This document shows positions 1 to 62,958 of a stretch of DNA of 62,958 nt, piece after piece. The position numbers and the translations under genes are program-made. This stretch comes from an uncultured Lentisphaerota bacterium (GTDB taxonomy: Bacteria; Verrucomicrobiota; Kiritimatiellia; CAIQIC01): positions 1 through 62,958 of the forward strand of contig CAISWQ010000034.1 in NCBI GenBank assembly GCA_903889245.1. Direction: 5' to 3'. The notes beneath the pieces are model-generated. The model had not been told where the DNA came from. It did not search any database and worked only from the letters and a program-made list of their open reading frames with translations. The first letter of the stretch is position 1. Every line of letters begins with the position of its first letter.

Positions 1-62
1 CCTGCTTCGGCTTCCTTCAATACCCCGATAATCTGTTCTTCGCTGAACCGCTTTCCTTTCAT
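1..62 (-). CDS. IS3-family transposase OrfA, N-terminal fragment (partial at window edge)
   Basis: Twenty-one codons are visible, reading MKGKRFSEEQIIGVLKEAEA. This is the typical beginning of IS3-family OrfA, whose helix-turn-helix region binds the element ends. A strong ribosome binding site (GGAGGA) sits 6 nt before the ATG. OrfA normally works with OrfB, made by -1 frameshifting, as the DDE transposase; the rest lies outside the window. Nothing indicates whether the element is intact. Confidence 0.85.
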   Translation of the reverse strand, partial: MKGKRFSEEQIIGVLKEAEA

Positions 63-140
63 CGCTTGTCCTCCGTTTCGTTGCTGTTGTAGACCAGAGA
101 ACTCGCTTTGAACATGCTCCAGTTTTATGGGGGAACGTCA
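1..140 (-). mobile_element. IS3-family insertion sequence, left end (continues off the window)
   Basis: This is the 5' end of an IS3-family element read on the minus strand. Its outer end looks like an IS3-type terminal repeat (TGACGTTCCCCCATAAAACT read inward from 140). The orfA start lies at 62. The inner side is cut by the window edge. At 141 the sequence switches in frame to methyltransferase coding sequence, so the element has inserted into, or recombined within, the dcm-like gene that follows. The exact boundary at 140 is inferred from the TGA...CCCCC signature of IS3 ends. The other IS end and any target duplication lie outside the window. Confidence 0.8.
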
Positions 141-695
141 CCACAACGATACTTTGAGTTCCCGGGTTTCCCCATTGAAGGACCCAAACTCGAAACCATC
201 CTCGACCCTTACACGCCGGATAAATACACATTGTCTGATCACCTCTGGAAATATCTGCAAGCCTACGCTCTTAAGCACAAAGCCGCGGGAAACGGATTCG
301 GCTTTGGGCTTTTCACCGGCAAGGATGTGGCACGAACACTAAGTGCGCGCTATCATAAAGACGGCTCTGAAATTCTTATTTCGCAAGGCCCAAATAAAAA
401 CCCTCGGCGACTCTCACCACGAGAATGTTGCCGACTGATGGGATATCCAAGCGACTTTAAGATCCCCGTCTCCGATACACAGGCCTATCGTCAATTTGGA
501 AATTCAGTTGTCGTGCCTGTCGTGGAGCAGATTGCTGCAAGCGTAGTGCGCAGTTTGCATGCGCCCTCGGACGTCCCTCCTGCACTTGTCCTACAAGCTG
601 CGGAGCGAAAAGGTCGGGAGATTGTTGAGGTCCCTCTGCCACCAAAGCAACCTGTGCGTTACGTGATCAAACGAACCAAGGGCGTGAAGCCATGA
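141..695 (+). pseudogene. C5-cytosine DNA methyltransferase, C-terminal fragment truncated by IS3
   Basis: Only the last third of a Dcm-type methyltransferase remains. The reading frame starts on the IS side (a TTG at 108 is the first possible start) and becomes methyltransferase-like at 141 with PQRYFEFP. Conserved motif IX/X blocks are present: [18 protein letters not shown] and [18 protein letters not shown]. The catalytic PC motif IV, the SAM-binding motif I and most of the target-recognition region are missing, so this piece cannot methylate DNA. It overlaps the next gene by ATGA, showing the original operon order methylase-endonuclease-Vsr. Base composition is clearly lower in GC than the rest of the window, fitting horizontal acquisition. 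Confidence 0.88.
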
Positions 696-2041
696 CTCTT
701 GACCAACTCAAAACAATTTTCGTTCAAGCTGGAACCAAGAAACTCTACGCAAAACCTCTTTCAGAGAACGACAACTCCAAGAACCAAATTTACTTTGCTG
801 GCGCGGTGGAAGCCCTAAATGTTATCCCCAGCGAACAGATTTTTGCAGAGAACACATCCAGAGGACCAAGCTTTAAAGCTCACTTGAACTTCGGCTGGTT
901 ATTGGAGACAGGCGAAATTGCTCCTGCTCCCAGCGCTCAGTTGATCCTCTATTCCCAGTATCCAGAGGTTCGCTTTTCCGGTTTTTTGAAAGGCTGCAAG
1001 TTTGGCCCGAATCAGTTGATGGTTGATCGGGGCCGGGCAAAAGCTGGTTCTCCAGAACTCATACGGCAGCTTGTTGGGCGTGTCCTTTTTCTTGGTATTA
1101 CTGCTGACAACCGGGTGTTGGGATACGTCGCTGCTGGCGATTCTGATGTTGCCGCTCAATTCAATGCGACAAACTTCCAACCTGCGTTTGTTGTCTTCCG
1201 CGAGGTCCCTTTGCCCAATGTACCAATGGAAACAGAGTCGCGGGACAGGCTCCTAGCCGAATTACACCGCATCAATAGACTCGGCTGGATTGATTCAAAG
1301 CAACTTGATTCCGACGGACAAATCAAGCCATGCAACGCACCTCAATGCGGTGGGTTCACTCTGGAGGCCGAACTCGGCATACCAAAGAACAGTGATGCCG
1401 AACCGGATTTTTTAGGCTGGGAAGTAAAGCAATATGCCGTCGATGATTTTGAGCGTATCGCATCAGCCAGACCCATCACAATGATGACACCCGAACCAGA
1501 CGGTGGTTTCTACAAGGATGCTGATGTGGAATCGTTTGTCCGAAAGTTTGGTTATGCTGACAAGACAGGAAGACCAGACCGGTTGAATTTTGGCGGGAGG
1601 CACTTTTTGGGCGTGCGCTGCCCTCCCACGGGATTGACATTACAAGTTGAAGGTTTTGACATTACGACCGGACATATCATGGATGCAAATGGCTGTATCG
1701 CGCTTGTTAGCGATGCGGGTGAGGTCGCGGCATCGTGGTCGTTTATGAAAATCCTACACCATTGGTGCCACAAACATACAAAGGCGGTTTATGTTCCATC
1801 GAAACGCAAGACAAGGCCGCTTTGGCAGTATGCGTATGGTCCCAAGGTACGTTTGGCGATTGGAACAGATTCATTGCGTCTGTTACGGGCTTTTGCTTCT
1901 GGCGCGCTTTATTACGACCCCGGCATTAAACTCGAAAATGTTTCCTCGGAAAAAGCGAAATCCAAGAAACGAAGTCAGTTTCGTGTTGCCTCAAAGAACA
2001 TTGGCGAACTCTACGAGTCCGTTGAATTGGTGGAGGTTTGA
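692..2041 (+). CDS. MvaI/BcnI-like type II restriction endonuclease with N-terminal extension
   Basis: 449 aa. The C-terminal part carries the MvaI/BcnI-type nuclease signature: [11 protein letters not shown] at about 220-230, then [11 protein letters not shown] at about 237-247, giving the D...E-x-K metal site (D239, E244, K246). MvaI itself is about 250 aa, so roughly 190 N-terminal residues are extra; they contain [12 protein letters not shown] and may be an effector or DNA-binding domain, which is inferred. These enzymes cut CC(N)GG-like sites and are normally held in check by a C5 or N4 cytosine methyltransferase. Here the adjoining methyltransferase is truncated while this frame is intact. 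It starts by ATGA overlap with the fragment. GC content and codon use are lower than in the downstream genes. Confidence 0.82.
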
Positions 2042-2044
2042 ACC

Positions 2045-2482
2045 TTGGCTGATGTGTTTTCCAAGGCGAAACGCTCCGAGGTGATGGCCCTCATTCGCGG
2101 CTCTGGAAACAAGGACACGGAATTGACGCTCGCCAAAATCTTCCGGCGATTTGGGGTTTCGGGGTGGCGACGGCAGTTGCAAGTCAGGTTTCAAGTTTCA
2201 GGTGTCAGGTTTCAGGTCCGGCCGGACTTTATTTTCCCCAAGCTCAAGCTGGCGGTGTTTGTGGATGGGTGTTTCTGGCATGGCTGTCCAAAGCATGGAA
2301 CCAAACCCAAGCAGAATGCTTCGTTCTGGGCCAAGAAGCTCGCGGCGAACAAGGCGCGGGACCGGCTGGTGACGCGGCGGCTGCGGGCGGCGGGTTGGCG
2401 GGTGGTGCGGGTGTGGGAGCATGAGCTGCGGGAGGCGGAGAAGGTAGCGGCCAGCTTTCGGCGGTCAGCGATCAGCCAGTAG
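2045..2482 (+). CDS. vsr: Very short patch repair endonuclease (Vsr)
   Basis: 145 aa, TTG start at 2045 preceded by GGAGG at 2032-2036. Vsr nicks beside T:G mismatches that arise when 5-methylcytosine deaminates, so it belongs with a C5-cytosine methyltransferase operon. Diagnostic blocks are RPDFIFPKLKLAVFVDGCFW, HGCPKH, the FWAKKLAANKARD helix and WRVVRVWEHEL. Just before the catalytic RPDF, where the family usually has a short loop (GWRRHLP.GRPD), there are about a dozen additional residues (VRFQVSGVRFQV). They are encoded by a degenerate CAGGTTTCA/TTTCAGGTG simple repeat. The last codons run into another filler repeat (GGTCAGCGATCAG). Activity is therefore uncertain. Confidence 0.9.
   Translation: MADVFSKAKRSEVMALIRGSGNKDTELTLAKIFRRFGVSGWRRQLQVRFQVSGVRFQVRPDFIFPKLKLAVFVDGCFWHGCPKHGTKPKQNASFWAKKLAANKARDRLVTRRLRAAGWRVVRVWEHELREAEKVAASFRRSAISQ
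2181..2218 (+). repeat. Simple-sequence insertion inside vsr
   Basis: A short run built from CAGGTTTCA, AGTTTCAGGTGT and CAGGTTTCAGG units lies inside the Vsr frame and keeps it open. It codes for the loop that is longer than in normal Vsr proteins. It looks like microsatellite filler rather than conserved coding sequence. Confidence 0.7.
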
Positions 2483-2702
2483 CGGTCAGTTGCCCTTGAT
2501 CGCACGGGAGGAGGATTGAATCAGTGAAATCGGTGGAACGTTTTCCGCTTCCGTACGGTCCATGAGGCCGAAAACATCAAAACATCGAAACTTGCGTTTC
2601 TCGCGCTCTGGCGTCCCCAAAAAGACCTGAACAGCCCTTTTCCCTCTCATAAATACGAAATTTCCCCGATAAACGTCCAACATGGGCCAAAAGGTGTCAC
2701 CG

Positions 2703-3289
2703 AAAACTCTCCGTTGATCCAACGGCGGGAAAAAGATGGCACCGAAAACCGTCCGTTGATCCAACGGTGATAAAAATGATGCACCCAAATCCGTCCGTTG
2801 ATCCGACGGCGGGATAAAGGTGTCACCGAAAACCCTCTGTTGACTCTACGGCGAGGAAAAAGGTGTACCCAAAACCGTCTGTTGATCCGACGGTGGGATA
2901 AAGGTGTCACCCAAAACCCTCCGCTGATTCGACGGCGGGATAAAGGTGTCACCGAAAACCCTCTGTTGATTCAACGCCGAGGAAAAAGGTGTACCCAAAA
3001 CCGTCCGTTGATCCGACGGCGGGATAAAGGTGTCACCCAAAACCCTCCGCTGATTCGACGGCGGGATAAAGGTGTCACCGAAAACCCTCTGTTGATTCAA
3101 CGGCGAGGAAAAAGGTGTACCCAAAACCGTCCGTTGATCCAACGGCGGGAAATAGGTGGCACCTAAAACCGTCCGTTGATTCGACGACGGGAAAAAGGTG
3201 TCACCGAAAACCCTCTGTTGATTCAACAGTGAAAAAAAGGTGCACCCAAAACCCTCCGCTGACTCGACGGCAGGAAAAAAGGTCACTCA
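2703..3289. repeat. 42-bp tandem repeat array, 14 units, with 126-bp higher-order period
   Basis: Units begin with AAAAC at 2703, 2745, 2787, 2829, 2871, 2913, 2955, 2997, 3039, 3081, 3123, 3165, 3207 and 3248. The period is exactly 42 bp except for one 41-bp unit. Each unit carries a small inverted repeat (CCGTTGATCCAACGG or a variant) followed by GGCGGGAWAAAGGTGTCACC. Units 4-10 follow an A-B-C-A-B-C-A order, so the array also repeats every 126 bp. There are no unique spacers, so this is not CRISPR. Because 42 is divisible by three, frames stay open on both strands, but no gene signature is present. The flank 2483-2702 has no recognisable feature. Confidence 0.95.
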
Positions 3290-3300
3290 AAGCCGGTGAT

Positions 3301-3398
3301 TTCCAAGGCTCGGAACTTTTCGCGCGTTTTTTTCCGAGGCTTGGAAAAGGCCAGCCCGCAGCGTTCAGTTTTCAGCGGTCAGCTTTCCAAGGCTGGGA
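3301..3398. repeat. Palindrome cluster (3 copies of TTCCAAGSCTTGGAA type)
   Basis: Palindrome centres lie at 3308, 3339 and 3392 (31 and 53 bp apart). The first two are mirror-image variants (CTCGGAA and TTCCGAG arms). A GCGGTCAGC filler repeat lies between the second and third. Confidence 0.85.
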
Positions 3399-3484
3399 AA
3401 AGAAGTAGACGCAGAGGGACGCAGATTCGCGCTGATTTTTAATCTGTCTTCATCCGTGTTCATCCGCGTCCATCTGCGGTTCCC

Positions 3485-3534
3485 TATTTTCCAAGGCCTG
3501 GAAAAATCGGGTGTTGTGTTTCCAATCCCTGGAA
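3485..3534. repeat. Palindrome cluster (2 copies)
   Basis: TTCCAAGGCCTGGAA centred at 3496 and TTCCAATCCCTGGAA centred at 3527, 31 bp apart, upstream of the metallopeptidase gene. Confidence 0.85.
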
Positions 3535-3535
3535 G

Positions 3536-3612
3536 AAGACGCAGAGGCACGCTGATGGCCGCAGATAAGCAGTCTGCCGCCATCTGCGGCATCCGCGTCC
3601 ATCAGCGTCTGA
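3536..3612. repeat. Dispersed 77-bp hairpin repeat, copy 1
   Basis: This is an imperfect inverted repeat running from GACGCAGAGGCACGCTGATG through GCCGCAGAT/ATCTGCGGC to CCGCGTCCATCAGCGTCTG. A close copy lies at 4500-4576 on the other side of the metallopeptidase gene, and a more degenerate relative at about 3404-3480. It resembles REP-like extragenic repeats. Confidence 0.8.
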
Positions 3613-3641
3613 TTTCGCGGAGCGCGGCGGGTGGTTGCGGC

Positions 3642-3670
3642 TTGCGCGGGGGCGGGACGGGTTTTATGCT
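3642..3670 (+). promoter_or_regulatory. Predicted promoter of the metallopeptidase gene
   Basis: TTGCGC-N17-TATGCT, with the -10 box ending 7 nt before the ATG at 3678. A transcript from here would begin at or next to the start codon, so there is no room for a Shine-Dalgarno sequence. Confidence 0.45.
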
Positions 3671-3677
3671 GCGCGCG

Positions 3678-4469
3678 ATGATGAAGGCTGCGCATAGGGT
3701 CTTGGGAAAAAGGGTTGGGCTGCTGCTGGTCGTGGGGGGCCTGTTATGCGCTCCGGCGGCGCGGGCGGCGGAGAAGCTGGATCACAGCTATACGCAGACG
3801 GCGCGGAAGTTCGGGTTCTTCCTGAATCAAAAAACCATCCTGCCAAAGGATATCACCGGACAGCCCCTCGGCACCGACCGGCTGGAGCCGGAACTGGACC
3901 GGTTCTTCAAGGTGCTCGACCGGCTGACGACCAGCTTCGTCAAGGCGTCGCGGCTCAACACGGTGGTGGTGGTGGATAATCTGAAGGTGGATGGGAAGGG
4001 GGCGGCGGGGGTGGCCTGCGGGAAGCTGATTGTGCTGCAAAGCGGCTTTTCCGGGCACACGGTGTATCACGAGATTTTTCACGTGGTGGATGAGGGGCCG
4101 CTGGCGAAGTCGTGGGTGCGGCTGAATCCGAAGGATTTTGTGTATAAGGGCAGCGTCTATGTGCCGGCGAAATTGTCCGGGCGCAAGAAGTCGCAGGTGG
4201 AGAAGAACGAGGCGACGGGCGATATGTCGCTGCATTTTGTGTCGGACTACGCGCAGTCCAACGAGAAGGAGGACCGCGCGGAGACGTTCGCCGCGATGGT
4301 GTGCGAGGGGCCCAAGTTTCTCCAGCGGTGCGAGCGCAGCGAGGTCATGCAGAAGAAGATGGAGTACCTGAAGAACCTGACCTCGAAGCAGGCGCTGCTG
4401 GGCCGCGACTACTGGGAGAAGTATTTCAACCTGTCCCCCGCCACCGAAGCCGCCGGGCAGAAGAAGTAG
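3678..4469 (+). CDS. Secreted putative zinc metallopeptidase (HEIFH motif)
   Basis: 263 aa from the chosen ATG. The N-terminus is a signal peptide (positively charged, then VGLLLVVGGLLCAPAARAA). The mature part has HTVYHEIFHVVDEG, a gluzincin-type HExxH zinc motif. Further on, EDRAETFAAMVCEG could supply the third ligand Glu, as in families where E-x-(A/D)-E-x-FA follows the motif. No known family name can be assigned. ATGs at 3666, 3678 and 3681 are all possible; the -10-like box overlaps the first, so 3678 is preferred. The frame is open upstream to 3456, but that stretch consists of repeats. It is flanked on both sides by the 77-bp hairpin repeat. Confidence 0.75.
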   Translation: MMKAAHRVLGKRVGLLLVVGGLLCAPAARAAEKLDHSYTQTARKFGFFLNQKTILPKDITGQPLGTDRLEPELDRFFKVLDRLTTSFVKASRLNTVVVVDNLKVDGKGAAGVACGKLIVLQSGFSGHTVYHEIFHVVDEGPLAKSWVRLNPKDFVYKGSVYVPAKLSGRKKSQVEKNEATGDMSLHFVSDYAQSNEKEDRAETFAAMVCEGPKFLQRCERSEVMQKKMEYLKNLTSKQALLGRDYWEKYFNLSPATEAAGQKK

Positions 4470-4478
4470 CGGCGCCGG

Positions 4479-4497
4479 TTTCCAAGCCTTGGAAGAA
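4479..4497. repeat. Single palindrome copy
   Basis: TTCCAAGCCTTGGAA centred at 4487, between two convergent genes, 10 bp after the metallopeptidase stop codon. Confidence 0.85.
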
Positions 4498-4499
4498 GC

Positions 4500-4576
4500 A
4501 TAGACGCAGAGGCACGCTGATGGCCGCAGATGATCAGCCTGCCACCATCTGCGGCATCCGCGTCAATCAGCGTCTG
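4500..4576. repeat. Dispersed 77-bp hairpin repeat, copy 2
   Basis: Close copy of 3536-3612, ending in GCGTCAATCAGCGTCTGG. Its 3' end runs into the last codons of the minus-strand RNA methyltransferase gene (stop at 4563). Confidence 0.8.
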
Positions 4577-5387
4577 GTTTTACGCGGCGCTGGCGGACGG
4601 CTTCGAAGAGCAGGAGCGTGGTGGCGGCGGCGACGTTGAGGCTGTCGGCCTGGCCGAGCATCGGAATCTTCACCTTCAGATCGGCCTGCTCCATCCAGTG
4701 CGCGGTGAGGCCGGTCTGTTCCTTGCCGACGACGATGGCGACGCCGCGCGTGAGGTCCACCGCGGTGTATTCGTGGTCGGTATGCGGCGTGGCGGCGAGG
4801 ACGGCAATCTGCTTTTCGCGCAACCACGCGAGCGTCGCGGCGCTCGCGGCCTCGACGACGGGGACCGTGAAAAGCGTACCGATGCTGGCGCGGACGACGT
4901 TGGGGTTATGGATATCGGTGCAGCCGTCACAGACGATGACGCCATGAACGCCGGCGGCATCGGCGCTGCGCAGGATCGTGCCGAGGTTGCCGGGTTTCTC
5001 GATGGCCTCGGCGATGATGAGCAGCGGGTTCGCGGGGAGCTGGAGCTCGGCGAGCGTGCGGTGGCGCTGGGGCGCGAGGGCGAGCAGGCCCTCGGCGCGG
5101 TCGCCGTAGGCGAGCTTGCCGAAGACGGCGGCGCTGCACGCGACGCACTCGCTGCCCGCGGCGGCGGCGCGAGCGAGCGTCCCGGCCTCGGCGGGGCCGG
5201 CGAAAAGATCGCGGCAGAAGAAAAGCGTCTGGAATTGCCAGCCGTTGGCGAGCGCGCGGGCGACCTCGCGGCGGCCCTCGATCAGGAAGAGGCCGGCCTC
5301 GTCGCGGTCGCGGCGTTCGCGCAGGCGGACGGCCTGCTTGATCCGCGGATTCTGCAGGCTGGTGATGAGTTCGGGCGCGGCTGTCAT
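4563..5387 (-). CDS. SpoU/TrmH-family RNA 2'-O-methyltransferase
   Basis: 274 aa. It transfers a methyl group from SAM to a ribose 2'-OH of rRNA or tRNA. The N-terminal substrate-binding domain (LITSLQNPRIKQAVRLRERR, then LFLIEGRREVARAL) is followed by the knotted SPOUT domain. That domain has motif 1 EKPGNLGTILRSADAAG, motif 2 IVVGKEQTGL and motif 3 IPMLGQADSLNVAAATTLLL. The specific target cannot be told from sequence (RlmB-like or TsnR-like). Start 5387 (MTAAPELITS) is preferred over the longer frame from 5441, because the family begins here and a TATAAG box lies 6 nt upstream. The longer form would overlap the upstream gene. Confidence 0.92.
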   Translation of the reverse strand: MTAAPELITSLQNPRIKQAVRLRERRDRDEAGLFLIEGRREVARALANGWQFQTLFFCRDLFAGPAEAGTLARAAAAGSECVACSAAVFGKLAYGDRAEGLLALAPQRHRTLAELQLPANPLLIIAEAIEKPGNLGTILRSADAAGVHGVIVCDGCTDIHNPNVVRASIGTLFTVPVVEAASAATLAWLREKQIAVLAATPHTDHEYTAVDLTRGVAIVVGKEQTGLTAHWMEQADLKVKIPMLGQADSLNVAAATTLLLFEAVRQRRVKPDAD

Positions 5388-5393
5388 GCGCGG

Positions 5394-5422
5394 CTTATAG
5401 CAGAAGTGCGGCGCGGGCAGAA
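5394..5422 (-). promoter_or_regulatory. Predicted leaderless promoter of the RNA methyltransferase gene
   Basis: TTCTGC-N17-TATAAG on the minus strand; the -10 box ends 6 nt before the ATG at 5387. Confidence 0.45.
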
Positions 5423-5437
5423 GGGGCGAGTGGCGGA

Positions 5438-6271
5438 TCACTTGGCCGCGTTGGCGCAGCGCGGGGCGAGGAGTTTTTTGACGGCGGCGGGGGTGTCGCT
5501 GCGGCGGTAGATTTGCTGCTCGACCCAGTTGATCGCGTTCTCGAACGTCTCCTGCGGCGCCCAGCCGTGCGCGCCCTCGAAGGGGAAGGCGTTGAAGCGC
5601 GAGGCGCCGACCGCCGCCTTCATGCGCGCGACCTCACCCTTGTTGCTGTCCTTGTCGCCCATCGTCATGGCGACGCAGACGCCGGGACTGCCCTTGAGCT
5701 TGCTGACGTGGTACTGACCTTTGTCGTCGAACGCGCCGCCGGCCGCCTGCAGGACAAGGCCGGAGAAGCCGGGCCGCATCTGGACGAAGAGCGAGGCCGC
5801 GCGCGCACCGCCGGACATGCCGGTGGCGAGCTTGAGGCCTTCCTGAATGCGGACGCGTTTGACCACGTCGTCGTGTGCCGCGAGGAAGTTGCCGGCGATC
5901 GGCGCCCACGGGCCGTTCTTGGATTCCACGAGCATAATGGCGACGTAGCCGCTGGCCTTGAGCCACGTTGCCATCTGGCCCATGCCGGCCTTGCCACCGG
6001 GCGAGGCGATGAAGAGACACGGCCACGCCTTTTGCTTGTCGGCCAGATAGCCGGCGGGCAGCCAGAGCTTGTAGTGGTAGGTGCCTTTGACGGCGTCGCA
6101 GTCCTTCGCGGAGAGGACGGGGACTTCGGCGCGCTTGGGGGCCTGCGTGAGCTCGCAGGTGATGAGGATTTCCTTTTGCTCCTCCAGCGGCGTAATGAGC
6201 GGCGTGGTCACGGCGTGCGCGCCGAGGGCGGCGCACCACAGGCACAGGGCGGCGGCAAGCACTTGTTGCAT
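5438..6271 (-). CDS. Secreted alpha/beta-hydrolase-like protein
   Basis: 277 aa. It begins with a signal peptide (MQQVLAAALCLWCAALGAHA). The fold signals are a nucleophile elbow GMSGGARAA (Ser) and a C-terminal GAHGW that could hold the catalytic His. WPCLFIASPGGKAG resembles an oxyanion-hole strand. It looks like a dienelactone-hydrolase- or feruloyl-esterase-type secreted enzyme, but the substrate is unknown. The start is set at 6271, where the signal peptide begins and a -10-like box lies 6 nt upstream. The open frame to 6334 would run through the promoter region. Confidence 0.7.
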   Translation of the reverse strand: MQQVLAAALCLWCAALGAHAVTTPLITPLEEQKEILITCELTQAPKRAEVPVLSAKDCDAVKGTYHYKLWLPAGYLADKQKAWPCLFIASPGGKAGMGQMATWLKASGYVAIMLVESKNGPWAPIAGNFLAAHDDVVKRVRIQEGLKLATGMSGGARAASLFVQMRPGFSGLVLQAAGGAFDDKGQYHVSKLKGSPGVCVAMTMGDKDSNKGEVARMKAAVGASRFNAFPFEGAHGWAPQETFENAINWVEQQIYRRSDTPAAVKKLLAPRCANAAK

Positions 6272-6277
6272 GGGCGG

Positions 6278-6306
6278 AAGGTAGCCAACCCGCGCGGCCA
6301 AGGCAA
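6278..6306 (-). promoter_or_regulatory. Predicted leaderless promoter of the alpha/beta hydrolase gene
   Basis: TTGCCT-N17-TACCTT on the minus strand, 6 nt from the ATG. Its -35 box is only 3 bp from the -35 box of the divergent plus-strand promoter, so the two RNA polymerases would compete. Confidence 0.5.
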
Positions 6307-6309
6307 CGC

Positions 6310-6337
6310 TTGACGCAGCGCGGGGAAGCGTCATGCT
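6310..6337 (+). promoter_or_regulatory. Predicted leaderless promoter of the TPR-like membrane protein gene
   Basis: TTGACG-N16-CATGCT, with 8 nt between the -10 box and the GTG start at 6346. Back-to-back with the minus-strand promoter at 6278-6306. Confidence 0.5.
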
Positions 6338-6345
6338 CCCGGCGC

Positions 6346-6876
6346 GTGAACGAATACAAGCCCATTCTGTGGCGGTTGCTGTGGCGCTTCCTGATCGCGC
6401 TGCCCTTTTTCATCATCGGCATTGGCGGCATGGCGTTCGTCGCGAGTCCGCTCTTTACGCTGGCGGGCGCGCTGATCGTGGGGTGGCCGCTGGCGCAGCT
6501 CGCCGCCGAACCGCTGGGCGCGCTGTTCTTCCCGAACAAGCACTATGACCGGCCGCAGCCGGTCTACAGCATTCCGCTGGCCCGCAAACAGGAGGGCCGC
6601 TACGAGGAGGCGCTCGCGGGTTTTCTGGAGATCGCGCACGGCTGGCCCGACCAATCACAGGCGTGGGTCGAGATGCTGGATGTCGTCATCACCGGGCTCA
6701 ACGACCGCGCACGCGCCGAAAAGATTTTCCAACAGGGCATGGCCGAGCTGAAGGACGAGGTCGCGCGCCAGTATCTCGCGGAGATGTACATGGCGCTCAA
6801 GGACCGGCTCAAGCCGGCCGAGCCGCCGGTGCGCGCGCCGCTGCCGCTGCCCACCAACCGCCCGCCGCCGCCGTGA
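6346..6876 (+). CDS. Membrane protein with TPR-like C-terminal helices, function unknown
   Basis: 176 aa from a GTG start (VNEYKPILWRLLWR). Two hydrophobic segments, at about residues 9-30 and 33-55, form a membrane hairpin. The C-terminal half is alpha-helical and repeat-like (RKQEGRYEEALAGFLEIAHGWP, then RAEKIFQQGMAELKDEVARQYLAEMY), as in tetratricopeptide helices. It ends in a proline-rich tail. I do not recognise the family. It could anchor a protein complex at the membrane. It is divergent from the alpha/beta hydrolase gene. Confidence 0.6.
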   Translation: MNEYKPILWRLLWRFLIALPFFIIGIGGMAFVASPLFTLAGALIVGWPLAQLAAEPLGALFFPNKHYDRPQPVYSIPLARKQEGRYEEALAGFLEIAHGWPDQSQAWVEMLDVVITGLNDRARAEKIFQQGMAELKDEVARQYLAEMYMALKDRLKPAEPPVRAPLPLPTNRPPPP

Positions 6877-6949
6877 AGTTTTAGCCACAGAGCGCACAGA
6901 GTTCAGCGGACAACCGGAGCCTCAACCTCTCTGCGGCCTCTGTGGCCAT

Positions 6950-6996
6950 CTTCCAAAGCTTGGAAACCGCCCGCGCTGATTTTCCAAGCCTTGGAA
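6950..6996. repeat. Palindrome cluster (2 copies) between convergent genes
   Basis: TTCCAAAGCTTGGAA centred at 6958 and TTCCAAGCCTTGGAA centred at 6989, 31 bp apart. The second directly abuts the stop codon of the minus-strand kinase gene at 6997. Confidence 0.9.
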
Positions 6997-8940
<1,944 letters not shown>

Positions 8941-8941
8941 G

Positions 8942-9499
8942 TCAGTTCCTCGGCGTCTCCGGCCGGCCCCTGACCACGCCGGCCACGGCGAGCAACTTCG
9001 CGCTCACATTGAGCCTGGCTTGCTGAACATTGTCCAAACCGATTTCCAACCGCACCCGGTTTTCCTGGTTGGTGAAGTTGATCATGCCGCCCTGGGTCAG
9101 GAACCCTTCGGCCTCACCCACGGTCAGCACGGCCGTGCCGCGCGCGGACCGCAACAGCTCGCCCGCCTGCGTACCCTGCCCCCGCCCGATGAACAGGATA
9201 TGGCAACCCTTGATGTCCGCCACCGTGTTCACCGTCCGGATGATGACCTCCCGTCCTTGCAGGCGCTTGCCCTTCGTGATTTCGAGCAGGTCGTTTTTGA
9301 TCTCCGCCGCCTCGGCGACGCCGATGACAAACGGGACCGCATTCGTACTGGCCGCCGGCCATTCGACATACTTGGTGAAGTTGAACAGGTAGAGCGCCTT
9401 GATCTGGTGCTCGGCGAGCGGCGGCGGCTCGGCGGCCAGAGCGGGGCATAGCCACGCAACGGCCAGCATCAGCCACACAACTATGGACCATGGTCTCAT
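8942..9499 (-). CDS. YfiR-family periplasmic protein (DUF4154)
   Basis: 185 aa with a signal peptide (VVWLMLAVAWLCPALAA). Family hallmarks are HQIKALYLFNFTKYVEWPA near the N-terminus, GCHILFIGRG in the middle, and GTAVLTVGEAEGF...GGMINFTNQENRVRLEIGL followed by AKLLAVAGVV at the end. In Pseudomonas, YfiR is a periplasmic repressor of a diguanylate cyclase. In many other bacteria this family sits beside CHASE8 kinases and TonB receptors, as here. It is separated from both neighbours by a single base, which implies translational coupling. Confidence 0.9.
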   Translation of the reverse strand: MRPWSIVVWLMLAVAWLCPALAAEPPPLAEHQIKALYLFNFTKYVEWPAASTNAVPFVIGVAEAAEIKNDLLEITKGKRLQGREVIIRTVNTVADIKGCHILFIGRGQGTQAGELLRSARGTAVLTVGEAEGFLTQGGMINFTNQENRVRLEIGLDNVQQARLNVSAKLLAVAGVVRGRPETPRN

Positions 9500-9500
9500 G

Positions 9501-11573
9501 TCAGAAACGGCAAGCGAGTTTCACGTTCAGCGTCCGGCCATCCTGCGCCAGCACATCCTGCCTGTGCTCCGGGCCGACCGGGAAGGCGTAGGCCGTATTA
9601 AAAAGATTGTGCAAGCTGACAGACAGCTCCACGCCGGAAACCAGCTCCCGGCCCCACAACGTCAGGTTGGCGAGCCAGAAGCCAGCGGCAGAGGGCGTGA
9701 CACGACCGGGATCAGTAGCGGCCCGCGAGGCATACAGTAACTCCAGCCCTGCAAACACGCGCTCTGGCAGCAACGGCGCAAGCAGATGGATTTTGGCCAA
9801 CTGTTCTGGCGAGTTGCTCAACCGCTCGCCGGTGCTGGCCTCCTCGGCCCGCTGGAACGCGTAGGCAGCGCGCACGCGCCAGCCACCCGCGGGCCGCCAT
9901 TCCAGTTCTGTTTCCAGACCCCTGGCACGGGCTTCGCTGAGATTGCCATAGGCCTCCCCCGTCGCATCGAGGGCGATCAGGTCATCCACACGGTAGTAAT
10001 AGCCGGCGATGGTCAGCCGCAGGTTGCGCGGCAGCGACTGTTCGAAGACCGCCTCGTAGGTCTGGATATATTCTGGGCTCGGACCGGCGCCCGGCGCGTT
10101 GGTGCCCCACGGGCCGTAAATTTCGTTCACGTTGGGCGCGCGGAAGGCCCGGCCGTAGAGCAGCTTCAGCGTGCCTTGTTCCCACGGCCCCCAGATCAGG
10201 CCCAGCCGCGGGCTGAACGCGCCGCCGCTGCCCTCGTAGTAATCGTAACGCATGCCGATGTTGAACAGCAGGTTGGTGCGCAGAGCCATCTCGTCCTGCA
10301 CAAAGAAGCCGCCGTCATGGCTCTGCCGGACCACATCGGAGATCTGCACATAGGGGTCCACATCATAGTTGGCGAAATTCTGGTCCAGATGATGGCGGAC
10401 CTCGCCACCCGCCATGAACGTGTGGCGGCCCCGGCGGTGCGTAACCTGCGCTTCCGCACCGAGGATCCGGCCGAGGCTGTCGTCGCGATTCAGGGAAAAG
10501 GCCCCGGTTTCGGAAGCGGAGGGATAGTCGGCCGTATAGCGAATCTCGTCAAAATACCCGCGCAACAGCAGCTCGGTCTGCTCGCTGTACTTGTGCTGCC
10601 ACTTGAGATCCACGTAGCCGTGCGCATCCGTGGCGTGATAGCGCGGGTCATTGAACAGGGTGTCCCACGACGCGGTCGGGATGTCCTTGTCGCGATAGAC
10701 ATAGGCGGCGGAGGCTGTCAGGTCGCGCCAGCGCAGACTGCCATAGAAATTGTTGGCCAGCTCGCCATCGCGGCGTGCGGCCAGGCCGTTGTTCTGGTCC
10801 GGGGTGTCGAACTCGGGGAAATAGAGGCGGCCGGGCCCGCGGCTCTGGTAGCGCGTGCCGGAGACCACCACCTCCGCGCCGGAGTTCGTGCAGACGTGGC
10901 CTGCCGTGACACGCCCCTGGAAGGAGTCGAAGCTGCCGGCCGAGCCCGCGGCCTCGATGTGCTTGAAGGCCCCGGCGCGCTTCGTCAACACGTTGACGAC
11001 GGCGAAGAAGGCGCTGCTGCCATAGAGCGAGGAGCTGGGCCCGCGCACCACCTCGACACGCTCGATCAAATCCACATCGAGCAGGAATTCACGGCCGATG
11101 TAGGTGCCCTCATAGACGTTGTCGTTCACCCGGTGCCCATCCACCATCACCAGCACGCGCGAGTTGAAATCGCCCGGCCGGTTGAAGCCGCGCACCCCCA
11201 GATAGCTGTAACAGCGATCCGCGGTGACGTAGAGACCATTGACGCTGTTGAGCACATCGGCCAGCGTACGGTAGCCGAAGCGTTTGATTTCATCCGCCGT
11301 GACCACGGTGACGTAGGCGGGCGCCTCGGTGGTTTTCTGCGTATAGCGCGACGCCGTGGATACCGACTGGATGGGGATCTGGCCCAGTTGTTCCAACGGC
11401 AGTTGGTCGGCAATATTGGTCAGGGTCGTCCCGCCCGCCAGTTCCGCGCCGGCCAGGTCGTAACAACCCAAGGCCAGTCCCACCGTGGCGCAAGACAGCC
11501 GGCTGTGACGCCCGCGCCTGAAGCCCTGTAAGCTGGTGACCATGTCGCCCTGCACTGGAGCCTGCCCTTGCAT
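9501..11573 (-). CDS. TonB-dependent outer-membrane receptor (paralogue 2)
   Basis: 690 aa. A short N-terminal region contains the TonB-box-like LPLEQLGQIPIQSVSTASRY. Then comes the plug (VTVVTADEIKRFGYRTLADVLNSVNGLYV, YLGVRGFNRPGDFNSRVLVMVDGHR, LIERVEVVRGPSSSLYGSSAFF) and a C-terminal 22-strand-type beta barrel ending in the aromatic ...LACRF. It starts by TGATG overlap with the upstream paralogue (11573); an inner ATG at 11543 is the alternative start. The two receptors share a central block of nearly identical sequence. The ligand is unknown. This receptor type accompanies YfiR/CHASE8 loci and probably has a sensory as well as a transport role. Confidence 0.9.
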   Translation of the reverse strand: MQGQAPVQGDMVTSLQGFRRGRHSRLSCATVGLALGCYDLAGAELAGGTTLTNIADQLPLEQLGQIPIQSVSTASRYTQKTTEAPAYVTVVTADEIKRFGYRTLADVLNSVNGLYVTADRCYSYLGVRGFNRPGDFNSRVLVMVDGHRVNDNVYEGTYIGREFLLDVDLIERVEVVRGPSSSLYGSSAFFAVVNVLTKRAGAFKHIEAAGSAGSFDSFQGRVTAGHVCTNSGAEVVVSGTRYQSRGPGRLYFPEFDTPDQNNGLAARRDGELANNFYGSLRWRDLTASAAYVYRDKDIPTASWDTLFNDPRYHATDAHGYVDLKWQHKYSEQTELLLRGYFDEIRYTADYPSASETGAFSLNRDDSLGRILGAEAQVTHRRGRHTFMAGGEVRHHLDQNFANYDVDPYVQISDVVRQSHDGGFFVQDEMALRTNLLFNIGMRYDYYEGSGGAFSPRLGLIWGPWEQGTLKLLYGRAFRAPNVNEIYGPWGTNAPGAGPSPEYIQTYEAVFEQSLPRNLRLTIAGYYYRVDDLIALDATGEAYGNLSEARARGLETELEWRPAGGWRVRAAYAFQRAEEASTGERLSNSPEQLAKIHLLAPLLPERVFAGLELLYASRAATDPGRVTPSAAGFWLANLTLWGRELVSGVELSVSLHNLFNTAYAFPVGPEHRQDVLAQDGRTLNVKLACRF

Positions 11574-13615
11574 CAGAATTTGTACGTCGCCTTCACGCGC
11601 AACGTCCGCCCATCCTGCTGGATCACATCCTGCGTGAGGCCCGGCCCACCGGGATAGCCATAATCGGCATCGAACAGGTTATAGAGGCTGATCGAGACCT
11701 CAAGGCCCTCGACCAACTTCTGGCTGAACAGCGTCAGGTTGGCGACCCAGAAGGCGTCGGCATAGGCGGTGGCGCGGTCCGGCAGCGTGTCCGCCCGGCT
11801 GGCGTAGAGCAGTTCCAGCGCGGCGAACACCTGGTCTGACCAGAGCGGTGTCTGCGCGTGGATTTTGGCGAGCTGGGTCGGCGAGTTGCTCAAGCGCTCG
11901 TCGGTCCTCGCGTCCTCGGCGTGCTGGAACGAGTAGGCGGCGCGCAGGCGCACACCGCTGGCGTGCCGCCATTCCGCCTCCGCCTCCACACCACGGGTGC
12001 GCACCTCGTCCACGTTCTGGAACACCAAGGTTTCGGGATCGAGCGAAATCAGATCGTCGCAAAGATAGTAATAACCCGCGAGGCTCACGCGCAGACTCCG
12101 GCCCAGGACCTGCTCGAAGACCGCCTCATAGGTCTGGATGCGCTCCGGCTTCAGGTCGGCGTTGGGCGGGTTATCGCCCAGCGGATAATAGAGCTCATAG
12201 ACATTGGGCGCACGGAAGGCGCGACCATAGAGCAGCTTCAGCGTGCCCTGGTCCCACGGGCCCCAGATCAAACCCAACCGCGGATTGAGCGTGCTGCCAA
12301 AGGTGTCGTAGTAGTCGTAACGCAACCCGACATTCACCAGCAGGTTGCTGCGCAGCATGATCTCGTCCTGCGCATAGAGCCCACCATCCCAACTGCTCTG
12401 GCGCAGCTCGGCATCCAGCGCGTAGGGGTCGAGATCGAAGTTTTGTAAATCCTGGTTCAGGTGCCGCCGCAGCTCGCCGCCGAGCGTGAACGTGTGCGTG
12501 CGCCAGCGCTGGAGCCACTGGACCTCGCCGCCGGCCAGCCGCCCGACGCTGCTGTCGCGGTTGAGCAGCGGCGGAGCGTCGCTGGCGTCCCCCGCGTACG
12601 GATAATCGGCGCCGTAGCGGATTTCGTCGAAGTAGCCGCGCAGCAGCAACTCCTGCTGTTCGCTGAAGTTGTGCTGGAGCTTGAGGTCCACATAGCCGTG
12701 CGCATCCGTGGCGTGATAACGCGGATTGTCGAAGAGGGTCCCCCACGAGGCCGTCGGGATGTCCTTGTCGCGATAGACATAGGCGGCGGACGCGGTCAGG
12801 TCGCGCCAGCGCAGACTGCCGTAGAAATTGTTGGCCAGCTCGCCATCGCGGCGCGCGGCCAGGCCGTTGTTTTGGTCCGGGGTGTCGAAGTCGGGATAGT
12901 AGAGGCGGCCCGGCCCGCGGCTCTGGTAGCGCGTGCCGGAGACCACGATCTCCGCGCCAGTGTTCGTGCAGACGTGGCCGACGGTGACACGCCCCTTGAG
13001 CGTATCGAAGCTGCCAGCCTCGCCGGACACCTCGACGCGCTGAACCGCCGCCGCGCGCTTGGTGATCACATTGACCACGGCAAAGAACGCGCTGTTACCA
13101 TAGAGCGACGAACTCGGACCGCGCACCACCTCGACCCGCTCGATCAAATCCACATCGAGGACGAACTCCCGCCCGATGTAGCCGCCGCCGAAGACGTTGT
13201 CATTGATCCGGTGGCCATCCACCATCACCAGCACGCGCGAATTGTAATCGCCCGGCCGGTTGAAACCACGCACCCCGAGATAGGTGTAGCTGCGGTCATA
13301 GCTCACATAGAGCCCGTTGATGCTGTTGAGCACGTCGGCCAGCGTACGGTAGCCGAACTTCTTGATCTCGTCGGACGAGACCACCGTGACGTAGGACGGC
13401 GCCTCGGAGACTTTCTGGGCATAACGCGAGGCGGTGGAAACCTTCAGGATGGGGATTTCCCCCAGTTGTTCGAGCGAGATTTCCTCCGCCAGGTTGGTCA
13501 GTGTCAGGCCCACCCGCTGCTCCGCCGCCGGCGTCGGCCCGACCAGCAGCACCAGCGCCACACCAGCCAACAGCCGCGCTCCCCACCCGCCCACACGCTT
13601 TTTCCCAAGTTGCAT
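11573..13615 (-). CDS. TonB-dependent outer-membrane receptor (paralogue 1)
   Basis: 680 aa. It has a signal peptide (RLLAGVALVLLVGPTPAAE) and a TonB-box-like region (ISLEQLGEIPILKVSTASRY). The plug has FGYRTLADVLNSINGLYV, YLGVRGFNRPGDYNSRVLVM and VEVVRGPSSSLYGNSAFF, and the barrel ends in ...KATYKF. Start 13615 is preceded by GGAGAGGG. The frame stays open to 13747, but that portion crosses a palindrome cluster. First gene of a four-gene operon: receptor, receptor, YfiR-like, kinase. Probably induced from the divergent promoter region shared with the PAS kinase. Confidence 0.92.
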   Translation of the reverse strand: MQLGKKRVGGWGARLLAGVALVLLVGPTPAAEQRVGLTLTNLAEEISLEQLGEIPILKVSTASRYAQKVSEAPSYVTVVSSDEIKKFGYRTLADVLNSINGLYVSYDRSYTYLGVRGFNRPGDYNSRVLVMVDGHRINDNVFGGGYIGREFVLDVDLIERVEVVRGPSSSLYGNSAFFAVVNVITKRAAAVQRVEVSGEAGSFDTLKGRVTVGHVCTNTGAEIVVSGTRYQSRGPGRLYYPDFDTPDQNNGLAARRDGELANNFYGSLRWRDLTASAAYVYRDKDIPTASWGTLFDNPRYHATDAHGYVDLKLQHNFSEQQELLLRGYFDEIRYGADYPYAGDASDAPPLLNRDSSVGRLAGGEVQWLQRWRTHTFTLGGELRRHLNQDLQNFDLDPYALDAELRQSSWDGGLYAQDEIMLRSNLLVNVGLRYDYYDTFGSTLNPRLGLIWGPWDQGTLKLLYGRAFRAPNVYELYYPLGDNPPNADLKPERIQTYEAVFEQVLGRSLRVSLAGYYYLCDDLISLDPETLVFQNVDEVRTRGVEAEAEWRHASGVRLRAAYSFQHAEDARTDERLSNSPTQLAKIHAQTPLWSDQVFAALELLYASRADTLPDRATAYADAFWVANLTLFSQKLVEGLEVSISLYNLFDADYGYPGGPGLTQDVIQQDGRTLRVKATYKF

Positions 13616-13650
13616 AACGCCCTCTCCCCATGGTTCAGCCCAACTGTGCG

Positions 13651-13680
13651 TATTGAAAGCGGCGGCCTCCCCGGCGTCAA
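13651..13680 (-). promoter_or_regulatory. Predicted promoter of the TonB receptor/YfiR/kinase operon
   Basis: TTGACG-N18-TCAATA on the minus strand, leaving about 35 nt of leader with a good ribosome binding site. Confidence 0.4.
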
Positions 13681-13690
13681 GCCCGAAGTC

Positions 13691-13740
13691 GTTTTTCCAG
13701 GGATTGGAAGAAAAGCCCCGGACTTTTCCCAGCCTTGGAC
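13691..13740. repeat. Palindrome cluster (2 copies) in a divergent promoter region
   Basis: Centres at 13702 (CCAGGGATTGG core) and 13733 (CCCAGCCTTGG core), 31 bp apart, lying between the two divergent promoters. Confidence 0.85.
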
Positions 13741-13757
13741 CGGGCACGATTCCGTCA

Positions 13758-13785
13758 TTGACCTTGGCGAAGAAATCGCTAGTTT
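13758..13785 (+). promoter_or_regulatory. Predicted promoter of the PAS hybrid kinase gene
   Basis: TTGACC-N16-TAGTTT, with an 18-nt interval to the ATG at 13804. Confidence 0.45.
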
Positions 13786-13803
13786 AACGCCACTCGTGCT
13801 GAC

Positions 13804-16467
13804 ATGGATGCGCACCTCCTCGAACTGACGGGCGATGGCCATCTGCGCTTCGTTTTCGCAGACAGCCGGATTCTCGCCGCCAATGACGCCCTGGCGCACA
13901 TCCTCGACTGGGAGGCCGGGCCGGGAGATCTCATCGGCCGCAAACTCCCTGAAGTCCGCACCTGCCCGCTGGCGGACCAGGCCAGAGCCCTGCTGGAACA
14001 ACACGGGGTGCTGCGCCGCTTCCTCTGTTTTTGGACCTCGCACAAGCAGCGCGAGAAGAAAGTGATCGTGGACGCGCGACTCTACGAGGATCCCGCGGCG
14101 GGCCGCTGCGTCGAGGCCGTCATCAAGGATGTCTCGGCGCTCATGCTGAATGAGCAGGCGCTCTCGATGGAACATCAGCGGTTCCTCGTCATGCTGCAAT
14201 CCATCGGCGAGGGCTTGCTGGTGACCGATCTCGATAGCCGGGTGGTCTGGATGAATCCGGCGGCGGAGCGGCTGACCGGCTGGCCCCTAGCCGAGGCACA
14301 GAACCGGCGGCTGGGGGAGATCTTCCGTGTCGTGGACGCCAAGACGCGGCAGCCGCTGCCGGATCCTGTGCCAGTGATTCTCCAGCGCGACGAGCGCGTC
14401 CGCAGCAGCGGCTGGATGATGCTGCAAACGCGCGACGGCCGCGAACTGCCGGTCGCCAGCAGCGGCGCGCCGCTACGCGACGCGCAGGGCTCCGAAAGCG
14501 GCGTGGTGCTGGTCTTCCGTGACGACTCCGAGCGGCGCGAGGCGCACCGCGCGCTGCGCGAGAGCGTCCAGGTCTTCCGCGCCATCTTCATGCGCGCCGG
14601 CATCGGCATGGTGCTGACCGACCTGCGGGGCATGATGCTGGATACGAACCAGGCGCTGCGCGAGATGCTCGGCTATAACGCCGGCGATCTCTATGGCCGG
14701 CCGCTGTCCGCCGTCACGCATCCCGAGGATGGTGCCGACGAGATGAGCGCACTGCACGCCGCGTTTGCCGAGGGCCAGCGCGACCACCGGCTGCAGATGC
14801 TCAAGCGTTACATCCGCAAGGATGGCACGACCCTCTGGGGCCGCGTCACGACCACCTTGATTTTCGATGATGAGGGCCACCCGCTCTTCGGCATCTACAT
14901 GGTCGAGGACATCACGCAGCAGCGTGAGGCCGACGCGCTGCTCGAAGCCGAGAAAGAGCGCCTGCTGGTCACGCTGCGTTCCATCGGCGATGGTGTCATC
15001 GCCACCGACTCGGCCGGCCGTATTCATCTGGTCAACCGCGCGGCGGAGAAACTGACCGGCTGGGTGCAATATGAGGCGCTGGGCCGGCCGCTTGACGAGG
15101 TGTTCGTGCTGCTCGATACCGAGACGCAGCAACCGCTGGGCCCCGACGTGCTCGGCAGCCTGATCCGCGCCAGCGCCTTCGCCGCGTTCCCGGAGGAGAC
15201 GGTGCTGCAGACGCGCGACGGCGAAATCCGGCAGATCGCCGAGACCGCCACGCCCATCCGCGACCGCGAGGGCCGCATCCTCGGCATCGTCATCACCTTC
15301 CGCGACACCACGCAGGACCGGCGGCGCGAGGAAGAGGTGTTGCGCGGCCAGAAACTCGAATCGCTCGGCGTGCTCGCCGGCGGCATTGCGCACGATTTCA
15401 ATAACATTTTGACCACGATTCTCGGCAGCCTCTCGCTGGCGCGGCTGCTGCCGGCCTGCGAGGACCGGGAACTGGACAGCCTGCTCAACGCGGCCGAGCA
15501 GGCGACGGATCGCGCCCAGCACCTGACGCAACAGTTGCTGACCTTCGCCAAGGGCGGCGCCCCGCGCAAGCAGATCACGTCCCTCGAACCGCTGGTGCGC
15601 GACGCCGTGCAACTCGCCTTGCGTGGCGCCAACTGCGCCGGTGATATTCAGGCGGCGCCCAACCTCTGGCCCACCGAGGTGGACGCGGCCCAACTGCAAC
15701 AGGTCATCAGCAATCTGGTCCTCAACGCCGTGCAGGCCATGCCCCAGGGCGGCACGCTCGCCGTGCGCCTGGAGAACAGCCTGCTGGACTTGCGGCATGA
15801 TGTGCCGTTGAAACCCGGCCGCTACGTACTCATCACCCTCCGCGACCGCGGCCGCGGCATACCGGAAAAGGATCTGTCCCGGATTTTCGATCCCTATTTC
15901 ACCACCAAGGTCAAGGGCAGCGGCATGGGCCTGACCACCGCCTACTCGATCATCCGCAAACATGGCGGCCACATCGGTGTAGCCTCGCGCCTGGGCGAGG
16001 GCTCGACCTTTACCATCTACCTGCCCACGGCGGTCTCCACCTCCGCCGCGCCCGGCCCCACAGCGGACGCGGCCGCGGTGGAACCCAACGAGCATCGCCT
16101 GCTCCTGATGGATGACGAGCCGACCATCCGCGTACTGGCACAACGCATCCTGGAAAAAGCCGGCTTTGCCGTGGAGGTCGCCGCCGATGGCGCGGAGGCC
16201 GTGCGCCTGTTCAAGGCAGCCCAGGCGCGCCAGGCGCCCTTCTCCGCCGCCATCCTCGACATCACCATCCCCGGCGGCATGGGCGGCCGCGAGACACTGG
16301 CCGAGCTGAAAAAACTCGCTCCCGGTCTCAAGGCGCTGGTGTCCAGCGGCTATTCCACGGATGCGATCATGGCTGCGCCCAGCGATTTTGGTTTCGCCGG
16401 GTGTGTCAGCAAGCCCTACCGCGCGCCCGTGCTGCTCGCCGAAATCCGGCGCGTCCTCGCCGCCTGA
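13804..16467 (+). CDS. Multi-PAS hybrid sensor histidine kinase
   Basis: 887 aa, no transmembrane segment, so cytoplasmic. Four PAS-like sensor modules fill about the first 510 residues. The last three are introduced by LVMLQSIGEGLLVTDLDSRVVW, VFRAIFMRAGIGMVLTDL and LVTLRSIGDGVIATDSAGRI. Then come HisKA (GVLAGGIAHDFNN), HATPase (VISNLVLNAVQAMPQGG, DRGRGIPE, GSGMGLTTAY) and a C-terminal receiver (LLLMDDEPTIRV, AAILDITIPGG, CVSKPY). The domain plan is typical of kinases that sense redox state or small molecules inside the cell. It is divergent from the TonB receptor operon, so it may control it; this is inference from position only. Confidence 0.92.
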   Translation: MDAHLLELTGDGHLRFVFADSRILAANDALAHILDWEAGPGDLIGRKLPEVRTCPLADQARALLEQHGVLRRFLCFWTSHKQREKKVIVDARLYEDPAAGRCVEAVIKDVSALMLNEQALSMEHQRFLVMLQSIGEGLLVTDLDSRVVWMNPAAERLTGWPLAEAQNRRLGEIFRVVDAKTRQPLPDPVPVILQRDERVRSSGWMMLQTRDGRELPVASSGAPLRDAQGSESGVVLVFRDDSERREAHRALRESVQVFRAIFMRAGIGMVLTDLRGMMLDTNQALREMLGYNAGDLYGRPLSAVTHPEDGADEMSALHAAFAEGQRDHRLQMLKRYIRKDGTTLWGRVTTTLIFDDEGHPLFGIYMVEDITQQREADALLEAEKERLLVTLRSIGDGVIATDSAGRIHLVNRAAEKLTGWVQYEALGRPLDEVFVLLDTETQQPLGPDVLGSLIRASAFAAFPEETVLQTRDGEIRQIAETATPIRDREGRILGIVITFRDTTQDRRREEEVLRGQKLESLGVLAGGIAHDFNNILTTILGSLSLARLLPACEDRELDSLLNAAEQATDRAQHLTQQLLTFAKGGAPRKQITSLEPLVRDAVQLALRGANCAGDIQAAPNLWPTEVDAAQLQQVISNLVLNAVQAMPQGGTLAVRLENSLLDLRHDVPLKPGRYVLITLRDRGRGIPEKDLSRIFDPYFTTKVKGSGMGLTTAYSIIRKHGGHIGVASRLGEGSTFTIYLPTAVSTSAAPGPTADAAAVEPNEHRLLLMDDEPTIRVLAQRILEKAGFAVEVAADGAEAVRLFKAAQARQAPFSAAILDITIPGGMGGRETLAELKKLAPGLKALVSSGYSTDAIMAAPSDFGFAGCVSKPYRAPVLLAEIRRVLAA

Positions 16468-16487
16468 CCGCGGCCGGCGGCGGACCG

Positions 16488-16537
16488 CCTTTCCAAGCCT
16501 TGGAAAAAACCAGCCCGTGTGTTCCAACCCTTGGAAC
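16488..16537. repeat. Palindrome cluster (2 copies)
   Basis: TTCCAAGCCTTGGAA centred at 16498 and TTCCAACCCTTGGAA centred at 16529, 31 bp apart, just after the PAS kinase gene. Confidence 0.9.
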
Positions 16538-16684
16538 GCGGCCCGGACCCGTGGCCTGTTTGCCCGCCGGCCCCTGACTTCGGCCCCCTGTCTTTTTGGG
16601 GTGTCGCGGTGCGAGCAAACCTTCCGGCTGTGCGTTGAACCTTCCGCTTTGTGCGTTGAACGTTCCACCCGGCCGGTCACGAAG

Positions 16685-16749
16685 CGGAGTTATCCACAGG
16701 CGCACCGGAGCGCGGGCGGGGCGCGCAGGTGCGCCTGTGGGTAACTCCG
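16685..16749. repeat. 22-bp inverted repeat (21/22) with inverted DnaA-box-like sites
   Basis: The left arm 16685-16706 and right arm 16728-16749 pair with one mismatch, around a 21-bp GC-rich centre. The left arm contains a perfect DnaA-box sequence TTATCCACA (16690-16698); the right arm holds the inverted near-match TTACCCACA. The first possible start codon of the transposase (GTG, 16729) lies inside the right arm. Confidence 0.8.
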
Positions 16750-17958
16750 CGTAAGCTCGGCCATAAAAAAAACTATCAGCAGTTGGTGGGTCGTCATGGC
16801 GGCGCCTTCATTCGGCATGTGGTCGCCGGCTATCAACGCCAGGAACTCTCCGCGGAGCAAGCCGCGAACGAACTCGGGATCACGCCGCGCTGGCTGCGCC
16901 ACCTTGCCTTTGCCTATGGGCGCGCGCGTACCCAAGGCCAAGGGGACAGCTGGCAACCGGGCCGCTCTGGAGGCCACCGGCAGCAGCTCATACCCAGCGC
17001 GGTCTCGGCCTTGTGGCGAACCTTACTGACGACCCAGCCGCCAGCGTCGTATAGCTTCGCGGCCTCCGAGGCGCTGCGCCGGTATCAGTTCGCGGTGGAC
17101 CGCGCCACGGTCCGGCGGTGGGCGCTCCAGCAGCACCTGGTCCGCCCCGCGCGCCCAGCGGGTACGCCCGCCGCGGTGCGGCGCTGGCAGTGCAGTCAGA
17201 TCGGCGCCCTGTGGCAACTGGACGTGTCGCCGCATGCCTGGTTCGGCGCGGGCACCAAACTCCTGCCGCTCTTCGACCTGCTCGATGATTGCAGCCGTGT
17301 CATCACGGGGACGAGGCTGTATGCGCACGAAAACCTGCTCGCCTATCTGGACTTTCTCCCGCGCGCCTTTGAAGCCTACGGCCTGCCGCTGGCGCTCTAT
17401 GTGGACTATCACAGCTTTTTCTTCTCGTACCTACCGGACGCCCTGACCTATCTGGGCGAGGCGTTGCACTTCTACGACATCTCTTTCAAGTATGCGCCGA
17501 CGCCACAGGCCAAAGGCAAGGTCGAGCGCCTGCACCAGTTCTGGCAAAACCGGCTGCCGACCTTCTTCGCAGCAGAACACATCCAGACGCTGGCGGGCGC
17601 CAATCCCGCGGTGGATCACTTACGCGAGCACCACAACCGCGCGGAAGTGCATCGGGAGTTGCAACGCACACCGTGGGCGGCGTGGGCCGCCGCCAAGCGG
17701 GAGAAGCGCAGCGCGTTGCGACCCTGCCCGCGCGATCCGTGGTGGAACTATATCTGGAGCTTGCGCACCGAAGTTTAAGTAGACTTTGAGCGGACAGTAC
17801 CGGCGGGCACACAACGCTTGCGGCTGGAGGCCTGCGCGCCGAAAACCAAACTCATTCGCTGTGAACATCGCGACGGCTCCTACAGTTTCCTCCTGCATCC
17901 TCCTCGCCACGGCAAACGTCCCATCTTGCTCGGTCGCCTTGAAGCCACACGCGCATGA
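16729..17958 (+). pseudogene. Integrase-core (rve, DDE) transposase interrupted by an in-frame TAA
   Basis: The frame reads 349 codons from GTG 16729 to TAA at 17776-17778. It continues open in the same frame to TGA at 17956-17958, so the unbroken gene would have 409 codons. The N-terminus is a helix-turn-helix region (ELSAEQAANELGITPRWLRHLAF). The catalytic core has LWQLDVSPHAWFG (first Asp), LYVDYHSFFF (second Asp) and KGKVERLHQFWQNRL (Glu). After the stop codon, VPAGTQRLRLEACAPKTKLI followed by HRDGSYSFLLHPPRHGKRPI looks like the family's C-terminal beta domain. The catalytic triad is intact; the tail is lost unless the stop is read through. The true start may lie a few codons downstream. 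Confidence 0.8.
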
Positions 17959-18020
17959 GGAAGGTTCAACGCACAAAAAAGGAACTTTCAAATGCCCGCC
18001 GACACCCGCGGTACGCGGCG

Positions 18021-18049
18021 TTGACTTCGCCGGCAAACTGCTTTAACGT
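18021..18049 (+). promoter_or_regulatory. Predicted tRNA-Lys promoter
   Basis: TTGACT-N17-TAACGT, ending 34 nt before the mature tRNA 5' end. Confidence 0.5.
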
Positions 18050-18083
18050 CCGCGGCCCGACGGTCCGGCAGGACCGCGCCGGT

Positions 18084-18159
18084 GGGCCAGTAGCTCAGCT
18101 GGTAGAGCACGAGCCTTTTAAGCTTGTGGTCCCGGGTTCGAGCCCCGGCTGGCTCACCA
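18084..18159 (+). tRNA. tRNA-Lys (UUU anticodon)
   Basis: 76 nt cloverleaf. The acceptor stem GGGCCAG pairs with CTGGCTC. The D arm is GCTC/GAGC, the anticodon stem CGAGC/GCTTG with loop CTTTTAA (anticodon TTT), and the T arm CCGGG-TTCGAGC-CCCGG. Discriminator A and an encoded CCA end follow. Confidence 0.97.
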
Positions 18160-18198
18160 TTCTCCTCGCCTCCCGCAGCCAATAGACAAGAGGACGGC

Positions 18199-18645
18199 TT
18201 ACTTCTTACGTGACTCGTTGATGGCCCACATCAGAGCGTCGCGGAGGTCGTCATCGAGCCGGGCCAGACGCTGCGCCAGTTCGCGGGCCAAGCCGCGATA
18301 GGTCTTCAATCCAATCTGCGGACAGCGCGCAACGAGTTGTGTAAAGGCCGCGTGGCTGAACTCCAAAGCCGTACCATCGCTCAACGCGACCACGCTGGCC
18401 GACCGCGTCGGCAGGCCCAGAAAACAAATCTCCCCGAAGACATCGCACGGTTCCAACGTCGCCAACCGGCGGTACTGACCGATATCCATCAGCTTGCGCA
18501 CCTCGACGTTCCCGGTCAGCAACAGGAAGAAAGATTCCCCCGGCTGCTTCTCGGCAATCAGGCGTTCGTCCTTCGCGAAAGAGCGCAAGATTCCGGCCGC
18601 CTCGACGGCTTCCATCTCGGCTGGTGTCAGATCGTCGAAAATCAT
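18199..18645 (-). CDS. Cyclic-nucleotide-binding domain protein
   Basis: 148 aa, a single cNMP-binding beta-roll of the Crp family without the DNA-binding helix-turn-helix. Visible landmarks are the start of the roll (ILRSFAKDERLIAEKQPGES) and the phosphate-binding cassette region (FGEICFLGLPTRSASVVAL, with the expected Glu and Arg). A C-terminal alpha-helix follows (GLKTYRGLARELAQRLARLDDDL). It could bind cAMP or cGMP and act by contact with a partner protein. It is divergent from the polysaccharide deacetylase gene. Confidence 0.85.
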   Translation of the reverse strand: MIFDDLTPAEMEAVEAAGILRSFAKDERLIAEKQPGESFFLLLTGNVEVRKLMDIGQYRRLATLEPCDVFGEICFLGLPTRSASVVALSDGTALEFSHAAFTQLVARCPQIGLKTYRGLARELAQRLARLDDDLRDALMWAINESRKK

Positions 18646-18759
18646 AACCCGCGCCCCATGCTGCCAGCGGTTTCTTACGGCGGCCCACCCACGCTTGGCA
18701 AGCCAATCTTCGCCGATTTCCGGCGCGCGAACGAAACGGTTCTGGCATACTGCGCCGCC

Positions 18760-19761
18760 ATGAAAATCCGATTTACGTTATGCGCCGCCATGCTCCTGCT
18801 CGCGCCGCGCGCGGGTGCGGAACCGGGCGCGACGCGCGTCGCGCGCTGGGCCGGCGACGCCCAGGGCGCGTTCGTACTGATGTTCGACGATAGCTGGCCG
18901 AGCCATTTCCAGGTGGCCGCGCCGGAACTCGCCAAGCGCGGGCTGACCGCGACCTTCTACATCAACCCCGGCAAGGGCGAATACCTGAAGTTCCGCGGCG
19001 AGTGGGAGAGCAACGTCTGGAAACAGGGCCAGGCCTACGGCGTCCACACCCTGACGCACAAGGGCGTGAAGGATGCCGCCGATGCCGCGCGCGAGATCGG
19101 CGAGTGCGCGCGCATTATCCGCGGCATCGTCCCGGGCACACAGAACAAACTCGTCTCCTACGCGCGGCCCGGCGTGGGCAAGGGCGCATGGAACATCACC
19201 GATGCCGAGGAGTCCGCGGTGCTGGCCAAATGCCAGCTCATCAACCGCCCGCCGTTCACCGGCCACGGCGCGGTCTATCACCTCAAGACCGCCGCCGAGA
19301 TGCTCGCACTCGCCGACCAGGCCAGCGCGAACAGCGGCATGGAATACCTCGTCATTCACGGTGTCGAGCGCCTCAAGCCGCATTGGAGCTACCAGGATTT
19401 TTGGGCGCTGAAGCAGACGATTTTTCTGCCGCTACTCGATGGGCTCAAGGAGCGGCGCGACCGTGGCGCGCTCTGGATCGCCGACCACATCGCCGTGCAC
19501 CAATATGAGCGCGAGCGCGACACCGCCACCGTCCAGGTCCGCGCCGCCACCGCGCAACAGATCGCCGTGACGCTGCACAGCAAAACCGCCCCACAGCTCT
19601 ATGACCAGCCGCTGACGCTCATCACCACCGTCCCCGCCGCGTGGCCGAAATGCCGCGTGACGCAGGGCACGAACCAGCTCCCCTGCGCGGTCGCGGGCGG
19701 CGTTGTGAAATATCCCGCACTTCCCAACGGCCCGCCCGTCACCCTCGTGCCAGAAAACTGA
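18760..19761 (+). CDS. Secreted polysaccharide-deacetylase-like protein
   Basis: 333 aa with a signal peptide (MKIRFTLCAAMLLLAPRAGA). NodB-homology features are FVLMFDDSWPSHF (metal-binding Asp region), LAKRGLTATFYINPG, and YGVHTLTHKG, which supplies the H-x3-H metal ligands. The C-terminal 90 residues form an additional beta-rich domain. The family removes acetyl groups from chitin, peptidoglycan or other glycans; the substrate here is unknown. The long frame open from 18337 is antisense to the cNMP gene and is not used. A CATACT -10-like box lies 8 nt upstream of the ATG but has no clear -35 partner. Confidence 0.82.
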   Translation: MKIRFTLCAAMLLLAPRAGAEPGATRVARWAGDAQGAFVLMFDDSWPSHFQVAAPELAKRGLTATFYINPGKGEYLKFRGEWESNVWKQGQAYGVHTLTHKGVKDAADAAREIGECARIIRGIVPGTQNKLVSYARPGVGKGAWNITDAEESAVLAKCQLINRPPFTGHGAVYHLKTAAEMLALADQASANSGMEYLVIHGVERLKPHWSYQDFWALKQTIFLPLLDGLKERRDRGALWIADHIAVHQYERERDTATVQVRAATAQQIAVTLHSKTAPQLYDQPLTLITTVPAAWPKCRVTQGTNQLPCAVAGGVVKYPALPNGPPVTLVPEN

Positions 19762-20356
19762 CACCAGCATGTGCCGCCGGCCAGCCCATCGCATGGAAAC
19801 CACTCTGCGCCCCCACCCCCGGCTGGATCCTCCGCAGCCTCGACCAGCCATAATGCCCAGCCTCCAGAAAACCGCCGCAGAAAAACTTTTTCAGCGGCAC
19901 CTTCGCTTTTCCGCCCGCCACCCCACTTGCACACCTCAAGAGGTGTACGACAGTGCTGCGCGAGTCCAACGCCTCAAAACTTCGGCGTGGATAATCGCAC
20001 ACTTGTACAAGTGTGCGATTCCACGACCGCGGAAAAGGAGAAGGAAGTCATCCGCAGATTTCGCAGATTACACCGCTTGAAATCTGCGGATGGTTTTCCG
20101 GGTCTTGGAACGGCGCGGCAGCGGGAGTGTGCCTCCGGCCGACTGGGAGCGGCGGTGGCTCGCCGCCGCAGGACAAACCGTAGACACCACCTTGCCCTGT
20201 CGCGGTGGCGCTCGTTCCTCGCCAACCTTGCGGGCCACGCTTGGGCGCGAGGCGTTCCTTGCGGCGGTTGGAAAACCGCCGCTCCCAGTCAGTCCGCCAC
20301 CCCACTTGCACACCTCAAGAGGTGTGCAACTCGGCTGCGCGCATGAAAGCGGCCAA
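19762..20356. other. Gene-free stretch filled with decayed palindromic repeats
   Basis: No credible gene. It contains inverted repeats of several families: ACACCTC-AA-GAGGTGT (19931-19946), a perfect 28-bp palindrome (19993-20020) and a fragment of the ATCCGCAGATT/AATCTGCGGAT repeat (about 20049-20098). It also has a long-range inverted pair, GACTGGGAGCGGCGGT near 20140 with ACCGCCGCTCCCAGTC near 20275, and TTGCACACCTC-AA-GAGGTGTGCAA (20306-20329). Confidence 0.75.
19993..20020. repeat. Perfect 28-bp palindrome (CACACTTG type)
   Basis: Each 14-bp half reads AATCGCACACTTGT and its exact complement, with no mismatch and no spacer. Related palindromes lie at 37848-37873 (ATTCCACACTTG half, GG centre) and, more distantly, at 20306-20329. 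Confidence 0.95.
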
Positions 20357-20440
20357 GTTTTCCAAGCCTTGGAAAAGCCGCGGCTGAAAGCTTCCAATCC
20401 TTGGAAAAATCGTCCCCTCGGCTTTCCAATCTTTGGAAAC
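20357..20440. repeat. Palindrome cluster (3 copies) upstream of the beta-helix gene
   Basis: Centres at 20367, 20399 and 20431, spaced 32 and 32 bp. Cores are CCAAGCCTTGG, CCAATCCTTGG and CCAATCTTTGG. Confidence 0.9.
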
Positions 20441-20462
20441 GGCGGCGCGGTTTGGCTATAGT
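20433..20462 (+). promoter_or_regulatory. Predicted promoter whose -35 box is a palindrome half-site
   Basis: TTGGAA (right arm of the palindrome centred at 20431)-N18-TATAGT. The transcript leader would be about 25 nt and includes GAAAGGA before the ATG at 20492. Confidence 0.55.
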
Positions 20463-20491
20463 TGCCGGCGTCGCACGAAAGGAAACTCATC

Positions 20492-23431
20492 ATGCGCTTT
20501 CTCACTTTGCTTTTTGCCGCCGCGCTCGCACGCGCAGCCTGCGCTGTTCCGGATGTGGTCGCACCCGGCAATCATTTTGCGCCACCGCCACGGCCGACCG
20601 GCGAGGGCGCGCCGCTGATCTATGAACACAGCGCGAGCGCCGGGCCGGACGAGACGTTCCTGCTCGTCGGCGAAAAGCTCACGACGAATATTTTCGTCTG
20701 GGGCGAGAGCGCGACCTCGCCGGCTGGCCAGGAGTGGAAGGTGCGCGTTCAGTTCTTAAAGGACGGCCTGCTCGCCGTGACGCTGCCGCAGAAGGCGCAG
20801 GATGGTGTGTTCCTCGTCTGGGTGAAAAACGAACACGGCTGGTCCGCACCCGTCGTCCTCAATCAGCCGCAGCCGTGGTGGTGTCGTCCGACAGGTACGG
20901 AGGCTGGCGGTCGTATACAAATCTACGGGCGTAATCTGGCGCATCGTCCAGACGAAAGCCACGCTTCAATCTATTTGGTCCAGCCCGGCAAACAAGGATG
21001 GTGGATGGAAGCAGGAGAAGCAGCCGACTGTTGCCTCGATGTCTGGTTGCCCGAAGATTTGGCGATAGGTGACTATCAGCTTTGGGTTCACGCTGGTAGT
21101 GGTGGCGCGCTGGGCTGGGGTGGACCGTTGAAATTAAGCATAAGTTCAGGGGCCAAGATTGAGATCACAAAACTGCGCGCAGGCGTTACCGGGATAGAAA
21201 TTCAAGCCGCATTGGACGCGCAGGCCAAACGTGGTGCTGGAGAGGTTTGCTTGGCTAATGGCACTTTTCAGGTGCCTGCCACATTACGCGTGCCTATCGG
21301 AGTATGTCTTGCAGGTGATCGTGACCGAGGAACAAGATTACAGTTTATCAACGATCCGATGGTGCCGCTGCCGCGCCTCGGCGGCGGCGGTTGGGGTCAT
21401 GCGCCGGGCGCAATCCATACGCCGGGCGACACGATGGAATACGTGCTCGATGTGCCGGAAACGGGCACGTGGAAGGTCTGGCTGCGCTATGCCACCGATA
21501 TGAGTCCGTGGAAGAAATCCGGCGTCAGCGACTGTTTCACACTTGCCTGCGACGGTGGCGAACCGGTGTGGCTCAAGAAACTTGAGAACACCGGCAGCTT
21601 CGGCTCGTTCAAGTGGGTACAGTCGGCGGAGATGAAACTGGCGAAGGGTCATCACACGCTGACGTGGAAAAACGTGAAGGGTGGTGGTGCGTCGCTGGAT
21701 GCGTTCGTGTTCGCGCTCGAGCCCAAGTTTGTGCCGGCGCAAAACCCGCCGCCGTCCAACTCGCCGACGGTCGTGGTGGTGCAAGCCGAGGACTGCACGC
21801 GCTTCGCCACCAAGGAAGGCAATCTGCCCGGCGGTGATCGCGCGGCGATCTGGCTCGCGGGCGATGGTGCGAGTGTCAAAGATTTGACGATAATCGGCGA
21901 TGCGCGCCTGAACATCGGCGTCGCCATCCGCTCGCCGCAGCCGCTCGCGTGGCAAAAGGATAATAATGTTGAGAACGTCCGCGTTATTGATTGTGATGGT
22001 AAGCAGGCCGAGAATTGTGGTGTACAGGTTCACAATGCCGACTACGCAAGAGTTTTCAGCTGCACACTTTTCGGGCGTGCACCCCTGTTCATATCTGGTG
22101 CGCGTCATTCCTCCTTCATCTACAACAAACTGGCTTCGGTAACACGCTTTGGCGGCAATGCCGAGGCTGCGATTCTCGGCCGTTGTGAACCTATTGAAGA
22201 ATGCGTGATTGAAGGCAACACGATCATATCACCATCCGGTGTGGAGGTGGGCGGGCCAACCGCACGGCGGCTGCTCTGGTTCTCCACCGGCCACGGTTCG
22301 ATTGTCCATAACTACATCGCGCATAACAGTGGTGATGATGGCCAAACGCGGTTTGGCGGCGTCGCGGGGACGGACCAGAATGTCGGCGAGATGATTTTGT
22401 TCGAGGGCAATCACCGGACGATGTACTTCGGGCCACTCGCCGGTGCGGAGGCGCAAAGCGTGACGCTGCCGAAGACGCTGCCGCCGACGCCGGACAACCG
22501 GCTGGGCAACGTCAGGCGCGAGCACCTCGCGCACGATGCTGCGGGCAACGAGACGCCGTACTGGCCGCCGGAGGTCGATGATGGTTCCGAGGAGCCGCCG
22601 CTGCGGGAATATTTCGTCACCGTGATGCAGGGCCGCGGGCAAGGCCAGACGCGGCGCGTCACCGGGCGCAACGGCGAAAAACTTTTGCTCGACCGGCCGT
22701 GGCGCGTCGCGCCCGCCGCCGGCAGCATCGTCGCTGTCTCGACGATGTTTCACCAAAACCTGATCGTCGGGAACCACACGCCCGACGGCATGACCGGCAT
22801 CCAGCTCTGGATTTCGTGCGTGGAAAATGTGATCGCGGGCAACACGATCGCGCGCCAGCGCAAGCCGGGTTTGTTTCTCTATGGTAACGGCACGACGCTG
22901 GCCTCCTCGATGCCGCGCACGTGGAACCGCGGCATCAGCCCGCTGTTCTGGAACGTGGCCGAGGGCAATCGCGTTGAGGAATGCAGCGCGGGTGCGCTCG
23001 TCACGAGCGGCGACTCCGCCGCGCTGCCGGTGGAATTTCCGCGCGCGCTCGGCAATGTGCTCCGTCACAATTCCTTTATCCGAAGCCGGACCGATGGCGT
23101 CGTGCTCACCAGCCGCAGCCCGGCGAAGGGCATCGTCGACGCCGCGCCCTCGGTCGCCGGCACCATCGTCGAGTTCAACGTGGTGCGTGATGCGCAGACG
23201 GCCTATCACGCCGCCGCGAACAGCGACGCGACGGTGCTGCGGCGCAACCACGCCTACTTCTGGTATCCCGTGAACAACGCCACCAACGCGCCGGTCGCTT
23301 TTGCCGTGGACAGCACCAACACCGCGTGCGCGATTGAGCTCAATTCCATCGAGGGGCTTCACGGCGTCCACGATGGCCGCATCGTGGATCTCAAGACGCC
23401 CGCCGGCACGCGGCGCCTGTCGGAGAAATAA
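20492..23431 (+). CDS. Secreted right-handed beta-helix protein with CBM-like insert
   Basis: 979 aa. Signal peptide MRFLTLLFAAALARAACA. An N-terminal Ig-like region is followed by the start of a parallel beta-helix (GIEIQAALDAQAKRGAGEVCLANGTF), as in pectate-lyase-like proteins. Next comes an inserted carbohydrate-binding-module-like stretch (GDTMEYVLDVPETGTWKVWLRY, VVVVQAEDCTRF). The main helix has many N-turn repeats (ENVRVIDCDGK, VIEGNTIISPSG, NVIAGNTIARQRK, GNVLRHNSFIRS). It probably binds or cleaves polysaccharide outside the cell; no catalytic residues could be assigned. Two segments (about 20880-21350 and 21955-22250) have markedly lower GC than the rest. Its 3' end overlaps the convergent ferredoxin gene by 41 bp. 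Confidence 0.8.
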   Translation: MRFLTLLFAAALARAACAVPDVVAPGNHFAPPPRPTGEGAPLIYEHSASAGPDETFLLVGEKLTTNIFVWGESATSPAGQEWKVRVQFLKDGLLAVTLPQKAQDGVFLVWVKNEHGWSAPVVLNQPQPWWCRPTGTEAGGRIQIYGRNLAHRPDESHASIYLVQPGKQGWWMEAGEAADCCLDVWLPEDLAIGDYQLWVHAGSGGALGWGGPLKLSISSGAKIEITKLRAGVTGIEIQAALDAQAKRGAGEVCLANGTFQVPATLRVPIGVCLAGDRDRGTRLQFINDPMVPLPRLGGGGWGHAPGAIHTPGDTMEYVLDVPETGTWKVWLRYATDMSPWKKSGVSDCFTLACDGGEPVWLKKLENTGSFGSFKWVQSAEMKLAKGHHTLTWKNVKGGGASLDAFVFALEPKFVPAQNPPPSNSPTVVVVQAEDCTRFATKEGNLPGGDRAAIWLAGDGASVKDLTIIGDARLNIGVAIRSPQPLAWQKDNNVENVRVIDCDGKQAENCGVQVHNADYARVFSCTLFGRAPLFISGARHSSFIYNKLASVTRFGGNAEAAILGRCEPIEECVIEGNTIISPSGVEVGGPTARRLLWFSTGHGSIVHNYIAHNSGDDGQTRFGGVAGTDQNVGEMILFEGNHRTMYFGPLAGAEAQSVTLPKTLPPTPDNRLGNVRREHLAHDAAGNETPYWPPEVDDGSEEPPLREYFVTVMQGRGQGQTRRVTGRNGEKLLLDRPWRVAPAAGSIVAVSTMFHQNLIVGNHTPDGMTGIQLWISCVENVIAGNTIARQRKPGLFLYGNGTTLASSMPRTWNRGISPLFWNVAEGNRVEECSAGALVTSGDSAALPVEFPRALGNVLRHNSFIRSRTDGVVLTSRSPAKGIVDAAPSVAGTIVEFNVVRDAQTAYHAAANSDATVLRRNHAYFWYPVNNATNAPVAFAVDSTNTACAIELNSIEGLHGVHDGRIVDLKTPAGTRRLSEK

Positions 23432-24554
23432 CGCGGATCGCGCGGCGGGGCCGGACCGGGCAGTTCGCCTCGCACGCGCCGCAGCCGTTGCACTTCGCAG
23501 CATCCAGCACCGGCTGGGTCGAGAAGCCGCCATCCTTGCTCTGCACCGCGAGCGCCTCGAACGGACAGCTCTTGATGCACTCGGTGCATTCCTGCCCCGC
23601 CGCCAGCAGGCAGCTATCCAGATCAAGTTGCGCCCGGCCGATGATGTGCCTGCGCTTCTGCTCCAGCGGCAGCCGCGCCAGCGCGCCGCTCGGGCAGACC
23701 TCCAGACACTGCGTGCAGTTTTCGCGGCAGTAGTCGGTGGCGAAGCGCAGTGTCGGCGTCAGCAAATTGGCCAGGCCCGTCGCGCCGAGATCCGGCCGGA
23801 TGATGCGCGCGGGGCAGGCACGTTCGCAGTTGCCGCAGCGGAGGCAGACGCCGGAAAATTTCTCCGCACCCAGCGCACCCGGCGGCCGCAGGGGCTGTTG
23901 CTGGCCGCGTGCCACGCCGACGAGCAGCACGCCCACCGCGCCACCGCCCGCGGCGAGGAAGGCGCGGCGGCCGGCGATCGGCGGCGGCTCGCCTTGCAGG
24001 CGCTCGCGTGGCCACGCGAGCCATTCCTGCGTGGCGCCGAGCGGACACAGCCGCGCACACCACAAGCCCGGCCGGATCAACTCCAGCACAAGTACCACGA
24101 CCAGCGGCACGCCGGCCGCCAGCGTCACCAACTGGAGCGGCCAGCGCCACGCGCCGAGAAAGCCGTTGAACAGCGCGAGCGGATCGAGCCAGAGCAGCAG
24201 CGGGTAGCCGAGCGCCGCGCCGCCGAGCGTCAGCAACGCGATGACGGAATTCAGACGCGGAAATTTTTTCGGGACGTCCGGCGCGTCAGCGCCGCGCAGG
24301 CGCGCGACCAGTTCAAGGAGCAGGCCCGTGGGGCAGGCGAACCGGCAGAAACCGCGGCGCACCAGTAGCACGAGCAGGAGGACCGGCAGCACGAGGAGTG
24401 CGACCGTACCCACCGTCCGCGCGGCGAGCGCGCCACAGCCGGCGACGAAGGGGCTGAACGCGGGCAGGAGGAAATGCTGCCACGCCTCGCGCATCCACGG
24501 GCCGAGCAGCGCGAGGCAGAGCACCAACACGAACCACCGCCCTATCTGTCGCAT
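23391..24554 (-). CDS. NapH-like membrane ferredoxin fused to a NapG-like Fe-S domain
   Basis: 387 aa. Four or five membrane helices occupy the first half, with two NapH-type cysteine motifs (CRFACPTGLLLEL and CARLCPLGATQEWL). A second hydrophobic segment preceded by twin arginines (GRRAFLAAGGGAVGVLLVG, about residue 195) resembles a Tat anchor. The soluble tail then carries four cysteine clusters (CLRCGNCERACP, CRENCTQCLEVCP, CTECIKSCP, CNGCGACEANCP). The layout looks like NapH and NapG fused in one chain, and would move electrons from quinol to a periplasmic enzyme. The upstream Tat-exported FAD oxidoreductase is a possible partner. Start 24554 is chosen because the open frame before it is filler repeat. 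Confidence 0.85.
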   Translation of the reverse strand: MRQIGRWFVLVLCLALLGPWMREAWQHFLLPAFSPFVAGCGALAARTVGTVALLVLPVLLLVLLVRRGFCRFACPTGLLLELVARLRGADAPDVPKKFPRLNSVIALLTLGGAALGYPLLLWLDPLALFNGFLGAWRWPLQLVTLAAGVPLVVVLVLELIRPGLWCARLCPLGATQEWLAWPRERLQGEPPPIAGRRAFLAAGGGAVGVLLVGVARGQQQPLRPPGALGAEKFSGVCLRCGNCERACPARIIRPDLGATGLANLLTPTLRFATDYCRENCTQCLEVCPSGALARLPLEQKRRHIIGRAQLDLDSCLLAAGQECTECIKSCPFEALAVQSKDGGFSTQPVLDAAKCNGCGACEANCPVRPRRAIRVISPTGAACRRAS

Positions 24555-24584
24555 CCGTTTGGCGGCGTCGATTCCTCCGCCGGG

Positions 24585-24636
24585 ACTTCGCTGTTCGATG
24601 TTGGATGTTGGGCGTTCGATGTTCGTTGGCTCCGCC
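24585..24636. repeat. ACATCGAAC-type filler repeat
   Basis: Degenerate tandem of TTCGATGTT/GGATGTTGGGCG units between two minus-strand genes. A short relative (GGCGAACATCGAACAGC) occurs at about 45712. Confidence 0.7.
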
Positions 24637-26013
24637 TTAGCCGAGATAGGCGCCCTGCTTGCGCAGGACGTCCTGGACCTTCGCCACATCGACGGCGCGT
24701 GGCTGGCAGTTCGAGGCGACTGCGACGGCGGCGGCCGCGCCGGCGGCGTGGCCGGTGATCAGGCACGCGGCGATCAGGCGCATATCTTCGACCCACTTGG
24801 TGTCGCACGCGATGCAGCGGCCGGCGGCGATGACGCCATCGAGTTTCTGCGGGACGAGCGCGCCGTAGGGGATCGGCCAGCCGACGTGGTTCGCGCCCTG
24901 CGCGCCGCCGACGCCGATCACATCGGCGCACTTCTTGCCGGCCTTCGCATCGGCCGCGGTGAGCTTCGCGACGCCTTCCAGCAGGCGCGTCGTCCGTACA
25001 CCGAGCTGCGGCGCGGTCTGGAGCAGGAACAGCTTCTCGCCACCGGGCGTGTTGCGCAGCGTCTGGATCCGTTTCCAAATCGAGCGGCGGTGTTCCATTT
25101 CGAGGCGGGAGAGTTCCTTGACGTCGAGGCCATCGGTGCTCGGCCCGCGCAGGTTGACCCAGCGGACGCTGGCGAGTGGCTCGAGCGAGCCGATTGACTT
25201 GAAGCCGGCGGTCTTGAGCTTGTCCAACTCGGCGCGATCCACGTTGCCCATGCGGTGTACGAGCCCGATTGCGTGCAGCCGCTGCTCGAACGCCGCGCCG
25301 CCGGCGGCGAAGATATCGCCATCGCCGGTCGCGTCCACGACCACCTTCGCCAGCAGCGCCTGCCGCCCGGACTTGCTCTCGAAGACGACGCCGCGGACGG
25401 CGTTGCCTTCCATCACCACGTCGGTCGCCCAGCTATGCAGCACCACGTTCACGCCGGCCTCGGCGATCATCTCGTCCATCATGAACTTGGTCGCCTCGGG
25501 ATCGGTCGTCGGGTTGTGCTTGCCCGGCGCCTGGTTGATGATCGCGCCCTCGATCTTGGTCAGCCGCTCGCACAGCTCATCGCCGATGCCGCGCATGACC
25601 TTGACCTTCTCGCCATTCTCCTTGGCGTGTGTGCTGATGACGACCAGCACGATGCCGCCCGACCACAGGCCGCCGAAATAGCCATAGCGCTCCATCAGCG
25701 TGGTCTTGGCGCCCGCGCGCGCCGCGGCGACCGCGGCGGCGAAACCTGCCGGACCGCCGCCGACGACGAGCACATCGGTCTCGGCGAAGATCGGGAGCGG
25801 CCGCTCCGGCTGGATCACCTTGCCGTTCACGAGGCGCGCCGGGTAGAGCGCGCGGAGCGTCGGCGACATCGGGGTGAGTTCCCTGATCTTGCCCCCGGCG
25901 GCGGGCGCAGCACCCGCGGCATCGGCCACCGCGCGGGTGGCGAACGCCGAGCCGAGCCCGGCGGCGGAGAGCGTGCGCAGCAGTTCGCGGCGCGACATCA
26001 GCTTCAAGGTCAT
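24637..26013 (-). CDS. Tat-exported FAD-dependent oxidoreductase (FAD_oxidored type)
   Basis: 458 aa. A twin-arginine signal (MSRRELLRTLSAAGLGSAFA) indicates folded export. The FAD site is seen as DVLVVGGGPAGFAAAVAAARAG with LMERYGYFGGLWSGG. The second dinucleotide region has AKVVVDATGDGDIFAAGGA, and the C-terminal FAD motif is DGVIAAGRCIACDTKWVEDMRLIAACLITGHAAGAA. Proteins of this type oxidise small or carbohydrate-derived substrates; the substrate is unknown. Start 26013 has GAGGA upstream. It is followed 82 bp later by the ferredoxin gene, which could accept its electrons. Confidence 0.87.
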   Translation of the reverse strand: MTLKLMSRRELLRTLSAAGLGSAFATRAVADAAGAAPAAGGKIRELTPMSPTLRALYPARLVNGKVIQPERPLPIFAETDVLVVGGGPAGFAAAVAAARAGAKTTLMERYGYFGGLWSGGIVLVVISTHAKENGEKVKVMRGIGDELCERLTKIEGAIINQAPGKHNPTTDPEATKFMMDEMIAEAGVNVVLHSWATDVVMEGNAVRGVVFESKSGRQALLAKVVVDATGDGDIFAAGGAAFEQRLHAIGLVHRMGNVDRAELDKLKTAGFKSIGSLEPLASVRWVNLRGPSTDGLDVKELSRLEMEHRRSIWKRIQTLRNTPGGEKLFLLQTAPQLGVRTTRLLEGVAKLTAADAKAGKKCADVIGVGGAQGANHVGWPIPYGALVPQKLDGVIAAGRCIACDTKWVEDMRLIAACLITGHAAGAAAAVAVASNCQPRAVDVAKVQDVLRKQGAYLG

Positions 26014-26098
26014 GGGGTCCTCGCTGTTGGTTGACGCAGCATGTGGCGGACAGTGTAATGAAAGCCGCCGCGGTGAAAAGCGAATTCTACCGGCGCGA

Positions 26099-26211
26099 CT
26101 GTCCAAGGATTGGACCAGTGGGCGGCCGGTTTTTCCAGGGATTGGAAAAAATGCACACAGCCTTTTCCAAACCTTGGGAAAAAGCCCGGCACTTTCCCCA
26201 AGGCTTGGGAA
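26099..26211. repeat. Palindrome cluster (4 copies)
   Basis: Centres at 26108, 26140, 26172 and 26203 (32, 32 and 31 bp apart). The last copy abuts the stop codon of the DedA gene. Confidence 0.92.
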
Positions 26212-26856
26212 TCAGGCCGCGGGCGGATTGGCCGCCGCGGCCGCGGCGGCGGACTTACGGCGCTTGTGGATGACGATGTAGATGACGACGATGGCGACGC
26301 AGAGCAGCGCGGCGCCGGCGGCGGCCTGGTGCGAATATTTCTTGATGAGGTCGGGCCGGTCGCCGACGAGGTAGCCGATGGTCTCGAGGATGGCGCCCCA
26401 GATACCCGCGCCGACCGCGGTGTAGAAGCAGAACTTGCCCAGATGCATCCGCGCGAGGCCGGCGGGGAAGCTGATGAAGTGGCGGACGCCGAGGATCAGC
26501 CGGCCGGTAAAGGTGCTGACCTCGCCGTGCGTGATGAAAAACTTCTCCATCTTCTCGAACTTGTGCGGCGGGCAGAGGAAATACTTGCCGTACTTGAGCA
26601 TCAGCGGCCGGCCCATCTTGACGGCGATGACGTAGTTGATCAATCCGCCCAACACGCTGCCGATCGTACACATCAGCAGGGCGATGGTGAAATTCATCTG
26701 GCCCTTGGCCGCGAGGTAGCCGGCCTGCGGCATGACCAGCTCGCTGGGAATCGGCACGAAGGTGCTCTCCAGCGTCATCAAGATCAGCACGCCGGGATAG
26801 CCCAGCCTGTCAATCACGTCCACCGTCCACTGAAAAAATTGCACCAGCATGTCCAT
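26212..26856 (-). CDS. DedA/SNARE-associated family membrane protein
   Basis: 214 aa inner-membrane protein. The DedA signature is clear: GVLILMTLESTFVPIPSELVMPQAGYLA near the N-terminus, GRLILGVRHFISFPAGLARMHLGKF in the middle, and GAGIWGAILETIGYLVGD. A hydrophobic helix and a lysine/alanine-rich tail end the protein. Members act as lipid scramblases or flippases (for example undecaprenyl phosphate recycling) and affect envelope proton balance. It begins 2 bp after the glycosyltransferase stop, so the three genes 28447-26212 form an operon for envelope lipids. Confidence 0.93.
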   Translation of the reverse strand: MDMLVQFFQWTVDVIDRLGYPGVLILMTLESTFVPIPSELVMPQAGYLAAKGQMNFTIALLMCTIGSVLGGLINYVIAVKMGRPLMLKYGKYFLCPPHKFEKMEKFFITHGEVSTFTGRLILGVRHFISFPAGLARMHLGKFCFYTAVGAGIWGAILETIGYLVGDRPDLIKKYSHQAAAGAALLCVAIVVIYIVIHKRRKSAAAAAAANPPAA

Positions 26857-26858
26857 GA

Positions 26859-27545
26859 TCAGCCCCGTTTCTCCCGCATCAGGCGGCGCAGCATCATCCC
26901 GAAAAAGCGCAGCGTGTCAACCACGGGATTGATCTTGCTCTTTTCGTCGCGATAGATCGTCCGCACCGGCGCGGAAGCGAGGCGCGCGCCGCACTCCGCG
27001 AGGTCGAGCAGGATTTCCGACTCGGCGGCGAAGCGCGCGGCCGGCGGCGGCGTGGCCGGCAATACGTCGAGACGGTAGTAGCGGAAGCCGCACTGCGTGT
27101 CCGGCACACGCTGGTGCATGACGAGGCCCAGCAGCCAGCTCATGAAGCGGTTGGTCAGGCGGCGGACCAGCGGCATCGCGGCGGTATCCGCCATGCGGTT
27201 GCCGACGACCACGGCCGCGCCGGTCGCGTGCGCCGCCGCCAGAAGCGCGGGGATGTCGGTCGGATCGTGCTGGCCGTCGCCATCCATGGTGACGACGGCG
27301 TCGTAACCATGGGTGCGCGCCCAGGCATAGGCGGTGTGCAGCGCCGCACCCTTGCCGCGGTTGGCCGCGTGCCGCAGCACCTGCGCACCGGCGGCGGCGG
27401 CCTCGGCGGCGGTCGCATCGGGCGAGCCATCATCCACCACCACCACCACCAGACCTTGCGCGCACACGGCGCGCACGACCGCGCCCAGGCGGCCGGCTTC
27501 GCGGTAGGCGGGGATCACCACGCAGATTTTTGCGTCACTGCTCAT
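26859..27545 (-). CDS. Family 2 glycosyltransferase
   Basis: 228 aa, a GT-A fold enzyme of the dolichyl-/polyprenyl-phosphate sugar synthase kind. KICVVIPAYREAGRLGAVVRAV is the nucleotide-sugar strand, VVVVDDGSPDATAA the first acidic motif, and GKGAALHTAYAWA...VVTMDGDGQHDPTDIPAL the DxD-type motif. PDTQCGFRYYRLD is typical of the subgroup. No membrane tail is present. The start overlaps the upstream acyltransferase stop (ATGA), implying coupling. It probably charges a lipid carrier or decorates lipid A or O-antigen; the exact sugar is unknown. Confidence 0.88.
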   Translation of the reverse strand: MSSDAKICVVIPAYREAGRLGAVVRAVCAQGLVVVVVDDGSPDATAAEAAAAGAQVLRHAANRGKGAALHTAYAWARTHGYDAVVTMDGDGQHDPTDIPALLAAAHATGAAVVVGNRMADTAAMPLVRRLTNRFMSWLLGLVMHQRVPDTQCGFRYYRLDVLPATPPPAARFAAESEILLDLAECGARLASAPVRTIYRDEKSKINPVVDTLRFFGMMLRRLMREKRG

Positions 27546-28447
27546 GCCCAGAAGTCGTCGAAAATGAACCATTGCCAGGGCGCGGCGGCAACCTCTTTTT
27601 CGAGCGCGGCGATCCAGGCGGCGCGGATGGCCGCCTCGGAGCCGACGACTTCGGGATAGATGGGCGGATGGCAACGCAGCAGGAAGGTGTCGTCCTCCTG
27701 CCGCAGCAGAAAACTGGGCACCAGCGGAGCGCCGGTCTGCGCCGCAAGCCAGGCCGGCCCGCGCGGCAGCGGCGCAGGCGCGCCGAAAAAGTCATAACGC
27801 TCGGTTTCGTGCGTGAAGTTCCGATCGCCGAGCAAGGCGACAATCTCGCCACGCTTGAGGCAGCGCACCAAGCCAAAGGCGGCGTGACCCAAGGGCAGCA
27901 CATGGATGCCGCGGCTGGCGCGTTGCTCGTTGAACAGGCTGTCGAGCTTCTTGCTGGACTGCGGGAGCGCGACAGCATTGAGGCGGTAGCCGAGCGCCGC
28001 GATCACCGCGCCGCCGACCTCCCAGTTGCCCAGATGCGCCGTGACCACCAGTACGCCCTTGCCGCGCCCAGCCGCCTCGCGCAGCGCCTCGGCGTTTTCC
28101 AGGTTGACGAACCTGCGCAACTCGTCCTCGGTCAGCCGCGCAAAGCGGAAGAAGTCCACCAGGTATTTCCCAAAATGCTGGAAAGTCTTGCGGGCAAAGC
28201 CAGGCAGCGCGCTCGCCGCCGGCGTGATGCCACGCGCGGCGAAGATGCGGCGCAGGTTGTTCATCACCGCCTGCCGCGCGGCAGTGCGCCGCCAGTAATA
28301 GAGGTCAGCGATGCGCAGGCCGAGCCAGTAGCTGAAGCGGCGCGGCAGATGCCGGCTGCACATGGCTGCCAACCGGTACAACCAGACATAGGTCGAACTG
28401 GAATGGTCCTGCGTCACAAACTTATGAACCCCGTATTCACCATCCAA
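27542..28447 (-). CDS. LpxL/HtrB-family lipid A acyltransferase
   Basis: 301 aa from a TTG start (alternatives exist). It catalyses acyl transfer to lipid A precursors at the inner membrane. The family signature is VLVVTAHLGNWEVGG (HxxxxE catalytic dyad, here H-LGNW-E). Other conserved pieces are FARKTFQHFGKYLVDFFRFARL and GEIVALLGDRNF, and the C-terminus WQWFIFDDFW resembles the family's PEQWxWxxxR region. The start is uncertain because no clear ribosome binding site is visible. It is the first gene of an operon with a glycosyltransferase and DedA. With LptD and MsbA elsewhere in the window it supports an LPS-bearing outer membrane. Confidence 0.88.
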   Translation of the reverse strand: MDGEYGVHKFVTQDHSSSTYVWLYRLAAMCSRHLPRRFSYWLGLRIADLYYWRRTAARQAVMNNLRRIFAARGITPAASALPGFARKTFQHFGKYLVDFFRFARLTEDELRRFVNLENAEALREAAGRGKGVLVVTAHLGNWEVGGAVIAALGYRLNAVALPQSSKKLDSLFNEQRASRGIHVLPLGHAAFGLVRCLKRGEIVALLGDRNFTHETERYDFFGAPAPLPRGPAWLAAQTGAPLVPSFLLRQEDDTFLLRCHPPIYPEVVGSEAAIRAAWIAALEKEVAAAPWQWFIFDDFWA

Positions 28448-28477
28448 AACGCGCCAGCCGGGCGGAAAGTGTAGGGC

Positions 28478-29332
28478 TCAACCCGCCGCCTGTGTCAGTT
28501 CGTCCGCGCGGTAGGACGAACGCACGAGTGGGCCGGCGGCGACCGCACGAAAACCGAGCGCACGCGCCTCCGCCGCCAGCCGCGCGAACTCCTCCGGCGG
28601 GACAAAGCGCGCGACCCCGCGCTTGCTGTTCTGCGGGCGCAGATATTGCCCGACCGTCAGCAACTCACAACCGGCGGCGCGCAGATCGCGGAAGGCCTCC
28701 AGCAACTCGGACTCGGTTTCACCCAGCCCGACCATCAGGCCGGACTTCACCGCCGGCTTGGGCTGGAAGGCCGCCGCGTGACGCAGCACACCGAGCGAAC
28801 GCTCATAGTCGGCCTGCGGACGGACCTCGCGCTGGAGCCGCCGCACGGTTTCGAGATTATGATTGAAGACATCCGGCCGCGCGGCAAGCACGACCGCGAG
28901 CGCAGCCGGCGCGCCACCGAAGTCCGGCGTCAGCACCTCGATCAGCGCCGCGGGCAGCGCGTCACGGACCGCCGCGATGGTCGCGGAGAAATGCGCCGCG
29001 CCGCCATCGGGCAGATCGTCGCGCGTGACGCTGGTGATGACGACGTGCTTGAGGTGCATCCTAGCCGCGGCCTCGGCGAGGCGGCGCGGCTCGTCGGCCT
29101 CCGGCACGGTCGGCCGGCCGGTGGTGACGTTGCAGAACTGGCAGGCACGCGTACAGGTGTTGCCGAGGATCATGAAGGTGGCCGTGCCGCGGTTCCAGCA
29201 CTCCTGCTGGTTCGGGCAGTGCGCGCTGCGGCAAACCGTATGCAGGCCCAGTTCGGCGAGCACCTGCCGCACCGCGCCATACTGCTGGTCGGTGCGCAGC
29301 GGCTGGCGGATCCATGGAGGCAAACGCGGCAC
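28478..29332 (-). CDS. lipA: Lipoyl synthase
   Basis: 284 aa. Radical-SAM enzyme that inserts two sulfurs into protein-bound octanoyl groups. The auxiliary cluster motif CRSAHCPNQQECW precedes the radical-SAM motif NTCTRACQFCNV (Cx3Cx2C). Later come TSVTRDDLPDGGAAHF, the VFNHNLETV block and the C-terminal RSSYRADE that binds the auxiliary cluster. Length fits the family. A GTG at 29332 gives the normal N-terminus (RLPPWIRQPL); the frame is open to 29512 but the extra residues are not LipA-like. Divergent from pyrK. Confidence 0.95.
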   Translation of the reverse strand: MPRLPPWIRQPLRTDQQYGAVRQVLAELGLHTVCRSAHCPNQQECWNRGTATFMILGNTCTRACQFCNVTTGRPTVPEADEPRRLAEAAARMHLKHVVITSVTRDDLPDGGAAHFSATIAAVRDALPAALIEVLTPDFGGAPAALAVVLAARPDVFNHNLETVRRLQREVRPQADYERSLGVLRHAAAFQPKPAVKSGLMVGLGETESELLEAFRDLRAAGCELLTVGQYLRPQNSKRGVARFVPPEEFARLAAEARALGFRAVAAGPLVRSSYRADELTQAAG

Positions 29333-29399
29333 GGCGGGAGTCTGGCGGGCGCTGGGCCTTGCGTCAAACAGGAACACGGGTTCGCAGCGATTCTTTCGG

Positions 29400-29428
29400 T
29401 TGACGCGGCTGGGCAAAGTAAGCACACT
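29400..29428 (+). promoter_or_regulatory. Predicted leaderless promoter of pyrK
   Basis: TTGACG-N17-CACACT, ending 8 nt before the GTG at 29437; no Shine-Dalgarno sequence is possible from this start site. Confidence 0.5.
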
Positions 29429-29436
29429 GCCGCGCC

Positions 29437-30240
29437 GTGCAACTCGAAACCGCCACCATTTTGGAGCATCGCGACTACGGCGCGGGTTATCGTCTGCTCC
29501 GGCTGGCAGCACCGCAGATCGCGCCGCAGGTGCAGCCGGGACAGTTCGTTCACCTGCGCGTGCCGCGGCTGGAAGGTTGCGTGCTGCGCCGCCCGTTCAG
29601 CGTCTACAAGGCCGCTGACGGCGTGCTGGAAGTGCTTTACAAGGCTATCGGTCGCGGCACCGCAGTGCTGGGCGCCGCGCTCGCCGGCGAAAAGATCAGC
29701 GCGCTGGGTCCGCTCGGTCACGGCTTCCCGCTCGACCTGCCCGCAGGTCGCGTGCCGGTGCTGGTCGCCGGCGGCTATGGCATGGCCGCGCTCTATCTCC
29801 TCGCGAAGCGTCTGCCGCTCACGGGTGTCGTCTTCGTCGGCGGCCGGAGCGCGCCAGATATCTTGTGCGTCGAGGAATTTGAAAAGCTCGGCTGGAAAGT
29901 ACGCATCGCCACCGAGGATGGCAGCCGCGGCGTCTGCGGCCTCGTCACTGGGCCGCTGGAGGCGTGGCTGGCGGAAGGTCGCGGCCAGGGTATGCCGGAA
30001 TTTTTCGCGTGCGGACCGAATGGCCTGTTGGAAGTCGTCGGCCAGCGCGCGCTGGCCGGCGACTGGCGCGCGTGGTTGAGCGTGGACCGCCACATGTGCT
30101 GCGGCGTTGGTGCCTGCCTGACGTGCGTCGTCAAACTCAAGGACAGCGACGGCGCGTGGGTTTGGGCGCGCTCGTGCAAGGAAGGCCCGGTCTTCGAGTG
30201 CCGCCAGATTCACTGGGACCGCGCCGAGGAGGAAGCGTGA
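29437..30240 (+). CDS. pyrK: Dihydroorotate dehydrogenase electron-transfer subunit
   Basis: 267 aa, GTG start. Iron-sulfur flavoprotein that passes electrons from PyrD to NAD+. The FAD-binding barrel has PGQFVHLRVPRLEGCVLRRPFSV. The NAD-binding part has VPVLVAGGYGMAALYLLA and EFFACGPNGLLEVV. The C-terminal [2Fe-2S] site is MCCGVGACLTCVVKL plus a final Cys in SCKEGPVF. It is followed by pyrD, which confirms the type 1B enzyme. The intervening 127 bp form a long hairpin of simple repeats. Confidence 0.95.
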   Translation: MQLETATILEHRDYGAGYRLLRLAAPQIAPQVQPGQFVHLRVPRLEGCVLRRPFSVYKAADGVLEVLYKAIGRGTAVLGAALAGEKISALGPLGHGFPLDLPAGRVPVLVAGGYGMAALYLLAKRLPLTGVVFVGGRSAPDILCVEEFEKLGWKVRIATEDGSRGVCGLVTGPLEAWLAEGRGQGMPEFFACGPNGLLEVVGQRALAGDWRAWLSVDRHMCCGVGACLTCVVKLKDSDGAWVWARSCKEGPVFECRQIHWDRAEEEA

Positions 30241-30244
30241 GAAG

Positions 30245-30365
30245 CACTGGAGTGATGGAGTATTGGAGTGGTGGAGTACTGGAAAGTCTTTCCAGTGCCC
30301 TGCCTGTATTCCATGGCTCCATGCTTCCAACTCTCCAACCCTCCAACACTCCAGCACTCCTTTCC
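30245..30365. repeat. Simple-repeat hairpin between pyrK and pyrD
   Basis: The left arm is built from TGGAGTATTGGAGTGGTGGAG-like units and the right arm from CTCCAACACTCCAGCACTCC-like units, so the whole spacer can fold back on itself. The inner part is ACTGGAAAG/CTTTCCAGT around one base. It could attenuate or stabilise the pyrK-pyrD transcript. Confidence 0.75.
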
Positions 30366-30367
30366 CC

Positions 30368-31282
30368 ATGACTCCCGATCTTTCCATAACCCTCGCGGGA
30401 ATCCGGTTGAAGAATCCGGTGATGGTCGCCTCCGGCACGTTTGGCTACGGCCCGGAATACGCCGACCTCGTGGACCTTTCGCAGCTCGGCGCGATGGTCG
30501 TCAAGGGCATCTCGCTGGAGCCGTGGCGCGGCAACCAGACGCCGCGCACGGTCGAGGTCGCCAGTGGTCTCATCAACGCCATCGGTTTGCAGAATCCCGG
30601 CGCCGAGGGCTTCCTCCAAACCTATCTGCCATTCCTGCGCCAGTTCGATGTGCCCGTGATCGTCAATATCTGGGGCCGGACGGTCGAGGAATATGCCGCC
30701 GTCGCCGCGCGCTTGAGCGCGGCCGAGGGCATCGCGGCGCTCGAACTCAACGTCTCGTGCCCGAACATCAAGGAAGGCAGCAAGTCGTTCGGCTCGAACG
30801 CCGACATGTTCAAGCGCGTCATCGCCGCGACGCGCGCGGTGACGAAGCTGCCGTTGATCCCCAAGCTCGCGCCGGATGTCTTCCGTGTCGCCGAGTTCGC
30901 GCGCCAGGCCGAGGCCGAGGGCGCCGACGCGCTCGCGATCACCAACTCCGTCCCGGCGATGGCGGTTGACCTTGAGACGCGCCGGCCCAAGCTGGCCAAT
31001 ATCACCGGCGGACTTTCCGGCCCGGCCATCAAACCGATTGCGGTGCGCCTCGTCTGGGAGGCGGCGAAGGCCGTGAAAATCCCCATCATCGGCATGGGCG
31101 GCATCTACACGGCGGCGGACGCGGCGGAGTTTTTCATCGTCGGCGCGAGCGCCGTCGCCGTCGGCACGGCGAATTTCATGGAGCCGGCGGCGGCGTTGCA
31201 GGTGGCCGCGGGCCTGCGCGACTACCTCGCGCGCCATCAACTCGGCTCGATCCGCGACCTGGTGGGGACGCTGACATGCTGA
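30368..31282 (+). CDS. pyrD: Dihydroorotate dehydrogenase, NAD-dependent type 1B
   Basis: 304 aa TIM-barrel flavoenzyme of pyrimidine synthesis, oxidising dihydroorotate to orotate. It starts at ITLAGIRLKNPVMVASGTFG, typical of type 1B. Further on come GLQNPGAEGFL, the active-site loop ELNVSCPNIKEG with catalytic Cys, AITNSVPAMAVDL, GGLSGPAIKPIAVRLVWE and the FMN-phosphate site GMGGIYTAADAAEFFIVGASAVAVGTA. It works as a complex with PyrK. ATG 30368 is chosen because the upstream frame lies in the repeat hairpin. Confidence 0.96.
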   Translation: MTPDLSITLAGIRLKNPVMVASGTFGYGPEYADLVDLSQLGAMVVKGISLEPWRGNQTPRTVEVASGLINAIGLQNPGAEGFLQTYLPFLRQFDVPVIVNIWGRTVEEYAAVAARLSAAEGIAALELNVSCPNIKEGSKSFGSNADMFKRVIAATRAVTKLPLIPKLAPDVFRVAEFARQAEAEGADALAITNSVPAMAVDLETRRPKLANITGGLSGPAIKPIAVRLVWEAAKAVKIPIIGMGGIYTAADAAEFFIVGASAVAVGTANFMEPAAALQVAAGLRDYLARHQLGSIRDLVGTLTC

Positions 31283-32889
31283 AGTTCAGCCGCAAAACCT
31301 TGCTGCTGCTTGTGACGGCCCTCGCGCTCTTCCTCGCGTGGTTGTGCTACGTTCCCTACCGTCCGGAATATCTGCTGCGCGCCATCCCCGCGCAGGCGCA
31401 AGTCCTCACCGCGCACGACAATCTCTCCGCGCGTTGGCCGGCGTTGATGCAGAATCCGCTGCTGCCAAGCCTCGCGCTCGCGATGGGCGTGGACGCGACC
31501 GTGCTGAAAAATTTCATGGCCGACCCCGCCGTGCAGCAGTGGGTGCAGCGCCTTGCCGCGCGTCACACGGTCCTCGCCTACGTGCCGCGCCTCGGTGCTG
31601 GCGGCAAGCCCGCCTGGATGGCCGCCTCGTGGCTCGGCAGCGACAGCCAGGTCCTGCGCCACCAACTCGCCTGGTTTCCACCGCCCGGCTTCGAGCGCCA
31701 CGCGCCACACAACGGTGTACCCTATTGGACCGTGCAACTCCCCGGCCTCAAGGTTGGTCAGCAACTCTCACTCGCTTTTGTCGAGGGCCTGCTCATCGCC
31801 TGCGTCGGCGCGGACAACACCGCAATCCTCGATCTGCTCGATACCAGTGATGGCCTGCTGCCCTCACTCGCGCTCGCGCGCCGCGCCAAGTTGAGCGATT
31901 ACTGGTGCCTCGCCCCCACCGCGCCCGATCACGGCTGGGTGGATACGCCCAGTTTTATCCGCCCCGCGCCCGGCCAGCCGGCCGCGCCGCCGTTGACCGT
32001 TTCGGTCAGCGTCATCCAGTCCAACTATATCGAGGGCGGACTGTGTGGTCCCTTCCCGCTGCTGCCGGCCGCCAAGACCAGCGCCAAGGCGCTGGAGTGC
32101 GGCGACCTCGCCAAGTTCACCGGTAATCTGCCGATCGCAGCACTGGCGTTGCGGACCGAAGCCGTGCTGCCGCTGCTCGCCAACTGGCTCGGCACGGACT
32201 GGACCGCCCTGCTGGAGGCCACGCTGCGCCTGCAAGGCGCCGATCGCGCCGCCGTCTTCCTGTTGGGCGGCGATTTTGGCGGCAAGCTGTTCGGCTTCCG
32301 CATCCCCGCGCTGGTCGCCGCCATCCCCATGCGCAAACCCGAAGCCATGCTGGGCCTGATGCAGGGCCAGTTGCTCGCGCAACTGAACCACCAACACGGC
32401 CTCGGCTTGACCAGCCGCGAAATGAAAGCCGGCGCGCGCACCTGCTATGTCATCGAAAGCGCTGCACCCGGCCTGTTCCGCGACCTGCCGCCCGACGAGC
32501 GGCCCGCCTACGCCATCTGCGACCAGTGGTTCCTCGTCGCCTCCAGCGCGCGCAGCCTCGCCGCACTGCTCGCCCGCTACGACACGAGCACCGCCGACAA
32601 CGAGGCGCGTACCGCCCGCTGGCCGGAAGGGCTCTCACAGGCGCGCGGCGGCGGCTACGCCTGGACCGACACCGCCCTGCTGCGCGACGAGTTGCGGCTG
32701 GTCATCGCCGCCTACTCCCTCAAGTTGATGCTGGAAGACCCACAGAGCGCCGCCGCCAAGCGCCAGCAGCTCAACCTGTGGAAGGGATGGCTCGACGCGC
32801 TCGCCCCGCTCGGCGAGGCGCGCTTCTGGCTCACCTCCGATGGCCAACTGGCCGCGCTCCGTTTTGCCGCCGGCCAGCCGACGCGATAA
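31276..32889 (+). CDS. Membrane-anchored protein of unknown function
   Basis: 537 aa. One N-terminal membrane anchor (TLLLLVTALALFLAWLCYV) is followed by a long periplasmic region of globular alpha/beta character. It faintly resembles proteins of the DUF3352 kind (IPAQAQVLTAHDNLSARWPAL near the start, and repeated motifs such as LFGFRIPALVAAIPMRKPEAML). No catalytic motif is visible. The ATG overlaps the pyrD stop (ATGCTGA), so it is cotranscribed, but a link to pyrimidine synthesis is not apparent. Confidence 0.65.
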   Translation: MLKFSRKTLLLLVTALALFLAWLCYVPYRPEYLLRAIPAQAQVLTAHDNLSARWPALMQNPLLPSLALAMGVDATVLKNFMADPAVQQWVQRLAARHTVLAYVPRLGAGGKPAWMAASWLGSDSQVLRHQLAWFPPPGFERHAPHNGVPYWTVQLPGLKVGQQLSLAFVEGLLIACVGADNTAILDLLDTSDGLLPSLALARRAKLSDYWCLAPTAPDHGWVDTPSFIRPAPGQPAAPPLTVSVSVIQSNYIEGGLCGPFPLLPAAKTSAKALECGDLAKFTGNLPIAALALRTEAVLPLLANWLGTDWTALLEATLRLQGADRAAVFLLGGDFGGKLFGFRIPALVAAIPMRKPEAMLGLMQGQLLAQLNHQHGLGLTSREMKAGARTCYVIESAAPGLFRDLPPDERPAYAICDQWFLVASSARSLAALLARYDTSTADNEARTARWPEGLSQARGGGYAWTDTALLRDELRLVIAAYSLKLMLEDPQSAAAKRQQLNLWKGWLDALAPLGEARFWLTSDGQLAALRFAAGQPTR

Positions 32890-33000
32890 GTCCGAGCCTT
32901 GGAAAAATCCGGGCGCTTTTTTCCAAGCCTCGGGAAAATGACAGCGAAAATTTCCAAGACTTGGAAAGCCCCTGATCCCCCGCTCCAATCCTTGGAAACC
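32889..33000. repeat. Palindrome cluster (4 copies) between convergent genes
   Basis: Centres at 32897, 32928, 32959 and 32990, each exactly 31 bp apart. Cores vary (CCGAGCCTTGG, CCAAGCCTCGG, CCAAGACTTGG, CCAATCCTTGG) while the spacing does not. Confidence 0.93.
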
Positions 33001-33280
33001 GCAAATCAAGGCGCGGCCAGATGGCAGGCGCGGGGCTTTCAAGGGGGGGGCTTACGGCGTGTCGGGGGCTTTCTCCAGTTCCTGCTGTTTCCCCAAGGAA
33101 TTTAGCCTATAGGTTGGCCGCGTTCTGACGAACGCGGCTGCAGGGCGCGGAGTTTCTCAAGATCATGCAAAAAACAGGCCGCCCTACGATTTTGTCCTCA
33201 TGATTCCGAGCCGTTCCGCCGCCGCACGCGTGAACGCGGAGCGCGCACCCCACCCTCCTGGCGACTTGGCGGGGGAAATA
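33001..33280. other. Gene-free stretch with one 22-bp palindrome
   Basis: It contains a run of eight G residues near 33045 and a palindrome GCCGCGTTC-TGAC-GAACGCGGC at 33117-33138. A near-copy of that palindrome occurs at 62445-62466 (GCCGCATTC-TGAC-GAATGCGGC). No gene seen. Confidence 0.7.
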
Positions 33281-35047
33281 TTATTCCGCCGCAACGGGTG
33301 CGGGCGTGTCGCGGAACTGGAGGTCGTGGAGGCGTTTGTAGGTGCCGTTCAGCGCAAGCAGTTCGGCGTGCGTGCCGGTCTCGACGACGCGGCCGGCGTC
33401 GAGCACATAGATGCAGTCGGCGTGCATGATGGTGGAGAGGCGGTGCGCGATGGCGAGCACGGTACGGTGCGCCATGAGTTCATCGAGCGCGGCCTGTACG
33501 GCGCGCTCGCTCTCGGTATCGAGCGCGCTGGTCGCCTCGTCGAGGATCAGGATCGGCGGGTTGCGCAGGATGGCGCGGGCGATGGCCAGGCGCTGGCGCT
33601 GGCCGCCGGAGAGGCGGACGCCGCGCTCGCCAATGACCGTGTCGTAACCCTCCGGCATCTCGCTGATGAAGTCGTGGGCGTGCGCGCGCCTGGCCGCTTC
33701 CATGATCGCCTCGCGGCTCGCGTTGGCGGTGCCGTAGGCGATGTTGTTCGCGACGGTGTCGTTGAAGAGGATCGTCTCCTGCGTGACCATGCCGATCTGC
33801 TGGCGGAGCGAGGTCTGCGTGAGGTCGCGCAGGTCGAGGTCATTGAGCAGGATGCGTCCGGCGGTGACGTCGTAGAAGCGCGGGACGAGGCTGACGAGCG
33901 TGGACTTGCCCGCGCCGCTGCTGCCGACGAACGCGACGCACCGGCCCGCGCCGACCGTCAGGCTGACGTTTTGCAAAATCGGTTCGTTGTCGTAGGCGAA
34001 GCCGACATGCTCGAACGCGATGCGCTGGACCGGCGAGCGAAACTCGACGGCGTTCGTGCGGTCGGTGACGCCGATGGGCGTATCGAGCAACTCGAAGATG
34101 CGGTCGGCGGCGGCGGAACTCTGCTGGATGGCGAGGTGCAGCTTGCTCAACTTCTTCACCGGCTGGTACATCATGAGCATCGCCACAAAGAAGGTGATCA
34201 GTTCGGCCAGCTTCATCCCGGTAAAGTTGGCGTAGAACAAAACCGGGATGGCGCCGGCGGCGGCTAGGAACACGATGATCGGCTCGATGGCGGCATTGGC
34301 GCGCGTGACCTTCATGGCGCGCGAGAAGGTGGCCTTGGCCTCCTCGTTGAAGCGGCGGCGCTCATAGTCCTCCATGCCGAAGGCCTTGACGATGCGCATG
34401 CCGGTCAGCGCCTCCTGCAGGACGGCGGCGAGGTTGGCGAGGCGGGCCTGGCCCTCGCGCGCGGCGCGGCGGACCTTGCGGCCAAAGTGCGCCACCGGCA
34501 GGATGCAGATCGGGAACACCACGAGCGAGAGCAGCGCCAGTTGCCAGTTCAGCCAGCAGATGTAGCTGACGCCGCCGATGAGCACGAACGGCTCGCGAAT
34601 CAGGTCTCCGATGAACGTACTGACCGCGTTCTCGATCATCATCGTATCGTTGGTGATGCGGCTCATCAGCTCGCCGCTGCGGCTGCGCGTGAAGTAGCCC
34701 ATCGAGAGCTTGAGCGTGTGGTCGAACAGCTTCTCGCGCATGTCGCGGACCACCCGCTTGCCGACCCACTCGATCATGTAGCGGCTGGCGAAATCGCCGA
34801 TGCCACGCAGGATCGTGAGCAGCGGCAGCAGCGCCGCGATGATGATGGTGGCCTGCAGCGAAAGCCGGCCCAAATCGCCCAGCATGCTCAAGTTTTTCTG
34901 GATGACCGGCAGCAGGCCGGCGGTCGAGCCGCCGAAGAGGATGCCGAAGAACGTGCCCAGCAGCAGCCGCGGCACATAGGGCTTGGCGTAGCTGAACAGT
35001 CGCACCCAGACGGCGCGCTGGCGTTGAGATGCCGGATCGGAAGTCAT
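33281..35047 (-). CDS. MsbA-like ABC transporter (membrane plus ATPase half-transporter)
   Basis: 588 aa. The N-terminal exporter domain has about six membrane helices, with FTRSRSGELMSRITNDTMMIENAV in the coupling region. The C-terminal ATPase has Walker A VGSSGAGKSTLV, the signature LSGGQRQRLAIARAIL, Walker B ILILDEATSALD and the switch His in AIAHRLSTI. Domain order and sequence match MsbA-type lipid flippases, which carry lipid A across the inner membrane. Other homodimeric exporters look alike, so the substrate is inferred. It stands alone, convergent with the pyrKD transcript. Confidence 0.88.
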   Translation of the reverse strand: MTSDPASQRQRAVWVRLFSYAKPYVPRLLLGTFFGILFGGSTAGLLPVIQKNLSMLGDLGRLSLQATIIIAALLPLLTILRGIGDFASRYMIEWVGKRVVRDMREKLFDHTLKLSMGYFTRSRSGELMSRITNDTMMIENAVSTFIGDLIREPFVLIGGVSYICWLNWQLALLSLVVFPICILPVAHFGRKVRRAAREGQARLANLAAVLQEALTGMRIVKAFGMEDYERRRFNEEAKATFSRAMKVTRANAAIEPIIVFLAAAGAIPVLFYANFTGMKLAELITFFVAMLMMYQPVKKLSKLHLAIQQSSAAADRIFELLDTPIGVTDRTNAVEFRSPVQRIAFEHVGFAYDNEPILQNVSLTVGAGRCVAFVGSSGAGKSTLVSLVPRFYDVTAGRILLNDLDLRDLTQTSLRQQIGMVTQETILFNDTVANNIAYGTANASREAIMEAARRAHAHDFISEMPEGYDTVIGERGVRLSGGQRQRLAIARAILRNPPILILDEATSALDTESERAVQAALDELMAHRTVLAIAHRLSTIMHADCIYVLDAGRVVETGTHAELLALNGTYKRLHDLQFRDTPAPVAAE

Positions 35048-35120
35048 AAAGGCGTGCGCAGCTTAACACAGCCCGATGCGGCGGTGTTTATTTTTCTTGC
35101 TGGCGCGGGAACTGGGGGCG

Positions 35121-36059
35121 TCAGCCCTGGCCGTGGCCGAGTTCCTCAAGGTAGCGCTGGGCCTCGAGCGCGGCCATGCAGCCGGTGCCGGCGGCGGTGA
35201 CCGCCTGTTTGTAGGTCGGGTCCTGCACGTCGCCGGCGGCGAAGACGCCCGGCTTGCTCGTGCGCGTGTTGGTGGTGATCAGGAAGCCGGCCTCGTTCAT
35301 CGCAAGCTGGCCCTTGAACGGCTCGACGTTCGGCTGATGGCCGATGGCGACGAACAGGCCCTTGATGTCCAGCGTGGAAAGCTCGCCGGTCTTGACGTTC
35401 TTCAGCCGCAGGCCGGTCACGTCGTTCTTCGCCACGTCGAGGACTTCATCAATCACCGAGTTCCAGCGGACCTCAATCTTCGGATGGTTCAGCACGCGCG
35501 CTCCCATGATCTTCGAGGCGCGGAACGCGTCGCGCCGGTGGATCAGCGTGACCTTCGAGGCGAAGCGCGTCAGATAGACCGCCTCCTCCATCGCGGTATC
35601 GCCGCCGCCGACGACGGCGATCGGCTTGTTGCGGTAGAACGCGCCATCGCAGGTGGCGCAGGCCGAGACGCCGCGGCCGATCAGTTTCTGCTCCGACTCC
35701 AGGCCGAGATATTTCGCCGTCGCGCCGGTGGCGATGATGAGCGTCTGCGCCTCCAGCGTGTTGCCGTTACCCATCATCAACTTGAATGGCTGGCCGGACA
35801 GATCGGAACCCATCACCATGTCGGCGACGAAGCGCGTACCGAATTTTTCCGCCTGCTTGCGCATCTCTTCCATCAGTTCCGGCCCGGTGATGCCCTTCGG
35901 GAAGCCGGGGAAATTTTCCACCTCGGTCGTCGTCGTCAGTTGGCCGCCGGGCTGCAGGCCCTCGATCAACAGCGGTTCGAGGTTTGCCCGCGCCGCATAA
36001 ATGGCCGCCGTGTAACCCGCCGGGCCCGTGCCGATGATGATCAGTTTTTCCGTCGCCAT
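35121..36059 (-). CDS. trxB: Thioredoxin-disulfide reductase
   Basis: 312 aa flavoprotein that reduces thioredoxin with NADPH. The FAD site is [20 protein letters not shown], the redox centre CATCDG (in [13 protein letters not shown]), and the NADPH site [20 protein letters not shown] followed by [12 protein letters not shown]. The C-terminal FAD motif is [34 protein letters not shown] 36059 has GGAG upstream; the open frame to 36152 runs into the divergent dUTPase start. Length is normal for the family. Confidence 0.96.
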
Positions 36060-36151
36060 GTTGTGCTCCTGCTGGTGAATTTGCCTCGCCCCGCGGGACG
36101 AAACCGCTATAGTCGCGGCGCAACCTATCGGCGAGGAAAGGAAAAAAGTCA

Positions 36152-36529
36152 ATGGACATCCTGAAAGATATGTTCGACAAGCAGGCCCAGCTCAACCGCC
36201 GCATCGGCGTGGACACCACCCAGATGCCGGAGGAGGAGCAACCCAAGTGGATCCTCAACTACTGCCGCGCGATGAGTCAGGAGATCGCCGAGCTCACCGA
36301 TAGCGTGCCGTGGAAGTGGTGGGCCAAGTACCAGACCTACAACAAGCAGAACGCGCGCGTCGAGATCGTGGACCTGTTCCATTTCCTGATTTCGCTCGCG
36401 CAGGTCGCCGGCCTGACCGCCGAGGATGTCCACCGCCTCTACATGGAGAAGAACAAGGTCAATTTCCAGCGCCAGGACTCCGGCTACGCCATCAAGCAGC
36501 AGGGCGACGACAAGCACATCGGCGCCTGA
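36152..36529 (+). CDS. Dimeric dUTPase-like nucleotide pyrophosphatase
   Basis: 125 aa, all-alpha NTP pyrophosphatase fold. The metal-binding pattern is ExxE ([16 protein letters not shown]) followed by ExxD ([21 protein letters not shown]), as in dimeric dUTPase/MazG-superfamily enzymes. It would remove dUTP or a modified dNTP, lowering uracil incorporation and providing dUMP. GAGGAAAGG lies before the ATG, and a TATAGT box lies about 40 nt upstream. It is divergent from trxB and separated from the next gene by four palindromes. Confidence 0.83.
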
Positions 36530-36536
36530 CCGCCCG

Positions 36537-36651
36537 TTTTCCAAGCCTTGGAAGAAATCCCCGGGAAAGTTCCAAGGCTGGGAACGTTTCCCGCGGGATT
36601 TTCCAAACCTTGGGAAAAAGGCTGGTTTCGGTTTCCAATCCTTGGAAAATT
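36537..36651. repeat. Palindrome cluster (4 copies) between convergent genes
   Basis: Centres at 36546, 36577, 36608 and 36640 (31, 31 and 32 bp). The last copy directly abuts the stop codon of the minus-strand gene. Confidence 0.93.
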
Positions 36652-37795
36652 ATTTCGGTTCGAGCAGCGCCGCAGCGAGCGCGGAGAACTCGGCCTCGGT
36701 CGGCAGCCGGCCGCGCGTGCGCTGGAAGTCGGCGACCTGCTGCCGCGCGGCGGTGAGGAAGTTTTTGTGCAACTGGTGGCACGGCGTCGGCCGGCCGGTG
36801 GCATCAATCAGGCAGAAGAAATTCCCCGGCTCGTTGTTATAGACCTGCCAGAAGAGCGCGAAGGGTACGCCCCAGCGGAGCACGCGCGCGAGGTAGGCGC
36901 GCGTCAGCGGTTCCTGCCGGTCGGGCGTGCGTCCGCCGCCGCCAAAGCCATACTCGCCGATGAACACGCGCCGCCCGGGCAGCGCCGCCGCTTTGTTGGT
37001 GGAGAGATGCGCGGCCACGTAGTCCAGCGTCTGGAGCATCTCCGGTTCCTGCAAGTTCTGCATGTCGTAGGCGGAGTAGGAGACGTAATCGAGGTTGGTG
37101 ACGAACGGCAGGACGGCGTTGACGACGCGCACGTCGCGGCCGGGCTTGGCGAGCATCGCGTCGCGCACGCGGTTGAGCTCGGCGTAGCAGAAGACGTCCA
37201 CGTTGGTGTGCGGCGTCGCGCGCTTCGCCTCGTCAATGCCCTGCTGGCGCGCGTTGAGCCAGCCGCGCATGCCGGCGACGGCCTCCGGCGCGGGATTGTT
37301 CGTGCCGCGCTGCGCGGTGCCCAGCAGCAGCCAGTCGCCCTCCCAGTGGCCGAGATAGAATTTCTTGCCGCTGCCGTTGAAGCGCGTCAACAGCCAGCGC
37401 GTGAACTCGAACATTTCATCGCGCTCGATTTTTTCCTCGACGGTGTTCGGGCCCTTGCGCCAATAACCGCCGTTGGTGTGGCCGGCGGCGGAGGCCCACA
37501 CGAAGTAATGGCGGAACGGCATCGCCAGCAGGCGCTGGCAGGCCCCGTCCGCCTGCGCGTAAGCGGTCAGCGTCGTGAACTCCTTGCGGTGCCGGCCGGC
37601 GTCGAGCGCGAACTTGATGATGTCGCTGCCCATCGCCAGCAGGTGCCCGGCCTGCTCCACGGCAACGTCGTTGGTGGTGAATTGGTAGAGCGTGCCGAAC
37701 GCCTGCGAGCCGAGGCGGAGGTTATAGGCCTCCACCGCGGGCTCGGCGGCCAGCGCCGCGCCGCCCAAACACAAAACTGGAATCAGCCACCGCAT
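36650..37795 (-). CDS. Secreted glycoside-hydrolase-like TIM-barrel protein
   Basis: 381 aa with a signal peptide (MRWLIPVLCLGGAALAAEP). It looks like a TIM barrel: FYLGHWEGDWLLLG, NVDVFCYAELNRVRDAML, NLDYVSYSAYDMQNLQEPEM and VFIGEYGFGGGGR (a candidate catalytic Glu at a strand end), then GVPFALFWQVYNNEPGNFFCLID. No CAZy family could be named with confidence. It is probably an exported sugar-degrading enzyme. ATG 37795 is chosen for the signal peptide and the -10-like box 9 nt upstream; the frame open to 37912 crosses a palindrome. Confidence 0.7.
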   Translation of the reverse strand: MRWLIPVLCLGGAALAAEPAVEAYNLRLGSQAFGTLYQFTTNDVAVEQAGHLLAMGSDIIKFALDAGRHRKEFTTLTAYAQADGACQRLLAMPFRHYFVWASAAGHTNGGYWRKGPNTVEEKIERDEMFEFTRWLLTRFNGSGKKFYLGHWEGDWLLLGTAQRGTNNPAPEAVAGMRGWLNARQQGIDEAKRATPHTNVDVFCYAELNRVRDAMLAKPGRDVRVVNAVLPFVTNLDYVSYSAYDMQNLQEPEMLQTLDYVAAHLSTNKAAALPGRRVFIGEYGFGGGGRTPDRQEPLTRAYLARVLRWGVPFALFWQVYNNEPGNFFCLIDATGRPTPCHQLHKNFLTAARQQVADFQRTRGRLPTEAEFSALAAALLEPK

Positions 37796-37804
37796 CGCGC
37801 GGCA

Positions 37805-37833
37805 ATAAAACCCCTCCTCCGCTCCGCGGTCAA
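37805..37833 (-). promoter_or_regulatory. Predicted leaderless promoter of the glycosidase-like gene
   Basis: TTGACC-N17-TTTTAT on the minus strand, 9 nt from the ATG. Confidence 0.5.
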
Positions 37834-37847
37834 GCGCCCCGGCCAGA

Positions 37848-37873
37848 ATTCCACACTTGGGCAAGTGTGGAAT
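37848..37873. repeat. Palindrome ATTCCACACTTG-GG-CAAGTGTGGAAT in a divergent promoter region
   Basis: Perfect 12-bp arms around GG. It lies between the divergent leaderless promoters of the glycosidase-like gene and the acetolactate decarboxylase gene. Same family as the 28-bp palindrome at 19993. Confidence 0.9.
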
Positions 37874-37926
37874 GGCGTTGCCTCGGGGCGGGCCCCGTGC
37901 GGAGCAGCGCACGCGGTGTAAAGCGG

Positions 37927-37955
37927 TTGGCTTTCGTCCGCTGCGCCGGTATCCT
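37927..37955 (+). promoter_or_regulatory. Predicted leaderless promoter of the acetolactate decarboxylase gene
   Basis: TTGGCT-N17-TATCCT, 7 nt from the ATG at 37963. Confidence 0.5.
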
Positions 37956-37962
37956 CGCGCGC

Positions 37963-38727
37963 ATGAAAAGTTTCATCCGCCTGCTGCTGGCCCTGGTGCT
38001 GGCCACCGCCGCGCGCGCGGCCGACCGCGAAACGCTGACGCAATTCTCCACCATCCCCGCGCTGCTCGCCGGCCTCTATGACGGCGAGTGGACCTGCGCC
38101 ACGGTGCTGACCAACGGCGACCTCGGCCTCGGCACGTTCGACCAGCTTGATGGCGAGATGATCGTGCTCGACGGCCGCTGCTACCGCACGCGCAGCGATG
38201 GCAACGTGGCGCCCGTCGCCGGCGGCGAGAAGACGCCGTTCGCCTGCGTCACCTTCTTCGATGCCGATCTTGTGATCAGCAACCTCACCGCCGGCAGCCT
38301 CGCCGAGGCGCTGACGGCGCTCGACCGCAAGGTGCCCTCCCCCAACCTCGCCTACGCGCTGCGGATGGAGGGTGTGTTCGCTCTCGTCAAAACCCGCAGC
38401 GTACCCGCGCAACAAAAACCGTATCGGCCGCTGACCGAAGTCGTGAAGACACAACCTACGTTCGAGTGGCGCAACGTCCGCGGCACGCTACTCGGCTTCC
38501 GCTGTCCGGCGTTTGCGAAGGAACTCAACGTCGCCGGCTGGCACCTGCATTTCATCACCGCCGACCGGCAACACGGCGGGCACGTCCTCGATCTGCGTCT
38601 GGCCAACCAGACCGCGCAGCTCGACTTGACGCCCGCGCTGCGCCAGAACCTTTCGACCAACGCCGCCTATCTCCAGCTCGACCTCTCCGGCGACTCGACC
38701 GAGGCCGTGAGGAAAGTGGAGAAATGA
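37963..38727 (+). CDS. Exported acetolactate decarboxylase
   Basis: 254 aa including a signal peptide (RLLLALVLATAARA). It converts 2-acetolactate to acetoin. The zinc-site segment GWHLHFITADRQHGGHVLDL carries the three His ligands, and FDQLDGEMIVLDGRCYR plus TPFACVTFF are the other family blocks. Secreted forms are known in the family. No acetolactate synthase gene is nearby, so the substrate would leak from branched-chain amino-acid synthesis; this is inferred. It overlaps the next gene by ATGA, which links it to the substrate-binding protein. Confidence 0.93.
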   Translation: MKSFIRLLLALVLATAARAADRETLTQFSTIPALLAGLYDGEWTCATVLTNGDLGLGTFDQLDGEMIVLDGRCYRTRSDGNVAPVAGGEKTPFACVTFFDADLVISNLTAGSLAEALTALDRKVPSPNLAYALRMEGVFALVKTRSVPAQQKPYRPLTEVVKTQPTFEWRNVRGTLLGFRCPAFAKELNVAGWHLHFITADRQHGGHVLDLRLANQTAQLDLTPALRQNLSTNAAYLQLDLSGDSTEAVRKVEK

Positions 38728-39599
38728 GGCGGGTGCTCCACCGACGCGCGGCGAACCTCCCCGCGAGCCGTTTTCCAACCTTGGTCATGTGCTTGAGCCT
38801 GTCCTGCTGCGCCGTGGCGCACGCCGCCGAGCGCGTGATCAGCCTCGCGCCGAACCTGACGGAGATCATCTGCGCGATCGGGGCCAGCGACCAGCTCGCC
38901 GGTCGCACGAGCGTGTGCGACTACCCGCCGGAACCGCTGAAGAAAGTCCCGGTGATCGGCAACTTCGGCGCGCCCGTACTGGAGCGGCTCGTGGCCGCGC
39001 GCCCGACGCTGGTCGTGGATGTGGCGCTGGAGGATGAGTCCATCGCGCGGCGCCTCACCGGGCTCGGCCTGCGCCACGAACGCATCCCTTGCCGGATGCT
39101 TGATGACATCCCCACCGCGATCCGGCGGCTCGGCGTGCTCCTGCACCGCGAGGCGGCCGCGGAGCCGCTGGCCGCGCAGCTCGCCGCCGGCATCGCCGCC
39201 GCGCGCCAGGCCGCCGCCACGCGGACCAACGCGCCGCTGGTCTACGCCGAAATCTGGAGCGACCCGCCGATGACCTGCGGCAAAAAAACCTTCCTGGCAG
39301 AACTCATCACGCTCGCCGGCGGCCGGAATCTCGGCGACGCCTCCGACCGCGATTATTTCGCCATCTCGACCGAGTGGCTGGTCGCGCGCCGGCCGGACAT
39401 CGTGCTGTGCTTCTACATGGCCGACGCGCAACATCTGCCGGACCGCTTCGCCGCGCGGCCGGGCTGGGCGACGCTGCCGGCGGTGAGGCGGAGGAGCATC
39501 CACGGCGGCTTCGACAACAACCTGATGCTCCGCCCCGGCCCGCGCGCCCTCGAGGGCCTGCGCGTCCTGCAAACGTGCTTCCAGCCCGCGCCGCCCTGA
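38724..39599 (+). CDS. Periplasmic binding protein of the BtuF/FhuD type
   Basis: 291 aa. After a signal peptide (LSLSCCAVAHA), RVISLAPNLTEIICAIGASDQLAGRTSVCDYP and VPVIGNFGAPVLERLVAARPTLVVDV are the standard start of cobalamin/iron-siderophore binding proteins (helical-backbone class). NAPLVYAEIWSDPPMTCGKKTFLAELITLAGG begins the second lobe. ATG 38724 overlaps the decarboxylase stop. No permease or ATPase gene is adjacent, so it must share a transporter encoded elsewhere or act as a sensor. Vitamin B12 is the likely ligand, by similarity. Confidence 0.87.
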   Translation: MRRVLHRRAANLPASRFPTLVMCLSLSCCAVAHAAERVISLAPNLTEIICAIGASDQLAGRTSVCDYPPEPLKKVPVIGNFGAPVLERLVAARPTLVVDVALEDESIARRLTGLGLRHERIPCRMLDDIPTAIRRLGVLLHREAAAEPLAAQLAAGIAAARQAAATRTNAPLVYAEIWSDPPMTCGKKTFLAELITLAGGRNLGDASDRDYFAISTEWLVARRPDIVLCFYMADAQHLPDRFAARPGWATLPAVRRRSIHGGFDNNLMLRPGPRALEGLRVLQTCFQPAPP

Positions 39600-39605
39600 A
39601 GCCGG

Positions 39606-39685
39606 TGTTCCAGGGTTTGGAATTTTGGGCGGCGTTTTTTCCAGGGCCTGGAAAAACCCGCATGGAATTTTCCAAGCCTTGGAAA
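39606..39685. repeat. Palindrome cluster (3 copies)
   Basis: Centres at 39615, 39646 and 39677, exactly 31 bp apart. The last copy supplies the -35 box of the next gene. Confidence 0.92.
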
Positions 39686-39707
39686 TCCCCGTTCCTGCCG
39701 GTAGAGT
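39679..39707 (+). promoter_or_regulatory. Predicted leaderless promoter with palindrome half-site as -35
   Basis: TTGGAA (right arm of the palindrome centred at 39677)-N17-TAGAGT, 6 nt from the ATG at 39714. Confidence 0.6.
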
Positions 39708-39713
39708 CCGCCC

Positions 39714-40667
39714 ATGCCACGCCCTCTACTGGCCCTCCTGTTGTTGTGTGCAGGCTGCGGTGAGCTGCCCAAGCTGCTGCCGGAGAAGGTGCCGGCCTCC
39801 GATCCGCGCGTCGCGGAATTGCTCGCCGTGGTCGCGGCCTCGAAGCACACGGCCCAGGGGTTCACCGAAATCGGCACCAACGCGGAAGTTCGGCTGGAGA
39901 TCGCCCGGCGCGGCGGCGCTTATGACCGGATGCTGCATATCCACGGCAAGACCTCACGCACCATCGCGTTCAAACAGGCGGGCGCCGGTTGGCGCTGGAC
40001 GCACGAGCAGGAAATCTTCGAGGGGCCGCGCGATTACACCACGGTGGATGGCACGTTCAAGGAATCCCTTTGCCTGACCTACGAGACCGAGCGCCTCGCC
40101 GCAGTACGCACCCACCGGCTCAACGTCAGCTACAGCGGGGACGACGCGCAACTGGCGTGGCCGCGCGAACTGGCGCTGGCCGACGCGCTCCCGGTACTCG
40201 CCGCGTGGGGCCACGATGTCTCCCGCGCGCCGACCAACACCGCGACGGTGACGGCGACCATCACTGACTCCGCTGACAAACGCAACCGCATCACCGCTGT
40301 GCCCGATCCGTTTCGCATCGTATTAGAGGTCGAAAGTCCGACGGGCATCGGCCGCGCGCGTCTGACGCCGACCGGCGGTGGCTGGCCGGAGCGTATCGTA
40401 GTGCGGCTGCGGCTGGCGGCGCTGGAAACGTTCAACGCGGACAACGGCACGGCGAAAGTGCATACCCATTTTCAAAGCTATCCACCCTTCGAACAATCAT
40501 GCGCGTTGAGCATCACCGGCGAGCGCCGGATCGGCACGGCTAATCCCTACTGGATTTTTGCGCGCCGCCAGCGCAATGAGAACCTGTTCGAGCTGACGCT
40601 GCCGGCGGCGCTGTTCAAGGATGCGCCCGCGGCGCTGGACCTCCGGTGGATTGATTACCTCCGCTGA
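39714..40667 (+). CDS. Lipoprotein of unknown function
   Basis: 317 aa. It has a lipoprotein signal (LLALLLLCAGC, lipobox with the acylated Cys at about 15). The mature part is beta-rich with no recognised domain; segments such as LRLNVSYSGDDA-like and WPERIVVRLRLAALETF suggest a beta-sandwich. I do not recognise the family. It is the first gene of a pair; the beta-propeller gene follows 23 bp after its stop codon with its own ribosome binding site. Confidence 0.65.
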   Translation: MPRPLLALLLLCAGCGELPKLLPEKVPASDPRVAELLAVVAASKHTAQGFTEIGTNAEVRLEIARRGGAYDRMLHIHGKTSRTIAFKQAGAGWRWTHEQEIFEGPRDYTTVDGTFKESLCLTYETERLAAVRTHRLNVSYSGDDAQLAWPRELALADALPVLAAWGHDVSRAPTNTATVTATITDSADKRNRITAVPDPFRIVLEVESPTGIGRARLTPTGGGWPERIVVRLRLAALETFNADNGTAKVHTHFQSYPPFEQSCALSITGERRIGTANPYWIFARRQRNENLFELTLPAALFKDAPAALDLRWIDYLR

Positions 40668-40690
40668 CGCCAAACTCCAGGAGAACACCC

Positions 40691-41608
40691 ATGAATGTGA
40701 AAGCTGCTTGGTTGCTGGTGTGGTGCGTCGGCTGCGTAATCGGAGCGGATGCGGAACCGGTCGCGCATCGCTTCCTCAAGTCCGGCTGCGGCAGCGGCTC
40801 GGTCGCGATCGTCGCGGCGGATGGGAAAGTGGCATGGGAATACCCGCTCGCCGAGGAGACCAGCGACTCATGGCTGTTGCCCGAGGGCCACGTGATTTTT
40901 GCCTTCAAGCGCGGCGTGCGCGAGGTGGACGCGGCGAAGCAGACGGTCTGGGAATATCTCGCGCCTAAGGACGCCGAGGTCCATGCCTGCCAGCCGCTCG
41001 GCGAGGGGTGGTTCCTGCTCGGCGAATCGCGCAAGGGCGGCAGCCGCGTCATGGAGATGAACCGCGCGCAGAAAATCCGGCTGGAGTTCAATGTCGCGGA
41101 CGCCGCCGGCACGCCGCACAACCAGTTCCGGCAGATTCGCAAGACGCCGCAGAACACCTATCTCGTCACACAGCAGCGCGGCGGGGGCAAGGCGCGCGAG
41201 TTCGACGCCACCGGCAAGCTGGTCCGCGAATTCGCCGCCGGCCGCTATGTGGCGATCCGCCTCGGCAACGGCCACACGCTGCTGGCGTGCAGCGACGAGC
41301 ATCGTGTGCTCGAGGTGGATGCGCGCGACAGGATCGTCTGGCAGGTGACGGAGAAGGAACTGCCCGGCAACCAGCTCGCGTGTGTCGCGGGCCTGCACCG
41401 GCTCGCCAACGGCAACACAGTGATCTGCAACTGGTCAGGCCATATCAACAAGAAGAACCACCCGGCCTTCGCCACCCAGCCGCAGCTCGTCGAGGTCACG
41501 CCGGGGAAGAAGGTCGTCTGGGAAGTCCGCAACCCGGCGCTGAAGATGATTTCCTCGATCAACATCCTCGATGGCGGCGACCCGCTCGCCGGCCAATCCT
41601 GGCGGTGA
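40691..41608 (+). CDS. Secreted beta-propeller protein
   Basis: 305 aa with a signal peptide (AAWLLVWCVGCVIGADA). Repeated blades show the WEY/W-x-(V/Y) pattern: VAIVAADGKVAWEYPL, REVDAAKQTVWEYLAP, MEMNRAQKIRLEFNV, VLEVDARDRIVWQV, LVEVTPGKKVVWEV. This is typical of PQQ-like or arylsulfotransferase-like propellers. No catalytic His cluster was recognised. AGGAG precedes the ATG. Probably a periplasmic binding or scaffold protein; function unknown. Confidence 0.75.
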   Translation: MNVKAAWLLVWCVGCVIGADAEPVAHRFLKSGCGSGSVAIVAADGKVAWEYPLAEETSDSWLLPEGHVIFAFKRGVREVDAAKQTVWEYLAPKDAEVHACQPLGEGWFLLGESRKGGSRVMEMNRAQKIRLEFNVADAAGTPHNQFRQIRKTPQNTYLVTQQRGGGKAREFDATGKLVREFAAGRYVAIRLGNGHTLLACSDEHRVLEVDARDRIVWQVTEKELPGNQLACVAGLHRLANGNTVICNWSGHINKKNHPAFATQPQLVEVTPGKKVVWEVRNPALKMISSINILDGGDPLAGQSWR

Positions 41609-41697
41609 GGTCAGCGGCTCGCGAGTACGCGCGCCCGCCCTAACGGACTCCGGCGAAAAAGCGCCCACAGCTCACACAGGTTTCAGTTATTGACTTG

Positions 41698-41735
41698 CAG
41701 CCCCCACTACCTGGCAGTGCTAGGTAGCGGGGCCT
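41698..41735. terminator. Hairpin between convergent genes, possible terminator
   Basis: GCCCC-A-CTACCT pairs with AGGTAG-C-GGGGC around a 9-nt loop. No T-run follows, so a role in termination is only possible. Confidence 0.45.
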
Positions 41736-41798
41736 GACGCTTGATATTATTACTGCGCGGATGAGATCGCGGAGCGGACAATGGATGTGGAATTCGCG

Positions 41799-42497
41799 TT
41801 ATTTCGCGAGAGCGGCGGCGAGGGCCTTGCTGACTTCGCCGGCGAGGGTGGCGGAGCCATCGTTGGTGTAGTGGACATCCTTGGGCTTGCCGAGCTTCTC
41901 GCGCTGCGGCTTGACGAACGCGCACAGATCATGGACGGTGACACCCGCGGCCTGCATCACGCGCAGGGCAGCGGCGTTGTATTTCACCTCATCGCCGGGG
42001 ATGCGGCCAAGGGCCCCTTCCGGCACCGGCGTAGTCGTGCAGAAGATCAGCTTCGCGCCGGTCTTCTTCAGGCGCGCGACCAGTTCGGTCAGGTTCTTCT
42101 CATAGGTCTCCACCGGCACCCACTGCCTGCCCTTGCCGACCTCGGTGATCTTCGTCTTGTCGTCAATGAACTTGAGGTCATGCAGACCCCAGTTGAAGTG
42201 GATCACGTCCCACTTTTTCGGACCAAGCCACGCTTCGAGGTGTTCGAGGCCGCGCGCGGTGGACTCGTTGTTGCCGGGCGCGTGAATGATGTTGGCCTTG
42301 CCCTTGAAATGCTCCTTCACGAACGGCGTGTACCCGATGGAGATCGAGTCGCCGATGATCAGCACGCGCGGCAGGCCCTCCACCTCCGGAGTCGCCGCCA
42401 CTTTCGCCGCCTTCTTGGCCGGCGCCGCCAGCGCCCCGCCCCACCCCAACGCCACGCACAACAAACCCGCCGCCAGCCACTGCCAGTTCTGTTTCAT
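41799..42497 (-). CDS. Secreted SGNH/GDSL-family hydrolase
   Basis: 232 aa with a signal peptide (LAAGLLCVALGWGGALA). Catalytic blocks: block I VLIIGDSISIGYTP (Ser), block II/III region VIHFNWGLHDLKF (Asn oxyanion-type), and block V KPKDVHYTNDG (Asp-x-x-His). Such enzymes deacetylate or de-esterify carbohydrates outside the cell. AAAAGGAG lies 5 nt before the ATG. The promoter -35 box lies in a palindrome half-site. Confidence 0.85.
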   Translation of the reverse strand: MKQNWQWLAAGLLCVALGWGGALAAPAKKAAKVAATPEVEGLPRVLIIGDSISIGYTPFVKEHFKGKANIIHAPGNNESTARGLEHLEAWLGPKKWDVIHFNWGLHDLKFIDDKTKITEVGKGRQWVPVETYEKNLTELVARLKKTGAKLIFCTTTPVPEGALGRIPGDEVKYNAAALRVMQAAGVTVHDLCAFVKPQREKLGKPKDVHYTNDGSATLAGEVSKALAAALAK

Positions 42498-42520
42498 GAT
42501 GGCTCCTTTTACGAGCCGGG

Positions 42521-42549
42521 ACTATAGCGGCGCGGCGGCCCGTTTCCAA
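42521..42549 (-). promoter_or_regulatory. Predicted promoter with palindrome half-site as -35
   Basis: TTGGAA (42549-42544 on the minus strand, inside the degenerate palindrome centred at 42551)-N17-TATAGT. The leader of about 17-20 nt carries the ribosome binding site of the SGNH gene. Confidence 0.55.
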
Positions 42550-42643
42550 GGACTTGTCAGCCGGAGGCTGATGGGGAAGTGAACCCCGCGCTTTTCCCAA
42601 GGCTTGGAAAAGCCCGCGGAAATTTTTCCAAGGCTTGGACAAT
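42542..42643. repeat. Palindrome cluster (3 copies)
   Basis: Centres at 42551 (degenerate), 42602 and 42633; spacings 51 and 31 bp. The last copy ends just before the stop codon of the DUF456 gene. Confidence 0.88.
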
Positions 42644-42645
42644 CC

Positions 42646-43191
42646 TCAGGCGACAAGCAGGCCGATCAGCAGAACGGCCACCATGAACAGCGTAGCCGTG
42701 ATCTTCACCATCAGCATCGCCGCACGCGCGAGGATCGCGCCAGTGGCGATGTGCAGCGCGGCGCCGTGGTGCTTGAGGCGGTAACGTTCGACGAGATAGG
42801 CGAGACCGAAGCTGCCGGCGAACAGGCCGAGGAGCGGGCCGAGCATGAAAAGCGGGAGGAGGCTGCCGAGCAGCAGACCGAGGAGTCCGCCGAGCAGCGC
42901 CGCCACGCCCGCCAACTTGGAGCCGCCGCGGCGCTGCACGCCCCAGGCGCCCGCCAGCCATTCAACAACCTCGATAGCCAGGCACAGCAGCAGGAACAAC
43001 AGGATGGTCACAAGGCCGGGGAAACCGGGCGCGCGCAGCCAGGCGGCCAGCACTGTGGCGGCCAGCACGAGCCACGTGCCGGAAAAGGTCAACGCGGAAA
43101 GTAGTACGCCACACAGGCACAGCAACAGCACCGTGAGATAGCCCACGCCGTGTCCCAGCAACGCGCCGACTTGTGACCAGTCCACATGCAT
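42646..43191 (-). CDS. DUF456-family membrane protein
   Basis: 181 aa with four or five hydrophobic segments. The family pattern is recognisable: VLLLCLCGVLLSALTFSGTWLVLAATVLAAWL, then LAIEVVEWLAGAWGVQRRGGSK (glycine-rich linker) and LLGGLLGLLLGSLLPLFMLGPLLGLFAGSFGLAYLVE. No biochemical function is known for the family. It is divergent from the large GHL10-like gene; the two starts are about 116 bp apart. Confidence 0.82.
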   Translation of the reverse strand: MHVDWSQVGALLGHGVGYLTVLLLCLCGVLLSALTFSGTWLVLAATVLAAWLRAPGFPGLVTILLFLLLCLAIEVVEWLAGAWGVQRRGGSKLAGVAALLGGLLGLLLGSLLPLFMLGPLLGLFAGSFGLAYLVERYRLKHHGAALHIATGAILARAAMLMVKITATLFMVAVLLIGLLVA

Positions 43192-43266
43192 GCGGAAAAC
43201 GGGCGCAGCTTACGCAAGGCCACCGGCCGCCGCAACCCCTCTCCACAACGCCCTCGAAAACCGGCC

Positions 43267-43294
43267 TTGACCGGCGTGGGCGCTGGGCTAGAGT
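43267..43294 (+). promoter_or_regulatory. Predicted promoter of the GHL10-like gene
   Basis: TTGACC-N16-TAGAGT, 13 nt from the ATG, with no Shine-Dalgarno sequence in the short leader. Confidence 0.5.
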
Positions 43295-43307
43295 GTCGCG
43301 AAAAAAA

Positions 43308-45686
43308 ATGGGGTACTGGTTGAAAATAGCTACGCTGCTCGCCTGCCTGTGCGCCGCCTCCTTGTTCGCGTGGGCCGCGCTGCCGCCAGCGACGGTGGTC
43401 ACGCTGGACGACGCCGAGCGTCCGGAGGCGTGGGAGGCGCACGATAAGGCGCCGGCACCGTGCGCCGCCAAGGACGGCGGCGTGGAGTTCACCTGTCCGT
43501 TCGGCGAGGGCCTCAACCGCGTCTATTGGGATCGCAAGCTGGCCGCCGATCTTTCCACGGCGACCTGCCTGGAATTCGATCTGACCTGTGAACGACCGGA
43601 GGCGCTGCAAGCACTGACCATCTATCTGAAGAGCGGGAAGGGTTGGCTGGTTGGCCAGACGCGTATCGCGGAGCCGGGCCGGCAGCGCCTGCTCCTGCCG
43701 AAGAGCCTTTTCAAGGCGGAGGATGGTCCGGCGGGATGGCAGCGCATCGAGGCTTTGCGTTTTTCGCCTTGGCGCGGCCAGCCCAAGAACACGCGCCTCA
43801 TCTTGCACGGCGTCACCGCGCGACTCGGCGGCGTGGTGATCATCGAGGGCACCTCGTCGGTGGGCAACGGCCCCGGCGAGCGCCGGATTGCGCAACGTGT
43901 GACCCGCCTGGTCAACGACTGGCTTAACGATCTTGGTATCGGCCACGATGTGGTGACCGACGATGACGCAGCGGAGGCGCTCACCCACGCGCGCGTCGCC
44001 ATGCTGCCCTATAACACCAACCCTTCGAGCCGCGAACTCAAGGCGCTGGCGGCCTTCGCGCAGCGCGGGGGCAAGCTGATGGTTTTTTATAGCGGCAGCA
44101 CGGAACTCGCCAAGCTGATGCACCTGCGGCTGGGGGCCTATGAACGGGCTGAAACGCCCGGTCGCTGGAGCGCCTTCCGCTTCGTCCATCCCACGGAATG
44201 GAACGTGCCCGAACGCATCGCGCAGGAATCGAGCAATATCATGCCGGCCTATCCCGGCGACAGCACCGCCAGCATCATCGCCCTGTGGGAAAACCGGCTG
44301 GGGGGCAAGACGCCGACGGCGGCCTGGACAGCCTCGCCGCAGGGCCTCTGGATGGCGCACATCCTTCAGGACGAGGACATCGCCCACAAGCGCCGCATGT
44401 TGCTGGGTCTGCTCGGCAAGCTCGACCCCAACATCTGGCCGCAGGCGGCGGTGCAGGCCTATTACCGCGCCGGAGTGGTGGGCGGCGCCACCAGCTTCGC
44501 CGCGAGCCGCGGGCATCTTGCCAAGGACGCGGCCAAACTGGCCGAGGCCGAGCGCCTGCACGCCAGCCTGCCCACGCTGTTCAAGGAGCGCCGCTACACC
44601 GAGGTTGTGGACCAAGCCGCCACGCTCAACCGCCTGCTGACCGAGGGGTATGCCGCCGCACAACCTGCGCCGCAGCACGAGTTCCGCGGCGTTTGGGAGC
44701 ACAACGGCGTGGGTTGGTATCCCGGTGATTGGGCGCGCACCTGCCGTGAACTGAAGGAGTCGCACCTGACCGCGGTGTTTGGCAACATGCTCTGGGGCGC
44801 GCTGGCGCACTATCCCAGCGACGTGCTGCCGCGCTCGGCCACCTTCCGCCGCTATGGCGACCAGCTCGACGCCGCCGTCAAGGCCGCTCATGCCAACGGA
44901 CTCCAATTCCACTGCTGGGCTGTTTGCTGGAATCCAGGCGGCGGCGCCCCGGAGGACTTCCTGGCCCGGCTGCAAAAAGCCGGCCGCCTGCAGCAGACCG
45001 CCGACGGCAAAAGCGCGCCATGGCTTTCGCCGCACCACCTCGACAACGTCGAGATGCTGCTCAAGGCCTACGCGGAGATCGCCCAACGCTATCCGCTGGA
45101 TGGCCTGCACCTTGACTATGTCCGCTACAGCGACCGCACCGTGGATTTTTCGCCGACCGCGCGTGGCGCTTTTGAGAAATGGCGCGGCGGCACGGCGTTC
45201 GGCTGGCCCAAGTGCGTGCAAAGCGGCGGTGCGCTCGCCCGTGAGTTCGAGTTGTTTCGTAGCGCCACCATCACCGCGTTCGTCCGCGAAGTCAGCCAGC
45301 GTGTGCGCGCCGTACGACCGGGTATCAAGATTTCCGCCGCCGTCTTCGCCGGCTATCCCGAATGCGTCACCAACGTCGGACAGGACTGGGCCCTGTGGCT
45401 GAAGCAGGGCTATGTGGACTTCATCTGCCCGATGAACTACACGGAGGACACGCCCCTCTTCCTCTCACGAACCGCGCAACACTTCGCCCTGCCCCAGGCC
45501 GCCGGCAGAATCTATGAAGGGCTCGGCATCGCCGCGCTGGAGTGCCGCCTGCGACCCGACCAGGCCATCGCGCAAATTGTCGGCCTGCGCAAACTGGGCG
45601 CGCCTGGCTTCCTATTCTTCGACCTTAGCCAGCCACTACGTGACGACATCCTGCCCTACCTGCGCATGGGCGTGCTCAAAGAGTGA
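43308..45686 (+). CDS. Secreted GHL10-type glycosyl-hydrolase-like protein
   Basis: 792 aa with a signal peptide (IATLLACLCAASLFAWAAL). The N-terminal 170 residues form a beta-sandwich (carbohydrate-binding-like: LEFDLTCERPEALQALTIYLKSG). A Rossmann-like middle domain follows (GGVVIIEGTSSVGNGPGERRIAQ...MLPYNTNPSSRELKALAAFA). The C-terminal TIM barrel is of the DUF187/GHL10 kind: EFRGVWEHNGVGWYPG, ANGLQFHCWAVCWNPG, LDGLHLDYVRYSD, KISAAVFAGYP and VDFICPMNYTED. The family contains glycan hydrolases active on cell-surface polysaccharides. Substrate unknown. Confidence 0.82.
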   Translation: MGYWLKIATLLACLCAASLFAWAALPPATVVTLDDAERPEAWEAHDKAPAPCAAKDGGVEFTCPFGEGLNRVYWDRKLAADLSTATCLEFDLTCERPEALQALTIYLKSGKGWLVGQTRIAEPGRQRLLLPKSLFKAEDGPAGWQRIEALRFSPWRGQPKNTRLILHGVTARLGGVVIIEGTSSVGNGPGERRIAQRVTRLVNDWLNDLGIGHDVVTDDDAAEALTHARVAMLPYNTNPSSRELKALAAFAQRGGKLMVFYSGSTELAKLMHLRLGAYERAETPGRWSAFRFVHPTEWNVPERIAQESSNIMPAYPGDSTASIIALWENRLGGKTPTAAWTASPQGLWMAHILQDEDIAHKRRMLLGLLGKLDPNIWPQAAVQAYYRAGVVGGATSFAASRGHLAKDAAKLAEAERLHASLPTLFKERRYTEVVDQAATLNRLLTEGYAAAQPAPQHEFRGVWEHNGVGWYPGDWARTCRELKESHLTAVFGNMLWGALAHYPSDVLPRSATFRRYGDQLDAAVKAAHANGLQFHCWAVCWNPGGGAPEDFLARLQKAGRLQQTADGKSAPWLSPHHLDNVEMLLKAYAEIAQRYPLDGLHLDYVRYSDRTVDFSPTARGAFEKWRGGTAFGWPKCVQSGGALAREFELFRSATITAFVREVSQRVRAVRPGIKISAAVFAGYPECVTNVGQDWALWLKQGYVDFICPMNYTEDTPLFLSRTAQHFALPQAAGRIYEGLGIAALECRLRPDQAIAQIVGLRKLGAPGFLFFDLSQPLRDDILPYLRMGVLKE

Positions 45687-46157
45687 CGAGGGACGAGTGT
45701 CGAGGGGCGAGGCGAACATCGAACAGCCAGCTTTGAACAGCGCAGGCGGGAAGAAGATCATCCACAGATTACACCGCTTTCACAGATGGCCGAGCAGCAG
45801 ACCGCCCAGCCAGAAAGCAGCGAAAGACTCAAGCGAGCCAGGCAGCGTTCAAGGTCTGACCTGGCCCGGACCCGGATTGTAATCAGGAAAGCAGGAAAAC
45901 AGGAACGGAACCGTCTTTGCCTGCCTTCCTGATTTCCTCCTTCAACCTCTGCCTTGGAAAACAGCGCAGGCGGGAAGCCGCGAAGAAGATCATCCACAGA
46001 TTACGCAGATTTCACAGATGGCCGCGCACAAACCGCAGCCGAAAGAGCGCAAGGCCCCAACGAGCCATTCATCGTTCAAGGTTTGACCCTACCCGCCGCC
46101 TGAAACTGCGCTTGGGGACGGTCCCCCGGCGCTGGGGACGCCTTTTTTCCAAAAAAC

Positions 46158-46435
46158 CCCTTGTCCCGGACGCTGGCAGCACGCGCTGGCGCGGTCCGGG
46201 ACAGGTCTCCAACGCTGGCAGCACGTGCTGCCGCCACGCGGGACAGGTCTCCAACGCCGGAGGCACGTGCTGCTGGCGCGCGCGACAGGTCCCCCGCGTT
46301 GGATACGCGTGCTCCCGGCGCACGTGACATGTCCCGGACGGTGGAAGCACGTGCTGGCGGGAGGCGCGACATGTCGCGGACGGTGGAAGCACGTGCTGCC
46401 GTGCTGCGGGACTTGTCCCGCAGCGCGGCAGCGGA
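46158..46435. repeat. Second 42-bp tandem repeat array, about 6.5 units
   Basis: Units start at 46158, 46200, 46242, 46284, 46326, 46368 and 46410 (GACAGGTC, GACATGTC or TTGTCC). Most have a central palindrome AGCACGTGCT; in the best unit it extends to GGCAGCACGTGCTGCC. The sequence is unrelated to the array at 2703, but the period is the same. Frames stay open on both strands because 42 is a multiple of 3. Confidence 0.9.
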
Positions 46436-46539
46436 GGGAGTTACGGTGCTGCTTTGGGGCGCTGGATTGGGGTTCCTCATAACCTGCGGAACAAATAGTC
46501 CGGCGCTGTCCACAGCGTTAAGGATTTTTTGGGTACTTG

Positions 46540-46624
46540 TTTGGAGTGCGCGGACGTGTCCGCGCTTGGGGGCGGCGCGACGCGTCGCGCCGCAGAAAGC
46601 GGCGTCCTGCCGCCGCACTCCAAA
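46540..46624. repeat. Cloverleaf-like multi-hairpin repeat
   Basis: The outer stem TTTGGAGTGCG/CGCACTCCAAA (11 bp) encloses three hairpins: CGGAC-GT-GTCCG, a perfect 22-bp palindrome beginning GCGGCGCGACG, and GCGGC-GTCCT-GCCGC. Confidence 0.85.
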
Positions 46625-46675
46625 TATTTTGCCCTCCATGCTCATCTGTGGCTGCTCTGCTTCCCGCCAGCGTTG

Positions 46676-46808
46676 TTTTCCAAGGCTTGGGAAATGGCGC
46701 GCAGCTTTTTCCGGGGCTTGGAAAAACCAGCGGTCAGAAGTCAGAGGTCAGCGATCAGATTTCCAAGCCTCGGAAAAAAACGCGCGAAATTTTCCAAGGC
46801 TTGGAACG
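46676..46808. repeat. Palindrome cluster (4 copies)
   Basis: Centres at 46685, 46716, 46768 and 46799 (31, 52 and 31 bp). A GGTCAG filler repeat lies in the wider gap. It precedes the stop codon of the minus-strand lipoprotein gene. Confidence 0.9.
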
Positions 46809-46857
46809 CTGCTCTCCGCTTTCCGCTTTCTGCTTTCTGCTTTTGGATCAGCGCGGG

Positions 46858-47850
46858 TCAGTCGCTGTCCGAGGTGCGGCTGGCGGGCTTCTCGAAGTAC
46901 ACGGTGTAGCGGAGGTTGTCGAAGGTGACTTTGTAGCGGCTGAGGAGTTGGCGGCCGAGGCGGACGACGGTGTCGGGCTGGAGGCCGCGCTCGCGGAGGG
47001 TGTAGGCGCGGACGTTGCGGAAGACCAGGTCGCCCACGCTGACTTGCTTGACGGGGCCAAGCGCCATGCGCGGGAGCGCGATTTCAAAGTCGCCGCCGGT
47101 GTCGAGGACGAGGGTCACTTTCTTGCCCTCGACCATGCCTTGGACGGCGTAGGGGCCGTCTTTTTCCAGCAGGGGGACGGCGGCCAGCAGGCGCGCGCTG
47201 TTCGGGCGGTAGGCCAGGGAGGTCGTGAGGGTGACCATGCGGTCCTCGAAGTCCATCTGCACGGAGGCGAATTCGCGCAGGATGTTGCAGCCGAGGACGC
47301 CCTCCGGGCGGGGGCCATCCACGTGCCGGCCCACCACGCCGAGAGGGCCGGAGGCGGCGCGGACAAAGAGTACGACGTTCTCGATCCAGAGCGGATCAAA
47401 GACGAGATGCGGCAGCAGGCAGCCGTAGCCGACGAGGTCGTCGCGCACGTGGGTCGGGGTGGTGCCGTAGGCGCGGTCGGTGCCGAGCGCCACCGTGCGC
47501 AGCCCGCTGGCGGACTCGAAGCGCAGCCAGCTTTCGCGCGAGCTGGTGTCGAGCAGGAAGGGCAGCGGCTCCTCGCCCTTGAGCCCGCCCTCGATGACCG
47601 GCGCGGTGCTGCTGCGCCGCGTGGCAAAGGGCAGGACGGCCTGCTGGCTCGGATGCAGGCGGTTGGCGCCGACGAACACCGGGCCATCGTCGGAACTGTA
47701 CATGGTGATGGCGTAGCGGCGCGGATCCTCCGGCTTGCCGAAGAAGGTGCGCAACTGGTCGTCGGTCAGCGGCCGGATATGCTCGGCGTGCGGCGCGCGG
47801 CAACCCGCCAGCGCCAGCGCCACCAAACCAAGAACGAGTGATGACTTCAT
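46858..47850 (-). CDS. Lipoprotein with two retropepsin-like aspartyl protease motifs
   Basis: 330 aa with a lipobox (LVALALAGC). Two half-domains each carry an aspartyl-protease-like signature: PFLLDTSSRESWLRF at about 97-111 and VTLVLDTGGDFEIALPRM at about 242-260. Each is followed by a hydrophobic psi-loop strand (GVLGCNILREF; VRLGRQLLSRYKVTFDNL). This is like the bacterial retropepsin-like (gag-asp) proteins, here as an internal pair. The first site has Ser where Gly is usual (DTS), the second is canonical DTG. Probably an envelope protease or peptide-binding protein. It is downstream of gpsA by 16 bp, with AGGAG before the ATG. Confidence 0.78.
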   Translation of the reverse strand: MKSSLVLGLVALALAGCRAPHAEHIRPLTDDQLRTFFGKPEDPRRYAITMYSSDDGPVFVGANRLHPSQQAVLPFATRRSSTAPVIEGGLKGEEPLPFLLDTSSRESWLRFESASGLRTVALGTDRAYGTTPTHVRDDLVGYGCLLPHLVFDPLWIENVVLFVRAASGPLGVVGRHVDGPRPEGVLGCNILREFASVQMDFEDRMVTLTTSLAYRPNSARLLAAVPLLEKDGPYAVQGMVEGKKVTLVLDTGGDFEIALPRMALGPVKQVSVGDLVFRNVRAYTLRERGLQPDTVVRLGRQLLSRYKVTFDNLRYTVYFEKPASRTSDSD

Positions 47851-47866
47851 GGGTGTGCTCCTGTGC

Positions 47867-48862
47867 TCAATCCTGTTCCGTCCGCAGTTCGCGCGTCAAC
47901 AGCGCCTGCACGGCCGCGCGCGGGTCCTTGCCTTCGTGAATGACGGCGCAGACTTCCTCGGTGAGCGGCGCGCGCAGGCCGTGCCGGCGCGCCACGTCCA
48001 GCGCCGTACGGCACGTCCAGACGCCCTCGGCCACCTGCGCCATGCTGTCCAAAATCTGCTGGAGCGTTTCGCCGCGGCCGAGCCGCTCGCCGACCATCCG
48101 GTTGCGGCTGTGCCGGCTGGTGCAGGTGACGATCAGGTCGCCCAGTCCGCTCAAGCCGGAGAAGGTCGCAACGTGCGCGCCAAGCGCCGCGCCCAGCCGC
48201 GTCATCTCCGCAAGCCCGCGCGTCAGCAGCGCCGCCTTGGTGTTATCGCCGAAGCCGATGCCGTCGCACACGCCGGCGGCGAGGGCGATGACGTTCTTGA
48301 GCGCGCCCCCCAGTTCCACGCCGGCGACATCGGCCGAGGTATAGACGCGAAAGGCGGCGTTGCTGAAAAGCTGCTGGAGCGCGACGGCGCGGTCGTGATC
48401 GCTGCAGGCGATCGTCACCGCCGTCGGGATGCCGCGCGCGACCTCCTCGGCATGGCTCGGCCCGGAGAGCGCGGCCATCGGCGCGTGCTTGAGCAGCTCG
48501 CGCGCGACCTGCGTCATGCGGTGGCCGGTCTCGCGGTCGAGGCCCTTGGTGACGCTGACCACGAGCGCCGCGCGCGGCAGCAGCGCGCCGAAGGGCGCGA
48601 GGGTGGCGCGGAAAAATTTGGACGGCACCGCCAGCACCACCACGTCCGCGCCGTGCACCGCCGCGGCGCGGTCGGCCACCCATTCCAGCGACGCCGGCAA
48701 CGGCACGCCCGGCAGGAACTTTTTATTCTCGCCCGTGCGGCGGAGCTCGGCGAGATAGTCGGGGAACGGGCCCCATAGCCGGACGCGCTGCCCGTTCTGC
48801 GCCAGCACCAGGGCCAGCGCCGTCCCCCACCCGCCATCGCCAAGGATTGCAATCTGCTTCAT
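47867..48862 (-). CDS. gpsA: NAD(P)-dependent glycerol-3-phosphate dehydrogenase
   Basis: 331 aa. It makes sn-glycerol-3-phosphate for phospholipids. The NAD site is IAILGDGGWGTALALVLAQNG. The active site includes VSVTKGLDRETGHRM, LSGPSHAEEVARG, VELGGALKNVIALAAGVCDGIGFGDNTKAALLTRGLAEM (catalytic Lys) and LSGLGDLIVTCTSRHSRNR. It starts by ATGA overlap with plsY, whose product consumes glycerol-3-phosphate. Start 48862 gives the normal N-terminus, although the frame is open far upstream. Confidence 0.96.
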   Translation of the reverse strand: MKQIAILGDGGWGTALALVLAQNGQRVRLWGPFPDYLAELRRTGENKKFLPGVPLPASLEWVADRAAAVHGADVVVLAVPSKFFRATLAPFGALLPRAALVVSVTKGLDRETGHRMTQVARELLKHAPMAALSGPSHAEEVARGIPTAVTIACSDHDRAVALQQLFSNAAFRVYTSADVAGVELGGALKNVIALAAGVCDGIGFGDNTKAALLTRGLAEMTRLGAALGAHVATFSGLSGLGDLIVTCTSRHSRNRMVGERLGRGETLQQILDSMAQVAEGVWTCRTALDVARRHGLRAPLTEEVCAVIHEGKDPRAAVQALLTRELRTEQD

Positions 48863-49518
48863 GCCTGCTTCCCAAACTGGAACTTGTTTTCCGTACCGGC
48901 CAGCAGCCGCCGGAGGTTGGCGTGGTGCCGCACGATCACCAGGAGGCCGAGCAGCGTCAAAACCACCGGCAGCGCCAAGCCCTGACCACGATAGAAGAAC
49001 CAGCCGGCCGCCGGCACGGCGACCGCGCCGCCGAGCGAGGCCAGCGACATGTAGCGCGTCGCCACCAGCAGGAGGGCCCAGGCGAGCGCGCCGAGGCCGA
49101 CGGCGGCGGGCGCGACGCCGAGCAGCACGCCCGCGCTGGTCGAGACGCCCTTGCCGCCCTTGAAGCCGAGATAGATGGGGAAATTGTGGCCCAGAATCGC
49201 CGCGACGCCGCAGAGCAGGCCGAAGCAGCCTTCCAAGGATGGGAAAGCCGGGAGGGCACTTTTTCCAAGCATGGGAAAAACCAGCGCGGGCACGAGGCCC
49301 TTGAGCGCGTCGAGCACGAAGGTCAGGAGGCCCCAGCCTTTGCCGACGCAGCGATAGACGTTGGTCGCGCCGATGTTGTGGCTGCCGACAGCGCGGATAT
49401 CCACGCCGTTGAGCTTGGCGAGCCACAGGCCGCACGGGAGCGCGCCCACCAGATAGGCGAGGGCCAGCCACAAGGTCAGATGGAACCACGGTTGCACCGG
49501 GGCGATGGGATAGCACAT
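48859..49518 (-). CDS. plsY: Glycerol-3-phosphate acyltransferase PlsY with palindromes in its coding sequence
   Basis: 219 aa membrane enzyme that transfers acyl groups from acyl-phosphate to glycerol-3-phosphate. The three cytosolic motifs are present: GSHNIGATNVYR, GHNFPIYLGFKGGKGVSTSAG and RHHANLRRLLAGTENKF. Between the first two, the segment FPMLGKSALPAFPSLEG is encoded by two copies of the intergenic palindrome (centres 49236 and 49268), placed in frame in a membrane loop. The rest has family length. Coupled to gpsA by ATGA and 27 bp after the PilZ gene. Confidence 0.95.
   Translation of the reverse strand: MCYPIAPVQPWFHLTLWLALAYLVGALPCGLWLAKLNGVDIRAVGSHNIGATNVYRCVGKGWGLLTFVLDALKGLVPALVFPMLGKSALPAFPSLEGCFGLLCGVAAILGHNFPIYLGFKGGKGVSTSAGVLLGVAPAAVGLGALAWALLLVATRYMSLASLGGAVAVPAAGWFFYRGQGLALPVVLTLLGLLVIVRHHANLRRLLAGTENKFQFGKQA
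49230..49278. repeat. Palindrome pair inside plsY
   Basis: Cores CCAAGGATGGG (centre 49236) and CCAAGCATGGG (centre 49268), 32 bp apart. The central base pattern is altered (ATGG instead of TTGG) in both, but arms and spacing are kept. Confidence 0.85.
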
Positions 49519-49545
49519 CCCCCCGCCGGGCGCGAGACAGGAATC

Positions 49546-49953
49546 TCACCAGAGGGACTGGTGGTCCCTGGCAAAATGATGCGCAGGCCTGGCCACCGCG
49601 GCGGGGAAACGTGCGGCCAGTATTTTTTGCCACGCCTGCCTCACGGCCGGCGAAGAAGCCTTGAATTCGAAGCCGGCAAAATACTTCTGGCCAGCGGCGG
49701 CCGGCCGGCACCAACGCACCACACCCATGTGCCGGAACGAGGCCGGCGGATTGAGGAGGACGATGACCACTTCCACCCGCGCGCCTGCCTCCAAGGGTGC
49801 AGCCAACACCACCCGCGCACCGTGCAGCGAGAAATCGGTGGTGTGCCCATACCGGGGACAGGCCTGGCACAACGGAGTGCCGTCGGCCTTGAGCGTCTTC
49901 ACCACCACCTGACAACGGATGAAGGCCCGCCCGCTTTGTCGCTTCTCCCGCAT
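49546..49953 (-). CDS. PilZ-domain protein
   Basis: 135 aa, likely a c-di-GMP effector. The PilZ pattern is RxxxR near the start (MREKRQSGRAFIRCQVVV) and D/NxSxxG in TTDFSLHGARVVL. The beta-barrel continues with FRHMGVVRWCRP and YFAGFEFKASS. The start at 49953 gives the canonical N-terminus. It is 27 bp upstream of plsY, so it is possibly cotranscribed with phospholipid synthesis genes; the link may be fortuitous. Confidence 0.87.
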   Translation of the reverse strand: MREKRQSGRAFIRCQVVVKTLKADGTPLCQACPRYGHTTDFSLHGARVVLAAPLEAGARVEVVIVLLNPPASFRHMGVVRWCRPAAAGQKYFAGFEFKASSPAVRQAWQKILAARFPAAVARPAHHFARDHQSLW

Positions 49954-50171
49954 CGTTTTATTTCCCGGCTGTCCTGGCCACGCCCTTGTTCCGCGGACCG
50001 CCCTGCCAACGGCCCCCCACTCTTCCCCCTGCGCAGCATAACGCGGGACCGCGGCCCACGGCAAGCCACGTCAAGTTCGTCTGTTAAATTTTTATTGTCG
50101 GTAGACGCCGCTTCCGCCACTATGCCGTCGCGGTGGACAAACAGAAGCACAACCAGAAAGGAGCAACTCCG

Positions 50172-50939
50172 ATGAAACGTATGCTGGCAGGCGGTATGGC
50201 GGTGGTTTGGTTGGCAGCCGGTTCCGCGGGGGCGGCTGACGAACTGTGGTTTGGTTTGCGCGGCGGCCCCAGCCTTCCGCGCTTGAGCAGTGGCGGGAAC
50301 GAGATCAGCCAGGATTATTCCTCGCGCCTCGCACCCAATATCGGCATCGTGGCCGCATGCTCCCTCACCACCTGTCTCTCACTTCAACTCGAAGTGAACT
50401 ACAGTGGTCAGGGTGGCGAGCGCGACGGCGTTCAACCGATCACGCAAGTCCCGCCCGGCTTGCCGCCACTCCCGCCGGGCAGCTATCTCTACGGCGATTT
50501 CAACAATGAGGCCATCCTCAACTATCTTGAAATCCCCGTCATGCTCAAATGGCACCACGACCTCTCCGAACACTGGCGCTGTTATGTGGTGGGTGGCGTC
50601 TTCTTCGGCTATCTCATCGAGGCCGAACAGCGTACCCGCGGCACCAGCCAGATTTACGTGGACAAGAACAAGACCCCGCTCACGGTCGGCGGCCTGCCGT
50701 TGCCCCCGATGTCCTTCGATGCCAATACCAACGTCAAGGATGACATCAACGACTTCAACTGGGGCGTGACGGCCGGCCTCGGCCTGGCCTACTTGATCAC
50801 GCCCAAGCATCAGCTCTTCCTCGACATCCGCGGCGAATACGGCCTGCGCACCATCCAGCGTGATACCGAGGCCAACGGCAGCAGCAACGTCGGCGCCGCC
50901 ATCTTCGCCCTCGGTTACATGTATAACTTCGGCAAATAA
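50172..50939 (+). CDS. Outer-membrane beta-barrel protein (PorT/OmpA-barrel-like)
   Basis: 255 aa with a signal peptide (MLAGGMAVVWLAAGSAGA). The first strand is DELWFGLRGGPSLPRL, typical of the outer-membrane beta-barrel family (about eight strands). LSLQLEVNYSGQGGE, NYLEIPVMLKWHHD, FNWGVTAGLGLAYLI and a C-terminal GYMYNFGK fit. A proline-rich loop (PPGLPPLPPGS) is external. AAAGGAG precedes the ATG. It may form a small pore or anchor. Confidence 0.8.
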   Translation: MKRMLAGGMAVVWLAAGSAGAADELWFGLRGGPSLPRLSSGGNEISQDYSSRLAPNIGIVAACSLTTCLSLQLEVNYSGQGGERDGVQPITQVPPGLPPLPPGSYLYGDFNNEAILNYLEIPVMLKWHHDLSEHWRCYVVGGVFFGYLIEAEQRTRGTSQIYVDKNKTPLTVGGLPLPPMSFDANTNVKDDINDFNWGVTAGLGLAYLITPKHQLFLDIRGEYGLRTIQRDTEANGSSNVGAAIFALGYMYNFGK

Positions 50940-51130
50940 CCAGTCCCGTCGGTCTCACGCGTCCATCATCCGGCCAACAGCGCGGGCATGGGATGGTTTT
51001 CTGGCGCGGTATCAGATGCGAAATTTATCCTGAGCCCCCCCTGTGCCATCGCTGGGCATGGCGGCCCCGTTTTGCGGCATGGTTTTTGCTATTTCAATAA
51101 CCAGCCCGTTGAACAGGGGAACAAAAGTCT
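50940..51130. other. Intergenic region upstream of the receiver gene
   Basis: 190 bp without a gene or palindrome copy. A GGGGGCTC/CCCCCTG-like inverted run lies near 51030. Confidence 0.5.
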
Positions 51131-51628
51131 ATGCAACAAGTGCTTTTATTGATTGATGATGGTGAGAACATTGCCCTGCTACTGGAGAGGATTGCGCGGC
51201 AATATTTGCCTTTTTTGCGAATCGTCAGCGCCCAAACCGGCCGGGAAGGGTTCCTGAAGGCTCAAACAGAGCAACCCGATCTCATCTTGCTGGATGTCAA
51301 ATTACCTGATTGGGATGGCTTTGAGGTCAGCCGCAAGCTGCGCAGTCATCCAGCGACTCAAACCACGCCCATTTTGATGCTCTCCGGCGTGGCACGGGAA
51401 GAAACCGATGTACTCAAGGGCCTGAAAGCCGGCGTCAACGATTATATGTTCAAGCCCTTTTCCGCTCCCGAGCTTGTGGCACGCATCAAATTGCTTTTGC
51501 CCAAGCCCAAACCTCCGATGCACGAAAAAAACATCGCGTGGTGGCAAAAGTTCCTCCGGCGCGCCCCGGCCCAGCCCACCCACCTCGCGGCTGCCGCCGC
51601 GGCATGGCGGGGCCTTCCCGCCACTTGA
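51131..51628 (+). CDS. Stand-alone response-regulator receiver protein
   Basis: 165 aa. A single CheY-like domain: acidic pocket LLLIDDGEN, phospho-acceptor in LILLDVKLPDWDGFEV, Thr/Ser switch in PILMLSGVAREE and Lys in DYMFKPFSAPE. A 40-residue tail (WWQKFLRRAPAQPTHLAAAAAAW) has no DNA-binding motif. It probably relays phosphate or binds a partner. No kinase gene is adjacent. Confidence 0.9.
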   Translation: MQQVLLLIDDGENIALLLERIARQYLPFLRIVSAQTGREGFLKAQTEQPDLILLDVKLPDWDGFEVSRKLRSHPATQTTPILMLSGVAREETDVLKGLKAGVNDYMFKPFSAPELVARIKLLLPKPKPPMHEKNIAWWQKFLRRAPAQPTHLAAAAAAWRGLPAT

Positions 51629-51771
51629 TGCTCTTTTCGGACACCCAGGCTGGCTTGCTTCCGGGAAAAATTCGCGATCCGTCACTTACGGTTTGTTGCC
51701 TGCCCCGGCTTTACCCGACTTACCCGCGAGGCTCTCCTTCCGGGCCTTCATTCCAGTCGTCGCGCTTGCCC

Positions 51772-52407
51772 TCACGGCATGACGAGGGTAAAGCAAAAGA
51801 TCTGGATGAACCACACCAGCGGCGAGGTGTAGATCGCCACCGCCGGCGTCAGGCGATAGAACTTCACCTGCGAGAGATGGTGGATGTAGGTGCTGAAGAG
51901 CAACACGACGATCGGCAGCAGGCCCGCCCCATAATGCGCGAAGAACAGCGGCAGCGCCAGCAGCGTGGCGATGGTGAACGGAACCGCGCAAGCGGCGGCC
52001 TGCCGCAACGCGGCCACCGGGCTCCGCAGCGCTTTGTCGCGCGAGACGAGACCGGCGAGCATGGCCAGCAGATACCAGCACGCGATGATCAGCACCGCCC
52101 CGATCAGGAAGCGGATGAACAGCCCGAAATCAAACGCCGCGTCCTTGCTGAACGTGAGCAGCTTCCCCACCTTGCGGATGCCGCCCAGAATAGGCAACTG
52201 ATCCAGCAACCGGGGGAACATATATTGATAGATCAGCCCGAAGATCAGCGCCGTCGAGCCGAGCAAGGTGGCCGCCACCGGCAGCCCCGGCCCGCCGGCT
52301 TCCGCCGACTTGCCCGGATTGGCCAGGACACACAACAAATCTTTCACGAATGAAGGCTTGGCGCCGCCACCTGTGTCGCCAATTTGTTCTGCATTTTGAC
52401 TGCTCAT
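51772..52407 (-). CDS. YIP1-family-like membrane protein
   Basis: 211 aa, with five predicted membrane helices (AATLLGSTALIFGLIYQYM, FLIGAVLIIACWYLLAMLAGLV, AVPFTIATLLALPLFFAHYG, LLPIVVLLFSTYIHHL, IYTSPLVWFIQIFCFTLVM). The N-terminus FVKDLLCVLANPGKSAEAG resembles the start of bacterial Yip1-domain proteins. Function unknown. A purine-rich AAAGGGAAC lies before the ATG. Confidence 0.65.
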   Translation of the reverse strand: MSSQNAEQIGDTGGGAKPSFVKDLLCVLANPGKSAEAGGPGLPVAATLLGSTALIFGLIYQYMFPRLLDQLPILGGIRKVGKLLTFSKDAAFDFGLFIRFLIGAVLIIACWYLLAMLAGLVSRDKALRSPVAALRQAAACAVPFTIATLLALPLFFAHYGAGLLPIVVLLFSTYIHHLSQVKFYRLTPAVAIYTSPLVWFIQIFCFTLVMP

Positions 52408-52640
52408 CTTGAGTTCCCTTTCTTGGTTTTGTTTCCGCCCTTTCCCGTCAACCGAACAACATCCACCCCCCCATCAGATGGTCACGGGTGTTTAATACGT
52501 GCATGGTATGCCTTTGAACGAAACCGTCAAGCCGGATTCTGGGCAAGTTTGCGCTCACAGATCAGACTTCTGCTTTCCGAAAAAAAGCTTGTTCCGGCCC
52601 CCGGCACAGGGGGAAGCTTCTGCGCCGCCGCGGCCGCACC

Positions 52641-54074
52641 ATGCACAGCCAGACCAGTCCATCCGGCCAGCCCTTGTCAGGTCGTCGCCCCTCCGGGCGA
52701 CGCCGACGTGGTTTCTTGGCCCTTGCGGGTTTGCTCGTCCTGGGCTTTTGCCCGCTTATCCAGGCTCGCGCGGCAGAGTCCAATCGCCCGCCGGAGATTG
52801 AGTTCAAAGTCCTCCTGATCATCAAGCAGGAAACCGCTTCCTATCACCCCCTGTTTCTGCCCATTCGTGCGCGCATGACGGAGGCGGACATCAGGGCCGT
52901 GCGCCGCTGTTTCGAGGTGGAAACTCCAGACATGGTACGCGACCTCACCGGCGGCAAGGTGCGCTTCAGTCCCACGGTGCTGGTGTCGCAGAAGCCTCTG
53001 CGGGTTTGGAATCCCGGACGGCTCGATAGCGCGGAATATTTTCAGCCGGAGCTTTTGAACGAACTCCAGACCTGCGTCCAGCCCGGCCAATTCGATAGCG
53101 TCGGTTATTATTTTCTGCATTACGAGGCTGCTTCCGGTTACCGGATTCCGCGCGCCGGCTACGGCGTCGGTGGGTATGACGCGGCCCACGCCTTGGGCCT
53201 ATTCGCCGTCCATTGTACGCCGCAGATGAATGCGCGCGACGAAATCTTCCTCCACGAATGGATGCACGGGCTCGATGGCTTCTATGGCGGCAAGCCGGGC
53301 GTGAAACTGCCCGCCGGGATGCTTCACGGCACCGACAAGCACGGTTACGGCGAGGCCAAGGCTTGGCGTCCGCAAGATACTTTCACGGGTTATATGCGCT
53401 GGTATCGCGACTACCTGAACGGAACCATTGCCGAGGGGAACCAGCAAGCCGGCCTCGGCAGCGCGGCGTGGAAGCACGGCCCCCTGCGCAACGCGGTGGC
53501 CGCCGTCGCGCAGAACTACCGCCTACAGCCGCTCCCGATCAAAACTTATCCCGCGTGGGTCCATGACCTCATGCAAGGCGATCTGACACACGCCGTCCTT
53601 GGCCAGTCTTTATTCAAAGATCAACTTCAACCCGGCGACTTGGCCAAAACCGACTGGCACCTGGAGACATGGAATACCAAGGCCGGCACAAAGGCCGCGG
53701 TGGTCCCGTTCGGCGGCAGCGCGCTCCAGCTCGATTCCTCAAACCCGAACGACGCCCGCCTGGTCCGCACCCTCGCCCTCCAACCCTCGCAAAACTATGT
53801 CTTCACGGCCGAGGTCAAAACCGAGCGCGTGGAAATCACGGAAGCCGGCGGCCGCTTGGCGGTAAATCTTTACGCGGGAGCTTCCACTTCGACCAAGGAT
53901 CTATCCGGTTCCAAAGATTGGACGCGCGTCGTGCTCCCCTTTACCACCGGCCCCAAGGAAACCTCCTGCCGCGTCAAGCTCGCGCTCGGCGGTTATGCCA
54001 GCCTCGCCCGTGGCCGCGCCTGGTTCCGCAACATCCAGGTCCGCCCGGTCGCTTATCCCCTCGCCAATCCCTGA
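52641..54074 (+). CDS. Secreted protein with HEWMH zinc-peptidase-like motif and C-terminal CBM-like domain
   Basis: 477 aa with an N-terminal arginine-rich signal (GRRRRGFLALAGLLVLGFCPL), possibly Tat-type. The catalytic-like motif is IFLHEWMHGLDGFYGG (HExxH with downstream Asp), about residue 208. The region before it (FKVLLIIKQETASYHPLFLPIRARMTEADIRAV) is conserved-looking but unnamed. The last 150 residues resemble a jelly-roll carbohydrate-binding domain (LVRTLALQPSQNYVFTAEVKTERVEI, RAWFRNIQVRPV). The peptidase role is inferred from the motif only. Confidence 0.7.
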   Translation: MHSQTSPSGQPLSGRRPSGRRRRGFLALAGLLVLGFCPLIQARAAESNRPPEIEFKVLLIIKQETASYHPLFLPIRARMTEADIRAVRRCFEVETPDMVRDLTGGKVRFSPTVLVSQKPLRVWNPGRLDSAEYFQPELLNELQTCVQPGQFDSVGYYFLHYEAASGYRIPRAGYGVGGYDAAHALGLFAVHCTPQMNARDEIFLHEWMHGLDGFYGGKPGVKLPAGMLHGTDKHGYGEAKAWRPQDTFTGYMRWYRDYLNGTIAEGNQQAGLGSAAWKHGPLRNAVAAVAQNYRLQPLPIKTYPAWVHDLMQGDLTHAVLGQSLFKDQLQPGDLAKTDWHLETWNTKAGTKAAVVPFGGSALQLDSSNPNDARLVRTLALQPSQNYVFTAEVKTERVEITEAGGRLAVNLYAGASTSTKDLSGSKDWTRVVLPFTTGPKETSCRVKLALGGYASLARGRAWFRNIQVRPVAYPLANP

Positions 54075-54231
54075 ACAAGGAAACGCGCGGCGGGATGCGG
54101 AAGACGGGACAAGGACCGGGCTTGGTGGTGCGTTTGTCCAACCCGGCCTCAGAAAACCGCAGAAAGCCGAAGTTCCGCTCTTCGAGATTGGACCTTCGAT
54201 ATTCTGCGGTTCGCTTTAACAAGCGCGGCCA

Positions 54232-54807
54232 TCAGTTCTTGGCGTGGATGCGGTCGAAGGCGCGGGCATATTCCTCGGCGATCTTGGGCGACTCGATCAG
54301 CACGAGGTTCTCATAGTTCTCCTTCGAGGCCGTGGTCGTGAAATTGTAGGAGCCGGTCAGGACCCGCTGGCGGTCCATGACCAGGAACTTGTCGTGCATC
54401 TGCCCATAACGACTGGAGAACTTGATCGCGGTGCAAACGACGCCCGCCTTGCGCAGTTTCTCCAGCGCCTTCTTCATGCCCTCGTAGTCCGACTGCCGGT
54501 CGTCGTACTTCAGCTTCACCGGCACCTTGCGTTCGGCGAGGCGGCAGATCGCCTCGACGATGCTCTGGCGTGTGATGATGTAGGTGGCGACAAGCAGTTC
54601 CTTCTTTGCCTTCGCCACCTCGCGCAGCAGCAGGCGCTCGCAATCCTCGTCGAAGGCCACGTCCACCTGCGTCGCCGTGTTGGTGTTGAGTACCACCGCA
54701 GCGGGTGCGCCCAGCGCCAGCCAGAGGCTCACGAGCAGCAGGCCTCCCAGGCTTGGAAAAATTTTCCGGGGCTTGGAAACGGAGGGGAACTGGGACGGTG
54801 TGCGCAT
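54232..54807 (-). CDS. Exported phospholipase-D-like protein with one HKD motif
   Basis: 191 aa. It has one HKD motif, MHDKFLVMDRQRVLTGSYNFT, followed by ENYENLVLIESPKIAEEYARAF. This is the pattern of small PLD/nuclease-type proteins such as Nuc, which work as dimers. The N-terminal part (FPSVSKPRKIFPSLGGLLLVSLWLALGAPAAV) is a signal peptide, and most of it is encoded by two palindrome copies. Possible nuclease or phospholipase of the periplasm. The tRNA-Phe gene lies 37 bp upstream on the same strand. Confidence 0.82.
   Translation of the reverse strand: MRTPSQFPSVSKPRKIFPSLGGLLLVSLWLALGAPAAVVLNTNTATQVDVAFDEDCERLLLREVAKAKKELLVATYIITRQSIVEAICRLAERKVPVKLKYDDRQSDYEGMKKALEKLRKAGVVCTAIKFSSRYGQMHDKFLVMDRQRVLTGSYNFTTTASKENYENLVLIESPKIAEEYARAFDRIHAKN
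54745..54780. repeat. Palindrome pair inside the PLD-like signal peptide
   Basis: Cores CCCAGGCTTGG (centre 54751) and CCGGGGCTTGG (centre 54771), 20 bp apart, unlike the usual 31-32 bp. Confidence 0.8.
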
Positions 54808-54843
54808 GTTCACGTCGGCCTCGGCGTCGCTGCGAAGGGGCAG

Positions 54844-54919
<76 letters not shown>

Positions 54920-54931
54920 ACGGCGCGCGGT

Positions 54932-54960
54932 TTCATACACTGCACCCCTCGCGATGTCAA
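54932..54960 (-). promoter_or_regulatory. Consensus-like promoter of tRNA-Phe
   Basis: TTGACA-N17-TATGAA on the minus strand; the -10 box ends 12 nt before the tRNA 5' end. A good reference for this organism's housekeeping promoter. Confidence 0.75.
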
Positions 54961-55108
54961 CCGCACACCCACACCGCACACCCAAGCATCGCACCACATG
55001 ACCCTTGCCATCAGGGACTTCAGGAGGAAACGGGACTTGACAGCAGGGCGGGCCTCGTAGGAACGTACTCGCAGGAAAATGCCGACGGTTGGGGAGGCAG
55101 GGCTAGTC

Positions 55109-56737
55109 ATGGGATTGCGCATATTACAGGTGGAGGACGAACCGGCGCTGGCGCGGCTGCTCAAGGAATACCTCAAGATGGCGTTGCGCGAACCCTATGA
55201 GTTGGTCTGGGTGCAACGTCTGGCCGAGGCCACCCAGACGCTCACCAACCAAACTTTTGACCTGGTCCTGCTGGACCTGGGCCTGCCGGACAGCCGTGGC
55301 ATCGAAACGTTCCTCACTCTCCACAACCAGGTGCCACATATTCCCATCATTGTCTTGAGCGGTCTCGATGATGAACCCACCGCACTCAAGACGCTCCAGA
55401 GTGGCGCGCAGGATTATCTCGTCAAAAGCAATGTAGATAGCCATCTGCTGGTGCGCGCCGTCCGTTACGCGATTGAACGCAAGAAGGTGGAGGCGGCGCT
55501 GGGCGAAGAGCGCGATTTGTTGCAGGCGCTGATCGAGAGCCTGCCGGACCAGATTTATATCAAGGATACAGAGGGACGGTTTGTGCGGACCAATACGGCC
55601 GTGGCCCACATGTTTGGCCGGGCCCAACCGGCGGCCATCGAGGGGCGGACGGATTTTGATTTTTTCCCCGCGGAGCTGGCGCAACAATTCGCCGCGGAGG
55701 AACAGCAGATCATCCGCAGCGGGCAAGGGCTGGTGAACCGTGAAGCCCGCCTGCTGGATACCACAGGGCAGGAGCACTGGGTGTTGACCACCAAGGTGCC
55801 CTGGCGTGACCACCGTGGCACGATCATCGGCATCGTGGGTAGCAACCGGGACATCACCTCGCTCAAGAAAGCCGAAGAGGAATTGCGCCGCGCCAACGCC
55901 GAGTTGGGAACCAGCCAGAAAGACCTGCAAGCGTCCCTGACGGAGTTACAGCGGGTCCACGGCGACCTGCGCGCCATGCAGATGCAATTGGTCGAGGCGG
56001 AAAAGATGCGGACCATCGGACGACTCGCCGCCGGCGTCGCCCATGAGGTCAAAAACCCCCTCGCCATTCTGCTGCGCGGGCTGAACATTTTACAGCAGTC
56101 GCTCCCGCCAACGGATGAGACCATCACGGGCGTCATCAAGGACATGCAGGATGCCATCCTGCGGGCCAACACGGTGATCCATGGTCTGCTGGATTTTTCC
56201 TCGCCCAACCAGTTGGAGGCGCATCCGGAGGATCTCAACGCGCTCATCCGCCAGTCGCTGTTCTTTGTGAAGCACCTCTTGAGCGAGCACCATATACAGG
56301 TCAGCCTCGCGCTCGCGGCGGATTTGCCCACCTGCCGGCTGGACCGGCAGAAGATCACCGAGGTGCTGGTCAACCTTTTTGAGAACGCGATTCACGCCAT
56401 GCCGCAAAGCGGTACACTGCTCGTGCGGACCTCCTCCAAGCTGTTGACGGGCTTTGGGTCCAACGTGGGGGGCGATACAGCAGGCCAGTTTCCGATCGGC
56501 GGCCGGGTGGTCGTGGCGGAGATCGAGGATACAGGCGCCGGCATTCCGGCGGACAAGCTGAACAAGATCTTCGAGCCTTTCTTCACCACCAAACCCACCG
56601 GGCAGGGCACGGGCCTTGGCCTCTCGGTATCCAAGACCATCGTGGAACTGCACCGCGGAACCATCGAGGTGGAGAACCGCGCCGAGGGCGGCGTCCGCGT
56701 AACGCTCATGTTCCGGGCACACGCGGAAGCTCCGTGA
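55109..56737 (+). CDS. REC-PAS sensor histidine kinase
   Basis: 542 aa, cytoplasmic. An N-terminal receiver ([39 protein letters not shown]) is followed by a PAS domain ([22 protein letters not shown]) and a coiled coil. HisKA has [17 protein letters not shown], and HATPase has [23 protein letters not shown] and [10 protein letters not shown]. The kinase can thus be an intermediate in a phosphorelay that starts elsewhere. GGAGG lies before ATG 55109; ATG 55079 is an alternative. It is convergent with the small receiver gene, 14 bp apart. Confidence 0.92.
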
Positions 56738-56751
56738 GGCGGCGCCGGCGC

Positions 56752-57126
56752 TTATCGCTTCAGGTTGTCCCCGATGCACTGCAGCAAATCGGCATCACTG
56801 GCCAGTTTCCCCAGGAAGCGATAGCCCGCGCGCGTGACCGGCCCCTGGGTGCTCTCCTGTTCGCCCACCAGCGCCGTCAGGAAAATGATCGGCACCTCGC
56901 TCAACAGCGGGTCCGCCTGCAACAGGCTGGCCACGTCGCCCCCATCCATCTCCGGCATCACCACGTCGAGCAGGATCAGATCCGGCTGACAGGCGCGCGC
57001 CGCCGTCACCGCCCGGCTGGCGTTGTTCTCATAGAACACTTCGTAGTGACCGGTTTTCTCCAGCACGAGTTTCATCATGCGGGTGAACGCCGTTTCATCA
57101 TCCACGATCAATATCTTCTTCTTCAT
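56752..57126 (-). CDS. Stand-alone response-regulator receiver protein
   Basis: 124 aa CheY-like protein: acidic pocket ILIVDDETAF, phospho-acceptor in LILLDVVMPEMDGGDVA, switch Thr in PIIFLTALVGEQE. The conserved Lys-Pro pair after strand 5 reads FLGKLAS, so Lys is kept but Pro is lost. GGAGGAAC precedes the ATG. A possible partner for the REC-PAS kinase next door. No output domain. Confidence 0.9.
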   Translation of the reverse strand: MKKKILIVDDETAFTRMMKLVLEKTGHYEVFYENNASRAVTAARACQPDLILLDVVMPEMDGGDVASLLQADPLLSEVPIIFLTALVGEQESTQGPVTRAGYRFLGKLASDADLLQCIGDNLKR

Positions 57127-57150
57127 GGGTTCCTCCTCCGGCACGGTCAA

Positions 57151-57179
57151 ACTGTAGGCTGGCGGACGGTCGGTGTCAA
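57151..57179 (-). promoter_or_regulatory. Consensus-like promoter of the receiver gene
   Basis: TTGACA-N17-TACAGT on the minus strand, with a 24-nt leader that carries a ribosome binding site. Confidence 0.7.
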
Positions 57180-57194
57180 CCGGCCGTTGGCCGC

Positions 57195-57276
57195 GCTTTT
57201 CCAGGACCTGGAAAAGGGCGTGCAAAATTTTCCAAACCTTGGACAATGCCGCCGCCGTTTTTTCCAAGCCTTGGAA
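57195..57276. repeat. Palindrome cluster (3 copies) in a divergent promoter region
   Basis: Centres at 57206, 57237 and 57269 (31 and 32 bp), between the receiver gene and the UDP-glucose dehydrogenase gene. Confidence 0.92.
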
Positions 57277-57294
57277 CACCGGCAGGGAAACCAC

Positions 57295-58662
57295 ATGAAA
57301 AACATCTGTTGCATCGGCGCGGGTTATGTCGGCGGCCCGACCATGGCGATGATCGCCAAGCAGTGCCCGGATATCCGCGTCACCGTCACCGACGTGAACG
57401 AGCAGCGCATCCGCGCCTGGGCCGCCGGCACGCCGCCGATCTACGAACCCGGTCTCGCCGCAGTAGTCCGTGAGGCGCTCGGCCGGAACCTGTTCTTTTC
57501 CACCGACATCCCCGCCGCCCTGGCCGCCGCCGACCTCATCTTCGTCAGTGTCCACACGCCCACCAAGACCTTCGGTCAGGGCGCCGGCCGCGCCTCCGAC
57601 CTCCAATACTACGAAAAGGCCGCCCGCCAGATTCTCCAACACGCCAAGTCCGACAAGATCGTCGTCGAGAAGAGCACCCTGCCGGTCCGCACCGCCGAGG
57701 CGATGGATCGCATCTTCCGCAGCGGCGGCGGCAGCATCCGCTTCGAGGTGCTTTCCAACCCGGAATTTCTCGCCGAGGGCACGGCCATCAGCGATCTTGA
57801 ACAACCCGACCGCGTCTTGATCGGCGGCCATGAGACGGCCAGCGGTCACGCGGCGCGCCAGGCGCTGGTGGAGATTTACGCCCGCTGGGTGCCGCGCGAG
57901 CGCATCCTGACGACGAACGTCTGGTCGAGCGAACTCTCCAAGCTCGTCGCCAATGCCTTCCTCGCGCAGCGCGTCAGCTCGATCAACAGCATCTCGGAAC
58001 TCTGCGAGGCGACCGGCGCGGATGTCGAGGACCTCGCGCGCGCCATCGGCACCGACAGCCGTATCGGCCCCAAGTTCCTGCGCGCCGGCGTCGGCTTCGG
58101 CGGCTCGTGCTTCAAGAAGGACATCCTGAACCTCGTGTACATCGCCGAAACCCACGGCCTGCAGAAGGTGGCCGCCTACTGGGAACAAGTCGTCACCATG
58201 AACGAGCACCAGCAGGCGCGCTTCGTCCAGCAGATGGTCGCGCGGATGTTCAACACCATCGCCGGCAAACGTATTGCCGTGCTCGGCTTCGCCTTCAAGG
58301 CCGATACCGGCGACACGCGCGAGAGCCCGGCCATTGCCGTCTGCCGTGACCTGGCCGCCGAGCGCGCCGCGGTCGTGGTCAGCGACCCGCACGCGCTCGA
58401 CAACGCGCGGCAGGAACTGGCCGACCTCGGCGCGGCCATTGCCTTTGAGCCCGACCCCTACGCCGCCGCTGCCGGCGCGCACGCGCTGGCCGTGCTGACC
58501 GACTGGCGGCACTACCGCGACCTTGATTTCCAGCGCCTCTTCCAGACCATGGCCAAGCCGGCCTTCATCTTCGACGGCCGCAACTGCCTCGATCACGCCC
58601 GCCTCTACGACCTCGGCTTCAACGTCTTTGCCATCGGCAAGCGAGTCTGGAGCCACCTCTGA
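57295..58662 (+). CDS. UDP-glucose 6-dehydrogenase (animal/plant-like sequence type)
   Basis: 455 aa. It oxidises UDP-glucose to UDP-glucuronate with NAD+. The NAD site is ICCIGAGYVGGPTMAMIA. Substrate blocks are VEKSTLPVRTAEAM and LSNPEFLAEGTAISDLEQPDRVLIGG, the catalytic Cys lies in GVGFGGSCFKKDILNLVYI, and the C-terminal domain has LGFAFKADTGDTRESPAI. Phrases such as WSSELSKLVANAFLAQRVSSINSIS and SVHTPTKTFGQGAGRASDL match animal and plant UGDH rather than the shorter bacterial Ugd, as I remember those sequences. The start follows a palindrome cluster, so control by that cluster is likely. The product feeds glucuronate-containing polysaccharide. Confidence 0.93.
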   Translation: MKNICCIGAGYVGGPTMAMIAKQCPDIRVTVTDVNEQRIRAWAAGTPPIYEPGLAAVVREALGRNLFFSTDIPAALAAADLIFVSVHTPTKTFGQGAGRASDLQYYEKAARQILQHAKSDKIVVEKSTLPVRTAEAMDRIFRSGGGSIRFEVLSNPEFLAEGTAISDLEQPDRVLIGGHETASGHAARQALVEIYARWVPRERILTTNVWSSELSKLVANAFLAQRVSSINSISELCEATGADVEDLARAIGTDSRIGPKFLRAGVGFGGSCFKKDILNLVYIAETHGLQKVAAYWEQVVTMNEHQQARFVQQMVARMFNTIAGKRIAVLGFAFKADTGDTRESPAIAVCRDLAAERAAVVVSDPHALDNARQELADLGAAIAFEPDPYAAAAGAHALAVLTDWRHYRDLDFQRLFQTMAKPAFIFDGRNCLDHARLYDLGFNVFAIGKRVWSHL

Positions 58663-58721
58663 ACCTTGAAAAATCTTGGCGACGGCGCGCGGGCTGTGTT
58701 AGCGTCGCGCGCCCGAAAAGC

Positions 58722-60968
58722 ATGAAAGCTGCGTTTCTCCATCTGGTGGCGGTCGCGTTGCTCGCCGCGGGCCTCCGTGCGCCCGCGCAGGAAATCCGCG
58801 AGGGCCTGCCGCGCCCGCGGCCGGCCGCCACCAACGAGCAGGCCAGCGTCGGCCTCGAACAGATCGAGGTCAGCGCCGACCAGATGGAATACTTTCAGGA
58901 CAAGAACATCATCGTTGGCCGCGGCCACGTCCTGATCGAGCGCCACCGCGAGCGCCTGACGGCCGACTTCGTCCGCGTCAACACCGTGACCCAGATCGCC
59001 GAGGCGCGCGGCAACATCACGCTCGACCGCGAGGGCGCGGTCTGGCGCGGCGAGGAACTGACCTATAATTTCCGCACGCACCAAGGCGACTTCGGAGCCT
59101 TCGTGGCCTTCTATGATCCCATCTTTGTCCGCGCCGACGAGGCCAAGCGCGTCTCGGCCAGCAAGTTCGTGCTGCACAACGCCACGATCACCACCTGCGA
59201 CGGCGATGACCCACAGTTCTACCTGCGCGCCGGCGAGGCGCACATCCTGGATGGCTCGACCCTGCAGACCTATAACACGGTCCCCTACCTCTTCGGCATC
59301 CCGTTCTTCTGGCTGCCCTACTGGCAGCGCAGCCTCGACCCGGAAATCGTCACCTTCTATTTCGTGCCCGGCTACAGTTCGCGCATGGGCCCGTTCGCGC
59401 TCACGGGTTACGGCTACCGCGTGGCCGAGGGCGTGCGCGGCGTCTCGCATGTGGATGTCCGCACCCGGCGCGGCGTCGGCCTGGGCCAGGATGTCCTCTG
59501 GAAAGATCCCGCCCCGGCCAAAAAGTATGAGGGTCAGGTGCGCGGCTATTGGATGTATGACGCCGATCCGTTCTTCAAGGAAAACAACGAGGTGCGCGAG
59601 GGCACGACGGATCACCAGCGCTACCGCCTCCACCTCCAGCACACGCACACGCTCTCCGACCGCGATGCCTTGATGGGCGAGGCCAACTACCTCAGCGATC
59701 CCTACGTGATCGAGGACTTCTTCGACAATGAATTCCGCCACAATGTGCAGCCGGAAAACCGCCTCTCGCTGATGCACCGCGGCGACAACTATGCCGCCGG
59801 CCTGCTGGCGAACGCCCGCCTGAACGATTTCTACGAGAACATCAACCGCCTGCCGGAAGCCACCCTCGAAATCAACCAGCTCCAGCTCGGCAACACGCCG
59901 TTCTACTACGAAAGCCAGAACAGCGCCGGCTTCCTCCAGCACGTCTATCCCGGCACGCTGCCGACCAACGCGCCGCCCAGCCCGGCGGACTACGACGCCT
60001 TCCGCCTCGACACGGTCCACACCCTCTATTACCCGACGCGCAACTTCGGTTTCCTCAACATCATTCCGCGCGCCCGTTACGAAGGCACGCTCTACTCCAA
60101 GACCTACACGGTGCTGAACACCACCAACGTCACCGTGCTCACCAACCGGGTCATCACGGCCACGGGCACGAACTCCCTCCTCTCCAGCACCAACACCGTG
60201 CTGCAAACCTTGCGGGAAAACGGCGGCGCCATGCGCCACCTGCCGCAGCTCGGCGTCGAGCTCAGCTTCAAGGCGTTCAAGGTGCTCGACGACGCGCCCA
60301 CCGGCATCGGCCGCGACGTCGGCCTGCGCCACGTGGCCGAGCCCTACCTCAACTACACGCTCCAGCCCGCGCCCAACCTGGAGCCGGCCGAGCTGCCGCA
60401 GTTCGACACGCTGGACACCCTGACCTTGCAGAACGATGTCCAGCTCGGCCTGCGCAACAAGCTCCAGACGAAACGGCGCGGCTACGTCCACAACCTCGTG
60501 GATTGCGATCTCTATACCTATTATCGCTTCCAGAACCCGCCCGGCACCACCAACGATTTCAGCGACATCTATACCCTGACCCGCCTGCGCCCGCTGGATT
60601 GGCTGATGGTGGACTTCGACGCGGCCTTCGATCCCTACTCGACCGAGTTCAGTTTCTTTAACACGCAACTGGCGCTGCTCGATGACGACGAGAGCCGCCT
60701 CGCCGTGGAATACCGCTACACCAAGGATCACAACAACCTGCTCTCCGGTGAACTCATGCTCTTCCCGCGCGACCGCTGGTCGTTTCGCGCCTACGCCCGC
60801 TATGACCTCGACAACAGCCAGCTCCAGGAACAATCCTACCTGGTCCAACACAAGAACGACTGCCTGGGCGTCGGCGTCGGCGTGCGCCGGCTCGATAACG
60901 ACACCACGCTGTGGTTCCAAATCTGGCTCTCGGCGTTCCCGCAACTGGCCGCCGACCTGGGCCGCTGA
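58722..60968 (+). CDS. lptD: LPS-assembly protein LptD (OstA)
   Basis: 748 aa outer-membrane protein that inserts LPS into the outer leaflet. After a signal peptide (AVALLAAGLRAPAQE), the N-terminal OstA/jelly-roll region has IEVSADQMEYFQDKNIIVGRGHVLIE and LTADFVRVNTVTQIAEARGNI. Two motifs of the family's central region are seen: LHNATITTCDGDDPQFYLRA (with the conserved Cys) and GIPFFWLPYWQRSLDPE. The remainder is the large barrel. With LpxL, DedA and MsbA genes in this window it indicates LPS. It is followed by the inositol-phosphatase-like gene 12 bp on. Confidence 0.9.
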   Translation: MKAAFLHLVAVALLAAGLRAPAQEIREGLPRPRPAATNEQASVGLEQIEVSADQMEYFQDKNIIVGRGHVLIERHRERLTADFVRVNTVTQIAEARGNITLDREGAVWRGEELTYNFRTHQGDFGAFVAFYDPIFVRADEAKRVSASKFVLHNATITTCDGDDPQFYLRAGEAHILDGSTLQTYNTVPYLFGIPFFWLPYWQRSLDPEIVTFYFVPGYSSRMGPFALTGYGYRVAEGVRGVSHVDVRTRRGVGLGQDVLWKDPAPAKKYEGQVRGYWMYDADPFFKENNEVREGTTDHQRYRLHLQHTHTLSDRDALMGEANYLSDPYVIEDFFDNEFRHNVQPENRLSLMHRGDNYAAGLLANARLNDFYENINRLPEATLEINQLQLGNTPFYYESQNSAGFLQHVYPGTLPTNAPPSPADYDAFRLDTVHTLYYPTRNFGFLNIIPRARYEGTLYSKTYTVLNTTNVTVLTNRVITATGTNSLLSSTNTVLQTLRENGGAMRHLPQLGVELSFKAFKVLDDAPTGIGRDVGLRHVAEPYLNYTLQPAPNLEPAELPQFDTLDTLTLQNDVQLGLRNKLQTKRRGYVHNLVDCDLYTYYRFQNPPGTTNDFSDIYTLTRLRPLDWLMVDFDAAFDPYSTEFSFFNTQLALLDDDESRLAVEYRYTKDHNNLLSGELMLFPRDRWSFRAYARYDLDNSQLQEQSYLVQHKNDCLGVGVGVRRLDNDTTLWFQIWLSAFPQLAADLGR

Positions 60969-60980
60969 CGAAAGCCAACC

Positions 60981-61754
60981 ATGAGTCTGCTCCCGCACCA
61001 ACTCCTTTCCGTGGCCGAAGAAGCCGCCTACGCCGCCGGCAGCCACGCCCTCGCCAACGTGGAACGGCGGCACGAAGTCCATCTGCGCTCCGCGCACGAC
61101 GTCAAGCTGCAACTCGACATCGAATGCCAGCGTTGCGCCGCCGAGGTCATCCGCCGCCACTGCCCCTCGCACGACTTTCTGGGCGAGGAGGGCGGCGCGT
61201 TCACCGACACCGCCACGCCGCTATGGATCGTGGACCCGATTGATGGCACGGTGAACTTCTCCCACGGTTTGCCGCTCTGGTGTTCCTCCGTCGCCGTGCG
61301 GCAGGGCGGTAAGATCGTCGCCGGCGCGGTCTTCGCGCCCATGCTCAACCAGCTTTACACCGCCACCGTGGATGGCCCCGCCCTCTGCAACAGCCAGCCC
61401 TTGCGCGTCTCCACCGTCAACCGCCTCGACGAGGCGATTGTCTTCACCGGCATCTTCAAGGACCAGCCGCTCTCGATGAACCTGTTCACCAGCTTGAGCC
61501 GCTCCGTGCAGAAGCTGCGCATCTACGGCTCCGCCGCGATGGATTTGTGTTTGCTCGCCGCCGGCCGTGCCGAGGCCTATTTCGAGTCGAAGATTTACCT
61601 TTGGGACATCGCCGCCGCCGGACTGATCGCCGAGCGCGCCGGCGCGCGGGTGGAAGTGCTGGAGCAATACGATCCCGTCTGCTGCCGCTACCTCGCCACC
61701 AACGGCCCGCTCCACGAGCCGCTCAAGAAACTCATCCTCGCCGCCAAGGCCTGA
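60981..61754 (+). CDS. Inositol-monophosphatase-family protein
   Basis: 257 aa magnesium-dependent phosphatase fold. The metal site is FLGEEGG, WIVDPIDGTVNFSHGLPLWCSSVAV and the late Asp in LWDIAAAGLIAERAGARV. Family members dephosphorylate inositol phosphate, histidinol phosphate or 3'-phosphoadenosine phosphate, or act as SuhB. Which applies here is not clear. It begins 12 bp after lptD and is probably cotranscribed. Confidence 0.88.
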   Translation: MSLLPHQLLSVAEEAAYAAGSHALANVERRHEVHLRSAHDVKLQLDIECQRCAAEVIRRHCPSHDFLGEEGGAFTDTATPLWIVDPIDGTVNFSHGLPLWCSSVAVRQGGKIVAGAVFAPMLNQLYTATVDGPALCNSQPLRVSTVNRLDEAIVFTGIFKDQPLSMNLFTSLSRSVQKLRIYGSAAMDLCLLAAGRAEAYFESKIYLWDIAAAGLIAERAGARVEVLEQYDPVCCRYLATNGPLHEPLKKLILAAKA

Positions 61755-61759
61755 AGCAC

Positions 61760-61832
61760 CGGCCGCGACGGAGCGCGGCCCTCCACACACGGCGTTGCGC
61801 TCTTATGGGAGGGCCACGCTCCGTTGTGGCCG
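61760..61832. repeat. 73-bp imperfect palindrome (GGCCGCGACGGAGCGCGGCC type)
   Basis: The left arm CGGCCGCGACGGAGCGCGGC (61760-61779, continuing CCTCC) and right arm GGGCCACGCTCCGTTGTGGC (61810-61829) are reverse complements with a few G-T-like differences. The centre is about 23 nt. Located immediately after the inositol-phosphatase-like gene. Confidence 0.85.
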
Positions 61833-62051
61833 CAAGAAACTGGTTCCCCTCGCCCAAGGGCACAAAGTAGGTTTGAGCAGGGAAGGCGGGAAGAGGCGCA
61901 GAGGAATTTCCCACCGGCGCTGTTCCCTCCGCATGATTTTGTTCCCATGATTTTGAGTGCCGCTTCCTGCTTGGCGACCTTGGCGTGCTTGGCGCGAAAC
62001 AAATCCGCAAAGAGTCTCGCGCCAAGGACGCAAAGCAGATTCAACAGGGCG

Positions 62052-62113
62052 CTGTAGGCCCGGTGACCTCACCGGGCGGGAAAGAGCGCCGCGTGAGGTC
62101 ACGCGGCCTACAG
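62052..62113. repeat. Cloverleaf repeat, copy 1
   Basis: The outer stem CTGTAGGCC/GGCCTACAG encloses two hairpins, CCCGGTGA-CC-TCACCGGG and CCGCGTGA-GG-TCACGCGG, joined by CGGGAAAGAG. Total 62 bp. Confidence 0.92.
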
Positions 62114-62320
62114 TTCCGACCGACGAATTCTCAAAGAGAAATATCATGTGGAGGTGGCTGGAGTTGTCTTTATGCGGTGACAATGCCGCCTGCTAAAGAC
62201 AAATTGTATAATAAGGTTCAGGCGGGGCTGGCGCGCCCGCCTTACTTTTGGAATTGAACAGGGAAGAAGGGAAGCAGCGAAGAGGAGTTTCGCGCCTTCG
62301 CTGTTCCCTTAACTGGGCGA

Positions 62321-62401
62321 TGTAGGCCCGGTGACCTCACCGGGCGGGAAAGCACGCCGCGTGAGGCTTGTTCCGCGCCGCGCGGAATCACGCGGTCTAC
62401 A
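62321..62401. repeat. Cloverleaf repeat, copy 2, with insert in the second hairpin
   Basis: Same plan as copy 1. The loop of the second hairpin holds a 21-bp insert that is itself a palindrome (TTCCGCGC-C-GCGCGGAA), and the outer stem has one mismatch (GGTCTACAG). Confidence 0.9.
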
Positions 62402-62609
62402 GTTCGCGTCTTCGTCGTTGCGTTTGCGGGTTGGGTTGGGGTGGGCCGCATTCTGACGAATGCGGCTACGGCAGTGAAACGGACGGGGTGGACTGCCTGG
62501 ACGCAATGGATAATCCAATTTGATTCCTTTCCTGAAAAGTGCCCTACCGCAAATCGGCCATCGGCAATCTTCAATTCTTTCGACCTGCGCTGTTACCTTG
62601 ACTGGGCGA

Positions 62610-62670
62610 TGTAGGCCCGGTGACCTCACCGGGCGGGAAAGCACGCCGCGTGAGGACACGCGGCCTACAG
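62610..62670. repeat. Cloverleaf repeat, copy 3
   Basis: Same 61-62 bp plan as copy 1, with the second hairpin reading CCGCGTGA-GGA-CACGCGG. Confidence 0.92.
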
Positions 62671-62827
62671 TTTCCGCCATCGCTGTTTCCTCCGCATGAT
62701 TTTGTTTCCATGATTGTGATCTTTCTTGGCGTTCTTTAAGCCGTGGGGTATAAGCCGAGCGTCAAGTCGAGGTAGGATGGAGAAGGCCGATGCGGAGGCA
62801 AGGAAAAGGTCAGGTTTGGTTCCGAGG

Positions 62828-62958
62828 TGAGCTTGCCCCAGTTTGACGGACTCGCGGGGGATGATAAAAGGACCCCGCATGAACACAGAAACGCAGAGCA
62901 AGACAACGCGAAGATACGACGCGGACTTCAAGCGGCAGGCTGTCGAGTTGCTGCTGAA
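62828..62958 (+). mobile_element. IS3-family-like insertion sequence, left end (continues off the window)
   Basis: An IS3-type terminal repeat begins at 62828 (TGAGCTTGCCCCAGTTTGAC). The orfA start follows at 62879. The sequence differs from the element at the left edge of the window, so it is a second IS3-type element, not the other end of the first. Confidence 0.8.
62879..62958 (+). CDS. IS3-family-like transposase OrfA, N-terminal fragment (partial at window edge)
   Basis: Twenty-six codons are visible, including RRYDADFKRQAVELLL, the usual start of the OrfA helix-turn-helix in this group. An AAAAGGA sequence lies 7 nt before the ATG. The rest lies outside the window. Confidence 0.83.
   Translation, partial: MNTETQSKTTRRYDADFKRQAVELLL

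Follow-up and report, generated by a model that had tools for sequence, protein, structure and literature searches.

Helical phasing of protein-binding sites is well known at single promoters and origins. Among the systems closest to the arrays described here, plasmid iterons are rows of 17–22-bp repeats at about whole-turn spacing, to which Rep binds cooperatively and in a manner that depends on helical phase (PMC4980987). REP/BIME elements are dispersed, intergenic and palindromic, and often lie between convergent genes or right after stop codons. We know of no BIMEs with strict whole-turn spacing, and a literature search gave no paper describing any. Nor, as far as we know from a literature search that was not exhaustive, has whole-turn spacing been reported for highly iterated palindromes or DNA uptake sequences, short motifs that are present in very many copies. 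Here a single genome, from an uncultured Lentisphaerota bacterium of a group in which nucleoid organisation has to our knowledge been little studied, phases about 1,000 intergenic palindromes together with tandem arrays of unrelated sequence.

The window, a complete contig (C34) of 62,958 nucleotides from a 5.26-Mb genome in 125 contigs, carries a tandem array (the 46-kb array) in a 1.17-kb intergenic region between convergent genes (Table 1). Genes for glycerol-3-phosphate dehydrogenase (gpsA) and an acyltransferase (plsY) come next after the protease-like gene. The original prediction of about 6.5 units of 42 bp at 46158–46435 was confirmed by TRF (46163–46401, period 42, 5.7 copies, 77% matches, 0% indels) and by a lag-42 self-identity of 0.733 over 236 positions, compared with 0.300 ± 0.028 in shuffles (maximum 0.398 in 5000). 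One palindrome per unit had been proposed; palindromes are present, but each 42-bp unit contains two dyads, AGCACGTGCT and GGGACAKGTCCC, which alternate with their axes exactly 21.0 bp apart. Complementarity around axes at 21-bp steps was 0.65, compared with 0.30 ± 0.04 in shuffles, and axis spacings of 20, 20.5, 21.5 and 22 bp gave null-level complementarity, although any self-complementary 42-bp repeat automatically has axes every 21 bp. Most of the array reads as its reverse complement: it aligns to itself on the opposite strand at 67% over 226 bp. A two-site GGGACNNGTCCC pattern had no match, own genome included, because the dyads are imperfect.

Table 1 Coordinates of the array, its neighbours and related features in the window
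Feature	Position	Strand	Details
First array (2.7-kb array), sequence-unrelated	2689..3295	.	~14 units of 42 bp, 126-bp higher order
GHL10-like protein gene	43173-45686	+	
Further dispersed repeat	45821..45960	.	C58:289-413 96% identical, same order beside flanks
Opposite-side conserved flank	46001..46140	.	Recurs at C58, C35, C60, C13, C123 and window 45769-45868
Tandem array (46-kb array)	46158..46435	.	Six 42-bp units from 46164 (46164-46415) plus partial seventh; consensus TCCCGGACGCTGGAAGCACGTGCTGCCGGGGCGCGGGACAGG
Terminal dyad of array	46395..46432	.	18-bp arms, 94% complementary, centred on GACTTGTC
Conserved cassette flank ('leader')	46436..46545	.	Recurs at C123, C35, C58:1; weaker core at C16, C117
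Dispersed self-complementary element, ~90 bp	46536..46640	.	TTTGGAGTGCG...CGCACTCCAAA
Four TTCC-N7-GGAA-type boxes	46678..46806	.	Two pairs, ~31-32 bp within, ~52 bp between pairs
Aspartyl-protease-like protein gene	46858-47850	-	

Like iterons, the 46-kb array is a row of direct repeats at whole-turn spacing, with 42-bp units and dyads every 21.0 bp. Unlike them, its units are dyad-symmetric, and it is chromosomal and intergenic, beside gpsA/plsY, with no rep gene or origin seen and no match among 72,556 plasmids. A plasmid or phage origin was rejected, as neither search gave a match. With REP/BIME elements the array shares a dispersed, intergenic and palindromic character, whereas its unit sequence varies by locus, its spacers are unrelated, only a GGGAC..GTCCC-like core is common and whole-turn spacing is strict. 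The array is most like iterons or a BIME cluster, yet belongs to neither family, because there is no origin/Rep context and no palindrome plus linker common to the copies. Literature searches found no published description of these arrays.

Open frames span the array on both strands and the period is divisible by three, as would suit a decayed gene or a protein built of 14-residue (2 x 7) repeats; such frames are explained by a period divisible by three together with self-complementarity. There was no Pfam match, unit mismatches showed no consistent codon-position pattern across arrays, a 2-bp indel separates the homologous arrays on C16 and C35, and the C58 array contains in-frame stops. On these grounds a coding origin, which we judge very improbable, was rejected.

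As originally proposed, the other array in the window has no sequence similarity to the 46-kb array, and the two share both period and layout. The 2.7-kb array matched only itself in searches of its own genome and five relatives, and its dyads, of the CGTTGATCCAACG and GGTGNCACC types, recur every 21 bp. A dyad test gave a signal at 21.0 bp and at no other spacing for the two arrays of the window (z 13 and 17) and for arrays on contigs C16 (9), C58 (10), C18 (10), C123 (7) and C35 (5). The test was negative or weak for heptamer arrays, a coding TPR repeat and the arrays on C117, which lacks symmetry, and C66, which has barely any.

The 1.17-kb intergenic region is dense with dispersed repeats, and the array forms part of a cassette (flank, locus-specific array, flank) that occupies several intergenic places in the genome with differing repeat units. 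Arrays whose units differ in sequence lie beside copies of the 46436–46545 flank at C123 and C35, and beside a weaker core of this flank at C16 and C117; at C123, a copy of the 46001–46140 flank lies about 2 kb away from that locus's array. Units are GGACNGTCC-like with a 21-bp period at C123 and of the GGGAGACGTCTCCC type at 21/42 bp at C16 and C35, C117 holds a decayed GGGAC array, and arrays at C58:8520 and C18:3540 align with those of C16 and C35 at about 70%. The 46-kb array therefore has relatives in its own genome via common flanks and GGGAC..GTCCC cores and belongs to a group of seven or more related cassette arrays, so that independent replication comes solely from the 2.7-kb array and the TTCC arrays described below. 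Most of the GC-rich arrays belong to a single family; they are therefore mutually non-independent, and their common pitch may reflect common descent. In the 48% of the genome that was covered, the self-complementary element at 46536–46640 had matches at ten other places; contig C54 terminates within a 99% copy of it.

Contig segment C58:1–413 is a 92–96% paralog of window 45821–46545 with about 85 bp where the array would be, indicating that the cassette's labile portion is the array. Array plus flank had no match in 55 related genomes. In the sister genomes G002 and G003 the protease gene next to the array is present, but the DNA beyond it differs and the array is absent, and TRF detected no array at the corresponding locus of G001 or G003. 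This species specificity and the near loss of the array from the paralog are consistent with a neutral minisatellite, in which a palindromic 21- or 42-bp seed was tandemly duplicated and is now drifting, the period being inherited from the seed and functionless. Array self-identity also fell from 0.733 at lag 42 to 0.649 at lag 84 and 0.625 at lag 126, as duplication predicts; like minisatellites and VNTRs, the array consists of 42-bp tandem units, and paralogous places differ in whether, and how often, such units occur; its decay of identity with lag shows a duplication origin. We nevertheless consider the neutral account unlikely, although deserving of weight: unlike minisatellites, the array has dyad symmetry and a constant unit length, with zero indels even though units differ by 27%, its 21/42 pitch and dyad layout are common to unrelated arrays, and the TTCC boxes are phased without tandem copying of their spacers.

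The conserved flank on one side also raises the possibility that the array is transcribed, perhaps from that flank, and works as successive RNA hairpins or weak terminators. A predicted RNA fold z of −6.0 and units combining a hairpin with a T-run in some related arrays (C58 and C18) favour such an RNA, but good folding is expected of any self-complementary array. No Rfam family reached the gathering score, no sigma-70-type promoter was found when one was sought, hairpin covariation was absent between neighbouring TTCC boxes, and RNA hairpins have no need of the 10.44-bp phasing reported below; we regard an RNA element as improbable. The T-run-ended units, which occur in the related arrays at C58:8512–8765 and C18:3540–3750, resemble small intrinsic terminators, for example GCCTGCTCCCGTGGGACGGGAGCAGGCTTTTTT.

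Repeat periods across 2.52 Mb (48% of the genome, on which all genome statistics here are based) were sharply clustered in TRF and a lag scan, and not broadly distributed. Among TRF rows of 2.8 copies or more, periods were 31–32 (23 rows), 21 (14), 14 (12, largely heptamer-derived), 42 (7), 84 (2) and 126 bp (1). With TTCC boxes masked, and counted above the baseline of three all-N contigs, the lag scan gave 11 loci at 21 bp, 11 at 42 and 7 at 63, compared with zero at 20, 22, 31, 32, 41 and 43. Among the loci at 21 bp are some heptamer arrays (3 × 7), in which dyad symmetry is not pronounced, and a few coding sequences. An axis-spacing scan from 15 to 45 bp, in which loci were not preselected, returned 12 loci at 21.0 bp against a background of mostly 0–7; three of the 12 (L150, L117 and L052) looked coding-like and were left out of the array count. 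TTCC arrays appeared in the same scan at 15.5/16 and 31–32 bp. A search limited to perfect even palindromes gave no information, as it passed over the TTCC boxes, whose length is odd. The proposal that the period itself is selected thus stands insofar as periods cluster sharply, but not for 42 bp as such: what seems to be selected is that dyads stand a whole number of helical turns apart, 42 bp being two 21-bp steps.

The strongest evidence for the importance of phase is provided by the TTCC-N7-GGAA boxes, whose phasing is probably more important than the array itself. Under a looser pattern, about 1,100 of these palindromes, with unrelated spacers, occur in 48% of the genome. Pair distances up to 150 bp among the 757 boxes of a stricter pattern fell only at 31–32, 42, 52, 62–65, 83–84, 93–97, 115, 125–128 and 136 bp; consecutive distances among the 1,100 looser boxes fell into the same classes plus 20–21, 74 and 104 bp, with 48, 132 and one duplicated 97 as clear exceptions. 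Almost without exception, therefore, box spacings are n × 10.44 bp, such that the spacing histogram alone yields the DNA helical repeat. Odd turn numbers are split over two integers (31/32 and 52/53) and 42 is sharp, both of which are expected if the helical repeat is close to 10.5. When the three-turn class and its sums were excluded, the remaining 26 distances were best fitted by 10.44 bp with a mean cosine of 0.78, a value matched by 0 of 5000 random sets. Phasing weakens past 150 bp, where there are few pairs. Since the spacers are unrelated, simple tandem copying does not account for the phasing. The earlier suggestion that a 42-bp period fits the spacing of TTCCAAG palindromes holds, and one TTCC array (C28:14648–14914, in a region extending to 14938, L133) itself has its boxes exactly 42 bp apart and not 31.5, again with differing spacers. 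The 31/32 pair spacing is also found in the sister species G001, G002 and G003 with other spacers; strict TTCC pairs with gaps of 18–46 bp were absent from these three, so phasing past three turns is seen in the own genome alone. In copy number the boxes resemble highly iterated palindromes and DNA uptake sequences, from which they differ in their whole-turn spacing in pairs and arrays. A second example of phased boxes in the window lies at 3332–3503. Gene-orientation statistics for TTCC clusters, which depend on a crude gene caller, do not enter into any conclusion here.

A and T tracts flank the TTCC boxes, and phased tracts are able to bend DNA, raising the prospect of a shape element in which phased sequence would bend DNA without a dedicated protein, forming a curved boundary or a site for general proteins of the HU/gyrase type. 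However, the 46-kb array is 73% G+C and lacks A tracts, and curvature does not require dyad symmetry; pure DNA curvature is better suited to the tract-flanked boxes than to this array, and as an explanation for the array we find it quite improbable.

We infer that the likeliest mechanism, which we hold to be somewhat better than an even chance, is cooperative same-face binding by putative dimeric proteins, resembling that on plasmid iterons, where Rep cooperativity is lost when the sites are separated by half a helical turn (PMC4980987). The array is non-coding double-stranded DNA with dyad sites two helical turns apart and identical sites four turns apart, and would offer one or two homodimeric DNA-binding proteins a row of candidate sites. 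Bound neighbours would touch along one face of the helix and bind cooperatively only where dyads are in phase, and selection would preserve dyads and spacing while the intervening letters drift. Several features argue for this reading: dyad symmetry at 21.0-bp axis spacing only, in both window arrays and those of C16, C58, C18, C123 and C35 (z 5–17); units without indels at 27% divergence; one layout in two sequence-unrelated arrays; lag peaks at 21/42/63 only; and TTCC boxes at n × 10.44 bp, with 31/32 kept in sister species despite other spacers. Against it weigh the kinship of most GC-rich arrays, the automatic 21-bp axes of a self-complementary 42-bp repeat, the C117 and C66 arrays with little or no symmetry, the absence of the array from sister genomes and its near loss from the paralogous cassette.

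The array appears to be one case of a wider rule in this genus that places intergenic palindromes whole turns apart, with TTCC-N7-GGAA boxes mostly at three turns, GC-rich dyads at two, and the 2.7-kb array at two and four. Its putative role would be architectural, in compaction or the marking of gene boundaries. More tentatively, and with the balance of probability against it, the TTCC-N7-GGAA boxes, the GC-rich 21/42-bp cassette arrays and the 2.7-kb array could jointly form a helically phased nucleoprotein scaffold throughout the genus, in which at least 1,000 intergenic dyads of several unrelated sequences lie whole B-DNA turns apart as proteins assemble along one face; it would be chromatin-like but written in spacing. 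If proteins are responsible, the sites would constitute a sequence-encoded scaffold, testable by a simple half-turn insertion.

Heptamer stretches of the GGTCAGN type lie between TTCC boxes at window 46709–46775, window 3332–3399 and L128:12615. Across them the box-to-box distance widens to 52–53 or 83 bp, so phase is kept, and the match of three heptamers (3 × 7 = 21 bp) to the pitch may be no accident. Two further repeat regions were observed: an array of about 42/84 bp at C66:19670–20000 (L167; CCGGACACCTCCGC), which contains indels and is almost devoid of dyad symmetry, and a long 71/142-bp repeat region at C4:156–1397 (L059) that includes ATCCATCTTCGCGAGCGTCAGCGGTTCCAAG.
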